A stretch of 64,000 nucleotides of DNA, taken from contig PSQN01000017.1 of the NCBI GenBank assembly GCA_002989075.1, positions 3,231,453-3,295,452 on the forward strand, written 5' to 3'. Shown here one piece after another: positions 1-64,000 of the stretch; position 1 is the first letter of the stretch; every line of letters begins with the position of its first letter. A program made the position numbers and the translations under genes. A model generated the notes under the pieces. The model searched no databases. It worked only from the letters and a program-made list of their open reading frames with translations, and had not been told where the DNA came from. The DNA comes from Arthonia radiata. Taxonomy: Eukaryota; Ascomycota; Arthoniomycetes; Arthoniales; Arthoniaceae.

Positions 1-132
1 GATCAGGAGAAATCGGAGCAAAAGAAGAGGAGAAAGCAGGAGGCGAAGGAGATGAAGAGAAAGCCCAACGAGAGGCGCGTTCGATAGTACGGGCGGTCTT
101 TGGGTATATCTAAGGAGACGACGCTCCTGGCT

Positions 133-3245
<3,113 letters not shown>

Positions 3246-4368
3246 ATGATTACAATCCGTGAGTTACAGTTGGGCGCACACCACGCGGTACCACTAATAA
3301 CCCTGCAAAGGCGTGCCATGCTCTTCAGCAAACATTGGCCCAGGCTTCGATGTTATTGGCCTCGCGCTCTCAATCTGGCTTGAGGTGCAAGTCACGATCG
3401 ACCATTCAGTCTCGAAGTCTACAAAGCCCTACCATTGCTCGATTTCTTATGAGAGCACGAATCCTGATGATCATGGCGTGCCCTCTGCCCCAGATGCAAA
3501 TCTAATCACACAGGTTGCACTGTACGTGCTGCGATGCCATGGGCAACGAAACTTTCCTGTGGAGACGCACGTTCATATCAAGAACCCAATTCCGCTTGGC
3601 CGAGGACTAGGTTCCTCGGGAGCAGCTGTAGTGGCAGGGGTATGCTTGGGCAGTGCCGTTGGTGAGCTGAACTTGAGCAAAGACCGCATGCTGGATTTCT
3701 GTCTCATGATCGAACGCCATCCGGACAATGTGGCTGCGGCGCTGTACGGTGGTTTCGTTGGCACGTACCTGAACGAGCTGGACGCTGAAGACATGCAGAG
3801 GAAAGAGATTCCCCTGAGCGAGGTTCTTCCAGCACCTCAAGGTGGTGTCGACACTGGACTGAAACCACCCGCGCCACCACATGGTATTGGGCATTTCGAG
3901 CAGTTCTCACTTGCTGAGGAGCTCAAGTGCATCACCATCATCCCGGACTTTGAGGTATCGACAGCCGATGCCCGCGCAGTGTTGCCTGAGACCTACAAGA
4001 GGCAAGATGTGGTCTTCAACCTGCAGCGCATTCCGCTGTTACTTCGCGCGCTTGAGAAATCACCTCCGATCCCGGAGACGATTTATCAAGCGATGCAGGA
4101 CAAGATCCATCAACCGTATCGCAAGGCTCTCATTCCAGGCCTGTCGGATGTGCTCGAGCAGATGACACCGAGGACACATCCAGGCCTGTGCGGCATCTGC
4201 CTGAGCGGTGCCGGTCCAACGATTCTAGCACTAGCCACTGACAACTTCGAAGACATCGCGCAAGCTATCTTGAGAATCTTCAGCAGCCGAAACATCAGCT
4301 GCTCATGGCAACTATTGGAGCAAGCTGCTGGCGGGGCGAAGATCGAGCGGAGTGGCCAGCCAACATAG
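3246..4368 (+). CDS. THR1: Homoserine kinase
   Basis: Phosphorylates homoserine on the way to threonine (GHMP kinase family, cytosol). The first exon is only 13 nt (3246-3258, encoding MITI plus one base). A 52-nt intron (3259-3310, branch CTAAT) follows, then exon 3311-4368. The join restores the family N-terminus MITIRVPCSSANIGPGFDVI; without it the protein would lack an ATG near the conserved PCSSANIGPGFD. The ATP-binding GHMP motif PLGRGLGSSGAAVVAG lies near residue 100, and the C-terminal GICLSGAGPTILAL is also typical. The length of 356 residues matches yeast Thr1. It is divergent from ADE5,7. Confidence 0.95.
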
Positions 4369-6950
4369 ATGTCTAGGCTTACTACTCGCGCAACTCCGGA
4401 GCCACACGTCCTCGTGATGATGGATACAGAGCAGGTGTTCCTTCAAAGCGCAAAGCGCTAAGTCTAGTACCCGTACTCAAGCCTGCAAACACTGCTAAAC
4501 GTGGTTTATGAGGGAGACATCTCGACTTACCAGTTCGCAAACGTTGCCACACGAATGCTCACGGTGGCAACAGATCTCGGTCACCATGAGATGGTATCTA
4601 CAAGCACTGGAGTGTCGCAAACGTTCACTCAGGCGAGCGCCATAGCACCATGACCCGACATGCGAGTGGTGGTTCCTTCAAGAGACGATCCCCGCTCGGT
4701 GATACAAGCAATGCTCGCTCCTAAGCCAGAAGTCTAAATCGCTGAGCTATTGCGATGTATGACAGCGCTTACTCTGCCCGACACGTGGGAGTTTCATGAT
4801 CCCAGTCTCGCGAGTCGCGGGCATGGGTGGCGTTGTGTGTCGAATAGCTGGAACCGGCAAGTCAACGCAGCTCAGGCCTCGCCACAATCACCGGCTTTGG
4901 CAAAAAAATATGACAAAAGCGGACAGCGAAATCCTCAGCCTTTGACTTTGGGAACATTGGATACAGCAAAGTCACTCATGTGTCAGGCAGAAACGTTGCG
5001 CAAGAAAGATCTTGCGTAGAACGCGGCGCGCGTCAACGGCGCAATGCGCGGGGACGATGGATCCACATCCTCGGGACCGTCAATGATCGACTTTGGTACG
5101 CAAAAAGTTTGCGCATACTGCTCGACATTGAAGTTCAGAAGGGACCTGATCAGAGGAGACCACGAAGTCAGATTGAATATAGATCACGAATGCGAACGCC
5201 TCTGGCCCTCTACAAGCTGCGATCTTTTCCATGGACCAACAGCGTAAGCGTGTGTTCAGCTATGCCAATCCTCCTCTCATGACGGCGGGTCATCCAATAA
5301 AAGCAGCAAGGCTGTTCCCGCAGTGCCCGTTTTCGACCTACAACGTACTTTGTGGTCCGCTTTGAGCCACAACATATGCTAGTGATGACCAGATGGCGGC
5401 GTGGAAAGTAAATCTGGCAGTGAAGATGAGATTGAGGGCGGCCAGAACCCGAGATACAGTTGGCTCCGTCAAGTCGATTGCACCTGGGCCGCCTGACTGG
5501 GCAGGGGCATGCTGACTTTGATGCTGAAAAGGCGTCTGAAGCTGCCTGAAGCGGGCTAGAGGGAGGGATAAGGCTGGATTAAAAAAGAAAGAAGGTGTGG
5601 TTGTGTGCGCTCAGAGCCGCCAGCCAACTCTCACTTAAATCAGCACTGTCTCACGATCATTGGTCGAGCCGGCCAATCCAGCAAACTGCGTTTCACGACG
5701 CGGCCCCCTTCCGTAAAGTGTACTTTGGATACGCACAGACCCGGAGCAAGCGAACGCTCGCATGCATGCATCAACGTAAGCTGTTGAACAGAAAGAGCAA
5801 GTGGCCGACAGCCTCGGTACAGAGGAGCATCTGGGGTCTCGATTTCTATGTTACGGCATACTCGTATGCAGGGCAAGCGAGGATGGAAGAAGAGCCGCGG
5901 AGGGCAAGATGCAGAGAGCGAAGCAAGAGCATGGGATGATTTGAGTTTCTCTGCGCAAGTGGAGGGCGTGGAGGTTTGTTGAGGCGAGTTCGGACAGTTT
6001 GTTGCAGCTACAGTACAGGGGTGCAAGTATTGTTCCTGACTCTACCGATTTTCCTATTGAGTGAGGACGATCGCTGCAGACGTTGTGGTGACTGGTCGCT
6101 TATTCTTTTCCCAGCAGCTGTCCCGCCTGCAGACGACCCACTATTATCGCCGTGTGTACTGAGGAGAGCTGCCGGTGTTGCTGATGGCGATGACCTCGTA
6201 TTCAAGAATCGCCTCCTCGGATGGCTGACGCTGATGAAGGGAGTCGCGATCTGGGCGCGATGATGGATTTGAGCAAGTAGACTGTAACGTAGCGCGGCAG
6301 CAGAGTTTGGAGAGTGAGATGGGGGCCCGCGGTCAGAGCTCGTTGCTAGCGCGCTCGAATGAACAGGAGACAAGTTACAAGTGTGTGCGCTGTGTCTGAG
6401 AGTCGGAGAGTCTGAAGGCCTTTCCTTCCCCATCTGGGCGGAATTGATGCTTCTCCTCCTCTCGCCGCGACCGTTTCGCATCACGCCGATCATCACCCTT
6501 CAACCCCATCCCATCCTTCCTCTACCCGTCTCCCGTGTCTGAGGCGTTGCATTTCCTCTGGCAACTTTCTGCCTTTCTTCTCCTTCGTTCCTTCTTTTGA
6601 TCGTTGCACGCTCCTGTCTCACTCTCCGTGCCTCGAGTCTCACTCCGCTTTCACCTAATCTCGACACTCCTCTGTCGGCCCACCTCCGTCGAGGCCAGCG
6701 CTTGGCCAGAGAGCGTGTCCTACCCCTGACGTAGCCAACATCTTTTTATGGGAGAAGGCCCCAACGTGCGAGCCGCTGTCTCTCCGCCTGTCTCTTTTCG
6801 TCGCATCCACGCCCCTCTTGTCCCGCTTAATTTACTTATTGCCCGATCCACCCGTGGCATAACTTCCACCGCACTGTGGGTTCCTTTCGTCTCTTCTCCA
6901 CCTCCTCGGTCCCCAACAACATCGCTGCAACCTGAGCAGCAAGGGCAGTC
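4369..6950. other. Gene-poor stretch with a long pyrimidine-rich leader at its right end
   Basis: No reading frame here has a recognisable domain, good composition or splice partners. From about 6480 to 6950 the plus strand is rich in C and T (repeated CTTCCTTC/CTCC tracts). In filamentous fungi this usually marks the core promoter and 5' leader of the next gene, here the one starting at 6951. I see no tRNA, transposon or strong repeat between 4369 and 6480. Confidence 0.5.
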
Positions 6951-8648
6951 ATGAGCACTGTCGCAGTGCATCCGCCCAGTCATAGCAGTCCACTGCGACC
7001 TCGAGAATCGGACCCAGCCCTGCGCACTCCGCGCTCTGCTGCAGCCTTGCGGAATTCGAATGAGATGAGAAGGTCCATGTCTTCAGGCGCTTCAGCCAGA
7101 GCCGCGGGCAACAACGCCAGCCGCTCTCCCTCTGATGAGCGAGTAGGCAGATCTCAGCAGGTGCACCATGTGTCAAGCTCTCAGGGTGGAAGCAAGTCGC
7201 CAGCGAGTGGACCACCCACGTAAGTTCAAGCGCGTAATTGTTGCGTCATTTTCCTAAACATTTACAGATATGCATCGAAACCTCCAATCCCTTCGTCCAA
7301 TAGCTCACCAAATGTCCCTTTAATCAAGAAAGAGCATCCTTCATCCCCCGAGTCCGCGGCCCAAGCAAATCGAGTGGCTGCACCTCCTTCAAGACACCGA
7401 CCTCGCAAGCTCGATCTATCTCGCAACAGCAACAAGACCGTGCCACCAGGCGCCAGTACCGTAGGCGCGCGACCGTCCACGAAGGACAGCGCAGGCCTCG
7501 GTGTCATGCACGATGTTGGGATCGCATGTCTCAGCCCAGGGTTTCAGAGCCAGGATCCTAGCATACAGGCGCAGCTGCAAAAGAGCATGGATATTCGCGA
7601 GCATCAACGACGGCTGATCGAGTCACAGATGCATGGCAAATCTGCTGGCCCAGGGGAGAAAAGTGCTGCAGAGGGATCAACACCGTCGAGCGAGTTTGGC
7701 AAGCCAATGGGTACTTCAAGACGAAAAGGTCCTCCGCCGGGCTTAGCAATCCACGCGCCACACGCACAACACTTTGCACATGAGCCTCGGGTTATCCAGT
7801 CGGCTCCACTCAACCAGACATTCACTGGCCTGCACCCGAAACATCCACCCAGTCTCTCTCGTCAAGTGCTGGATCGGCCACTACCTCCAGGTCCAGAGCC
7901 GTCACGGTACGGGCAGCCCACGCCGTCACAGACTTCGAACCGTCTCCCACCCATCTCAGACGTGCTCGATTCAGCTCGTGGTCCACCATCCGGTTTTCAC
8001 GCTCCACATAGCACCTACTCGCCTGCCCATCCCGGAACTAGCGCTGCCATGCCCTCTCCCGGATTTCCTCGCCCACCTGCTTCAGCTGGTCTACAACCAC
8101 CTCCACGGACCCACACTGGGAGCCAGTCACAACATCCGTCATCAAGAGACGGCTACTCAGTGCCGGCTCGACCACGTGAGTTCAAATCTGCAGAAGAGGC
8201 TGTCCAAACTCTTTCGGGTGGCCGAGAGGATTTACAACCAAGATTAGTGCATTACGGCGGCCATCAGCCCCCCACGCCACCATCTCCCCGTCATCACAAC
8301 GACCAAAAGCCTCCAACCAGTCAACCAGCACCACAATACGTGCAGCGCAGCGACAGCGGTCGGCGACGAAACAGAGACGAGTACGAGCGCGACCTAGCTG
8401 AATCTGACCGCATGGATATCGATCCACGCGAACGTGACCATGACTGGGAGCGCCGAAGAGCCGCTGCCATGAATGACGAGAGACGCTATGCGGCATGGGA
8501 AGACGAGCGCGAACGTGAGCGCGGCCGTCGTGCGGCTCCTGCGACTGGACCCTACGGACACCACATCGACTCGCCTGAGACCAACCGCAAGAAGAAGGAA
8601 GAATTTATGTCGATTTGCGCGAGAGCTTGGGATCTACTTCATTCATAA
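6951..8648 (+). CDS. Disordered conserved fungal protein with a short conserved C-terminus
   Basis: Two exons, 6951-7219 and 7268-8648, with a 48-nt intron (branch CCTAAAC), give 549 residues. Most of the protein is low complexity, rich in Ser, Pro, Gln and Arg, and probably disordered. A conserved-looking segment near residues 180-225 reads MHDVGIACLSPGFQSQDPSI followed by a helical QLQKSMDIREHQRRLIESQ. The last ~100 residues are charged (many DERER/RRR), end EEFMSICARAWDLLHS, and look like a folded motif or docking peptide. A short MDIDPRERD segment precedes it. I recall similar unnamed proteins in other Ascomycota but cannot name a function. A nuclear or scaffold role is a guess. Confidence 0.8.
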
Positions 8649-9369
8649 GGTCCCAGCGATTTATATCCACTATATTCACGACTTACGACACCCTCGACTT
8701 TTACAGCGCTCGTTATATTTATACCACTTAGAGTAAAGAGGGGGGATGATGGTGGATGTACAGATCTGATTTGCTCTTGACGACCATGGCTTTTCTCCGG
8801 CTCTTACTAAACAAATGATACACACACCAGCCCTTGAAAATGAGACATAATGTTCGGTCAGCTTCCTTATGTCGATGAGAGTGCATGCCGCAGACGTTTC
8901 GGACGGGGACGCAATGTGGAAACACGATGATTCCACGGTGACGTGAATGTAGTAATGGCGCCTGAAGGAATGAAAGAATGGGATCTAATGGCTGGGCAAT
9001 TGAACGGCCTCGCTCTGGTAGTGATTAGCGGAGAACTGAATAGACATATCTGATGATGTATTACTTACCTCACCGCCCTTTTCTTTCCCTCGCGCCTGCC
9101 TCTTCTGCTTTGTTGTGACTTCTACTCTTCAAGTCCCATTCCAGTCGCTTCTGCATTCCTTTAGATACGTCGTCTTTCCATCTCTTCTGTCCCCTTTCTT
9201 CTACGTTTCCAGCATCGCCCGCAGCTTTGACTGCTGCGCGTTGCGCCTGTTTTGTCTTGTGCACAACCGTCCTTGCCACATCCTGTCGGAACGTGGTACT
9301 ATGCTGGCGAAAGGTAAGACTTGAAGGTACCAAACCCGTATTCTACGTTATCGACGATCAATAAATCAA
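8649..9369. other. Convergent 3' region between two genes
   Basis: The plus gene ending at 8648 and the minus gene ending at 9370 face each other across about 720 bp. This should hold both 3' UTRs and terminators. I see no further coding or RNA gene in it. Confidence 0.5.
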
Positions 9370-10059
9370 TCAGCCCCGATAGTTTGTTGTCTTTATACAG
9401 CCACTCTGCTTCACGTGGTCGCCGTCTTTCTCCTTCTCTCTTTCCGACTCCACGACCTCCCGTTCAAGGCTGATCTCAACCCTCTGCTTTCCTTTCGGCA
9501 GCCCCTCACCGTTGCCTTCTCGATCATAGAAGAGCTTCCATATGCCCTCCTCAGTTTCCACCGCCACGAAAGCCTCTTTATCCTCCAGCAACAGGCCGAG
9601 ATTGTCCTCGCACATACCCCAAGGGCCGTACACATGGTCAATACTCGCCGTCTTATTCCCATACTTCAGCTCGAAAGTCTTTCGATCAGCGTACAGCCAG
9701 CCCATTGCCGGCGGGTTCAAGCTCGTCATCGTCACCAGCCCCAACGGTGTCGGCGGTGTCGGGTGGCTTGGGTATGAGATGTAGAACCCGGTGAACGGCA
9801 GGCTGGGCGGTGCATGCGCCGTCTGCACGAGCACGCGCTCGTCGGCGAGACCGATGTACCGTCCGTGGAGCTGCTTCGCTTCGGGTGTGCCGTTCTCGCA
9901 GAAAACCTTGAGCTTGCAGTTCTTGCCCATCTCTTCGTCGCGCGCTTTGTCGCCGGAGGCGGCGCCGACGCCTTTTCCTACGCCCGTCACCGTGGGTGCG
10001 ACGATGCCGCCGCCGGCCATCGGGATAGATGCTGCGCCGAGAATCAGGCCGAACACCAT
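9370..10059 (-). CDS. Conserved fungal protein of unknown function
   Basis: A single-exon gene of 229 residues. It opens with a short hydrophobic Gly/Ala-rich stretch (MVFGLILGAASIPMAGGG). A compact conserved core follows with the recognisable signatures FTGFYISYPSHP, a GLV...PPAMGWLYADRKTFELKYG block, and DHVYGPWGMCEDNLGLLLE...EGIWKLFYDR. I remember this pattern (FYIEYP, YVD..T.E.RYGNR, GPWDWTED) from unnamed small proteins present across Pezizomycotina; no function is known to me. The C-terminus is charged (SEREKEKDGD). The N-terminal stretch could be a membrane or secretion signal but lacks a clear cleavage site. Confidence 0.82.
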   Translation of the reverse strand: MVFGLILGAASIPMAGGGIVAPTVTGVGKGVGAASGDKARDEEMGKNCKLKVFCENGTPEAKQLHGRYIGLADERVLVQTAHAPPSLPFTGFYISYPSHPTPPTPLGLVTMTSLNPPAMGWLYADRKTFELKYGNKTASIDHVYGPWGMCEDNLGLLLEDKEAFVAVETEEGIWKLFYDREGNGEGLPKGKQRVEISLEREVVESEREKEKDGDHVKQSGCIKTTNYRG

Positions 10060-10817
10060 CTTGAGATTGGGGAGCGAGTCGATTGGGAGTGTCTGTCGCG
10101 GGCGGGTCCTGTCCTTGCGACGAGGGCGGTAGTAGAGGCGTGCGTACGGTGCGCTTGCCAGATGGGTGACTTCGTGTGCTCACTCCTTCTCAGAATGAAA
10201 ATGGGTTGTTGAGAGCATCAATTTTGTGAAGAGCTCGCAGAGGAGTGGTCGCGACCAGCAGTACGCGTTCGCACTTGAGCACTCAGCAAAGGACCTTGTC
10301 CTCCGCGTTACGAGAGGGTAGGTGAGTAAGCGTTTCTCTGAAGTTGAGTTCTATTCGTAAATGGTATACACAAGGCCAAAATGCGCAAGAAACGTGTGTA
10401 CGAACAGTAGGGTGCACGGGAGACTAAAGAGTAAACAGAGAAACAGCGGAGCGTGTGCGGAGCAGATCGCGGGAAGTCTCAATATACGTCATAGGTGTAG
10501 AGATGCACATGTTCGCAACGCGAGCGCACAGAAGCATCAGAGTGCAAGCGTACACGATCCCGGAGTAAATAGGCTCATATCCACAGTGTCATTGCTATTA
10601 CTATATCCACAAGATCAACATCGGTAGAAACAGCGCCAACACACCTGCTGCGACCCTTCAGCAAGCAAACCATAGAAACGCCTTTGCGCCAGCTCCTTGC
10701 TCATCCGATGCTCATCGTCCATTATAATCTGCGAGTTCCCCCCAATCACTCCATGCGGTCTCAGCAACACTGCACCAAGCGCCTGCGCCAAACTTGGTTG
10801 ACATTAAGGACCAGCAA

Positions 10818-11242
10818 TCAACTCCTACACACCCATTAGCTTCACGATCTCCGCGCAAACAAAACAGAGGTACTCACATCAACCCCAGCGTAATATCCCC
10901 ATGAATCTTCGCCTTAATCTCCAGCTCGATCTCCAGATTCAAATCAATCCTGATCCGCATATTGCGCCCCCCACCGCCCTTCTCCTCCTTCTGCACCTCC
11001 TGCCCCTGTCCTTGCTGCTGCGCGGGTGCCTGCTCGCCCTGCGGCGGCTGCTGGGCCTGGTTGTTGTTGTTGTTGCGCTTCTGCAGGCCTTGGCGCTCTT
11101 CGGGCGACTCGCTGATGTCTTCGGTGTCTTCGGTCGCTTCGGTGGCCTCGGAGGGTTGCGGGGAGGGACTGCGCACTGGTTTCGGGGCGCGCTGTTTCTT
11201 TTGGGGCTGTTTGCGGGGGGCGGGGGAGGGGGATTCGGACAT
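10818..11242 (-). CDS. Small acidic LEA-cluster protein (paralogue of the 15667-16339 gene)
   Basis: Exon 1 is 11242-10878 and a tiny last exon 10824-10818 follows a 53-nt intron (branch GCTAAT). This yields 123 residues. The N-terminal two thirds is disordered (Pro, Ser, Gln, Glu, an NNNNN tract). The end is a strict charged/hydrophobic alternation, RIRIDLNLEIELEIK then AKIHGDITLGLM, which should form an amphipathic beta strand. The same block ends the paralogue at 15667-16339. If the intron is retained, the TGA inside the donor GTGAGT stops translation one residue earlier; if it is spliced the protein gains only Ser before TGA. Function is unknown. The location beside DUF3659/LEA-like genes suggests a stress-protection role (inference). 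Confidence 0.8.
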
Positions 11243-12153
11243 GTTGTGCGGTGAGTGTGGGTGGGAGGGTGCCGAGGGGAGATCGTAGGGGTAGTTCAGA
11301 TGGAAACGAAGATGTTGCGCGCTGAACTTTCTTAGGGATTCAGGGGCACGTCCTGAAGATAGATGGAGAGGACTGTGGTACTGTATCCGGAGAGGGCGAT
11401 GGCGACGGTATTACAAGGTAACTCGAGAGTCCAAGTTCACGCAGCGGACGCAGTAAGTCCAAACGACCCTACAATCTTAGAACGCAGCAACGCAGGCCGG
11501 CAAGACGACCTGCTTCGAGCTCACCACGTCATCCCAACGCCATGACTCGACCCAGCCAGCCATCCGACGTCACCGCCACACTCACGGGCCATCAAAAGCC
11601 AACATCCGCTAAAGCTGAAACCCTGGTCGCTCGTTGCGTTCCAGACGCCTGGGCCTCGTGTGGCGTCACCAGCCACGTCAGGATATTGCCAAGTTTTCGG
11701 GTGTTTAATCCCGGGTCTGGGAAAAGGGTGTGGCGGGGAGTTTGGAGCTCGGTGCACGCTGGGTAGGGATGTGTGGTGGAAGCTCTGCTTTTGCGTGGAA
11801 ATGGATTTCCCGGATGAGCACATACCCATTCTCTGTGAAGAACTATGGCAGGGTGTTCGTATGTTGGTGTTGAAGACCAGGAGGCATAACTCAATGACAG
11901 TCAAAGTATGAGATGAATCTACTATCACTAATGCCCATAAACGCTTTTCAGGAGCATAGGTCGGTGGATGACGGCAAGTATCGTGAACGAGAAAGAGAAC
12001 GGAACGCAAATGGACAGAGGAGACTTTTCATTAGAACGAACATGAGCACATTCGCTAGATTACACCAAACACGTCGCTGAACATCGTGACTGCGCCGTGA
12101 AACGCCGATGCTGCAAGGACGTGACCACTCCATCATCTCGCTTTTACTCCCCT
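11243..12153. other. Intergenic region of the LEA-like cluster
   Basis: This holds the promoter of the small gene starting at 11242 and the 3' region of the large gene ending at 12154. No coding sequence with family support is visible. Confidence 0.45.
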
Positions 12154-14538
12154 CTAGTTGCCATTCTGCTGCTGCCCCAGCACCGTCGGCACCCGGATCG
12201 TAACCGTGATCGCGTCGCGGCTGCTCTGCACATTGAGGTAAATGTCGTTCCCATTGTAGCTGTCGATCTCGCCAGTGCCTTTCTGGATATTCGCCTTGAC
12301 CTCGCGATCGCCGCCGCTCTGGCTGCCCTGGCTCTTCTGCGACACCATGCCGAGCACGTTGCCCGCGCCGTCGACAATGTTGCCCGCGCTGTCCACGGTG
12401 CTCTTGCCCGCCATCTTCGCGACGTCGCCCGAGACCTGGCCCAGGATCTTGCCGGAGTCATCGACGATGTTGCCAGCTTGATCGACGCCCTTGCCGACCA
12501 TGCCCTTCAGGCCTTCCATCGCCTCTTGGGCGGCGGTGGTGTCGCCTTGTAGCGCCTGTGGTGCGATTTCGGAAACTTTGCCGAGCGTCTTGCCTGCGTC
12601 GTCCATGATCTCGCCGGACGAGGAGACGGTCTTGCCGGCCATGCTGGAGAGGTCGCCGGTGGCTTTTCCGAGGATCTGGCCGCCCTCGCCGATGATGTTG
12701 CCGTCGTTGCTGATGGAGCCGCCGACGATGCCGGTCACGGACTTGAGACCGTCTTTAAGGGCGTCAGGCGCGATGCCGCCGAGTCCACCCAGGACGTTAC
12801 CGCTGTCGTCGACGACCTGGCCGAGCTCATTGATGGACTTGCCCGCCATATCGCTCACGTTGCCCACTGCGCTGCCAACTTTATTGCCCCCATTATCGAT
12901 GATCTGACCACTCTTGTCGACAGTGCCTCCCACGAGACCGGACACCTGACTGAGTGCGCTGGATGCAAGAGACGAGATGCCACCGCCAATGCCGCCAACC
13001 GTGTCGGTCACGCCTCTCGCGCCCATGCCGAGCATGTTAGATGCGCTCTCGAGGCCGGGAATGCTGGACATGCCGGGGAGGCTACTGCCACCGCCGCCAC
13101 CACCTTGCTTGCCTGTCGCGCCTTTCGCTTTGTCGGTTGCACCGCCAGCAGCACCTTGGGCTTGGTCGGTGACACCTTTGGCTGCGCCTTGAGCTTGGTC
13201 AGTCGCGCCCTTCGCTTGGTCTGTGGCACCTTTGGCTGCGTCTTGAGCCTTGCCGGCAGCGCCTTGGGCGTGGTCGGTTGCACCCTTGGCCGCACCTTGA
13301 GCTTGGTCTGCGGCACCTTGGGCTTGATCAGTCGCGCCGTTTGCAGCTCCTTGGGCCTGGTCGGGGAGACCTTTCGTGGCATCTTGAGCTTTGTCGGTTG
13401 CGCCCTTCGCAGCACCCTGTGCTTGATCGGTCGCACCCTTCGCCGCGCCTTGGGCCTGATCGGTTGCACCTTGAGCTTGGTCAGTGGCGCCCTTCGCTGC
13501 TTCTTGCGCCTGGTCAGGGAGACCTTTCGCGGCACCTTGGGCTTTATCGGTTGCACCCTTCGCAGCACCTTGGGCTTTGTCGATTGTACCCTTCGGCGCT
13601 TCCTGTGCCTGGTCGGTCGCACCCTTCGCGCTCTTCTGCGCCTTGCCAGCAGCACCCTTAGCTGTGTCCTGTGCTTGACCAGCGGCGCCCTTTGCGGAGT
13701 CCTGAAGACCACCAGCAGCGCCCTTGGCCTTATTCGTGGCTTGGCCAGCTTGGTCTTGGCCTTTCTTAGCTGCGTCACCGGCGGCTTTCTGAGCTTGACC
13801 ACCTTGAGGCGCGGCTTTGGATGCAGGCTTCTGTGCGGCCTTCTGGACTTGTTGAGTCGGCTCCTCGTCCTCGCCCTCGTCTTCTTCCTCACCTTCGTCA
13901 TGGTCTTCTTCGTCTTCGCCTTCGCCTTCGTCATCACCTTCACCCTCGTCGTCATCTTCATCTTCGCCTTGGTCGTCCTCAGCATCATCATCGTGACTCT
14001 CATCTTGGCCTTCGTCAGCCTGTCCCTCTTCATCGTCCATCTCCACAGATTCCTGTGCAGGCTCTTCGGACTCCTCGGGCTCCTCAGGCTCCTCAACCTC
14101 TGGCTCAGGTTCGGGTTCTGGCTCGGGTTCTGGAGCTGGCGCAGGCTTCTTCTTCTTCTTCATAGGCTTCGGCGCCGAATCTCCTGCGCCCTCGGGCGCC
14201 TGCTGGGGTTTGAACTTCTTCGCCGCGCTGGACGGAGTTGCGGATGGAGTCGCATTCTTAGACGGAGGCGCGGGCGTTGACTGTGCAGGTGTGGACTTGG
14301 CGGGTTTTGGTGTTTCTGAGGCCTTCGGAGTTTCTGGGGCCTTTGGTGTTTCTGGAGCTGGGGTAGTCTGAGTAGACTGGGATGCGTTCTTGGCAGCAGG
14401 CTTGAACTTCTTTGCCGCACTAGACGGGGTCGCGTTGGGTGTCGACTGAGCAGAAGCGGGCTTCTTCTTCTTTTTAACGGGGGTGTTGGGCTGGCTTGGA
14501 GCCTTGGAGGTGGCCGCGTTTGCGGATTCGGTGGACAT
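12154..14538 (-). CDS. Large LEA-like protein with 11-residue repeats and DUF3659-type repeats
   Basis: A single exon of 794 residues starting MSTESANAATSKAPSQPNTP; an upstream in-frame ATG at 14700 gives an unconvincing extension. Order of parts: a Lys/Pro/Thr-rich tail (1-130), a very acidic run (about 130-225), an LEA group-3-like helix repeat built on (K)GATDQAQGAA (about 280-475), a Gly-rich hinge, and then several DUF3659-like repeats (about 515-745) of the form GxIIDxGGNxLGxVxGD followed by MAGKxxxxxGEIMDDAGK. A short tail ends ITVTIRVPTVLGQQQNGN. LEA-type 11-mers and this repeat occur in fungal proteins annotated as LEA domain proteins. A role in desiccation, osmotic or wall stress is inference. 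It sits between the two small paralogues. Confidence 0.85.
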   Translation of the reverse strand: MSTESANAATSKAPSQPNTPVKKKKKPASAQSTPNATPSSAAKKFKPAAKNASQSTQTTPAPETPKAPETPKASETPKPAKSTPAQSTPAPPSKNATPSATPSSAAKKFKPQQAPEGAGDSAPKPMKKKKKPAPAPEPEPEPEPEPEVEEPEEPEESEEPAQESVEMDDEEGQADEGQDESHDDDAEDDQGEDEDDDEGEGDDEGEGEDEEDHDEGEEEDEGEDEEPTQQVQKAAQKPASKAAPQGGQAQKAAGDAAKKGQDQAGQATNKAKGAAGGLQDSAKGAAGQAQDTAKGAAGKAQKSAKGATDQAQEAPKGTIDKAQGAAKGATDKAQGAAKGLPDQAQEAAKGATDQAQGATDQAQGAAKGATDQAQGAAKGATDKAQDATKGLPDQAQGAANGATDQAQGAADQAQGAAKGATDHAQGAAGKAQDAAKGATDQAKGATDQAQGAAKGVTDQAQGAAGGATDKAKGATGKQGGGGGGSSLPGMSSIPGLESASNMLGMGARGVTDTVGGIGGGISSLASSALSQVSGLVGGTVDKSGQIIDNGGNKVGSAVGNVSDMAGKSINELGQVVDDSGNVLGGLGGIAPDALKDGLKSVTGIVGGSISNDGNIIGEGGQILGKATGDLSSMAGKTVSSSGEIMDDAGKTLGKVSEIAPQALQGDTTAAQEAMEGLKGMVGKGVDQAGNIVDDSGKILGQVSGDVAKMAGKSTVDSAGNIVDGAGNVLGMVSQKSQGSQSGGDREVKANIQKGTGEIDSYNGNDIYLNVQSSRDAITVTIRVPTVLGQQQNGN
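13110..13700 (-). repeat. Coding minisatellite encoding the 11-residue LEA-like repeat
   Basis: Inside the large LEA-like gene, about 590 bp consists of imperfect ~33-bp units whose translation is GATDQAQGAAK and variants (KGLPDQAQEAA, DQAQGATDQAQ, KGVTDQAQGAA). Unit boundaries slip by 4 residues in places (DQAQGAADQAQ), showing unequal exchange. Copy number is likely to vary between strains. Confidence 0.85.
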
Positions 14539-15666
14539 GATGTAGAGATTGAGTACTTTCGAGTAGAGGAGATAATTCAAGAGGTAAAGGTAGGAAGCTG
14601 CGTCGGTACTAGCAAGGTAGGAGAGGATCTGTATGTACTGGTGAGATTGTAGTCTTATGAAAGCACACCAAGAGTAGAGAAAGATGAGCGGTTCCGTCAT
14701 ATGTGGCTGGGAAATGAGCTTCTCATACTGCCGATGGCCGATGCACGATCCCCGGAGCGAGCGCTACTTTGGCGTCGTTTGCAAGAGGGCTGGAAATGGG
14801 GGTACGTACGTCGTGCGTTGACCTTCTAGACGCTGGGACTTGACGGGTATTAATTACAGGGAATGTTGGCACCCGTTGCTGTCGGTACGAATGGCGCGTC
14901 TGCGTGTGATCAGAAAATGGCTGGGCTTACAAGCTTGGGCGAAAGAGAGAGGGGGAACAGAGAGCTCGAAGGAGTTGGCGGGCCATGACGCAGGGGAGCC
15001 TTCCTCTTTCCAGCCGCTCACCTGGCTTCTTTTCGACAAAACGAGAGCGAGTCGATTAACCGCCCCGGTCTTTGTCGACTTGGCTTCTGAAGCGTGCCGC
15101 TCCACACGTTGCTCTGCGGTTCCCCGCCTTTCTGGGCGTCTAGGCCCTGCGGCTGCATGTTGGGATCTTCCTCACCAGCCACAACCTGCAGTCTGATGCA
15201 CGTCACTTCTGTACCTTTGTCCATCTCGAAAACACTCCCAGCTCCGAACGCGAGCTCTTCGTGGCATGATCAGTCAAGAAAGGCATGAGTTGCAGTGCAG
15301 TCAAGCAGCTTCTGCTTTCGGCTTAGACGTGGCTCGTACCTTCTCTGGAACGCTAAGATTGAGACGAAACAGCCTTTACCGGGCTGCTAAAAGGGCGGTG
15401 GCAGAGCTTAGAAGACGGTGTGGATTTCATCCCATTTCAAATCGGATTACATGAGCAAGCAGACGCGTGCATGTACGCCCTCAAGACTGAACCAACGCCT
15501 TGCGCTCCCGCCTCGCAGACAAGTAGATGCTGTGCGCTCGACCACTTCGACTGTCAAGCTGTCTCCGCCGTTGCAAAGTCTTTATGACGGGTTGCGACGG
15601 GTACCCAACGGACAATGTAAGGTGTGCGCCACGCGCGGGTAGGTTTCGGATGATGAAGGTCACATC
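14539..15666. other. Intergenic region between two LEA-cluster genes
   Basis: This contains the promoter and leader of the large gene starting at 14538 and the 3' flank of the small gene ending at 15667. Several open frames exist but none has a recognisable domain or splice logic. Confidence 0.45.
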
Positions 15667-16339
15667 CTAAGACCTGTTCAAATTAGCAAAAGGCTCATTA
15701 GGCGAGAGTGTAAGCTGTCCATGGTACTCACAAGAGGCCCAGCGTGATATCACCGTGGATCTTCGCCTTCAGCTGCAACTCGATGTCCAGGTTGATGTCA
15801 AGGCGCAGTCGGAGCTGGTCATCTCCACCTTTGCCTTTCTTCCCGCCGCCCTCCTGCTGCGACTGACCGCCTCCGGTAAGCCCGCTCGCAGTGTCGCTGA
15901 CGGCACCTGTAGCTTTGTCGGTAGCTTCATTCGCGGTTTGGCCAACGAGCTCCTTGCCCTGGTTGGCGACTTCACCCGTATCGGCAACATCGTTCAGCTG
16001 ATCAACCATGCTGTCGCCCTTTGACTGCTGCTTGTTGGTGGGCTTCTCCTTAGTTTGCTGCCCAGCGCGCTGACGACGGCCGCCCTTCTGCTGGTGTGGC
16101 TGCTTTTGAGGCTCAGGCTCGGGCTCGGGCTCCTGCTCGCCGTCATGACTGGTTGGTGGGGTCTCTTCTTCTTCTTCCTCCTGCTGCTCCTCGTCGTCGC
16201 TTCCCTCGGCTTCACCTTCTTCTTCACTCTGCTCGTCCTCGTCAGCCTCCGGAGTGAACTGATCCTCCTCAGCTTGAGGCTCCTGTTGCTTGGCGGGAGT
16301 ATTCTGCTTGGAGGCTTGGGGAGTCTTTTGAGGTGGCAT
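15667..16339 (-). CDS. Acidic LEA-cluster protein (paralogue of the 10818-11242 gene)
   Basis: Exon 1 (16339-15732) and a 7-nt last exon (15673-15667) are separated by a 58-nt intron with branch GCTAAT and acceptor ACAG, giving 204 residues. The N-terminus MPPQKTPQASKQNTPAKQQ is Pro/Thr/Gln-rich and a strongly acidic run follows (EEGEAEGSDDEEQQEEEEEE). A middle LEA-like helix contains ANEATDKATGAVSDTASGL. The end is LRLRLDINLDIELQLKAKIH then GDITLGLL. The intron has the same codon position as in the paralogue: unspliced reading stops at the TGA of the donor GTGAGT, and spliced reading adds one Ser before TAG. It shares an intergenic region with the divergent large gene at 17358. Confidence 0.82.
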
Positions 16340-17357
16340 GTTGAACTTGTGCGACTATGGAGACTGTGTGCGACCGCGAGGTTGGTACGTTATGCAATGT
16401 GTAGTGCGCGCAAACGGGAGGCAATCACTGGATCTAATGAGAGAAGAGAGAAGGCTTGCGCGAACTGCAAATCTTTGCTTCCGAAACTGCCTACGTCAGA
16501 AGTCCGGGGCGGAAGGAGAACCGTCGAGGGAGCTCAAGAAGATAAAACCGGGCAAAGAGACGACGTCATGTGTGGCTGGCAAGTGAATTATCAGAAACGC
16601 TTCCTCTTGCCGTTGTCCAGCCTTGACTCGGGTAGCGCGGGATACTGACAGGCATGAGCCGACTAGCGGTTGTTGGTGAGTGCCAGGCCCGCCGCTCGGG
16701 ACCCAACGCACCATTCATGTGGCTGGTGAACTTTAGACAACTTCGAGGACGCTCGTCGATCTCGATGCTGAACTACTGAAACGCAATTTTATTGTGCGCG
16801 CAAGCTAGGAGAGACTGGAGCAATGGAAGGTCTGATTGTGGTTGGCCGCCCACGCTGTAAAGGCGAATACAGAATTGGTATTACTTCGTGCTGGATTGAT
16901 GAAAAGGTTGGAGTGAGAGCTCCACAGGCACAAACGAACTAGGCCAGTCTGCGGAGACGCATTTCCACCGCGACTCGCAAGCTGCAGGAATGGTAGCCTG
17001 TGATGTTCATCGACCACCTTTGTGCTGCGTGAAACGACCGATCGCAAGCCACCTTCCGATCTCTTGACCCTCTCACGTATTCGTTTCACCGCCACACCAG
17101 CGCTTGGACCTCCCCTTAGAGTTGTTGCATCGTCGAGGGCGCGTTTGCTGTTCGTTGCCTGTCAGGGCTCCTTCCCCAATTGGTGACATCACATCTGGCC
17201 CCGCTCCCACGCGCTTTGCGTTTCGTCACCCCAGCGACCAACTTTCCCACCAGCTTCTTAAGACTTTCCACCAAGCTATTTTCTTCCCTCAATACCCTGA
17301 TCCTTTTCCTTTCCACTCAGGGGTCTCCAACTATTGAACTAAACCCTTACCGACTTC
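16340..17357. promoter_or_regulatory. Divergent promoter region of two LEA-cluster genes
   Basis: About 1.0 kb separates the minus gene starting at 16339 from the plus gene starting at 17358. It must contain both promoters, so the two genes could be co-regulated. Around 17240-17330 the plus strand is pyrimidine-rich, as expected for the leader of the right-hand gene. I cannot name individual binding sites. Confidence 0.5.
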
Positions 17358-20300
17358 ATGCAAACTACGAGTCGCACCGACGGTCAAGAACTCATGGATA
17401 CCCCAAGCAAAACCCCTAAACAGGGTGGCACCCCCAGCAAGGGCGCCGCAAAGTCTGCCCAAGGCAAGGCTGGCAGCACTGCTGGCAGCGCCAAAGGCGC
17501 CAAGTCACAAGGCACACAAGCAACCTCAAATGCTAAGAGCAACGCGAAGAAACAAGCTCCAGTACAAGACGACGATGTCGAGAGCAACGTCGCTGAGACT
17601 GAAGGTGACATCGACGAAGACGCCAACGAAGCTGCTGAGGATGGTGAGCAAGCCGTAGAAGGTGCAGCTGATGGCGAGGAAGGTGAAGAAGGTGAGGAAG
17701 GTGAGGAAGGCCAGGAAGAGGAAGAAGGTGACGAGGAAGAAGAAGGCGGTGATGATATCGTCCCCGCCGGCAAAGTTGGCGATGATGGTCAATCAGTACT
17801 CGACAACGAAGGCAGCGTCATTGGCAGTGTAAGCGGAGGTGGTGGCAAGAAGCTTGCCGGCCAGACCGTGGATCAGGAAGGCGATGTCGGTGAGTTCAAC
17901 CTTAATCATTGGCCAGTCACATGATATTTGGCTAACTTTACGAAGTGGATCAAGAAGGCAACGTACTGGGACAAGCCGAGCCCAGTGAAGCTGGTGGTGC
18001 AGCAGAGGGCGCTCAGGACGCAGCCGGTGGGTTACTTGGCAATGTTACTGGCGCAGTCGGAGGGATCACTAATCAAGTTGGTGGGATCGTAGGCAATACA
18101 GCTGAAGGCGTTGGCGATGTTGCTGGTGGTGACGTCGAGGGCGGCCTTCAAAAGACCGCCGGCGGCGCAGTCGAAGGCGCACAAGGCGTCGCTGGGGAAG
18201 CTGGTGAGGCTGCCGGCGGCGTTGTTGACGAAGCCGGCAACGCTGTTGGTGGTGTCTTCCCAGAAGCACAGGGCGCGCTATCACTTGGTGAGGGTGGACT
18301 TGTTGACGAGTCCGGCAAACTCATTGGTCAGGTTCCGGAAGAGCTTCAAGACAAGCTCAAGGACACTCCCATCAAAGAGATCTCACCAGAAGGCCAAATC
18401 ATCGGCGAAGACGGCGCTGTTCTCGGTAAAGCTCTCCCACCCGAGGTTAACGATGCTGTCGAGGGCGCAAAGGACACAGTCGGCGGCGTTTTCCCAGAAG
18501 CTGAGGGCGCTCTGTCATTAGGCGAAGGTGGTCTTGTCGACTCCACAGGCAAAGTCATCGGCCAAGTTCCCAAGGACCTACAAGACAAACTCAAAGATAC
18601 CCCGATCAAAGAGATCACGAAAGACGGTGACATTATTGGCGAGGACGGTGACGTACTTGGTAAAGCGACGCCCCCAGAGGTTGATGAAGCCGCAGAGGGC
18701 GCCCAAGATGCTGCAGAAGGTGCCAAAGACGCTGCGGAAGGCGCAGCGGAGGACGGCAAAGATGCTGCGGACGAAGTTGCGAGCCAGTTCCCAGACGCCC
18801 AAGGCATGCTGAACCTCGCGGACGGCAATTTGGTTGATGAGTCGGGCAATGTCATTGGCAAAGTACCCGAGGATCTCCAAGAGAAGCTAGAAGACACCCC
18901 CATCAAGGAGATCACACCAGAGGGCGACATCATCGGCGAAGACGGCGAAGTTCTTGGCAAAGCCGAGCTGCCCACTGCTGAGGATGTTGCTGAGAAAGCC
19001 AAGAGCAAGTTCCCCAAGTTTAAGGGTCTTATCAATTGCGACGAGAACGGAAACCTTTACGACGAGAAGGGCAGGCTCATCGGCTCTGTACCAGAGGAGC
19101 TCGTCGAGGACGTCCAAGGCACATCAATCAAAGAGATCACACCAGAAGGTGATATGATCGATGAAGACGGCAACAACCTCGGCAAAGCCAACCCACCAGA
19201 GGCTCTCGACTATTCCATCCTCGACGGCGCCACCGTCACTAAGACCGGTAAAGTTGTTGACTCTGACGGCAAGGTCGTCGGCAATCTCAAGAAGGGCAAC
19301 CCGAAGCATCTTGAGGGCAAGCAGTGTGACGAGAAGGGTGTCATTTGGGACAACAAGGGTAAGAAGGCCGGTCAAGCGGAACCATTGCCTAAGGAGCAGC
19401 TGGCAGACACCACCGTCGGTCCGTTTGACGACTTCCCCGATGCGAAGGTGTCCAAGAATGGCGACGTCATTTTCAACGACGAAGTAATTGGCAAGGTCGT
19501 GGAGGGTGACCCGAAGAAGCTTGCAGGCAAGACCGTCGACTCTGAGGGTTCTATCCTCGACAAGAATGGTAACGTCCTGGGTCGCGCTGAGCGCTACGAG
19601 GAGCCCGAGCCAGAAGAGGAGGCTCCACCCGATCTATCTGCTCTCGAGGGCAAGCGTGTCAACAAGGCCGGCAACGTGGTCAACACCGATGGCACTATCG
19701 TCGGTAAGGTTGTTGAAGGCGATCCGAAGAAGCTCGCAGGTGAGTGTTTGATGCTGCTTTTCGTTTGCCCCTTGCCGACGCTAATCTCTTTCCAGGCAAA
19801 ATGTGCGGCAAGAACGGTGAAATCTTCGATGAGGGTGGCAATGTTGTCGGCAAAGCTGAACTCGTCAATCCATCAGAGGGCAGCGGTACCAAAGAAGGTC
19901 CATTCTCCGCATTCCAACCTTGCACTGTCACCAAAGACGGCACTGTCGTCGGTCCAGCTGGCAACATCGTTGGTCGTCTAACCCAAGGTGATCCAAAGCA
20001 ACTCGAAGGCCGTCAAGTCGATCAAGACGGTGACATCACCGATTCCAACGGCAACTCACTTGGCAAGGCCGAGCGCTGGGAACCCGAAGAGAAGGAGAAG
20101 GACGTCCACCCTTGCGCTGGCCTCAAAGTCAACAAAGAGGGCAACGTCATCAACGCAGACGGCGACATGGTTGCTAAGCTCACCAGCGGCGAGCTCAATC
20201 GCTGCCGCGGCAAGGAGATTGATGATGATGGCGACGTCGTTGACCAGAAGGGTACCTCGATCGGTAGTATCACCTTAGTCGAAGACCTCAAACCAGAGAA

Positions 20301-21057
20301 GTCTGAAGAGGAGATTGCCGCTGAGAAGAAGGCACAGGAGGAAGAAGAGGCGAAGAAGGCGGAGGACGAACAGCGCGAAAAGGAAGACAAGCTCGCCAAG
20401 CGCATGAGCTTCATCATTGAGGAGAAGCTGGACAAGATGAACCGTATCTGCAAGGCCATCACTGACGTAAGTTGCTCTACGTTCCAGCCTAGTGACACCA
20501 TACTGACATGATCGCAGTACGTCAACGACGCCGAACAGACTCCCAAGGAAGATCTCGACGAGGAGCAACTCGTTAAGAACGTTCGACCCCTCATCGAAGA
20601 AGGCGGTGCTATCCTCGATGAGTGCAACAAAGAAATTCGCCAGCTCGACCCCGAGGGCAAGATGCAAGCCCAGGCCAAAGAGAAGGCTGCTGAGGGTGAA
20701 GCCACTCCAGCTCAGAATCGCCTTGCCAACCAGCTGAAGGAGCTTACCGGCAGCGTCTCTGAGACCATCGACAATGCCAAGAGGAAGATCTCTGGCATGC
20801 CAAAGGCCTCAAAGGAGCTCAACCCGCTCTGGGGATTGCTCAGCGAGCCGCTCTTCCAAATCCTGGCCGCCGTCGGCTTGTTGCTGTCAGGTGTGTTGGG
20901 TCTGGTCGGCAAGCTGCTGGGTGGTCTTGGTCTTGGCAACCTCCTGGGTGGTGTGCTCGGCTCATTAGGTCTTGATAAGCTCCTCGGCGGCGGCAAGAAG
21001 AAAGGCGGCAGTGGTCTCCCAGGCGGTCTGTTGGGTGGCCTTACCGGCAAGAAGTAG
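17358..21057 (+). CDS. Very large DUF3659-repeat LEA-like protein
   Basis: Four exons (17358-17889, 17946-19739, 19796-20466, 20518-21057) with introns of 56, 56 and 51 nt give 1178 residues. A second in-frame ATG at 17394 (MDTPSKTPKQGG) is an equally likely start. After a Ser/Lys-rich tail comes an acidic run (about 70-135), then a long array of DUF3659-like repeats (for example GKTVDSEGSILDKNGNVLGRAE and VVEGDPKKLAGK). Four larger ~75-residue modules lie between about 18249 and 19205. A coiled-coil-like Glu/Lys helix region follows, and a Gly/Leu-rich hydrophobic C-terminus (LLGGLGLGNLLGG...) ends TGKK. The three junctions all restore repeats in frame. Function unknown; wall, septal or stress roles are guesses. 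Confidence 0.87.
18249..19205 (+). repeat. Four tandem ~75-residue modules inside the DUF3659 protein
   Basis: Modules start near 18249, 18484, 18782 and 19002. Each runs FPxAxGxLxLxxGxLVDES then GKxIGxVPxxLQ, an (x)DTPIKEI(S/T)PEG core, and IIGEDGxVLGKAxPP. Modules 1 and 2 are nearly identical and divergence rises through 3 and 4. This points to stepwise duplication with the newest copies on the left. Confidence 0.85.
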
Positions 21058-22489
21058 GTGCTGATACCCGCATGAGCATGGAGCGGGTGCGACGAGAAAT
21101 TGAATGATGAAAGTGGTAATCACGTCGAGCCTGGCGTTGGTTTCTGCCGGAGTCCACGAGCGTGCTGATGACGCGCTGGATGTACTAGTAATCCACTCTT
21201 GAATGATCGTTGATACGACTATCCTGCTGTTCTTGTTTCGTCATGAACGTGTTGTTCAATTTCGCCTCCAACTCGTTTCTCGTGTTTTCGCCTCGAAGTT
21301 AACAGCGCACATCCTTTGGTGCCTACTTGTACCGTTCATGTGCACCTCGTTTCAACGCTAAATCTGTCGATGTGGTGGGTACAGGCCCTCGACATGCCGA
21401 CATCACAACCTCATCCCCAACGTCCACGGTGTTCACTCATGGTAGCATACCACTGCACTGATCTCACGCCGCCGACAGTCCACTTGGAGCAGAACAAACG
21501 GAAAGCGAAACATCACCGCACTCACCTGTCTGCATAAAAAATGAGTCAAATAGTGAAACTTGAAGTGAAGAGCAAGGTGACTGCTCCAGAACAGATAATG
21601 ATTTCAGGCTAGCAACAAGCAAGCGCGCTATCAACGGCGGCTCACATCACTCTTGCCTCATGAGTCTGCGGCTCTGACGCTGTCTTGGCGCTAACGCTTT
21701 TTCGTCAGGGTCGGTGTGGTGGGGTTCGTCTATTGGGATGGGAAGCGATGGATATGAATTTACAAGAGTGAGGTGGTTGTGATCGATGTCAGTTTATTGC
21801 CGTTCCCATTGTGTGCTTCTCAGCGTGCATGTCCTTTCCCTCGTACCTTGCAAGCGTCACAGGCCAACAGCTAATGGCGGCCATCAATCGCATCGAAACT
21901 TGTATCGTTATATTCAGAGACGCAGGGCGGAATCTGGCTAAGAAAAGCGTCGTCGATCCTGCTGTGCATTTCAAGTCAGGACGCCGGCCCAGCATCTCTC
22001 GCAAGGCGAATTCTTTTGAGCCCCTGGCCCGGCTCTGCATGTGCTGGAAGAGCTCCGTTTTGACGCCAACTGGGTAGCGTTGTAGACGACGGTTGGTAGT
22101 ATGAGTTTTCTTGTTAGTGGTGTCAGCTCCGCGAGTTCATTCAATACTACTGCTAGACCGGCAAGCTATCTTGATATGCACTATAAGCCAATATAAGACG
22201 TCGTTTTTATAACACCGCGAACGGCACTGCTGCCTGCTCAGGATCTATCTTGCGCAGCTTGAGCTTTGGCTTCTCTGCGACTTCTACATGTATAATAGAG
22301 AGGGCTGCTCTTGGATCAGTCAGCATCTTGGCGGGACGATAGCGATACTTATGGATGACATTGAGAATGGTGTAGAGGTGCAGAATAGAGGGTAGCAGCG
22401 GATGGTCAGCTTCGTCACTCTTTATCAACTCATGTTGAGCAGAACAAGCCCTTCACACCGTGAGACGGAGAATGCGGAGCTTAGGAGTT
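21058..22489. other. 3' flank and gene-poor DNA
   Basis: This is downstream of the LEA-like cluster. I see scattered short open frames only, with no domain and no splice-compatible extensions. Nothing else is supportable. Confidence 0.4.
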
Positions 22490-23250
22490 ATTGCCAGAGC
22501 CTGTGCGCATGAAAGAGGAGCTCGCAATGAGGAGCGGATATGCATACGCCGGGTATGTGACACTGCGACAAGAATTTTTGAAGGGAGAGAGGAACGATGG
22601 GGCGCTGGGACTGCCTTGTAGCATTAGAGATACATTTCATAAAATCGGCAGCCCGTTGTGAGGGTCGAGCCTGTGGGACGGATGGAGGAGTCGCGCTTGT
22701 ATAGCTACGCCGGACACGCGGCTTTGCTTTGAGGGTGATGGCAATGGACGTGTTGCGTGTATGCTACCGTGCTAGATCCATCGTATTTAAGGAACCAAGC
22801 ATCTTGGTGTTTACACCATGTTTCGAGAACAGAGCGTGTGGCCAGGGGAGCGTCTTGTGCTTGTGGTATTATGTCGCTACGCCGGGTATGCGGCCTTGCT
22901 CTGACGCGTCCATGAAGAGCGAAAAGAATGCTGCATAGTGAGTCCAACGCGTACTGTAAGAAATACGTCTTGTGGTATCAGCCGCCTGTAATGAGAGCAG
23001 AAAGGGGCGTCAAAGTGGGGAATTTTGTGCTTGTGGAGGTGTGTGACTACGCTGGGCATGCGAGCTCACGAAGGAGAGAAATGCTGCGTGAATACTGTGT
23101 GCATCTGGCATCTGAGAATCGTGGTATCGGCGACCGGTTGGTTATGCGAGCGGAGCGCGTGAGAGGAACGGAGGGTCCGCCGCATGGTGTGATGTATGGC
23201 TTTGTCGGGCAAGCGCCGTTCACGTGGGGGTTTGTAAAGGAAAGGTGTAA
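22490..23250. repeat. Diverged tandem repeat with a ~170-bp unit
   Basis: The core CTACGCCGGGTATGCGG and variants recurs at about 22545, 22705, 22877 and 23047, a spacing of 160-172 bp. Flanking words recur too: a GTGCTTGTGG word before the core in two copies, GAA(G)AGCGAAAAGAATGCTGC after it, and GTGGTATCAGCCGCC against GTGGTATCGGCGACC between cores. The copies differ by many substitutions, so the array is old. I see no terminal repeats or coding capacity that would make it a transposon. Confidence 0.6.
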
Positions 23251-23460
23251 TTGCGTTGATTCAAACTTTCGAGTAATGTCATGGTCTCGGCGAAGTTCGC
23301 TGACTTGCAAGGGGTGTTGATTCATGCGAATCTTGCTTGCGTGCACAGTTAGGGCTACGATGAGACCGAGAGGATTTTCTTAGTCTGCTACCATGGGCAA
23401 AGTTAATCATATTGATAACTACAAACGTTGACGTCACAGCTTAGCGACGACGTGGCCGAG

Positions 23461-23510
23461 GTTAGCGAGGTCATCATTTCGCAGTAGGATTTTCGCTGAC
23501 ATCAATTCAG
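23461..23510 (+). other. Spliceosomal-type intron 1 of the tRNA-Ser gene (D-loop)
   Basis: 50 nt from GTTAGC to ATTCAG, with a CTGAC branch-like motif at 23496-23500, ten nt before the acceptor AG end. It splits the D-loop between GAG and TGG. Size and signals match the protein-gene introns of this window. Confidence 0.8.
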
Positions 23511-23518
23511 TGGTTAAG

Positions 23519-23569
23519 GTGCGCAGCCTGTGCATCCATGTTATCAGTCCACGTCTAATGCGTGGCTAG
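23519..23569 (+). other. Spliceosomal-type intron 2 of the tRNA-Ser gene (D-stem)
   Basis: 51 nt from GTGCGC to GGCTAG with a CTAAT branch-like motif at 23555-23559. Removal joins TTAAG to GCGATTGA and restores the 3' side of the D-stem (GGC) and base 26. Confidence 0.8.
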
Positions 23570-23583
23570 GCGATTGACTAGAA

Positions 23584-23617
23584 TTGGAAAATTTCTCCGG
23601 AAAAATTCCAATAGCAT
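23584..23617 (+). other. Canonical anticodon-loop intron of the tRNA-Ser gene
   Basis: 34 nt inserted after base 37, the universal eukaryotic position cut by tRNA splicing endonuclease. It has no GT/AG ends. A TTCT at 23593-23596 can pair with the AGAA of the anticodon region, as canonical tRNA introns do. It overlaps a near-palindrome (23583-23612). Confidence 0.75.
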
Positions 23618-23641
23618 ATCAATTTCTTTCGAGAGCGTAGG

Positions 23642-23690
23642 GTATGCTTATCGCTCTCCACTCTTCAATAACGTTCTAACACTCTACGAG
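23642..23690 (+). other. Spliceosomal-type intron 3 of the tRNA-Ser gene (T-stem/T-loop border)
   Basis: 49 nt from GTATGC to TACGAG, with a strong CTAAC branch-like motif at 23676-23680. The acceptor is GAG instead of the usual YAG. Removal joins GTAGG to TTCGAGT and completes a five-pair T-stem. The GAG end also keeps most of the B-box intact in the unspliced DNA. Confidence 0.75.
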
Positions 23691-23707
23691 TTCGAGTCCT
23701 GCCGTCG

Positions 23708-23761
23708 GTAAGTATCCATAACAAGCCTACAAATTGTCCTCACAATAACACATTGCTACAG
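23708..23761 (+). other. Spliceosomal-type intron 4 of the tRNA-Ser gene (acceptor stem)
   Basis: 54 nt from GTAAGT to GCTACAG, the best donor of the four, with an AATAAC branch-like motif near 23744-23749. Removal joins CGTCG to TCG and completes the 3' strand of the acceptor stem plus G73. Confidence 0.8.
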
Positions 23762-23784
23762 TCGATATTTCACCAAACATTCAA

Positions 23785-23791
23785 TTTTTTT
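23785..23791 (+). terminator. Probable RNA polymerase III terminator of the tRNA-Ser gene
   Basis: A run of seven T lies 20 nt after the tRNA 3' end. Within the locus the longest T run is four. This is what a Pol III gene should look like. Confidence 0.7.
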
Positions 23792-25777
23792 GGCCGTGTT
23801 CAAGACCTGTAGCGCGCAATGTTGCCCCGTAGTTTTTTTCAACTCTTGCTCGGCGTTCTCCACGCTTCAAATGATGTTGTACCTTCTTTCCACGACGTTC
23901 TGCAGGCTCGTTCAATAATAAAAAATAAAAGAAATGCCGACTATTGAGATTGACTCTTTTCGGCATCATGACGGCGGCAGCAGGGACAACGCAGTAGTTC
24001 TCCTTCTCATGTCTACACAGCTTTGTTACGCTGACCAGCGTGCCAGCATGCCTATTTGCAAGTCAATCTGATTACGATGTCGCCGTCGCCGTTGCAAAAC
24101 TTGATGTCCGAACTTGGAGCCCCTGACTGCATACGCTCTTTATCTTCCGACGAAGAAAGCGAACCGATCGGACAAGCAAAGCAAGGGGCAAAGGCTTGTG
24201 TAAACGCTCATCATGGTGCGTTGACTGATTTGCCTATACGCACGCCGGTTCGGTCACGAGGTCATCGGCGTGATTGAAAATCAGTACTTTCTGACCTCAA
24301 ACCATGACCTTCCTTGCTCTTCACAAGAAGCAGTTTTTGAGAACGCATAGCATAGTGCAGCGACTGCGTTATCGGGTCACAGGCCCTCTCGCTTCTGGGC
24401 CGCCGGCGTGGCTATAAAGTTATATCCTTTGACCTCAAGCAATGACTTCCCATCCTCTTCACGATGAAACAATGTATTAGGCTAGATCAACAAGAAGGCT
24501 CTGTGTCTGCAAGATCGATCTTTCATTTTCATTTTCTATCTCCGCAGACGAGTTAGAAGATTTTACACGATCATGCAGGTAAACATCACCAAGAGACATA
24601 AAAGATGAGCAGCCTGAGTATCACTCCTACTTTTCATTCATTCCACCCAACAAAATGATTCCAAGTACATATGAAAAAGAGGGGATTCTCGCGACCATCG
24701 CTCACAGCTTCTATTGCAACAAAGGCAACAGGAATAGTCTGCGTCCAACGAGACGTCTCGTTGATCTCTTACCGTTTTCCTCAGCCCCACCTGCTGTCCG
24801 AATATCAGCCACTACGAAGGCTCCACAAAAAACACAAGACATGGACTGCGTGTTTTGAAGGTTTTGAAGATTGGGCATCCTTTCGATGAAGGCAGAGGTG
24901 GAAGCAAAGCATCGTCGCTTGGACCATACCTTACTCTGCCATATTCATCGAGCTGGACGGGTCGGCCTGTTCGAGCTTCGCCGGAGTCCGTAACGTCTGA
25001 TCGCGCGTACTGAAGCAGGGGTGGACGCTGGAAGTCGAGTGGTTGCGGAGACTGGTGGCCGGAGGCGTGGATCTGGGAACCTTCTTTTTCGCGAAACCTC
25101 ATTTGGATTACTACATGGAGCGAGGTAGCGCTTTTGCGTCTCCTTGCTACAATCATACACTCAGGGGTTTCAAGGGATGAAGTGAAATCAACAGCTTAGT
25201 CATACAGTCAAGTCGGTGAGGTGACGGACAGGTGGTGTGGAAGCATCTACGTGATTGTCTGTCACCTTCACTACGAGCAGCATCTGGAAAGCACGCATAC
25301 TTCGACTTCACCCTCACGACCTACGCAGCGCAAAGTCACATAAGGACACTTCTCACTCAACCTGAAATTGTAAGACTGGAGAGAATGGGGGCACATCAAG
25401 GCCAACTCAGACCAGGCCGAGGTCTTGTTCTTCACTCTGAACGACAGTAAAGCTACTTACGTCCAAGTCCCCCTTGAATGAGTATATGCTGTAGAATGCT
25501 ATAGCCAGCCAGGATAGCTGCGCTTCAGCATTTGACAGATCTCAATGCCAGATGATATCAACAACGCCGCCCTCAGCAATAGGCCCAAGCCATATCATGT
25601 AGCCACCACAAAGCCGGTAGATGCTATGCCAGAGCCAGCCAAGCGCCAATTCATGCTGCTCATCCATAGAGTAGTCGTCCACAATCCCGAGTCGAAACCA
25701 TCGTCCATCGTAAGATGTCGTATCTGTCATACAGCCCAGCTGATGAATATCCGTCATGAGCACATTTCGAGGCCAGC
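23792..25777. other. Gene-poor DNA between the tRNA-Ser gene and the PNRC-type gene
   Basis: A ~35-bp word (GACCTCAA.CATGAC.TCC then CTCTTCAC) occurs at about 24290 and again at about 24430, so a small duplication is present. A few short open frames near 24650-25160 have no recognisable domain. The right end is the 3' flank of the minus-strand gene ending at 25778. Confidence 0.4.
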
Positions 25778-27178
25778 TCAAGAGCCAATCTTCAAGAACT
25801 TCCGCAGATTGTCCTCCATAAGTTTGATATCCGCCGGTGACGCCGTCGATGCTGAATTGGGGACTGCTGAGTCGGGCGCCGCTGAGTTGGGTATTGCTGA
25901 GTGTGACGTCGCTGAATGGGGTGCAGCGGGACTAGGCGCTACTCTCTGTCCTGTAGAAACCTGCCGCGGTGGCATTTGTCGCGGCTGCTGCGAGGGCATA
26001 TGCGACGTTGCAGATCGCATTGGGGAGAGACTGCCATATTGCGGATATCTGCTATTATTGCCAATGTCGATTGAGATTGCTTTGCGATTGCGCGGCGGGC
26101 TGAGATGCGTCGCATCGGTCGGAGGCGGAGACTGCTGGGATCGAAACAGCATTTGCTTCAGCGCCTCGGTCTGCGTTTCTTGTGGCGTCTGTTGCTGGGG
26201 CGCAGGGCTTTGACTTGAGGGATACTCACTTGGACGGCGTAGCGCATCCATTTGGTATTGGTAGGTAGCAGTCACGGGCGTCTCATCCGAGTCTGGCGAG
26301 TCCGAGCGCTCATCAATCCCATCCATCTCTTGCAATAACGCGCTTTTCCTTGATGGACTCGCGCCGTGGCTTCGCGAGCGATTGGCTTGTAACTGTGTCG
26401 GTCGGAGGGTTTTGGAACTCGAGTATTGATGCGCTGCGGGCTGCGGACGGATAGAAGAGAGCGGCGATGCGCTTTGGCTTGCCTGTCGTTGTCTTTCGGC
26501 CTTGTCCGCGCTAAACAGGAAGTCAAGAGGCGAGCCTTCACGCGCTGTTCGCGAGTTGAAGCTGTCGTTATGCCGAATTGGAGTAGATTGTGCGCGCTCG
26601 CCGTTGAGAGGAGCAGTCTTGGGCTCAAGACTGGTAGGCATCCCCTTTGCGAAAGCTTTGGGCATTGGCAGTGAGGATGCTGCTGGCGAGGCGAGGAAGT
26701 TGGGGCCCGCGTAGACTTGTTTGGCGGGCGTGCCGTTAAGCGCAATCGGCTGGTCTTTGGCGTCCGAAGGTAGCAGTGGCTGAGATGTTGACGCGCCGTT
26801 GACGCCGCCGTTCGGGTACTGAGCGGTCGCACTCATTGAGTTGGAGCGGCTGCGCGGCGCATTCGCAAAGTGCGCAGTACCGCTTTCAGAATGGTAACCT
26901 TGCTCTGCTGGCCGAGCCGGCCCAGGCTCTAGGTTTTGTGGTCGCCGGCCTTGCTTTGTAGGCGTTGTCCCCTTCCGCTTCTTCGGCGCGGGCTTTGCTT
27001 TCGGCTTGGGTTTCGCTGTGCCATTGGGTGTAGACTGGATTGCGTCACCAGCGACGGAGTCAACAAAATAGGGCTGTAGCTGTCTGCCTTCAGGCTGTTC
27101 ACTGGCGGAGGATGGGTAGGGCGGCCTTTGTTTAATGCGGCCGCCCTTCGGCGTTGGAGTTTGGTTGGGTGCAGACAT
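25778..27178 (-). CDS. PNRC-motif protein, probable mRNA decapping enhancer
   Basis: A single exon of 466 residues, Pro/Ser/Gln-rich and largely disordered. The key block near residues 183-203 reads YAGPNFLASPAASSLPMPKA and is followed by SPLDFLFSADKAERQR, an arrangement I know from fungal members of the PNRC family. Such proteins resemble Edc1-type activators that dock the decapping enzyme with a short proline-containing peptide. An N-terminal Lys-rich stretch (KPKPKAKPAPKKRKG) could bind RNA or act as a nuclear signal. A short pentapeptide run (HSATSHSAIPNSAAPDSAV) is near the C-terminus, which ends ADIKLMEDNLRKFLKIGS, a likely helix. The gene is divergent from RBX1. The domain call rests on motif memory. 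Confidence 0.78.
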   Translation of the reverse strand: MSAPNQTPTPKGGRIKQRPPYPSSASEQPEGRQLQPYFVDSVAGDAIQSTPNGTAKPKPKAKPAPKKRKGTTPTKQGRRPQNLEPGPARPAEQGYHSESGTAHFANAPRSRSNSMSATAQYPNGGVNGASTSQPLLPSDAKDQPIALNGTPAKQVYAGPNFLASPAASSLPMPKAFAKGMPTSLEPKTAPLNGERAQSTPIRHNDSFNSRTAREGSPLDFLFSADKAERQRQASQSASPLSSIRPQPAAHQYSSSKTLRPTQLQANRSRSHGASPSRKSALLQEMDGIDERSDSPDSDETPVTATYQYQMDALRRPSEYPSSQSPAPQQQTPQETQTEALKQMLFRSQQSPPPTDATHLSPPRNRKAISIDIGNNSRYPQYGSLSPMRSATSHMPSQQPRQMPPRQVSTGQRVAPSPAAPHSATSHSAIPNSAAPDSAVPNSASTASPADIKLMEDNLRKFLKIGS

Positions 27179-27774
27179 ACAGTCGCGAGTGTTTGAACGA
27201 TGGAATGGATTCAGTTCTAAAAAGGTCGTCCTGGTTGTGAACGAGTGCGTGCTACCGAGGAATGTGCGTGTGTCTTATCTGTTGTGATGTGCAAGACGAG
27301 GCTGTCGTGGTAAAGTGAAGAGTTCTCATTGGTGTAGTACTGAGTTGACTGAAGAATAGCTGTAATTGAGAATCGGTCATTGCAGGCGTAGGTAGGAGGA
27401 AGGTAGTGGGGAGCAGGTAAATAGAAGCCAGTAGGCGGTGCTGAAGGTGCAAATGACGCTGGGGGGTCGTTGGACTCTTGCTGCCGCTTGTGGCGCTAAA
27501 CGGCGATAAGGCGCAAGCATTCAGCCCTATGCCGCTTTGGGAGACGCATAGTGACAGCTTGAAGACGGCTGCCTTTTTTCACTTTCACCTTCATCTCTAC
27601 TTCATTTACGCCGCTCTCCCTTCGGATACGCGAGAGGGACTCCACAACATATCCAAACCCGCGATAAATCTACAAGATTGACACGGCAACTCTTCTAAAA
27701 ACCAGAGAGGTATTGTCGACCTTCACCAACAACTCAACTGGCAGCGCCGATTGGAGAGAATCACCGCTGAAGAC
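27179..27774. promoter_or_regulatory. Divergent promoter region, PNRC-type gene and RBX1
   Basis: About 600 bp between two divergent starts (27178 minus, 27775 plus). No individual sites can be named. Confidence 0.5.
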
Positions 27775-28222
<448 letters not shown>

Positions 28223-28533
28223 CCAACTTCCGCGCTGGATTAGAGATCGGTAAATCAGCGACGATGCATCACGTTCATGACACATGATATTGCGATGAAG
28301 CATGGGAGTGGCGTTCGGAGTCGAGCATAGTCGGTTCAATCGTGATGAGGAAATGGGAATCGCTGGTCATGATTCCGATGTAGCTGAAGATGGCAGACAG
28401 TTCATGGTTGACCCAGATACGATCATGAAAGTTTGAGCAGCGGACGATGTTCCACTGTTCTGGTCCTCAGGTCGTCTTGTTGTTTCCTTATCTCTTCCTT
28501 TACGTTGAGTCTTGATGTAACATGTATATCGCG

Positions 28534-28944
28534 TCATTGCTTTTTGTCGCTGAGATTAACGTTGATACCCGCCAAACCGCTCTGCGCGGGCAGCCATCGA
28601 ACATTGTTCTGGTTGAAGAAAGGCCAAGGAGGTACGACGGCGAGGAAGACGAGTGCTGTTCCGGCAAGTCCGCTCCACAGTGTATACGAAATGTTCTGCG
28701 CGAAGTAACCGATAGCCAGTGAAATAAGCTGGGTACGGTCAACCTTGAGCACTCCAGCAAGATGAGGGACTCAAACTTACGCCAACGATTGCTAAGAGGT
28801 TCGTGTTCAGTTGCTCAGCCAAAGGCTGGCCTTCAAAGTCCTGGATAGGTGAGCGACATCGCTACGCTAAGGGAGTATGGATGGACGTACGATGGGCCCT
28901 CCATCAATAAAGTCGCGAATAGGATCAAGAAGCTGATCTGCCAT
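28534..28944 (-). CDS. SPC1: Signal peptidase complex subunit 1 (SPC12 type)
   Basis: Three exons (28944-28891, 28840-28781, 28728-28534) with introns of 50 and 52 nt give 102 residues. This is the small two-helix ER membrane subunit of the signal peptidase complex. The N-terminus MADQLLDPIRDFIDGGPI leads to DFEGQPLAEQLN, then two membrane segments (LLAIVGLISLAIGYFAQN and LWSGLAGTALVFLAVVPP) around a short loop. The tail PWPFFNQNNVRWLP is a family hallmark. It is divergent from the CorA-type gene and convergent with RBX1. Confidence 0.95.
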
Positions 28945-30056
28945 TGTGAACAGTGGAGACAGTCGTTGTGTCTGAGAGCTCCGTGCGTTGAGACTGTTCG
29001 ATTGAGCATGCACGACGGAGAATCTAAAGCGTACAGGATGAGGTTGCTGATGCGGAGGGTGCCCGAGAGGTACAGGCACCTTGCGCGTTAGTCTCGGACA
29101 GATCCGCGTCTATGAGGCTTGGCTGCGTTGGTCGAAATTGTGACCTGCATTCGAGATCAAAGATCTCAAAGGAAATCTGTTTGTCTATCTTCTCGTGCAA
29201 TTTCCATCCACATCCAAACTTGACACAGACCTCGAGTCCGCGAATAAAATTGAATCCGGAGAACAAGGACGACCCACGCGCGCTGTCCGTTACTAGCAAC
29301 CTCGCTTGCCGCCATCGGCTAGATTTTCCAACCTCTTGTCCAAGTGAGTCTTTACACCTCACATTTCGCCTCCCTCATTATTACTGCCTTTCACTTTCGC
29401 CCCTTTAATTCATCACCACGTTATGGAAGTCATCAATTGAAATTGACGTTCTTCACTAGGCTTCAGCTCAACTCGCACGCGCTGTTACTGGTCGCAAATT
29501 TCGAGTACTGTTGTTACCAAAGCAACCTCCATACCGTCCAGCTGCAGATCGCAAGACCTCCTGAAAGAGATTGACACATCGCCTTTCGCTCGCTACCGGT
29601 CACAACTCTCTTCCGCCATTACCCATCAAATCCAAACCCCTCAGAACACCTTCAAGTTGGCGGGCCTCATCTCCTCCGTGTCGTACATCCGTCCGCTCCT
29701 CGGCCCACGCTTCTGGGTCGTTTGCAGTGGCTGCAAAAAGCCACCATAACTTGCCATTTCATTGGAGAAAAGCCTGTCGGTATTGCGGCGATAATAAAGC
29801 GAAAGACAACACTCTTATTTCTGAAGCACAAGAAATCATCTTGTCTGCAAAAGCACCGTTCACGTTGAGCGCATCATTTGGTGAGCGAGACTCCTCGCTC
29901 GCCGAGAGGCTCTAACGGGCCCGAGTTGAGGTGGTCCATCCATACACATGGAGGCACGACTGGATTGAGAACAGTACGAAAGCCAGCAGATCGCTGCTCG
30001 ACAGCAACCCACCAGCTTGAATCTCGTTTCTCTCCAGCAATTACAAGATATCCAGA
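28945..30056. promoter_or_regulatory. Divergent promoter region, SPC1 and the CorA-type transporter gene
   Basis: About 1.1 kb. The part from 29340 to 30056 is pyrimidine-rich on the plus strand and probably includes a long 5' leader of the transporter gene with small upstream frames. No coding gene is supported here. Confidence 0.45.
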
Positions 30057-32030
30057 ATGTCGCGCGAATCTCCTCGCTCGGAAATGTTCCCCTCGCGGTT
30101 TAGCACACCCGTCAACGAGCTTGATGACCATCGGTTCCAGCCTGAGTCTCTTCCACGAGCAGACACTATGCCAAGTCAGCGGCGAGGCACGGCAGGCAGT
30201 GCTGTCCGGCCGCCAATGCTACAATTACCACCGGAGCTGCCAGAGGACATCCGCAGCCGCGATTTTGAGCAAGCAATCTGCGACGACGACAAGAGCGAAA
30301 ATGCTTCAGCCAATCATCAAGCGCCTCCGCCTACGCGGAGAGGTTCAGTCTCTCCGGCGGTAGCACGTCGCAGTACGCTCAGACGCCCGCAACAAGGTGA
30401 TGGACAAAAGAGTGTCTCCCGATCTTCTTCAAAATCTTCATCAAAATCATCTCGGCCAAACTCCGTCGAAGCTTTTGATAAATCTCGACAGCGGCAACGA
30501 GCAGGTACAGCTGCCACCATGCAGAGCCTCGATCCTGCGATCGCGCAACGCCTTCGTCATACGCCATCTCATTCCACTTTCACGCGAGTGAGGACATTTA
30601 GCCAAGATCATGTCAGTGTCAATGATCCGACGGTCCAATCTGATCAAGGCTCCGTTGAGGATGACGTCTGCTTTCCACCGTCTGAGGATGGCACGGAACA
30701 AATGATCATTGATTTCGACGATCTCAATGAATTTGTCGAACAACACCGAGCGACTGGCGCCCCCGATCCTTTGCGACGCAAAGAAAGCTTCAGTTGCCGA
30801 AGCCATCGCGCTCGACCTGGACCGAAAGAAGCAAAGAGGGACGAGGTTCCGTCCTCTCCGAGGATCTTGCCACAGTTCAGCTTCAAGCTTCGCAAGGACT
30901 CTGAAGCTGGTTCATCAACATCAGCCTCGGATCTGGACGAGAAAGGCTTGGAGCAGAAGCCAACTAATCCGCAGCAGCCCTTACTTCGATGGTCGTTCTT
31001 CTCGTCGCAACTGGAGGAGTCGATTCACGCTGCCGAACTGGGCGATCTTCTGATGCCAGGCGAGACATTTCAGCATCTCTTCGAGCTCGGTCACGACGGT
31101 GGATGCTGGTGGCTCGACATTCTCATGCCTTCGGAGGATGAGGTCGAGGTCCTCTGTAAAGCTTTTGGCATCCACGGCTTGACGCGCGAAGATATCGCGC
31201 AGCAAGAAACACGCGAAAAGGTCGAGATGTTCAAATCGTACTATTTCGTCTGCTTCCGTTCCTTCTATCAGATGGATAAGCACTCGGAAGATTACCTCGA
31301 ACCGGTCAATGTATACGCCGTCGTGTTCCGCGAAGGAATCGTCACGTTTTCATTCAATCAGTCGCCGCATGCCTCCAACGTTCGCAAGCGCATGGGTCGA
31401 CTTCGAGATTACGTTGCCCTCGGTTCCGACTGGATATGCTACGCCCTGATTGATGACATCGTCGACACTTTCGGTCCTGTCATCACCGAGGTCGAGCATG
31501 AGACTGACAGCATCGAAGACTCCGTCTTTACTGCACGGTACGAAGACTCTCGTGCCGTCTTACGGCAGATTGGCGAATGCCGCAAGAAAGTTATGAGCCT
31601 TCTTCGCCTTCTCGGTGGCAAGGCCGATGTCATCAAGGGGTTCGCGAAGCGATGCACCGAGCAGTACGAGATGGCGCCTCGACAAGACGTGGGACTATAT
31701 TTAAGCGACATTCAAGACCACGTTGTCACCATGATGGGCAATCTGGGTCACTCGGATCACATGCTGTCGCGGAGCCATGCCAACTACCTCGCTCAGATCT
31801 CAGTGGAAAACATTTCGCAGGGAAATCGGGCGAACGAGGTTCTTAGCAAGGTTACTTTCGTGGCGACGATTCTCGTGCCTCTCAATTTGGTTTGCGGTCT
31901 GTTCGGAATGAATGTAAAGGTACCTGGTAGGGACTTGGAGAGTCTTGATTGGTTCTATGGCATTGTGGGATGTCTCGCGTTCTTCGTCATTGCGGCGACT
32001 GCATTTGCCAAGTGGAAGAGGTTCATCTGA
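30057..32030 (+). CDS. CorA/Alr1/Mnr2-family magnesium transporter
   Basis: A single exon of 657 residues. The first ~300 are disordered and Ser/Arg-rich and likely carry regulatory phosphosites. The CorA soluble domain starts near LLRWSFFSSQLEESIHAAEL and runs through GGCWWLDILMPSEDEVEVLC and the long helices (EVEHETDSIEDSVFTARYED). The two C-terminal membrane helices are LSKVTFVATILVPLNLVCG and WFYGIVGCLAFFVIAATAFA. The signature GMN tripeptide sits in LFGMNVKVPG between them. This is a cation channel for Mg2+ at the plasma membrane (Alr1-like) or vacuole (Mnr2-like); sequence alone does not decide which. Confidence 0.93.
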   Translation: MSRESPRSEMFPSRFSTPVNELDDHRFQPESLPRADTMPSQRRGTAGSAVRPPMLQLPPELPEDIRSRDFEQAICDDDKSENASANHQAPPPTRRGSVSPAVARRSTLRRPQQGDGQKSVSRSSSKSSSKSSRPNSVEAFDKSRQRQRAGTAATMQSLDPAIAQRLRHTPSHSTFTRVRTFSQDHVSVNDPTVQSDQGSVEDDVCFPPSEDGTEQMIIDFDDLNEFVEQHRATGAPDPLRRKESFSCRSHRARPGPKEAKRDEVPSSPRILPQFSFKLRKDSEAGSSTSASDLDEKGLEQKPTNPQQPLLRWSFFSSQLEESIHAAELGDLLMPGETFQHLFELGHDGGCWWLDILMPSEDEVEVLCKAFGIHGLTREDIAQQETREKVEMFKSYYFVCFRSFYQMDKHSEDYLEPVNVYAVVFREGIVTFSFNQSPHASNVRKRMGRLRDYVALGSDWICYALIDDIVDTFGPVITEVEHETDSIEDSVFTARYEDSRAVLRQIGECRKKVMSLLRLLGGKADVIKGFAKRCTEQYEMAPRQDVGLYLSDIQDHVVTMMGNLGHSDHMLSRSHANYLAQISVENISQGNRANEVLSKVTFVATILVPLNLVCGLFGMNVKVPGRDLESLDWFYGIVGCLAFFVIAATAFAKWKRFI

Positions 32031-33145
32031 GTGGAAGATTGTTTGTATTACGGTTCAATAGGCGCGGGAAATGAAGCTGAAATGCTTCGCCATCATAATC
32101 ATATTTTCAGGGACTGTGACTCTGGTTTGGGCAAGTTTTAATGTAAACTGTCTCGATTGCAGTGCTTGAATATTAAGAAGAGTGGTCGTCACTAAGAGTC
32201 GAGCGTAGCTGAAGAGCGAAGTGTCCGAGTCGGGCCATGCGCATCGCATATTTGCGGGTCGACCATACACGCTAAAGTAGCACCATGCTATTTGCATCTT
32301 AGCGCTACCAAGATACCGTGTGTATAATTGGTCGAAGGCGTTGGACATCTGGCGGCAGCAACCACCTGTTTTCATCCTTCTTCTTCCTGTTGTATTCGCC
32401 GTCGACTTCTAGTGTTGAGAACATGGCTTGCCTTGGGCTCTTGAGATCATATACAGCAGAATACTGACATTTTCTTTTGATACGTACTTCCCTCCATCAT
32501 CCGAGTCCCATCGCCGGCGGCTGGCACGACTCGACATCCGCGCAGGGGTGTCAGCAAACCCAATTTTGATTGCATTAACCTGAATCTCATCTACAAACAG
32601 TTTCTTCAGGACGTCTATATGGAAATAGATTGATCGACTTGTTTCGGCCAGTCGGTTGAGTTCATTGTGGAATCGAGAGGGTATTCATATCATTTATCTT
32701 CGAGCGGCCCGCCACAGCAGGACCTAGCAAAGGATGTCAATCATTGAAGCTAGATGCATAGAAGGCCGATAATAAGTAAGTCGAGAGCCCCAAAACAACT
32801 GCTTTCGCATCATCTTACTCTTTGTTTGACGAGAGTCTGGACATTATCCTACATATGAACAGAGCGGCGAGTGTATGTCAATACGTCCAGAGCTGCAACG
32901 CTCAGGCGAGCAAATTGCCGGTATGCGTGTCGGGGGCGTTCTATGCATGATCAAAATGGCGCGAAGCTACTAAGAACAGTACTTTGATACAGGTAGCAGC
33001 CAGTAGCGCAGTAATTGCAGGTCACTCTTAAGTCAGCTGTGTCGAAGGAGCGCAGATGAATTGCCTAAGCTTTCGAGGGTTTTCCGAGCTAACATATTGA
33101 GCGCAGATACAAACAATTCAGATTGGTCAGCAGAAGTCAATAGCG
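32031..33145. other. Intergenic region with no supported gene
   Basis: About 1.1 kb between two plus-strand genes. I see only short frames without domains. Confidence 0.4.
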
Positions 33146-36100
33146 ATGCCCCGCCGGACTAGACGGCAGAGAGGACCCAGTAAGTCGACTTGTCAACGAG
33201 TTGTCACCTGAACACATCTGACTTTCGGCTTAGACACTGCGAGATCACGGCGAAAAATCCATACGGACCGTAGTGATGGTGTAATGGACGCTGGCGAGCC
33301 CGGTGCGACACTTAAGGGTGACTCGTCATCACGGAGCGACAACGAAACAGAGGCGAGAGCAGACAATTCTCCAAGGCGACATTCCACGGCAGAAGTGGGC
33401 GGGCAAGATATTGACAGTGAGCGTCCAGCGAAGTTTGCGCGAAATTCACCACAAAGCGAACGCTCTTCCTCGGATGAAGAAGTCGATCACTCGCTCGAAG
33501 GAGAGCGCGTGCAGAACGAGATTGTAGCGCACCTGCAACCTCATTCAGCCGGATCGACACAGTCGGCGGATGGGCATGCTTTGCATGAGAATGACATCGT
33601 CGACAACGTGGAGAATGGAATAGATGACGATGATGTCTCTGAGGCTGCTAAAGAGACGATTGAGGCCGAGATGACAACTAGGACTGTCTCGCAAACAAGC
33701 CCAATGAAAATAAAAAGGCCGAAGGGCTGGCATCTCCGGAAAGAAAATCGACATCTGCGACAAGCTTTACTGCAAGGGTCGCCGGCTCGAAGTGAGCGGC
33801 AAGATTCCATCGACACGCAGGACATTAACGGCTACGAACCTGCCTCGATCTTGAAGCGTCTGCCAGGAAGGCGACGCGTGCCTCATCCTGACCCCAGAAT
33901 TGAGGCAGACATGCGACGGCAGTTAGAACTGAAGATTGCCTACCGCGCTGTTGTCAAGGCGCTAAAGCCGGTCTTGATCGAATTGGCTGAGCGAACAGAG
34001 AAACAAGTGGAAGAAGATGAAAATATGCACAAAGAATATGATGCTTTTGACGTGATTGTGTCGGAGCTGGACCAGCGATTTGCTACACGTCTGGCTATGA
34101 TCAATTGTCGCCAGCAACAAGAAGAGGCTCGGCTGGAGAGAGACTATATCGCTCGACGCAAGATTAGAGAGAATCGACTCCTGACCAACGCCGACGATTG
34201 CCTAGATAATGCTCTTGCACGATGCCAGCACCAGTACATGGCACTGCTGCGCGAGTCACAACAAGTTCAAGATGATGAGGCCACAGATGACGAGGACGGC
34301 CTTATTCCGCGACCGTGGGGACAACACTTCATTGATGGCGACCGGAAAGCGCTCCACAAGAGGCGAGTGTCGCGATGTGAATGGTATGTTGAGAATGATC
34401 GTCTATGGGCAAGCTTGCAAGATCGTCATCAATTTTCGAAGCAACAGACCTCGCACGCACCCGAGTCTCTAGACCAACGTCCAAAAGGGTTCGCTGTTTA
34501 CGACGGGCAGTTGCGGGCGGAAGCTTCTGCTCACCTCAACCTACTCACATTATTAGATGCCAATGATGAGCTACAAGCGAGGAGGACACGAGCAATCCCA
34601 AACGACGAGGCTACTGGATTGCAGGCGCTTGCATCTGCCATGGATATAATGTCTGATATGCGAGATCCGAACGTCTTCACGGCGTCGGCAACAGGTTTCG
34701 AGAATATCCAGTCACCTTCCTCGTCTCATTCACAGCCTGCGGCCATTCTGCCTCATATAAATATTGGTCACGAGAACCCATCACGGTATCATCGACCACA
34801 GCCAGAGCAACAGTACGCGCCTATCGTCAAGCGCGAGGATGCTGCAGCAGAACATTCAGCAGCTCCACCGAGGGCCGCTGCGCAACCGCCGGGTCAGCCG
34901 ACTTTGGAGATTGTCGGCTCTGTATCTCATGGGTCTGATCGGAAAGACACATCCGCAACCGAACGACCGGTATCATCGGACAGACACAGAAGACCGCATG
35001 ACGAACCCAGAAACAGACGCAAAGCTCTGACGTTTGACATAATCATGCACCAGCCCGAACCACCGTCTCTACAACAAGATAGGTCATTCGACGATGGTCG
35101 CCTTCAAGCAGAGCCTTCTCGTGAGCCTAGGGACCCTGTCTTGGAGGAAGTGACGAGAGCGGTCAGACGGCCAGAACGTTATGAGAATGTGATGGGCCCT
35201 CCGCAACCTCAGCACCATACTCATGGGCATGAGTCAGCATATCCACCACATCCGACGAGCATCCCCCGTGGCCATATTCGAGCGTTCAGCCATGAGGCGC
35301 CTAGGCATGAACAGTTCAGCACGATGCATACATATCCTTTGGAACCAAGAGAAGAGACATTTGAGCAACGTGGCCATCCAGGATTAGAATCGTCTGGCCA
35401 GCCTGCCGCACCTTATCCTACTGAAAATTCTGCGCCATCTCGGAAAGCATCCCCTGCTCCTCCTGACTACCCTACTCCAGGGCGATCCGCTCGTAGTCAT
35501 CCAGCGACTCCTGCAACGATAAACAGACTGCCTTATGCGAGTAACACTTGGCACGCATCTCAGCACTCAATTGCACCAAAGCCTCGGGCAACGTCATATC
35601 CGGAGGCATTGCATACAATGCAGCCGTCTTCGCGCCCGATTTCGCCTGTTCATCGTTTCAGCTCGGTTGCGGAAGGTCGGCCACCACATCCTCCGCAACA
35701 GACTCCTGCAGCTCTGCCTGCACAACCAACGATCATCGACGGCTATCACCGTTACGAAACCGATGCGCATGGAACCATACTACAGGGACGCCCGACGTAC
35801 ACTTACGCTCCAAACAGTTCCCGATTTGAATTTCCCCCGCATCCCCACGATCGATATGGTCCGTGGGAAGACGTCAGATGCCGATCTGGAGCTTCTGAGA
35901 CAGCCCAAAAGCATCGTCGGTCGGATTCGTACGCGTATGGTTCGCGCTCGCAACCTGCGTATGGCGCTCTACCACCCCCAGCACCTCCTCCTCATCCCCC
36001 TCCACCCCCTGGAGGCCAACTACCTCCCAGAGGCCGAGAACAATCGATGCATCAGCATCCAGGTCAAAGCATCGGTCAACAGCTTCTTCCCTCAACGCTT

Positions 36101-36553
36101 GATCCAAACAGGAACATGCCACCGTATACGACAACATCGCAAGTATCACATCATCGAAAACAAAGGAGTAGCAGTGGATCCGCAAGAAGCTGGAAAATTA
36201 CCACAACGCCTCAACAAACTCCACCTACGACGCATCGACGACAGATCAATCAAGCGCCTCCGCAAACAATGTACGCTGCACAGGGACCTCCACCGCATCT
36301 GCCACCGCATCATCGCCAACATGCTGAAATCTCACATTGGCAAGGCGCCGAGGCGCAAAATGCTCCACCGCCTCCGAGCACCGCTCATCAAACGACATAC
36401 AGGTCTGGCGAGGCAGGTGGATATCCTCCTCATCCGCTCGCAACTGAAGAGGCCAATCTCGAAACAGGATCTATTGGGTCTAAGGGCCATAGTCGAGACG
36501 TATCTGGGCAGAAACCAAGCAGGCCAGGACGCTCGGAGGCGAGACTGCATTGA
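33146..36553 (+). CDS. Large disordered protein with a central conserved coiled-coil region
   Basis: Two exons. Exon 1 is 34 nt (33146-33179) and encodes the basic peptide MPRRTRRQRGP; a 54-nt intron (branch CTGAC) follows, then exon 33234-36553. Total 1117 residues. An internal ATG at 33284 is in the same frame. After an acidic, Ser-rich part comes a basic block (KIKRPKGWHLRKENRHLRQ) and the conserved-looking ILKRLPGRRRVPHPDPRIEA then MRRQLELKIAYRAVVKALKP, followed by about 100 residues of coiled coil. The last 600 residues are Pro/His/Gln-rich with a PPPAPPPHPPPPP tract. The charged coiled coil reminds me of chromatin-complex subunits such as Sds3-like proteins, but I cannot assign a family. 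Confidence 0.83.
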
Positions 36554-37526
36554 AACATTCCTATACTGGCATATTGCAGGCAAGGATGTGGGCCCTATAC
36601 CGCGATCCTAACCTTACTTAGCGCTTAATGAATAGAGGTGTTCCCCTTAATCTTTTCACAAATGGCAGTTATAGTGTGGGGTGCGTGAGTAATCCCAAGA
36701 AGTTCAACTGCCTGGGACGATTTCTTTCCGCAAGAAGCCATCTCAAATTTTCCACCGCGATCGGAATCCAAGTGTGGAAACTTCATAGGCGCAAAGAGAA
36801 ACAATCTCACGCCATCGAAATCAGAAAGTCCGCGATGGCGCGAGAGCGCTCTCACATGTCGTGAGTCAGTCGCTGACCACATTTGAGACCCGTCAGATAA
36901 AGCCAAGGATGCATCTGCTGCTTTTCCATCTTTTTTCTCACTTCTACTGCGACAGTATCCATTGACAGCCTTCCTCCAAGGTTGATTCTAACCGGGATTT
37001 TCCGGAGCCCGTCCGACGTCTCCGACCAGCGATAGGCGCAGATTGGAAATATCAGAGCAGAAACCGTCACACTGGCATCCTTATCAAGTGCCACTTTTGC
37101 TCGACCCGACAATACAGTGGAGCCATTCGCGTACGTCCCAAACTTTCATCCACTCCTTTCAAGCAATGTTTTGCGCTCCTCACTTTGCACAACAAGCTGC
37201 GTCAGCTTGCTTGCCAATGCATTGGATCCGAAGAATTTGTCTGGCTCGTCTGTGGCCACGATGGGTTGCTGCTTTGTCCGCAGCGAAGAGTAGCGCTTGT
37301 GAAAGTGGAGAATCCACGTATCAAGCTGGCACCCATGTCCTGATAAGGACGACAAAGAACCGCTGATATAGATATCTCGTGCCGCCCATTGACTCATCTC
37401 GCACTTGACCCGACACCGGCTCTCTCTACTCCATCCGCTGTCTTTTCTTTCAGCTTCATCCTCTTCCGGTGCCGCGTACTGACCGCTTCATCATCGTGCA
37501 GCAGGCCTATCTTGTCAGCAATCGTC
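36554..37526. other. Intergenic region with no supported gene
   Basis: About 970 bp, 3' flank of the preceding gene plus promoter and leader of the Ecl1-type gene. The stretch 37380-37520 is pyrimidine-rich. Confidence 0.4.
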
Positions 37527-38562
37527 ATGCCAACCAATGCTATGCCCCTCGGCCAACACTACCGCGCTGCATCTATGTCACACGTCGCGCATAAGAAGCG
37601 ACATAGTGGTAGCGGTCGTCCTGTGTTACTCAAGAAGAACACGAGTTCCAAAAGCCCCAGCCGGAAGAGTGCAAGTAGCGGCAGCCCTGACCAGACTGAC
37701 GAGGAGGACATGACGACCAGCTTCCAACAGTTCTGGTAGATCTTCTTGGAGTTTCATCACTCTGCAGATGTCACTGACACGAACATGCAGCGCGACCTGC
37801 GATAATCTGATCGTCGTTCCAAACTCGTCCATCCTCTATTGTTCTGAAGCGTATGTTTAACAGCAATACTCAGCCGCAGGATAATTTACTGACAATCCCA
37901 GCTGCCGCCGTAAGGACTCCGTCAGCTCGACGCCCGTTTCACCAATCACAGTACCTCTCAACGCACCCTGCAAACGAGAGCGAGACCTTATACCACCTCT
38001 GTCGCCCACAGACATGAAGACCTCGTCCTTCTTCGCCGACCGTGGACATTCTCGAATTTCTCTCAGCGAGCCAATCACCGATCGTGCGAATGTCTCGCCC
38101 ACCCGTCGGCGCCCATCTATATCTCGCGAAAATTCCGAGGCGGCAAAATACTTAAGCCAGTTCCACTCGGACCCTAACCACACGCATCGCCCGCGTAGTC
38201 CTCGCAGTCACCAGCCTACAACACCGTCGCTTTCGGGCTCGCCAACATCACTTACAAGTTCACACTCGTTCGCTTCTGCGCCCGCTAGCCGCTCACTCGG
38301 CAGCGGACGCTTCATGTCGACCAGATCTATCGAGCTGGTAACACCTACAGCTGCTCTGCCCGCAAGACCAGACACCCTGGTGGCTGATCTGGACGAGAAA
38401 CTGCGCATTGAGGAGTGGGACTATATCTCCACGGTCAAGATCCAGACACTGGATGATGCGGATGACGATGCAAACGGATTGATCATGTACAGCAAATCGG
38501 CGAGTGCTGTGACGGGTGCCGCCTCCAGCAGTCTGAAACAGCTTTTGCATGGGAAAGCTTGA
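37527..38562 (+). CDS. Ecl1-type zinc-binding protein (life-span regulatory factor family)
   Basis: Three exons (37527-37735, 37791-37850, 37902-38562), introns 55 and 51 nt, 309 residues. The middle exon and its joins create the diagnostic short zinc motif FCATCDNLIVVPNSSILYCS followed by EACRRKD, with cysteine pairs C-x2-C and C-x3-C. This pattern is typical of the fungal Ecl1/2/3 family (extenders of chronological life span in fission yeast). The remaining ~220 residues are Ser/Pro-rich with many candidate phosphosites (SPTRRRPSISRENS) and a conserved-looking end block VADLDEKLRIEEWDYIS. The first donor (GTAGAT) is weak but the frame demands it. Confidence 0.87.
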
Positions 38563-40599
38563 TTGAAGAACGGCGGGCAAGGCTCGAGATTGTTGAGCAG
38601 CGATGGAGAGAGAAACGCAGAAAGCCGTTTGAAAAGTGTTGCAAGCGAGGCGTTGGGACTGATATGCGGTGCATGAGGATAGAATTGTCATGTCGGAGAG
38701 TTACACTGGCAATGTCGGACCGTTGTCGAAGCGATCATGGAGGCTCTGCGGTTCTGTGTCGCACAACAGAGTACGTAGCAACGACTCCATATGTCAGGAG
38801 ACGTTGAGCGTTGCGAGGCACCGTCGAATGCCAGTAGTCATGTGCCAATGCTCCTACATTCACTGGCCTCGTCAATTGTTGAGCGGCCGGGCGCAGCGTT
38901 GGCGCAGAGGCGTTCAGCTCGAACGTGAGAAGCGCGTAGGCAAAACGGTTTGACTGGCTGTGCGCTCGTGATGTTCGTCATTAGGCATGCAGCTCTGCGG
39001 GCACTACGCTCGAGACGGCTACTTTCCTCCCCAAGATCTGTGTATCCTGTTCTGCTTACTGCATACAGTTCGTCATGAGACCGCTTCCATGCCTGCAAGA
39101 TCTGACAAAGCTCCACCGTCGTGAAGCACGGCCCTACGCTGATTCTGTGTCGGACCGACGCGGTAATGTCCTTTTTAGCAATTGACGGCGACTTGGGTCA
39201 TAACACGAGCAACATGCGGCTCTGCTCCAACATCAATCGAAGCGGAGTAGCGCTTGTAGGTCTCAATATACAGAGCCAAAGGGAACAGGAGATTGGAAGA
39301 GGGATTGGCCGGGAAAGGCGAAGCGGGCCTTGGCAGCGCCGGCTTGGCCCAAGCTTGGGACACTTGTCTTCCAATGCTAAAGACACCATTGGGCCCATCC
39401 ATCATTGCGCCAATGTGAGTCGTTCAAGCTGTGCTCTTCGCCCGCTGCGTATTTGGGTAGATAGTAGAGCCGCGCTTCTTGCTTCGTCGACCCTCAACAT
39501 TTGCATTTCCGACCCCTATTGCAGCGTCGATCGCAGCTCGTAACGGCAGGCGGCCTTTGTGCTGAGAGGCCTCAACAAAGTACCATCACCTGCACGCCTT
39601 GCTCAACGACCGTGCAGCATTTCCGGTCGTTAGATTTCAGTGTCAGCTGCAATTACTGTCAGCTACAAAACAGCTCCTCCGGAGTCCCTCTGTGTGCGTG
39701 CCGTTGCCCCCCGGCCAGGCTACTGGACGACGCCGGCGTAACGGCATCGTCATCATTATTCCTGTACCTCGAGCCCACGTGAGCAAGGCCGAGAGAGGCT
39801 GGTGCAGCCTCCTCCCTCAAATTGCGAGGACTCTCAGGAGCGACATCATCTTCCTGTTCCCCTCTGGTTCCGAAGCTTCATCAGATTAAGCGCACACCTC
39901 TGCCTCAACTTGCGCACATTGCTCTGCCACTTCAATTAACCTTTCTGCGGCGCCTTCCCCTCCTGTTTGCCCCTTCTCTTTGACGGGCAACGCCTCGAAC
40001 CATCCCGCAAACTCTTCTCCTCAACAACTTGCGCATCACAACACGAGCCGCACGCGCTGTCATCACCACTCGCCGCAGCAGCTCCAGGGGTGTTTGCGTC
40101 CCGATAGTCTGGGGGTGCAGTGACGATCTTTGCCGCGAGCGAACTGAGTCTGCCCCTCTTAGCGGGCGCCCTCGTCAGTGCTGGTTCAATTTCATCCACC
40201 CTTCAGCCGCGCCCTCTTTGCACAACCACTGTCGCGCGACTGTCCATACAACCCTCCACTTCAGGCCATTGGCATCACGCTGTCACGGCTGCCGACTGCT
40301 CCCGTTACAGTCCCGTGATCCGCTATCTGGTCTTGTGACTTCACAGGTCCTTTCTGGCCCCTACCTCAAACGCGCCTGCATCATCACACATCATTCTCCT
40401 CCAACAACAAGGCTACACCAACCATCCACAGCAAAGTCAACAAAGCTTCGCATCCGCCAATCGACTCGACCTCTTTCGCAGCGTCACCAATCTTCACTTG
40501 CCCACTACGGACTCCTTCACCTTGGCAGCGAGCGGCTTCCATACGTTCCTTATTTTCAAGACTCCCCACTCCCGATAGTATTCGATTCGTCGCCTTGAC
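38563..40599. other. Long spacer and probable leader of the GSK-3 gene
   Basis: About 2 kb with no supported gene. From roughly 39900 to 40599 the plus strand is C/T-rich with many short CCTCC/CTTCC tracts and probably forms a long 5' leader of the kinase gene. Confidence 0.4.
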
Positions 40600-42147
40600 A
40601 TGGCAGCGCAAGGTCGTCCTGGAGGCGCCTTTGGCAGCCTTCGCATGGGTGGTAGGTCTTCCCCTGTTGTGTCTGCCTCGGTGACAGCATCATCTGACAA
40701 GCGTTGCAGAAGTCATTCGTGAGAAGGTCCAAGATGGTGCGACTGGTGAAACCAAAGAGATGCAATATACCCAATGCAAGATCGTCGGCAATGGTTCTTT
40801 TGGTGTCGTCTTCCAGACAAAGCTATCACCGAGCGGAGAAGATGCTGCCATCAAGAGGGTGTTGCAAGACAAGCGTTTCAAGGTATACCCCGCAATGTTT
40901 ATCCCGATGATCAACACCCTGGACTGACCGTGCGGGACAGAACCGAGAACTACAGATCATGAGGATTGTGCGCCATCCAAACATTGTCGAGCTCAAGGCA
41001 TTCTACTACTCCAATGGAGACCGCGTACGTGCACAATAAACCTCCTCGTCGCCGTCTCAATACTAACAAAGCTTCCAGAAGGATGAAGTCTACCTCAATC
41101 TCGTCCTCGAATTCGTTCCCGAGACCGTTTACAGGGCATCGCGCTATTTCAACAAGTTGAAGACGACCATGCCCATCCTCGAGGTCAAGCTCTACATCTA
41201 CCAGCTCTTCCGCTCCCTCGCGTACATCCACTCGCAAGGCATCTGTCACCGCGACATCAAGCCACAAAATCTCCTACTCGATCCTGTCTCTGGCATACTC
41301 AAGCTCTGCGATTTCGGTAGCGCGAAGATCTTGGTGGAGCATGAGCCCAATGTCTCTTACATCTGCTCAAGATACTATCGCGCGCCGGAGCTCATTTTTG
41401 GAGCTACCAACTACACTACGAAGATTGGTATGTACAGTTTAGCTTCCCGAGATGGATCCAAAGCGTGCAATTGCAGTTGTGCTGACACTCACAGACGTGT
41501 GGTCCACTGGCTGTGTCATGGCCGAACTCATGCTCGGCCAGCCTCTCTTTCCGGGAGAATCAGGCATTGATCAGCTGGTCGAGATCATCAAGGTTCTCGG
41601 TACACCTACCCGAGATCAGATTCGCACCATGAACCCGAACTACATGGAGCACAAGTTTCCACAGATCAAGCCTCACCCATTCAATAAAGTGTGTACCACC
41701 CCATGTGACCGATGTCAGCACCCGTCCAGGGCTCATATCTATCAGGTGTTTCGGAAGGCGGACAACAATGCTATTGATCTGATTTCGAAGCTGCTCGAGT
41801 ACACTCCCACTCAGCGGCTCTCGGCGATCGAGGCAATGGTGCATCCCTTCTTCGACGAACTTCGAGATCCGAACACACGTCTACAGGACGCCCGTCACAC
41901 GAATGGCGCGGCCAAGGATCTGCCGACGCTTTTCGACTTCTCCCATCACGGTATGTCCTGCATGCTTTCGTTGGCTGACATGCTCGAAGACTAATTGATC
42001 TAATCAGAATTATCCATCGCCCCTCATCTGAACCAATCCCTTGTACCCCAGCACGTTCGCAAGACCATGGTCGACCAGGGCCTTGACATCGACTCACCTA
42101 ATTTCAGGCCGCTATCAAAAGATCAGATGATGGCTCGTCTCGATTAG
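40600..42147 (+). CDS. Glycogen synthase kinase 3 homologue (Ser/Thr protein kinase)
   Basis: Seven exons: 40600-40651, 40710-40882, 40941-41024, 41079-41427, 41495-41688, 41746-41950, 42008-42147. Introns are 54-67 nt; the protein has 398 residues. Kinase marks in order: glycine loop [11 protein letters not shown], lysine [25 protein letters not shown], the GSK-3 activation loop with its tyrosine ([19 protein letters not shown]), then [20 protein letters not shown] and the GSK-3 arginine-rich site [15 protein letters not shown]. The C-terminal lobe ends in the family block [17 protein letters not shown]. It acts in growth, stress and morphogenesis signalling. All six joins restore conserved residues. 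Confidence 0.97.
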
Positions 42148-43138
42148 CATCCTAGACCGATACGCATCACGCAGTATGACATGAGAAAATGATATATCCC
42201 ATTGGTCTTTTCCTCTCTCGATACCAGTAGAGCTATTCCTTGTCCGTCGGCGTTTTCAGTCTGGACACCGACGTCGTCCTCCATACCTTGCGATTGGCGC
42301 TTGGTCGGCCATTGAGGCATTCTATGCAGAGGGCGACGGCACTCGCTGGGCATCGGTGGGGAGCGATCAATGTTGAGCATGATGAATGGTGTATGTCGAA
42401 GGGAGCCGACTGGGCGCAGATGTGGCTTGTAACGAGAGTACGTGATACCACGCGCCCGGCGCCTGTGGAGAGCTGGCTTTTGGCTCGTTCCGAGTCTAGC
42501 TAGCATTTATGATGTCTTGTCTACCTGTCAGATGGCCTCGTATGGGGACAAGTTCACTCCTCACTGCAAATTCTTTACACTTAACGCCACTTCCCCTGCA
42601 GAGAGAGCTCATCCTATCTTCTAGCACCGAATTGAAATATCGTTTCTGATACACTTCCTACCGTTTTTGCAATGCAGCGTCAAGGTTCCAACACGCATCA
42701 CGCAACAGAATCTTCCGTGCAATGAAAGGCGATGCTGGGGACGGCGTGCTCTCTTTTCCTGCTACGTGCGCTACCTGTCGACATGATGATCAGGTATTGT
42801 CGACGACGTGGCAGTAATGCCCAAGTGCTCAAATGTCTTTCAGTGATTACAAGCAAGCATGAAAGCATCATAAACATCGCTTCATAGATCTCGTGCGCCT
42901 CTAGAAGCAAGGCACGTTCAGTAAAGATGTTGCGAGAACAGAATGGCAACAGCAAACACCATAACCAACGCCGCACATCATCACCTACAACACCGTCTCC
43001 GCTTCACCATGCAACACCGTCGCGTGCACCGTTCCGAGCGCCTACAAAATCGCCCTCTTTCAGCTTCTTTCCCTTCTGACTCTCCAAGCAGCTCATCCCC
43101 AAAACACCACCATCTCCGCTTGCTCTACTAGGTTCAGC
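42148..43138. other. Intergenic region with no supported gene
   Basis: About 990 bp, 3' flank of the GSK-3 gene and promoter/leader of the cap-binding protein gene (C/T/A-rich from 42950 on). Confidence 0.4.
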
Positions 43139-46100
43139 ATGGCGACAGCCTCTGTAGCGGGCCACTCCGAGGCTATGGAGATCGACGACTTCGAAGCCTT
43201 CGCGAACAGCAATCCGCGGGAATTCAAGCATGCCAATGGCAGCGTCAATGGCAACGTCAAGCAGTCGGAAGACTTCGAGCTTGATATGGACCGTTGGTCG
43301 ATCAGGAATGGGGCACCACGTGCTCCTAAGGCCATGGTACGTGATAATCAATAGCTCCAAACAAGCGTATGCTTGAGTGCCGAAGGCGATGGGACGAGAT
43401 GTCGCCTTTGTGAGAGAGAAAAAGAGGTGGCTGGTGATGAAGATTGAACGAGAGCTTTGCTAACCCTAAGCCCTGCAGCTCTCAAACGCGACGCGGTCCT
43501 ACTGCACGCCCTCAGGCAACTTTGTACGTTTAATCATCCCAGAATATTCTGTGCGTGGAAGGCAGCAAAATACGACAAGCCCAGAAACAGCATTGATACT
43601 TGCACAGAAAGCTGTGGTCTAACCTGCTCGCTTTAGGTCAACTCAGCCAACAAGGGTCACTACATCTCCGCGCAGCGTGCCTGGGAAGCCGAAGGTCGTC
43701 ACTCTCAGTCGCGCTGGGCGCCGGACGGACAGCTGAATAATATGGCGGACTATGATAGACGTCGCGACGATCGACCGCGCAACGATCGGCCGCGACATGG
43801 TGGTAGAGGAAGAGGTAGAGGATATGGCGGACACGGGGGAGGAGGGTACGGCGGAGGTGGTGGTCGCAAGCGTGATTTTAGAGGTAAGGCCTTTAAATTA
43901 TGCGGTACGGAGGCATGGACTGACGTATTTGCAGAGTACGACGAAGATGAGGGTTATGACCGCCCACCACCACCGCGCCGCGAGCCCCCGTACCAGAGAG
44001 TGCGCAAGCATGTCGTTGAGATCGCAGACTCGGTGTGTTTAATTCAATGAATGAGGCATGAGAGTACGTGCTAATCAATTGGTAGCCTATGAGAGATCCA
44101 ATAGAAGACGTGCAGGCTCTCGCCAGCATGATTGCGAAAGACTGGGATGACAATTTCTTCCAACAGCACACACCCGAGCTGCTGCTTACTATGTACGTTT
44201 CTCGAAACGCTGCTACAAGAGCCGAGCTGACATCGTCAGGGTCATTGAGCAGCCGCTTAAGATCCCATACATCGCCGGCCTTATCCTGAGCTTGAACCAG
44301 AAGAACCCCGAGATCGTCGAGAAACTGCTGCCGAAGTATGCAGAGCGTACGCAAAAAGCCATTGAAGCCGGAGAGTGGCGCACATTGAAGCTGTTGCTGC
44401 GCTTCTGGGCGTGTATTGGAGGACTTTTCGAAGAAAACCCGGTATTCAAGGTGCTAGAGGAGCTGTTCAACAGAGCGATCGATCTGCAGACAGCTTCATC
44501 GGATGATGTAGGGCTCAAAACCCAACGTTTATTAGTAGACTACGTCGCTAACAGCATTGACAGGTCCTTGGGCTTGAGATCACGAAGATCATCCTGCTTA
44601 CGATACCATTCGTCGTATCTGCACCGTGCACCAATCGCGAGGAGCTCCAAAAGAAGGCGTCAGAGCTGCTTGACAAGACGGAGGTCATCGCAGCGGCTCC
44701 ACCAGCCGCAGAAGATATCGTCAACCCGTACTTGAGCGTCGAAGGTGAGGAAGCGCCTGAGGTGCAGCCGGTGCTGAAGCTGCTTCAATTGCAGTTGCGC
44801 AGCGAAGAGAGCAGCCAATGGCAGCTTCAATTCCTCACGAAATACTACAAGGACCCTACTGAAGGCGACTTGATGGATGGGATGAGCGAGGCCATGAAGA
44901 AGCACGAGTTCCCAACCATCGAGGTACCATCAACTGTGAAATCAGGCACAAGCCCGTTGTATCCAGAGATCTACTTCTCTCTTTACGCTGATCAAGATGT
45001 CGAAACAGTACCGCCAACACGACACTTGGCTTCTTCTGTCATTCGGGACGTAGTTGTCGACACCATCAATGTCCTCGACTTTAACCGTCAACAAACAGCC
45101 AAATACATGACCGAGCTGGACTGTTACTGGCCTAGAGACACCTTCGCGAAGCGAGCCGCCCAATTCGATCGTCTGCGAGAAGCTCCAGAGGGAATGCCAA
45201 CGTGGAAGATCGAAGACGTAGCCATCGATGCCATCTTCTCCCAGATCATGAAGCTCCCCAACTCTGAGCACCGAGCTGTCTACTATCACTCCATCATCAC
45301 CGAGATGTGTACCGTGGCACCTCAATCGATTGCACCAAGTCTGGGACGTGCAATTCGATTCTTGTATCGCAAGCTGAACGTCATGGATCTTGAGCTTGCG
45401 TATCGCTTCGCTGACTGGTTCGCGCACCACCTCTCTAACTTTGATTTTCGGTGGAAGTGGGCTGAGTGGCAGGACGATGCTGATCTGGCGAGACTGCACT
45501 GCCGCAAAGCCTTCGTCCTGGGTCTGCTCGACAAGGAAGTTCGTCTGTCATTCGCGAGTCGCATCCGCAAGAGCTTGCCAGAGCCCTTTGCAGAATGCAT
45601 CCCGACAAGCATGGACAATGACATCCCTGAGTGGAAGTACAAAGCAGAGACCGCAACGTTTCACACTGAGGCCAAGCAACTCGTGGACTGCCTTCGGACT
45701 AAGAAGACGGAAGAAGAGATCTCGCCGGTCCTCGAAAAGATCATGCAGGAAGCTTCACAAGACTCCGCGCACACATCGCCTCACCTTTTGGCTATTGAGG
45801 CGTTTGTTACCACGATATGTTATGTTGGTTCAAAGTCTCTCTCCCACGCGCTGTCGTTTGTCGAGCGTCACAAAGATCAGCTCTTCGCCTTCTCCCAAGA
45901 CCCTCTGCTTCCTCCCAACGCCAACGACGCCGACCCGGAAGCTACATCGACTGCCAACCGCGTCCAGATCGTTGCATCTGTAGTCAACTACTGGCGTGAC
46001 ACACAATCCGGTGTGGCCGTCTCACTCGTCGATAAGCTCCTCAACTACGGCATCGTACTCCCAACCTCTGTCGTTGACTGGACTCTTGGCATTTCAGACC

Positions 46101-46612
46101 CATCATCCTTCCGCGCCGGCCGCGCACTACCGGAGACGTGGCTCTACGAGCTTGTCTCCGCCACTCTCGGCAAGGTCACTAATCGCGTCAGCCAGATCGT
46201 AGATCAGCGCGCTGAGCCCGGCGTCTTCAAGCCGCAAGCCGAGCAGCTGGAGGAACTCCTCACGAACGAGATGGAGAGCATGCGCAACCTCTTTAAGATG
46301 GTTGATGACGTGCTCGTCGGCGTAGCAGAGGGCTCCAACGACGAGATGATTGAGGAGGGTATGGGCGAGGTCGTCGGTGAAGGTCCGCAGGAGCGCGAAA
46401 TCTCAGGGCGTGCGCAATTGGCGCTGCTGAAGATGTGGGGGCAGAAGTGGTTGAGGGTGTTTAGGAGGAAGCTGGCGGCGCAGGAGAAGAGGGTCAAGGA
46501 GGGGATGTTGACGTGGCCGGAGCCGGCGGACCCTGCGACCGCGTTGCCGGAGGCGCATGAGAATGGGGTGGATAATATGGATACTGCGGAGGTGGAGGCG
46601 GATGGGGTTTGA
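43139..46612 (+). CDS. CBC1: Nuclear cap-binding complex large subunit (CBP80/Cbc1)
   Basis: The core protein starts at 43742 (MADYDRRRDDRPRND) and has 887 residues. Exons from there: 43742-43883, 43935-44032, 44086-44192, 44240-44507, 44564-46612. An RGG/Gly-rich N-terminal stretch precedes an MIF4G-type helical repeat protein (YQRVRKHVVEIADS; IPYIAGLILSLNQKNPEIVE; WRTLKLLLRFWACIGGLFEE). Later CBP80 marks include LDCYWPRDTFAKRAAQF and WKWAEWQDD. With Cbp20 it binds the m7G cap of Pol II transcripts in the nucleus. Three upstream phase-0 segments (43139-43336, 43479-43523, 43637-43741) join in frame and would make a 1003-residue form beginning MATASVAGHSEAMEIDD. I give the longer span, but which start is used is open. 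Confidence 0.9.
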
Positions 46613-47522
46613 TTTGGAGCATCGTGAGCAAAGGCGCGGTACCAAATCATCTTGAGACTCGTGGTGAGAGTGTACGAATACAGCAGCGTAGCATCAGCGA
46701 GTGAAACTTGGACTTGGCTACCACCGGTGAACGTGCTTCAGGTGCAAGAATACACAACTCTGGGGTTTGGCAAATGCAGCAATCAATGAGTGTTTTGCAC
46801 CCAATCCTCATGTTTACCCCATCGTGCTCCCACAAATCATCCTACTCTTCCTCGAAAGGGGAGCTCCCCTGCCAACATTTGGAGTTGCAACCAGGGTCCG
46901 CCCACAGCAACGCGGGCAGCATCGTGACTGCAGGACGAACACTAGGCGAAGGTTTCAAGTAGGCATTTTGTAATTCCATAATCTTCCTATCAGCATGCTC
47001 AGGCTATCGGAAACTCAGCTCAAACGGAGAATAATCCAGTTTTGGTTTCTTCGAGGTCCAGAGAAGGCGCTTAAAAAGGAGAGACCCTGAAACGAACGGG
47101 TGCACAGACCACAAGTAAACTTCCGCAGCCAGCATCATTCCTTTGCGCGCAACGAGTCCACTTCTGCTTCTCAAATCCTTCCCGTCCGCGAGCCACACCA
47201 AGCCAAGACGAACGGCACGTGTCGTATTAGATTCCAGAAGTTGCCAGAGCGGATTCTTCAGCCTTTGGAGCATCTACGTCTGATTAAGGACACTGATGTG
47301 GGTCTCCTCTTCCGACACTTGCATGTACCTTCAACTTATTGACCCTTCCCCTAGACACCGCAAGCTGTATTCTTGTGCGAAGCATTACCAGTCAATCTTA
47401 GTTTGCGTTGCGTGAACAAACAGTCGGACGCGCGTTTGGAGTCGGATCTGGTCCGATGCATTTCGCATAGCCATTGCTTCTACTAGCAACATCATTGAAC
47501 GACCCGGCAATCACTAAGCGCC
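46613..47522. other. Intergenic region with no supported gene
   Basis: About 910 bp between two plus-strand genes; only short unsupported frames. Confidence 0.4.
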
Positions 47523-49204
47523 ATGGCTGGGTATGTCGGACGGATCGCGAACTCTTTGCTATGCCAGATGTCTGACCCTTACACAGGATTGCCGGAGCAT
47601 GGCGCACCTTCTGGCATACCATGACCTCCAACGATCGTCACGCATCTCACGATTCCCCGTTCCGAACTGGCGCACACGTCGCCATCCCTCAGAGCCGCCA
47701 CGCTCCTCTGACTTCTGTTGCAACGAACGCCGATGAATCACGAATAGATCTAACATCTCCTGACGTCGCCGATCCGCTCGCGTCTGGCAGATCACCAAAT
47801 CCCCCTGCTCCTGGCAGTCCTTACAAACCTGGCATGCGCTCGGCCATGCAGCGAACACAGTCTGACGATGTGACGCAGAACAAGAACGACCGTCGAGGAT
47901 CAGCAGAGATACAGATGCAGGCTTTCAGCGACGGGCTGCCTCCGCCGCCTCCTGTCGCGCACTCCTGGAAACGTATTGACGGCTGGCTGGAGGACAAGTA
48001 TCAAGAGCTTTGTGACAACTTGGGCGAGGGATGCACACAGAATGACATCAACGAATTAGAACACGAGCTTGATTGCACACTACCCCTCGAGGTACGGGAA
48101 TCGCTTATGGTGCACGACGGGCAAGAGCGCGGAGGCAGACCGACGGGTGTACTGTTTTCGTCAATGCTACTGGATTGCGAGGAGATTGTTCAAGAGTGGA
48201 AGAATTGGCGAACCGTGAACGAAGAGTACTTATCAAGACCTCCCAGCGTTCAGCAACATGTACAGCCATCACCCAAGGCCTTCGACGGCGCGCCGTCTTC
48301 TTCAGCAAACCCAACGGCTGCCGCTGAGATCAAGGCCACCAACTCACACTGGCGAGAGGACCTTCTGAATCGTCAAGACTCCCAACCTTCCGGCGCCATT
48401 CAGAAGGCATACTCACACCCAAGTTGGATCCCACTGGCGCGCGACTGGGGTGGCAACAATCTCGCGGTTGATCTCGCGCCTGGTCCAGCCGGCAAGTGGG
48501 GACAAGTCATTCTTTTCGGACGCGACTACGATTGCAAGTATGTGGTTGCGCGATCTTGGGCCGCACTACTAGCCACAGTCGCGGACGACCTGCACTCCGG
48601 AAAAGTCGAAGTGCCCGAAGAGAGCGGCGAGCTTAAGCTGCGCGCCTTCAAGAACGCTCAGCCGCCCTACATCGAGATCTTGCGTTGGCGCGCAGACCAG
48701 AAGTACGGGCGCAAGCAGCGTAGCAAGAAGCCTGGGCTGCCTGGCGCGCCTATTGATACGCGCATTGCCGGTGCAGCTGCTGTTGGCCGTGGATCACCCT
48801 ATGGCTCGCCGATTGACAGTGTAGACGGCGATCGAGGCAGGTCACCACAGCGGTTTCCACGAGGGACAAGCGGGACTGCGAGTCCAAGGATGAGCGGAAG
48901 TGTCTCGAGCCCGCTGGCACGGGTCAATGAAGACTCGCCATTGACGACGAGGCTCCAGAACGGCTCGCCGCGCAAGGAGAACTTCCCACGCACAGAGAAG
49001 CTGGTTTCAACGGAGAGCACGCCGCGAGCAAGTGTTGACATCAAGCCGGATGGCAATGTCGGAACGCCTCTGCGTGAGTCGATGTCAGCGGACAACAAGG
49101 AGAACACGAAGAACGGCGAGCCGACAGGGCTTGGTGTGAAGAATCTTGAGGCGTTTCAGCATAATCGGAATCCTTCGGGCGACATGAAGACGGTAGAGAT
49201 CTGA
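47523..49204 (+). CDS. KNR4: Smi1/Knr4-family cell wall synthesis regulator
   Basis: Exon 1 is only 8 nt (47523-47530); a 56-nt intron (47531-47586) follows, then exon 47587-49204. Total 541 residues. The join gives MAGIAGAWRTFWHTMTSNDR then HASHDSPFRTG, the N-terminus expected in filamentous fungi; an internal ATG at 47621 would lose it. The SMI1/KNR4 (SUKH) domain spans WKRIDGWLEDKYQELCDNLG to the IPLARDWGGNNLAVDLAPG and VILFGRDYDCKYVVARSWA blocks, ending near YIEILRWRADQKYG. The C-terminal 180 residues are disordered and Ser/Pro-rich. In yeast, Knr4 links the wall-integrity MAP kinase pathway to wall synthesis and growth sites. Confidence 0.94.
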
Positions 49205-50109
49205 TGCGATTGCGATGGCACGCCCTCGGACGTGACGAATATCAAGGAGGTAATGCTAGCATGGACGGCGAGGGACTTCAGCGTGTGAGGAGTGAGGAAT
49301 GCATCATTGAGACTATCTGCAAGGACCGGATGTCTGCTGCTGGACGCGGTTGAGCGCATGGAGGGCGTTTCCAATTCACCCTCGAACTGTATTATACTTG
49401 GGATAAAAGAAATTAATCCATCAGCGGAGAGAAGGCTGAAGAATTGTTCTTGGAGCATGCACGCGAGCGTACTGGCTGCCGCGACAGCGTCCCCGATCGA
49501 TGTCGTACCACCGGCACAAGGCACACGCACTCTTCAGCAACGATTGAAGCCAGGATGATGAAATGCATGAATTGTAGGCTTTGCCCATTTCAGACATCAT
49601 ATGATGCTGAAAGAAGGATAGCGCCTGACACTTTCCGGGCGACGATCTGCCCAAAGCGATGGATGATTCGATGGCTAGCTCTCCATCACTCCCCAGCTCA
49701 CCGCGACTAATGTCGGCCAGACACCATCAAAGTGTGCGCGAAAGAGCGCAGATGAATAGGATTGATCCAGAAAGTGACAAACAAATAGATAGAGGGGAGT
49801 CCGAGCGACATCGAAAGTGGCACTTCCGAGATAGTGTGCTTCTGGCGAGCAAAAGAGCAAAGGCAAAGGAGTTGTCAGCCGAGATAATGGAGAGCGGGCC
49901 CTACACGCCCAGTGCAGCCAACGTTGCTACTGCTGCTGCTGCTCCACATGCAATCCAAAGTCTACGCCATCCTTTCTCCCTACTGCCATCCCCTTCCCAT
50001 CATCACCCGACACGTACCGCATTGCTGCCATCGCGTGCACGGTCGTCCCGTCCAATAGGCATGAAACACTCGACGGAGTGAGAAGGAGTTTGCCCGCCAA
50101 GCCGCAATC
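49205..50109. other. Intergenic region with no supported gene
   Basis: About 905 bp, 3' flank of the KNR4 gene and promoter/leader of the INO80 gene. A short GCTACTGCTGCTGCTGCT microsatellite lies near 49926-49943. Confidence 0.4.
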
Positions 50110-53100
50110 ATGTACAACAGCCCCAGTACCGCATTCCGATCACCGCCTGCTCGCTCGCCCACTTCCCCTACCGCCCATCACAGCCCTCGCGACTCCTACA
50201 GCCATCTCCGCTACCCTACTCGCGATGACCGGAGACTCTCCCCACCACCGCCAGCGTCCGTAGCGGCCGGACTAAATGGCAGTACATCTTATTCTAGGCC
50301 ACCCAAGACATTCTACGACCCTACCGCCGAGGAAAGGGAGCAAAAACAGAACCTGCAAAATTCCAACGACAGGTCACCAATACATGTAAGTGAACGAGTG
50401 AGGATGAAGGGGGATACTCGTAACGAGACCCTTCTTTGTTCGATGATCCTCAAGGCGGTAATTGATGAGCCGCGCTGACACTGCGCGACAGAGTAAAATC
50501 TCGTATAGTAATTATCCACCACCAATCCATGAGCGATCATTGTCTGGCCAGCAACATACTTCGCCGCTACTATCATCACGATCTCACCCATCCCCTGGCG
50601 TCGCACCCGCGGCGCATGCATACAGATCGCCTGAGCAGCAACATACCTCGCCTTCGGTGAGACCAGCTCATCATATAATGGCGCCTCCGCCGGCAGCCGT
50701 CGCCGTCAATGAGCATACACCGCAGACGGTATGATTATACTACGGCCCAACATCGCGTTTGCGAGGACTAACAGCCCGTAGTCGCCGAAGAGGACAGCAA
50801 ACCCAATGTCCTTCTCAAGTATTCTTGCCGACTCTGAGGATACCAAGCCACCACCTCCACGCTCTCCCTCATCGACACGAAAGACGTCACAGCCCGTGTC
50901 ACTCAACCACCAGCCCTCGCCAGACGTGCCACGTACTGCGCTTCCGTCCGTACATTCTCCGACCCGCCACCGGCACACATCATCCGCACATGAGCGTCTG
51001 AAGGGTGAGTCAATGGGAGAGTCGCCATCAAGACCCCGAGGCTCGTCTTTGAAGCAACACTCGAGGAGGTCATCGGCAATGGACAAGCCCAAAGTCGCCC
51101 CTGCACCCTTACCTCCACCAAAGCCCAAGGTCGTCATCAACGAGAAGGACTACGAGGCCGCTCTGAAGCGCATCGAAAGTACCGAGATGGACGACCCCGA
51201 CCTGGCAGGCTTCGACGGACAAAGACGGTCCTACAACGCACGACAGCTGAAACGATGGCGGAGTGTCGAGGATCTCGAGTCACAGAAGCGCAAGGTAAGC
51301 TACTGCAGGTTGCCGACGCTGACCGATATTTTGCTGACTGTCATCACAGCGCCGGCGTATGGCCCAAACACAGAAACTTGCCATGACTTTCGGCAACCGC
51401 GCCGTCATTGCCAAAGAAGACTTCTGGCGCTCCAATGAAAAGGCCGTCGCCGATGAGATCCACCAAAAGTCCGTTGCTGAGGAGAAAGAGAAGAAGAAGG
51501 TCCAACAACGAAATCGTCGCCGTGAGCTCCAGAAGCAAAAGCACGAACGTGATGTTGCCGACTTTCAGCAACGGGCTCAAGAGACGAACGATCAAGAGGA
51601 ACGGGAGAAACTTATGAAGGAGGCACAGAAGGCTGAGAAGAAGGTCACGAATACCACGCGGTTGCTGAACGGAGAAATACCCAACCGTGACCTGAGAGAG
51701 GCCACGCCCGTTGGTCCCAACCTCGACGGTGGTATCATGGGCAGCTTCCAGATGTTGGACGAGCCTCCTCAAGAGCCACCCAAGAAGCGACAGCGGACCG
51801 GTGGCCCGCGTCTCAAAAAGAGCAAAGAGCAGAAGCAGGCGGAGAAGGACGCTGCTGCCGCCGCCCATGCTGCGATGGAACGAGGTGACGATCTTATGCC
51901 TCTTGCACCCAAGGGCGAGCCGGTCATCATAGAGAGAAAGCGCGAGATCAGCCCCGTCCGTGAGATGTCACCTATTGGCAAGTCTGGCACGAGCTACAAC
52001 AAGACGTACGACCAGCTGTATGCGCAGATCTGGAAGGACATCGCCCGCAATGCCGTCCCAAAGGTGCACAGGATCAAAGACTATTCGACGACAACGAAGC
52101 AATCCAATCTTAGAAAGACGGCACAGCTCGCATCGAAAGAAGCTCGGCGATGGCAGCAGAAAACGAACAAGAGCCAGAAGGACACGCAAGCGCGTGGTAA
52201 GCGCGGCATGCGTGAGATGCTGTCGTTCTGGAAGCGCAATGAACGTGAAGAGCGTGATCAGCGAAAGTACGCCGAGAAGCAGGAGCTTGAGAATGCGAGA
52301 AAGGCAGAGGCAGACCGTGAAGCTAATAGGCAGAAGCGAAAGCTGAACTTCTTGATCTCGCAGACAGAGCTGTACTCGCATTTCATTGGCAAGAAGGTCA
52401 AGACGGATGACATTGAGAAGTCGACGAACGATGTCGCTGCTTCTGATAAGGTAATTGAAGGAGGCGATCCGAATGCTCACACGGTCGATCTACCTGAACC
52501 CGTTGGCAAGCCGGGTGGCAAGGTGAAGAACTTCGAGGACCTTGACTTCGATAATGATGACGAGACGGAGCTTCGTGAGGCTGCTATGGCTAATGCGCAG
52601 AACGCTGTGCAGGAAGCGCAGGATCGAGCCAGGGCGTTCAACACTGACGGCCAGCTACAGTCTGCGTTTGACGATGGTGAGATGAACTTTCAGAACCCGA
52701 CGTCGCTGCAGAGCATGGACATTGCGCAGCCGAAGATGCTCACGTGCCAGCTCAAGGAGTACCAACTCAAGGGTCTCAATTGGCTTGTCAATCTGTATGA
52801 GCAAGGTATCAACGGTATCCTTGCCGATGAGATGGGTCTGGGCAAGACCGTGCAGTCGATCTCGGTCATGGCCTATCTGGCGGAACAGCACAACATCTGG
52901 GGTCCTTTCTTGGTCATTGCGCCCGCCTCGACGCTGCACAATTGGCAGCAGGAGATCGTTCGCTTCGTACCGAACATCAAGGTGCTGCCGTACTGGGGTA
53001 ATGCAAAGGACCGAAAGGTGCTGCGAAAGTTCTGGGACCGCAAGCACATCACCTACAACAAGGACTCGCCCTTCCATGTGCTAGTTACGTCTTATCAGCT

Positions 53101-55367
53101 TGTTGTTCAGGACACGCAGTACTTTCAGAAGATCCGATGGCAATACATGGTCCTCGATGAGGCCCAAGCAATCAAGTCGTCTCAGAGTTCACGATGGAAG
53201 AGTCTGCTGGGCTTTCACTGCCGCAACCGTCTCTTGCTCACTGGGACGCCAATTCAGAACAACATGCAAGAGCTGTGGGCGTTGTTGCATTTTATTATGC
53301 CTTCGCTCTTCGATTCGCACGATGAGTTCAGCGAATGGTTCTCCAAGGACATCGAGAGCCATGCTCAGAGCAACACCAAGCTCAACGAAGACCAGCTAAA
53401 GCGGCTGCATATGATCTTGAAGCCGTTTATGCTTCGGCGTATCAAGAAGCATGTGCAAAAGGAGCTCGGCGACAAGATTGAAGAGGACGTCTTCTGCGAT
53501 CTAACGTACCGACAGCGCGCTTTCTACACTAATCTTAGGAACAAAATTAGTATCATGGAGCTGATCGAGAAAGCGGCGATTGGCGATGATCAGGATACAG
53601 CGACGCTGATGAACTTGGTCATGCAGTTCCGGAAGGTCTGTAATCATCCAGATCTGTTTGAGCGTGCTGAAGTCACGTCCCCGATGTCGTTTGGGTACTT
53701 CGCCGAGACGGCTTCATTCTTGCGGGAGGGCCATAGCGTCGACGTCGCCTACTCTGTGCGCAGCTTGATCGACTTCCAGGTGCCGAGACTGGTTGGACGA
53801 GACAACGGTCGGCTGGACGTCGCTGGACCAGATAACGACACGGCTGGCTGGCGCAAGAGATTTCTCTTCCACGAAGCCAATATCTGGTCGCCAGACCACC
53901 TCAATCGAGAAGCAAAGCGCAACGGCAACTTCTCTTGGCTCAGCTTCATCAACAAATCCGCCGGCCAAGTCTCAACAGTAGCCCACTCCGACGTCTTCGA
54001 GCGCGCCGTCCAACTCCACAAAGACCGCGCCGCCTCACCCTCCCCTGACATCTTCTCCAACGACAAAGAGAATCACGAGCCCTGGCACAACATGCTCAAC
54101 ATCGTCTCCCACCGCACCCGCTCCACCCTCGCACACATCTTCCACGACGGGCCCCTCCACGACCTCACCAACGTCGCCACCACGTCCTTCGAGCGTGCCG
54201 GCCTCGACTGCGTCGAACCCTCCTCCCGCCCCGCCGCCTCCGCCCCTCCCATCGATATGTACTTCTCCTCGCAGCGCTTTCACAAAGACCGCGCCCAGAC
54301 CTTTTTCAACGTCCCCATGCGTCGCGCCCTCTTCGGCATCAACGAGAAGACCGAGAACCTCATCCTGGACACGAAGCTGCCGCCACAATTCTACCCGCCG
54401 AACAATATGCTCCCTGCTCCTAACAAGGCCAAGTCGCGCTACACGAACATCAGCTGCCCCAGCATGCGCCGCTTCGTCACTGACTCCGGCAAGCTGGCCA
54501 AGCTCGACCAGCTGCTTTTCAGACTCAAGGAAGGCAACCATCGTGTATTGCTGTACTTCCAAATGACCCGTATGATCGACCTGATGGAGGAGTACCTCAC
54601 CTACCGCAACTACCGGTACTGCCGGCTCGACGGCTCCACAAAACTCGAGGACCGCCGGGATACCGTCGCGGACTTCCAGACGCAGCCGGATATCTTCGTT
54701 TTCCTTTTGAGTACCCGAGCGGGTGGGCTGGGGATCAATCTGACGGCTGCGGATACGGTCATCTTCTACGACTCCGACTGGAACCCCACGATCGACAGTC
54801 AGGCTATGGATCGCGCACATAGGTTGGGTCAGACGAAGCAGGTGACGGTGTACCGCATGATCACGCGGAACACGATTGAGGAGCGGATCCGCCGGCGGGC
54901 GCTGCAGAAGGAGGAGGTGCAGCGGGTTGTCATCTCCGGTGGTGCAGGTGCGACCGTCGATTTCAACGCGCGGTCCAGAGAAAACAGGACGAAGGATATC
55001 GCGATGTGGCTGGCCGACGACGACCAGGCGGCCGAGATCGAAGCGAAGGAGCAGGAGCGCGTGGAGAAAGAGGAGAGGGAAGGCGGCAAGAAGAAGAAGG
55101 CGAAGAAGGGGAAGGAGATCAGTTTGGATGAGATGTATCATGAGGGTGAGTCTTTGCCTTTCTTTTCCCGTTTCTTTTGTGGTGGTGAGGGATTGAGTAA
55201 GGATGTGGGCTAACGTTCGTGGCATAGGTGAGGGACACTTTGACGACAGTAATAAGCCGAGTGGTACCGCGACGCCAATCGAGCCGCCGACGAAGAAGCG
55301 GAAGGGGACGAGCAAGAAGGCGAAGACGGCGAGGGAGAAGCTGGCGATTATTGATGGGACGGCGTGA
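50110..55367 (+). CDS. INO80: INO80 chromatin-remodelling ATPase
   Basis: Five exons (50110-50385, 50492-50728, 50782-51294, 51350-55145, 55228-55367), introns 106, 53, 55 and 82 nt, 1653 residues. A long disordered N-terminus leads to the DBINO region (about residues 550-690, [20 protein letters not shown]). The Snf2 lobe 1 follows with the Walker motif [19 protein letters not shown] near 834 and the DEAQ box near 945. As in all Ino80 proteins there is a long insertion before lobe 2, which holds [18 protein letters not shown] and [18 protein letters not shown] near 1465. The last exon adds a Lys-rich tail ([19 protein letters not shown]). It slides nucleosomes and handles H2A.Z in the INO80 complex. 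Confidence 0.97.
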
Positions 55368-56789
55368 GCTTGGTCGGTGGATGGGACGGCGTGAATGTTG
55401 GTGCGCGGAAGGTATAAAAGGGCGGTCGAACGTTTGATGAGGGTTTGGACGGGATGAAATAGGAACGCCCGGGGACTGCGCTTAGACAAACGGTGCGTGT
55501 GGTGTTGTGTGTTCTAGCATAGCGCTGGGGTATGTATTATACATGGAATGTTTTAGCGTACTTGTATCGTGGAGTGTTGTGGCTGCTTGAGTTCGTGATA
55601 TCTGAGGGGGAAAACAGGCTTGCGCCCACGTTGGTGGAAAAGCCCAGGGAGCATATGCGAGGCTTGCTGCAGAGTTCCTGTTGAATGGTATATGGAACAT
55701 GAGACGTGTATCAATCTCAGCACTTCATCGTATAACGCACACACGTGCGCGCACATACACACAAGCCGATGCATTTAATGAAACGACTCCAGCCAGCCAG
55801 GTCCCCAAGCGTGCCTCCACGAAGCCCCGAATCAAGCCCAAAATAACGCGTGTGATCTGGCGCTGCCCCGACACTCACCGTCTCCAGTCTTCAATCTCGC
55901 AACCATTACAGCCACACTAGCGGCGAATCCACCAACATTACAAGCAACGCACAGCTTTGAAACCGAGTAGCTCCGGCGAGGACGCTCCGCGGACAGTATG
56001 CTGAACCCCGAGCTTGACAGCTTCGATGAAAATGTCGTCACACTGTGAGGGGTGTTCACACCCACATAGCCGACGCGTGGGATGCGGCGCCGCAAGATTA
56101 CGCCAGCGCCACACTTGCCAGGCGATGCTGGTCGATGACAGAGGGGATTGAGGACGGGTTAGTACGCTTTCGCGGAAGACGGACGCTCGCAGTTGCTGGC
56201 TTTAGTGTGTTCGCTGTATGCGAGCTCAAGGTATCTCTTTATGCAAATGTGATTTTGATAGGTTTGCCGTGGAGGTTGGTCAAGCTTCTGACCTACTACT
56301 AGGGAGCCTGGCGGACCCTGTGAGCCGGAATAGCCGCGGACTGCGCAAGAGACTGTGCGCTGGAGACCACAGCTCAGGAAAACCGTGCACCAAACTTGCT
56401 GCTTGCAGTGTTAGTAGGGGCGTTCCCTGTACGAGATGTCGCAAGCCACGTTGGACACCCGCTACTGAGATACCTCTGGCCAGCGACAGAAGCTTGGCAA
56501 GTGAGCAGCGAAGAGTTCATCACGCTTGTTTGAATGTTGGATGTGAATGCTTTGCACTAGGGGCAGCGCAAGCTTCTGCTCATGGACAATGGACATGTAT
56601 CAAGATGATAGTCACGTCTGAGGAGAATGTTATTAGCGGATGCTTAGACATTTTTGCTAGGATCGAACGTTGACGCAGAGAGAAAAATAATTCTTCACTA
56701 GAGCTGCTGTGCTTTCCCAGACGTCGGACGACCCTCAAGGTATCTGACTGGCGCAGGCTACCACGGTCATCAGTATCATGAACCGCGCA
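55368..56789. other. Intergenic region between INO80 and the first P450 gene
   Basis: About 1.4 kb, convergent arrangement. A CACACGTGCGCGCACA run sits near 55740. No gene is supported. Confidence 0.4.
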
Positions 56790-58511
56790 CTACTGATCTT
56801 CTTCAACAACTGCGAACATCTTATCTGACGCGCTTAGTGTGACGGTCCATTTGACATCTTCAAACCCTGGCCTTGTCTTGACTTCGACTTCGGGGTCCGT
56901 GTCCGGGTTCATAATGACAGACGCGATGTTTGTGCTCTCCACAGATGGCAGAGACCAGTCACCAGAGACGGGGCTCATCTCGAAGCGCGCAGCGAAGAGC
57001 GCTACACTGATGAGGATTTCGTTGGTCGAGAAGTGTTGTCCGGGACACAGGGTCTTACCACCACCAAAGGCACGAAAGGAGACTTCGTTGGATCGCTTAA
57101 CAGACTCCGATTTCATGAAGCGACGGGGATTGAAAGTGTCGACGTCGGCGCCCCAAAGCTCCGGCTTGTTGTGAAGGACGCGACTTGGGATCTGGACAAT
57201 GCAGTCCTTCTTCAGGAGCCACTGCCCTGCAAGCGCGGTGTCTTCCATGACCTTGCGGACTGACGTACCCACTGCCCGGTACCGCAGCATCTCTCGATAT
57301 GAGGATGTTAGCAGTGGACAATCTTCCTTGAGCCTGGTCAGGTCTATGCTGTAAGCGTTGCCATTGTGACTGGTCACAGCATCGACTTCGTGGCGAATGT
57401 CTTCGAGCAAGCCGGGATGGGAGTACACTAAGAACAACATCCAAAAGCTTGCCGGGCTTGTATTGACGAGAGTAGCAACGGATCCACCGACCTCATATTT
57501 GGCGATGTCGGGCAATGGGATCTTGTGCCTCGTCATTACATCCACTCGGGCTTTCATAAGTGCGGAGCTTGTCTCGATATGGTTTTGGAGAAATGGCTCG
57601 AATGCTTTGGCTACCTTGTCGCGGGCAATTACGCCTCTGCGCGCAAGTAGTGATGGGTAAGGACCAAGTAAAAGCATCATCAGATTAGACTCAAAATCCC
57701 TGAAACGATCAGTGAGTGCGAACTAGCTCAGACTCATGTCCAACTCACCAAAAGACGTCGAAGACTGCGTTGTCATTGAAAGGGTTCTCAGGTCCATAGT
57801 TAGCGTTCGTAGTTGCCAACGTGATTGCCTTTCGCAACCAGGAGGCAAGCCCGATTGTTGTTGGACCTTGTAATGTCCGCTCCTGGAGGCCATCTAAAGA
57901 ACAAGTAACATTCTGAGCCATAACCCGATTCATACCATCAAGACCAGGGCCTGGTTTTAGAACATCTCGAAGCGCTACACTGATATCTTAGCGAGTGAGA
58001 GCAGACTGACACAATGTTCGTGGACGGACCAGCATATATGTCCACCGACATGCCCCACTCGCCTTCGTCCCCATTGACGTTCGCCATAACGATCTTGTTT
58101 GCCTCTTCACTGGAGCCGCACATCTTGTTCGCGAAGTGCGCTTCGATCGGCGGAAATGCGAGTTGTTTTGGCTTCTTCTGGACGGCTTGGATGAGTTCCG
58201 GTGTCGTAATGACGTAGATCTTCGTGCCCAGCATCTGAATCGTGAAGATGGGAAGCGGGCATTGCTGACTGAGGTCTTTTTAGTTGGCGTGCTAGGGGTT
58301 GCGAAGGCAGGCCATGTGGGACACACCTCAGATCCACGTAGTAGTTGAACTTTCGCCTCATCATGCCAATGACATGTCCCACGAATGGTATTGTTGGCGG
58401 CGCAGCGGGCGGCTCCGGCAAGTCAATGGCGTTTCTTGTCTTCGAACGCGAATGAAGGAACAGCAGGCCTATTAGCAGGCAAGACCCTAAGAGCGTGGCC
58501 TCTGCGAGCAT
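56790..58511 (-). CDS. Cytochrome P450, CYP7/CYP8-like fungal type
   Basis: Four exons (58511-58327, 58268-58030, 57974-57749, 57699-56790) give 519 residues. An N-terminal membrane anchor (LLGSCLLIGLLFLHS) precedes the Pro-rich hinge LPEPPAAPPTIPFVGH. The ExxR is in YREMLRYRAVG, and the heme loop is FRAFGGGKTLCPGQHFS. The I-helix reads LVNTSPASFWMLFLVYSHP without the usual acid-Thr pair. It resembles CYP7A (QANTIPATFW) and CYP8 enzymes, which act on sterols or on peroxide-type substrates. The second intron is set with donor GTCCGT (58029) and acceptor TGTAG (57975) because this joins VDIYA to ALRDVLKPGPGLDGMNR; an alternative a few codons longer exists. Substrate unknown. Confidence 0.88.
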
Positions 58512-59143
58512 TGTTGTCAGAGTGAATCAGTGTCGGCGGGGAAAAGAGCAACGGCCCTTGTGTTTTACGACTTGCACTCTCGGAAGATCATAGGAGCTCA
58601 GAACTCAGCTGTGAAGCCCAGGGTGCCAGGATTGATCACGTAAGGCAGCGAACACGCCGCACGACGCCGCGCAGATGCATGCTGTGAGGGATATGCAACC
58701 GCGCGAGGCTCAAACGCGAAACCGAGTTGGCGGACCGCGCCGTTGCCTGCTTCTTACACATGCAAGTTGGTGCTGATCTGGACTGAAAGAGGAATGCACT
58801 GTTTGCTTGGATGCCTCGTCTAGGTTCTGAAGGGTACATGCACATTTCGAGCAAGGATGCACAAGGTAGCTCCAAGTGGTATGGCGTCGTAGTTGAAGAC
58901 ATATTTCATGACGCTACCAGGGATTCTAATTTCCCCAATATGCTCAGCCGAGATAAATTACGGGGGAATAGATGCTCAGAGCACGATCTTTCAAACGAAA
59001 GCGAAGATTCTCTCGTTGCTGTGGTTACATGCGCGGGCCGGGCGCTATATAGCTCCGTTGGTTGCTGCTGGTCCGTGCGAGTTCGCCCTCGATAGCATTA
59101 TATGAGAATCCTTCTGAAAGAAAATGCCATGACAAGTGCTCGA
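58512..59143. other. Spacer between two minus-strand P450 genes
   Basis: About 630 bp holding the promoter of the left P450 and the 3' end of the right one. No other gene is visible. Confidence 0.4.
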
Positions 59144-60863
59144 TCAGGCTTTGAAAGGATTTGCAATCGCAACGTCGAAGTTTCGCAGCAACTAAAGTCC
59201 TAGTCAGCTTGCCTCTGTGTCAGCATATCAATGGGTTGCAACTTACTTCAAAGACGATTTTATTGAGCTCCATCATTGCCATCGCTTGTCCGAGACATTT
59301 GCTAGAACCGTACCCGAAGATCAGATCGTGAGTCTGATGCATGGCTTTCAATTGCTCCGAGTCGTCGATCAACCAACGTTCTGGTCTAAAGACTTCCGCA
59401 TCGTCTCCAAAGACGTTGTCGAGCTGAGTGCCCCAAGCATTCAGTCCGATGTATGTTCCGGCTGGAATACGATGCCCGTGTACGAAGTCGCCCCCAGGTG
59501 GGACGACACGTTCTCTTAGTTGACTCAAAGGCGGATATTTCCTCAAGCCTTCCAGAACGCAAGCTTGCAGAAAAGGAAGTTGCCTGACTTCGGTATCTCT
59601 GATAGGCGTGGAAACAAGACCGTGATCGACTGCGTGGTGGATCTCTGATTTCAATGTCCCGTATACCTGCGAACGGAGAATAATCGCTAATAGAATGCTT
59701 TGCACAGCCGTGGCTGTGGTGTCCGCACCAGCAACGCTAAACCCCGTCAGAGCTGTCAGATACCGTTTTGGACATTGACTCACAGAGTCACCACCATTTC
59801 GGCATCGATCTGATCATGAGGCACACCGTTTCGAAGCCAGGAGCTCAGCATATCCTTTTGGTCTTTAGCGTCGTTGCACGTTTCTCGAATGATCTGGTTG
59901 GGCGTGTAAGTCTTGCGCTTAGTACACTAGATACAAACACACTTACTCCCATGATTCGAGCAGGGCCCCAGGAATCCTTGTAGTGCGGCCCTAAAAGCGC
60001 ATTGAGCCAAGAGAACTTCGTCACAAAATTGCGAAATTTGCTGATCTCAGGCCAGAGTGCCAGCTGCTCGCAGACCGGAGAGCCCTTTTCAACCGTTCTC
60101 AAGAACCCGCACTTGTCGTCGTCATCGGCAACACATCCCAACTCTCGACCGAGGCACACCTTGGTGATGATATCTAGCGTAAGATACTGGAGCGTTCTCC
60201 CAATGTCCACATTGGCTGACTGACCAGCATGAGATGAAATATAGTAATTAAGGCGTTTGCAAAGGTCGACGCATCTTACGTCTATGATTGACTCAATGGC
60301 ATTCAAAGATTTGCCCTTGAACTATGGGTGATGGAACGTACGTCAGCTGCGGATTCCGACTGTGAGCATTTAGCACCTACGCTGGGTGCAAGCTTAGCTC
60401 GCAGCTTGACATGTTTGCCCTCATCGCGTTCTGAGACGATGTTTGGGATCTGGGAGTCAATCCTAAGGGAGTCAAACCACGGTCCTCGTTCGTAAGGCGA
60501 GCGAGCTGCCAAAATTCTTCGCGTCAGCTCTGGATCAGAAGTTATCAGCTGATTTGGCCCGATCCTCGCCAACGAGCCTGTGCAGCTGCTTAGTCTGATT
60601 CTTCCGACGCTTCGATCAAAGCACTGACCATATCTTTTGTTCACTTGGACGAAAATCCGGTTTGCCCGACCCGAAGCCAGAACACGACATAGCCAGAGTC
60701 TCGTCCAAGCCGCAAGTCTCGGTCCTGGAATGCTCGAAATCGAAGGTCTACCTTCAATGGCAAACCTCGCCCAGAAAGCTATCTTGAACGCACAACTAAG
60801 CGCCACTAAAATGGCAAACGACAAAGCGTGCGCTACGCACATCACATTCAAAGGGGGATCCAT
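59144..60863 (-). CDS. Cytochrome P450, class II, resembling pisatin-demethylase-type fungal P450s
   Basis: Six exons (60863-60629, 60577-60381, 60321-59947, 59893-59784, 59736-59247, 59191-59144) give 484 residues. An N-terminal membrane helix precedes SISSIPGPRLAAWTRLWL. Intron 1 joins NKRYG to SLARIGPNQLITSDPE. The I-helix is classical (LVAGADTTATAVQSI), the ExxR is in EGLRKYPPLSQLRERVV, the PERF motif is FRPERWL, and the heme loop is FGYGSSKCLGQAMAMMELNK. The last exon supplies LLRNFDVAIANPFKA. It is a monooxygenase of secondary metabolism or detoxification; the similarity class is from memory of sequence style, so the subfamily is uncertain. It lies next to another P450 of a different clan. 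Confidence 0.9.
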
Positions 60864-61745
60864 GAGTAGTTCGATTAGCTTAACTTGAATGTCAGGAAGG
60901 GCGCGTGCAGCATTCGGTATTTCAATCGCGCAGGTATTATCATTCAGGATCGAGTCTGCCTTAGATCGTCATTTGACCTGGAAGGCGAATTTACACTTCG
61001 CGTCCCGTGTATCAGCTCCAAGGTACAAGTTGTATACATACTATACTGTACTTCACATGTGCGACTAGTCTCTCCTAGTCCGCCCGCTGTGTCACAGTTA
61101 GGTGGATAATAGCCAGTAAGCTGCGTTCCAACATAAGACATGAAACAAAGAGACGGACAGATCTATTCAGGCCAGATACTATGCTCGTCCTTGACTAGAT
61201 CCTGGCTCTTTGGCTGGTGGAGTAACGACGTCACCATCATCCCTTCCCGACTTTTCAAGGTTTGTGATTGTTGACAAGGGTTCCTGTCACCAAACTGTGC
61301 CTCCTGGTAACATGATGCCTATGGAAAAAATCAGCCTTGAAATTGTGGAGCGTCCAGTCACGGTCCGCGATGCGCCGGCTTCCCGGCAAGACTTGAATGA
61401 ACCTTGCCTGCATGCTGTGTCTGTATGTCGCTTGCTGCATCATAATTCGAAGTTCACTGATCGTAGCTTGGTCGGCATCCCAATGGAGATGTCAGCAGTG
61501 CACCTGACGGACGGCCTGTGGAGTCTACATCGACACCCGTCAGTCACTTGAGCGCCATGCGGCACAGCAGAGACCTTCCAGATCCCTCAGTGCGGCACAG
61601 CTGAATGCACGTCAGCGGAACAGCAAACTCAAATATTGGGGAGCAGCCTCCAGCGTAAGCACGATTGCCTCATGAACATATTATACGCCAAAAATCGCCA
61701 GGTCTATGTACGACAAAGCCCGTTTTCTAGAACTTGAACGCAACT
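60864..61745. other. Divergent spacer between the second P450 and the rhodopsin-like gene
   Basis: About 880 bp; promoters of both flanking genes are expected here. Only short unsupported frames. Confidence 0.4.
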
Positions 61746-63255
61746 ATGGCCTATCCTGCTGGCATCGATCCTGCAATGGTCCCCGTCGGGCCTCCACCTC
61801 CGGGTGTACAGTCCAACTTTTCTGATCCGATCTCGCGAGCATCTGAGATTATTGTCGCAGGCGCGGTCTGCTTGTCGCTCATTGCGGTGTTCGCTGGCCT
61901 TCGCCTTTATTTGAAGCTAACCGTCATGAGAACAAAAAGCTGGGATGATTGTAAGGTTGACAACGTGCCATTGTCAGGATGTTGCTGATATACGTGCAGT
62001 GACCTGCATTCTCGGCATCGTAAGAAGCTCGTTCTCCCTTCAGAGTGGCTAGTCTAATGACTGCAAAGCTGGCAGGAATCGCATTCATAGTTGTTGGCCT
62101 TTTGAGTACGCTGCTCATCTAGTTCCCTAGCTACTACTTCAAAGGTCGTGCGAATCAGATCCAAGGCATCCGAGGCGGCATCTATGGTAGACACAATTGG
62201 GACGTTTCTCTTTCACAGCTTACGAAAAGAGTTTTATTGGTAAGTGGATGAATAGGAATCCGCTAAATTACTGCGAGTGTTCATCCTACGTAGATCTCAC
62301 TTTTGGATACCGTCTTCTATCCCGCCTCCCTTTGGCTGATAAAGCTGTCAGTATTTGTATTGTATCTTGAGGTCTTCAGCATTTTAAGATGGATGCGCTG
62401 GTGCGCTTGGGCTGGCATCATCGTTACAGCTATTTTTCACGGCGCTATGGTAGCCACCTTTGGTGCTTTGTGTTGGCCACGCTTCGGACAATCACAGGCA
62501 TCCTATCTTGTAGGGTTGGCATCGGATGGATGTCGGCGTCGAGAGGAGGGAGCTATCATCGCTCAAGGAATTTTCAACGTGCTAAGTGACGTCTACTTAA
62601 TCATCCTTCCAATGCCGGCGGTGTGGCGCTTGCAACTACCATTGCGCAAGAAGGTGGGCGTCACAGCCATATTTGCCACTGGATTCAGGTGAGACTTCTC
62701 CGAGAGGAGGGTTCAGTTTATTGGTCCGCTCACGAGACGCAGTGCACTCATAGCGAGTATCCTGGGGCTTGTCTTTCGTGTCCAGACAGCCCCAGGTGCG
62801 GACACAACCTGGCAGTACGTACCCAACAACATAACAGCGTAAGCACCTACCCATAAAGACGCCGGCACGATATGGTCTGACTGCAGAATAGTTTCGTTGA
62901 AATGACAGCGGGCATTCTAGTCTCATGTATGCCGACTACTACGGCAGCCTTCAAGACCTTGCAACAGCCAGTCATGTCGGTGGTTAACTCTAGCCGTCGG
63001 CGACTGAAGCTTTCCTCGGCTTCTGGTGACTCCACGTACCAGCTTGAAGCTGTTGACAGCTATGCTCAATTGCACCAAACTCCACATCAGTCCCATTCGC
63101 ACGAATTGTCAACATCTGCAGGTCCGTATGGAGGCCATAGTGGCATTGCGCGCGGCACAGCTCAGAGAGCCAGAGACTCTGAGTCGACAGCGAACGGGTT
63201 GGACCACTCTACTATCGGCAAAAGGACAGAAGTGGAGGTCCTGCAGTCCGTCTGA
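61746..63255 (+). CDS. Fungal rhodopsin-like seven-helix integral membrane protein
   Basis: Seven exons (61746-61950, 62000-62019, 62069-62105, 62145-62239, 62294-62688, 62743-62838, 62892-63255) give 403 residues. Introns are 49, 49, 39, 54, 54, 54 and 53... six in all, at 61951, 62020, 62106, 62240, 62689 and 62839. Family signs: SRASEIIVAGAVCLSLIAVF (helix 1), KSWDDLTCILGI, GRHNWDVSLSQLTKRVLL, LWLIKLSVFVLYLEVF, DVYLIILPMPAVWRLQLPLR, TTWQYVPNNITAFVEMTAGI and LVSCMPTTTAAFK. This is the broad PTH11-like/SAT4-like family of fungal membrane proteins, often near secondary metabolite genes; ligand and role unknown. Exons 2-4 are very short and the 39-nt intron is below the usual size, so that part is less sure. 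Confidence 0.82.
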
Positions 63256-64000
63256 AAGCTAAATCGTGTTGACGGCAGAGAGTCTTGCATCGGTCACACG
63301 AACATATGCGTGTTCACAGGAAAGCTTGCAGAAAAAGGTGAGGCCGCAGAGGCACCCGCTAGTAGCAATTCCAGCCTAGCGCCCTTTCTAGCGGACAATC
63401 TAGTGCAACTCTATGGATCCTCTGCCAATTTTGCTGAATCGACAAGGGAACATCGCTAAGGTCAACTTTTCTTGCTGATTCCAAATACGTAGGATGCAAC
63501 ATCGTGGTGTTGGTGTGGAGGGAATGGCAAGCGATATGTCGATTTGAGGCTCGTGCTACGCTAGTGATAGGAAAAGCCTAGCGTGGGTTAGTATGCAAGA
63601 CAGGAAGTCGGTGATATTCGGAAATAACGTTGCACGCTGCAGAGAGGCATAATCGTCAAGGCGGTGTCACGGAGGTCCTCACAGCTTGAATGACTCCTCG
63701 AGCATAAGATCGTGGCACCCTCCTATTCCCTTGCAATACCTCAGTGAACGCGCTGAGATCAAACAAACCTTGATTATTGAACACGTCTCCAGTCAGGAAA
63801 AAAGTCTTGAGATGTGTCGATGGCGGGTCGAGTCTTCAATCCTTGGAGGCATGGGTCCTGCATACGCTTCCAGATAGCCAGATCCCTGGATAGGCAGCTC
63901 TTGCATCCAACACGCCCGTGGTAGGCACCTAAGCGTTCCTCAATTTGGTGCCAAGCGCTGATTGTGCAAGCGTATGGCGCTCGAGAGTTGCGTTGCAAGG
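63256..64000. other. Right end of the window, no supported gene
   Basis: About 745 bp downstream of the rhodopsin-like gene. Short frames on both strands have no recognisable domain; a gene cut by the window edge cannot be excluded. Confidence 0.35.

Follow-up and report, generated by a model that had tools for sequence, protein, structure and literature searches.

The locus described here raises the question of whether a nuclear tRNA gene can be interrupted by several introns of the kind found in mRNA precursors and still give a mature tRNA. Nuclear tRNA introns are normally described as a single class, which is located between positions 37 and 38 and removed by a dedicated endonuclease and ligase. 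In a stretch of Arthonia radiata DNA of 64,000 nucleotides (hereafter the window), the sequence points to a functional nuclear tRNA-Ser(AGA) gene that would carry four U2-type spliceosomal introns as well as one canonical intron, and to at least 18 such genes in the genome. We assign this reading a probability of roughly 0.9.

An earlier note on this DNA had proposed that removal of four GT..AG segments of 50, 51, 49, and 54 nt, together with a canonical intron of 34 nt, leaves a complete tRNA-Ser of 81 nt. All coordinates of the four segments are borne out, and the locus is built as follows:

23408..23420, + strand: TATA-like AT-rich stretch 5' of tRNA-Ser(AGA), a weak candidate element
23446..23460, + strand: exon 1, positions 1-15, with the acceptor 5' strand and the first half of the A box
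23461..23510, + strand: spliceosomal-type intron 1, 50 nt, between positions 15 and 16 (GTTAGC..CTGAC..CAG)
23511..23518, + strand: exon 2, 8 nt, TGGTTAAG, with the D loop and the first base of the D-stem 3' strand
23519..23569, + strand: spliceosomal-type intron 2, 51 nt, between positions 23 and 24 (GTGCGC..CTAAT..TAG)
23570..23583, + strand: exon 3a, positions 24-37, including the anticodon AGA
23584..23617, + strand: canonical-position tRNA intron (37/38), 34 nt, placed by ARAGORN
23618..23641, + strand: exon 3b, positions 38-53, with the 13-nt variable arm
23642..23690, + strand: spliceosomal-type intron 3, 49 nt, between positions 53 and 54 (GTATGC..CTAAC..GAG)
23689..23699, + strand: putative B-box-like AGTTCGAGTCC, spanning the border of intron 3 and exon 4, labelled by the B-box consensus
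23691..23707, + strand: exon 4, positions 54-70, with the T loop, the T-stem 3' strand, and the start of the acceptor 3' strand
23708..23761, + strand: spliceosomal-type intron 4, 54 nt, between positions 70 and 71 (GTAAGT..CTCAC..CAG)
23762..23764, + strand: exon 5, positions 71-73 (TCG), followed by the 3' trailer
23785..23791, + strand: oligo-T run TTTTTTT, a candidate Pol III terminator, 20 nt past position 73

The five exons join to 115 nt, of which 81 nt remain once the 34-nt intron is taken out. The spliced product forms 20 stem pairs (7 acceptor, 3 D, 5 anticodon, and 5 T), 19 of them Watson-Crick and the remaining one U50-G64, and retains the invariant bases T8, A14, G18, G19, A21, T33, T54T55C56G57A58, C61, and G73, in agreement with the complete tRNA-Ser proposed before. 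The type II variable arm with a TTCG loop can likewise be read in the joined sequence (TCT-TTCG-AGA). When given the joined exons, ARAGORN calls a tRNA-Ser(aga) with a 34-nt intron at 37/38, exactly the canonical intron that had been claimed. The prediction that a standard tRNA scan misses the gene also holds: ARAGORN calls no gene on the unspliced locus, and the raw 64-kb window yields 0 genes by ARAGORN and 0 matches by an Rfam search at the gathering score. The three branch motifs pointed out earlier are present in introns 1-3 (CTGAC, CTAAT, and CTAAC, respectively); intron 4 has CTCAC only and is the sole one among the 34 tRNA introns described below without a YTRAY motif.

GT and AG dinucleotides are common and hence allow many possible joins, which lends some substance to the idea that four excisions happen upon a cloverleaf by chance. 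The gene finder used here, a C program, reads a cloverleaf along genomic DNA and is free to skip GT..AG segments of 40-80 nt. It penalizes broken pairs, lost invariant bases, and every intron, each intron costing 1.0 with a branch-like YTNAY motif and 2.0 without, and up to 1.0 extra for a poor donor or acceptor. Run on both strands of the window with up to five introns and a penalty of at most 8, it returns the focal locus alone (penalty 6.0). Neither the reversed window nor 7.68 Mb of dinucleotide-shuffled sequence (120 shuffles of the window) gave a hit, and 17 further interrupted tRNA genes are found in the genome. The shuffles and the recurrence in the genome rule out a chance join for Ser(AGA), and the probability left to coincidence is negligible. 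The finder mildly prefers a branch-like motif and a good donor, and may overlook genes with motif-poor introns, introns outside 40-80 nt, or introns that are not GT-AG.

The survey of the genome (16 contigs, 33.5 Mb) yielded 32 parsed tRNA genes, an incomplete sample in which 18 genes contain 34 spliceosomal-type introns and 14 contain none. The interrupted genes are:

four spliceosomal-type introns: Ser(AGA)
three each: Ser(CGA), Gly(GCC), Asn(GTT), and initiator Met
two each: Ala(CGC), Tyr(GTA), Thr(TGT), Glu(CTC), and Arg(CCG)
one each: Gln(CTG), Leu(CAG), His(GTG), Thr(AGT), Lys(TTT), Leu(TAA), Ala(TGC), and Ile(AAT)

Canonical-position introns are present in 22 of the 32 genes. No Val gene is in the sample, and several isoacceptors are absent from it. 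An Rfam tRNA search of the genome gave at least 16 matches (63 of 1065 candidates scored), and four B-box patterns occur at 36, 34, 22, and 13 places, compared with 54, 35, 66, and 40 for the reversed-pattern controls. As the controls outnumber the patterns each time, most of these places are due to chance. Every one of them is covered by the loci scanned with the finder, at penalty limits of 5 to 9 and with at most 2 to 5 introns. The pattern TGTTCRANTCA has 121 hits versus 123 in its control, with no tRNA in the 30 loci examined out of 100 listed places; one of the listed places outside these 30 loci is the known Met gene L004. The initiator tRNA-Met gene (L098) came to light near a B-box hit that does not belong to it; the two are about 170 nt apart and on opposite strands. 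Since the Rfam search and the B-box patterns are biased to uninterrupted genes and intact B boxes, the finder is biased to motif-rich introns, and the sample is incomplete, the proportion of 18 in 32 is a sample figure and not a genome rate.

Several loci required individual decisions. L115 was left out of the count, with a penalty of 6.7 and an unreadable anticodon arm. Its bases 336-502 are tRNA-like, with good acceptor, D, and T arms, and it may contain another kind of intron or be a pseudogene. L015, L084, L097, and L102 are repeats of counted genes, and a second, weaker reading of L014 was also discarded. L128 has one acceptor mismatch and the highest fold penalty among the 18 interrupted genes. 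At L012 (301-477), ARAGORN calls a tRNA-His with a 103-nt intron; the locus is better explained as a tRNA-Arg(CCG) gene that contains two GT-AG introns, one of them right before the anticodon. In L008 (1350-1646), tRNA-Phe and tRNA-Pro genes lie 3 nt apart and have unusually long canonical-position introns of about 72-76 nt, which by eye are G+C-rich and free of clear splice signals. The Phe anticodon was read as TGA by our parser and as GAA by ARAGORN, and the latter was used. A similarly tight pair, tRNA-Trp and a Met-type (CAT) tRNA separated by 7 nt, is found in L006 (1501-1652).

The main weakness of the earlier note, its dependence on a single locus, is removed by the 17 additional interrupted genes, and their introns, which share the length range, donor, and branch motif of those in Ser(AGA), support its spliceosomal-type reading. 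The 34 tRNA introns are 49-61 nt long, with a mean of 53.8 nt. All 34 have GT..AG ends, a feature required by the search itself. Position +5 of the donor is G in 31 introns, position +3 is A or G in 28, and position +6 is T or C in all 34; the exon base preceding the intron is G in 22. CTRAY is found in 30 of the 34 introns (shuffle mean 4.9, maximum 12), and the branch A lies 10-15 nt ahead of the last base in 31 of the 33 introns with YTRAY. A flat version of the finder (GT..AG, 40-80 nt, no motif preference) gave the same product at all 18 loci, so the motifs did not decide the parse at these loci, which are the ones already found and define the scope of this rerun. Shifting single introns by as much as 10 nt does not give a better fold in any case; each of the 34 placements is best or tied-best, and 32 of them are tied, so that the fold alone leaves most borders unfixed to the base.

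The introns are spread over the tRNA body, with 12 in the D arm, seven in the T arm, six in the anticodon arm, six in the variable region, two in the acceptor, and one at position 9/10. Among 16 pairs of neighboring introns, six are separated by exons of 6-8 nt and none by fewer than 6 nt; this floor may reflect a minimum exon size or one-at-a-time splicing. Internal exons as short as these weigh against the preferred reading. A blastn comparison among the 34 tRNA introns and three U6 introns (E≤0.01) found a single similar pair, formed by two of the U6 introns. The lack of likeness among the tRNA introns indicates that they are not recent copies of one element, and introner-type mobile introns were rejected, as near-identical copies are absent among the tRNA introns at this threshold.

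Protein-gene introns of the window provide a direct reference. The gene for nuclear cap-binding subunit 1 contains four of them:

43884..43934, + strand: protein-gene intron, 51 nt
44033..44085, + strand: protein-gene intron, 53 nt
44193..44239, + strand: protein-gene intron, 47 nt
44508..44563, + strand: protein-gene intron, 56 nt

These introns are GT-AG with CTGAC, CTAAT, or CTAAC motifs, and the joined reading frame is open throughout. Their sizes agree with the previous statement that the tRNA introns are as long as protein-gene introns nearby. The encoded protein has best identities of 75, 70, 58, 59, and 50% (best 120 of 908 matches, 8000 candidates scored). Its best named match within these 120 of 908 is from Chrysothrix sp., an Arthoniomycete, at 49%; Chrysothrix is a lichen genus. 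The other named matches listed are mostly from Pezizomycotina, such as Aspergillus and Penicillium. By these matches, the host is a filamentous ascomycete that may stand near the lichen-forming Arthoniomycetes. Elsewhere in the window, the ORFs at 12154-14700 (- strand) and 17945-19981 (+ strand) are long and repetitive and look LEA-like and G/D-rich by eye; they might be linked to desiccation tolerance.

The same features bear on the enzyme that would remove the introns. A relaxed tRNA-splicing endonuclease might cut the GT-AG segments in place of the spliceosome, as it does with the ectopic introns of red algae and archaea, and such an endonuclease must be active here, given the canonical-position introns in 22 of 32 genes. 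We nevertheless consider this very unlikely, as it leaves unexplained the uniform length of 49-61 nt, the +5 G, and the branch motif 10-15 nt from the intron end, none of which has a known role in endonuclease cutting. A full 4-bp central helix of a bulge-helix-bulge is found at the cut sites of one of the 34 introns, compared with 2% of shuffles; for the canonical introns, the count is also low (1 of 22), so that this helix does not discriminate between the two kinds. The best reading is that the interrupted genes give functional tRNAs, which would need the spliceosome as well as the tRNA endonuclease.

Another reading takes the interrupted loci for pseudogenes hit by insertions, with intact copies elsewhere doing the work. 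The stems of the interrupted tRNAs are as good as those of the uninterrupted genes: after subtraction of 1 per intron, the mean fold penalty is 1.82 for interrupted (n=18) and 1.76 for uninterrupted (n=14) genes. Consistently, ARAGORN calls all 18 interrupted genes once they are spliced, 14 of them with the isotype and anticodon given by the finder; for L014, L028, L111, and L112, its name differs from the finder's anticodon or is missing even then. Unspliced, eight of the 18 are called, all with another isotype, and none is named correctly; if these introns are spliced, genes of this kind escape tRNA scanners or receive a wrong name. Unspliced Leu(CAG) (L014) and Lys(TTT) (L033), for instance, are named SeC and Gly. 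The insertions are, moreover, uniform introns.

Intact copies were also sought directly. A genome DNA search with the spliced sequences (E≤10), which is blind to interrupted copies and does not retrieve the focal Ser(AGA) gene itself, found no uninterrupted Ser(AGA) or initiator Met gene; as a control, an intact Cys tRNA finds exactly itself at 100%. For the other 16 interrupted isoacceptors, no intact copies are among the genes brought up by the Rfam and B-box searches above. With 16 large contigs, it is unlikely that a copy is missing from the assembly. CAT is the sole anticodon found more than once among the 32 genes; it occurs in four genes, three of which are uninterrupted. A54 and A1-T72, the marks of initiator tRNA, are present among these four in the interrupted L098 alone. 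As initiator tRNA is indispensable, the three introns of L098 must come out if it is the sole gene. The stem quality and the lack of detected intact copies for Ser(AGA) and initiator Met thus disfavor the pseudogene reading, which we hold to be highly improbable.

Two other small RNA gene families differ in whether they contain such introns. All three U6 snRNA matches found (47 of 2173 candidates scored) have a GT-AG intron with a CTGAC branch motif, inserted at the same site:

L129: U6 snRNA match with an intron after CCCCTGCA
L130, around base 1500: U6 snRNA match with an intron after CCCCTGCA
L144: U6 snRNA match with an intron after CCCCTGCA

None of the seven 5S rRNA matches found (47 of 1547 candidates scored) has such an intron; they cover model positions 1-120 in 119-122 bases, which leaves no room for one.

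For the interrupted tRNA genes, we infer transcription, polymerase, actual splicing, and order of steps from the features of the DNA. RNA polymerase III would probably make a pre-tRNA-Ser(AGA) of at least some 350 nt, with its end at the T7 run, and the spliceosome would take out its four introns of 49-54 nt. In Ser(AGA), the acceptor stem, the D arm, and the T arm are created by this excision and could not fold before it. Spliceosomal splicing would hence come first, followed by end processing and by the action of the tRNA-splicing endonuclease and ligase on the 34-nt intron.

The A box is split in six and the B box in three of the 18 interrupted genes, with both split in two genes including Ser(AGA), and this should weaken Pol III promoters. 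Spliceosomes, in addition, usually act on Pol II transcripts. Pol II might accordingly transcribe the interrupted genes, with ordinary co-transcriptional splicing of a capped precursor. Against this stands the similarity of the two gene classes: among the interrupted genes, 17 of 18 have a T run of at least 4 within 59 nt downstream and 12 of 18 have a TATA-like stretch upstream; the counts for the uninterrupted genes are 11 of 14 and 9 of 14, respectively. These like rates suggest one transcription system, probably Pol III. U6, which is normally a Pol III transcript, has a like intron here, and its genes end in T runs. In Ser(AGA), intron 3 ends in AG, so that a B-box-like sequence remains across its border with exon 4 and the B box would be nearly regenerated. 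A possible further sign of Pol III, the avoidance of T runs within introns, was dropped, since the 0 runs of at least 5 in the 34 tRNA introns do not differ significantly from the 1.8 expected. We therefore regard Pol II transcription as unlikely. It departs from our preferred explanation in the polymerase alone, and the likelihoods that we attach to the two are not mutually exclusive.

We found no report of spliceosomal introns in tRNA genes in the open-licence literature, preprints excluded, and none is contained in the available portions of PMC3978253, PMC11782384, and PMC4090602. The introns described here would be of a known kind, in a gene class in which we found none described. Their closest counterparts are in other structural RNA genes. 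Tani and Ohshima (in 1989 and 1991) and Canzler et al. (in 2016) are said to have described spliceosomal introns in fungal U6 and U3 genes. The accessible parts of PMC5832005 and PMC10484740 document such introns in fungal U6 snRNA and U3 snoRNA genes, and those of the U3 paper (PMC5832005) do not report tRNA introns. Like the tRNA introns, these are normal spliceosomal introns in small RNA genes other than mRNA genes, and they recur here in 3 of 3 U6 matches; unlike the tRNA introns, each is confined to one gene family. Ascomycetes, lichen fungi in particular, also have spliceosomal introns in their nuclear rDNA (Bhattacharya et al, 2000, as cited in the available text of PMC8527467). According to the same portions of PMC8527467, yeast correctly removed one rDNA spliceosomal intron from Pol I transcripts, and rDNA introns have been proposed to be tied to desiccation tolerance in lichen fungi. 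Both sets are spliceosomal introns located ectopically in genes for structural RNAs other than Pol II products; however, the rDNA introns reside in Pol I rRNA genes, whereas those described here reside in tRNA genes, with up to four per gene and in 18 of the 32 genes found. The word tRNA does not occur in the main text of PMC8527467.

Known tRNA introns resemble the present ones in position and differ in kind. In Cyanidioschyzon merolae, introns, permutation, or both affect 34 of the 43 tRNA genes of the nucleus, and its tRNAs, like archaeal ones, have multiple introns at non-canonical positions (PMC3978253, available sections). Those introns form bulge-helix-bulge structures and are cut by the tRNA endonuclease according to the portions available, in contrast to the GT-AG introns with a branch motif found here. 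As in the present set, the nucleomorph tRNAs of Guillardia theta are interrupted at non-canonical sites in the D and T arms, and many of these introns lack a defined bulge-helix-bulge (PMC4090602 and PMC3978253, available sections); their insertions, given there as 3-24 nt, would be too short for spliceosomal introns. Canonical eukaryotic introns, of which Ser(AGA) also has one of 34 nt, are single, lie at 37/38, and do not require GT-AG ends or a branch motif.

In this lineage, the spliceosome would very probably be an obligatory tRNA-maturation machine, one whose own U6 would need splicing too. More than half of the tRNA genes found, among them the sole initiator Met gene detected and a three-intron Gly(GCC) gene, would be unreadable without it. 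The second class of introns is scattered through the tRNA body and resembles mRNA introns. If these introns are spliced, translation is tied directly to the spliceosome, and tRNA genes become a further case of spliceosomal-intron gain outside Pol II genes. The finding makes testable the action of the spliceosome on tRNA precursors and the size of the smallest exon (6-8 nt). It also makes testable a build-up of introns in the translation genes of lichen-type fungi, which may be compared with the link between rDNA introns and desiccation proposed in the available text of PMC8527467.
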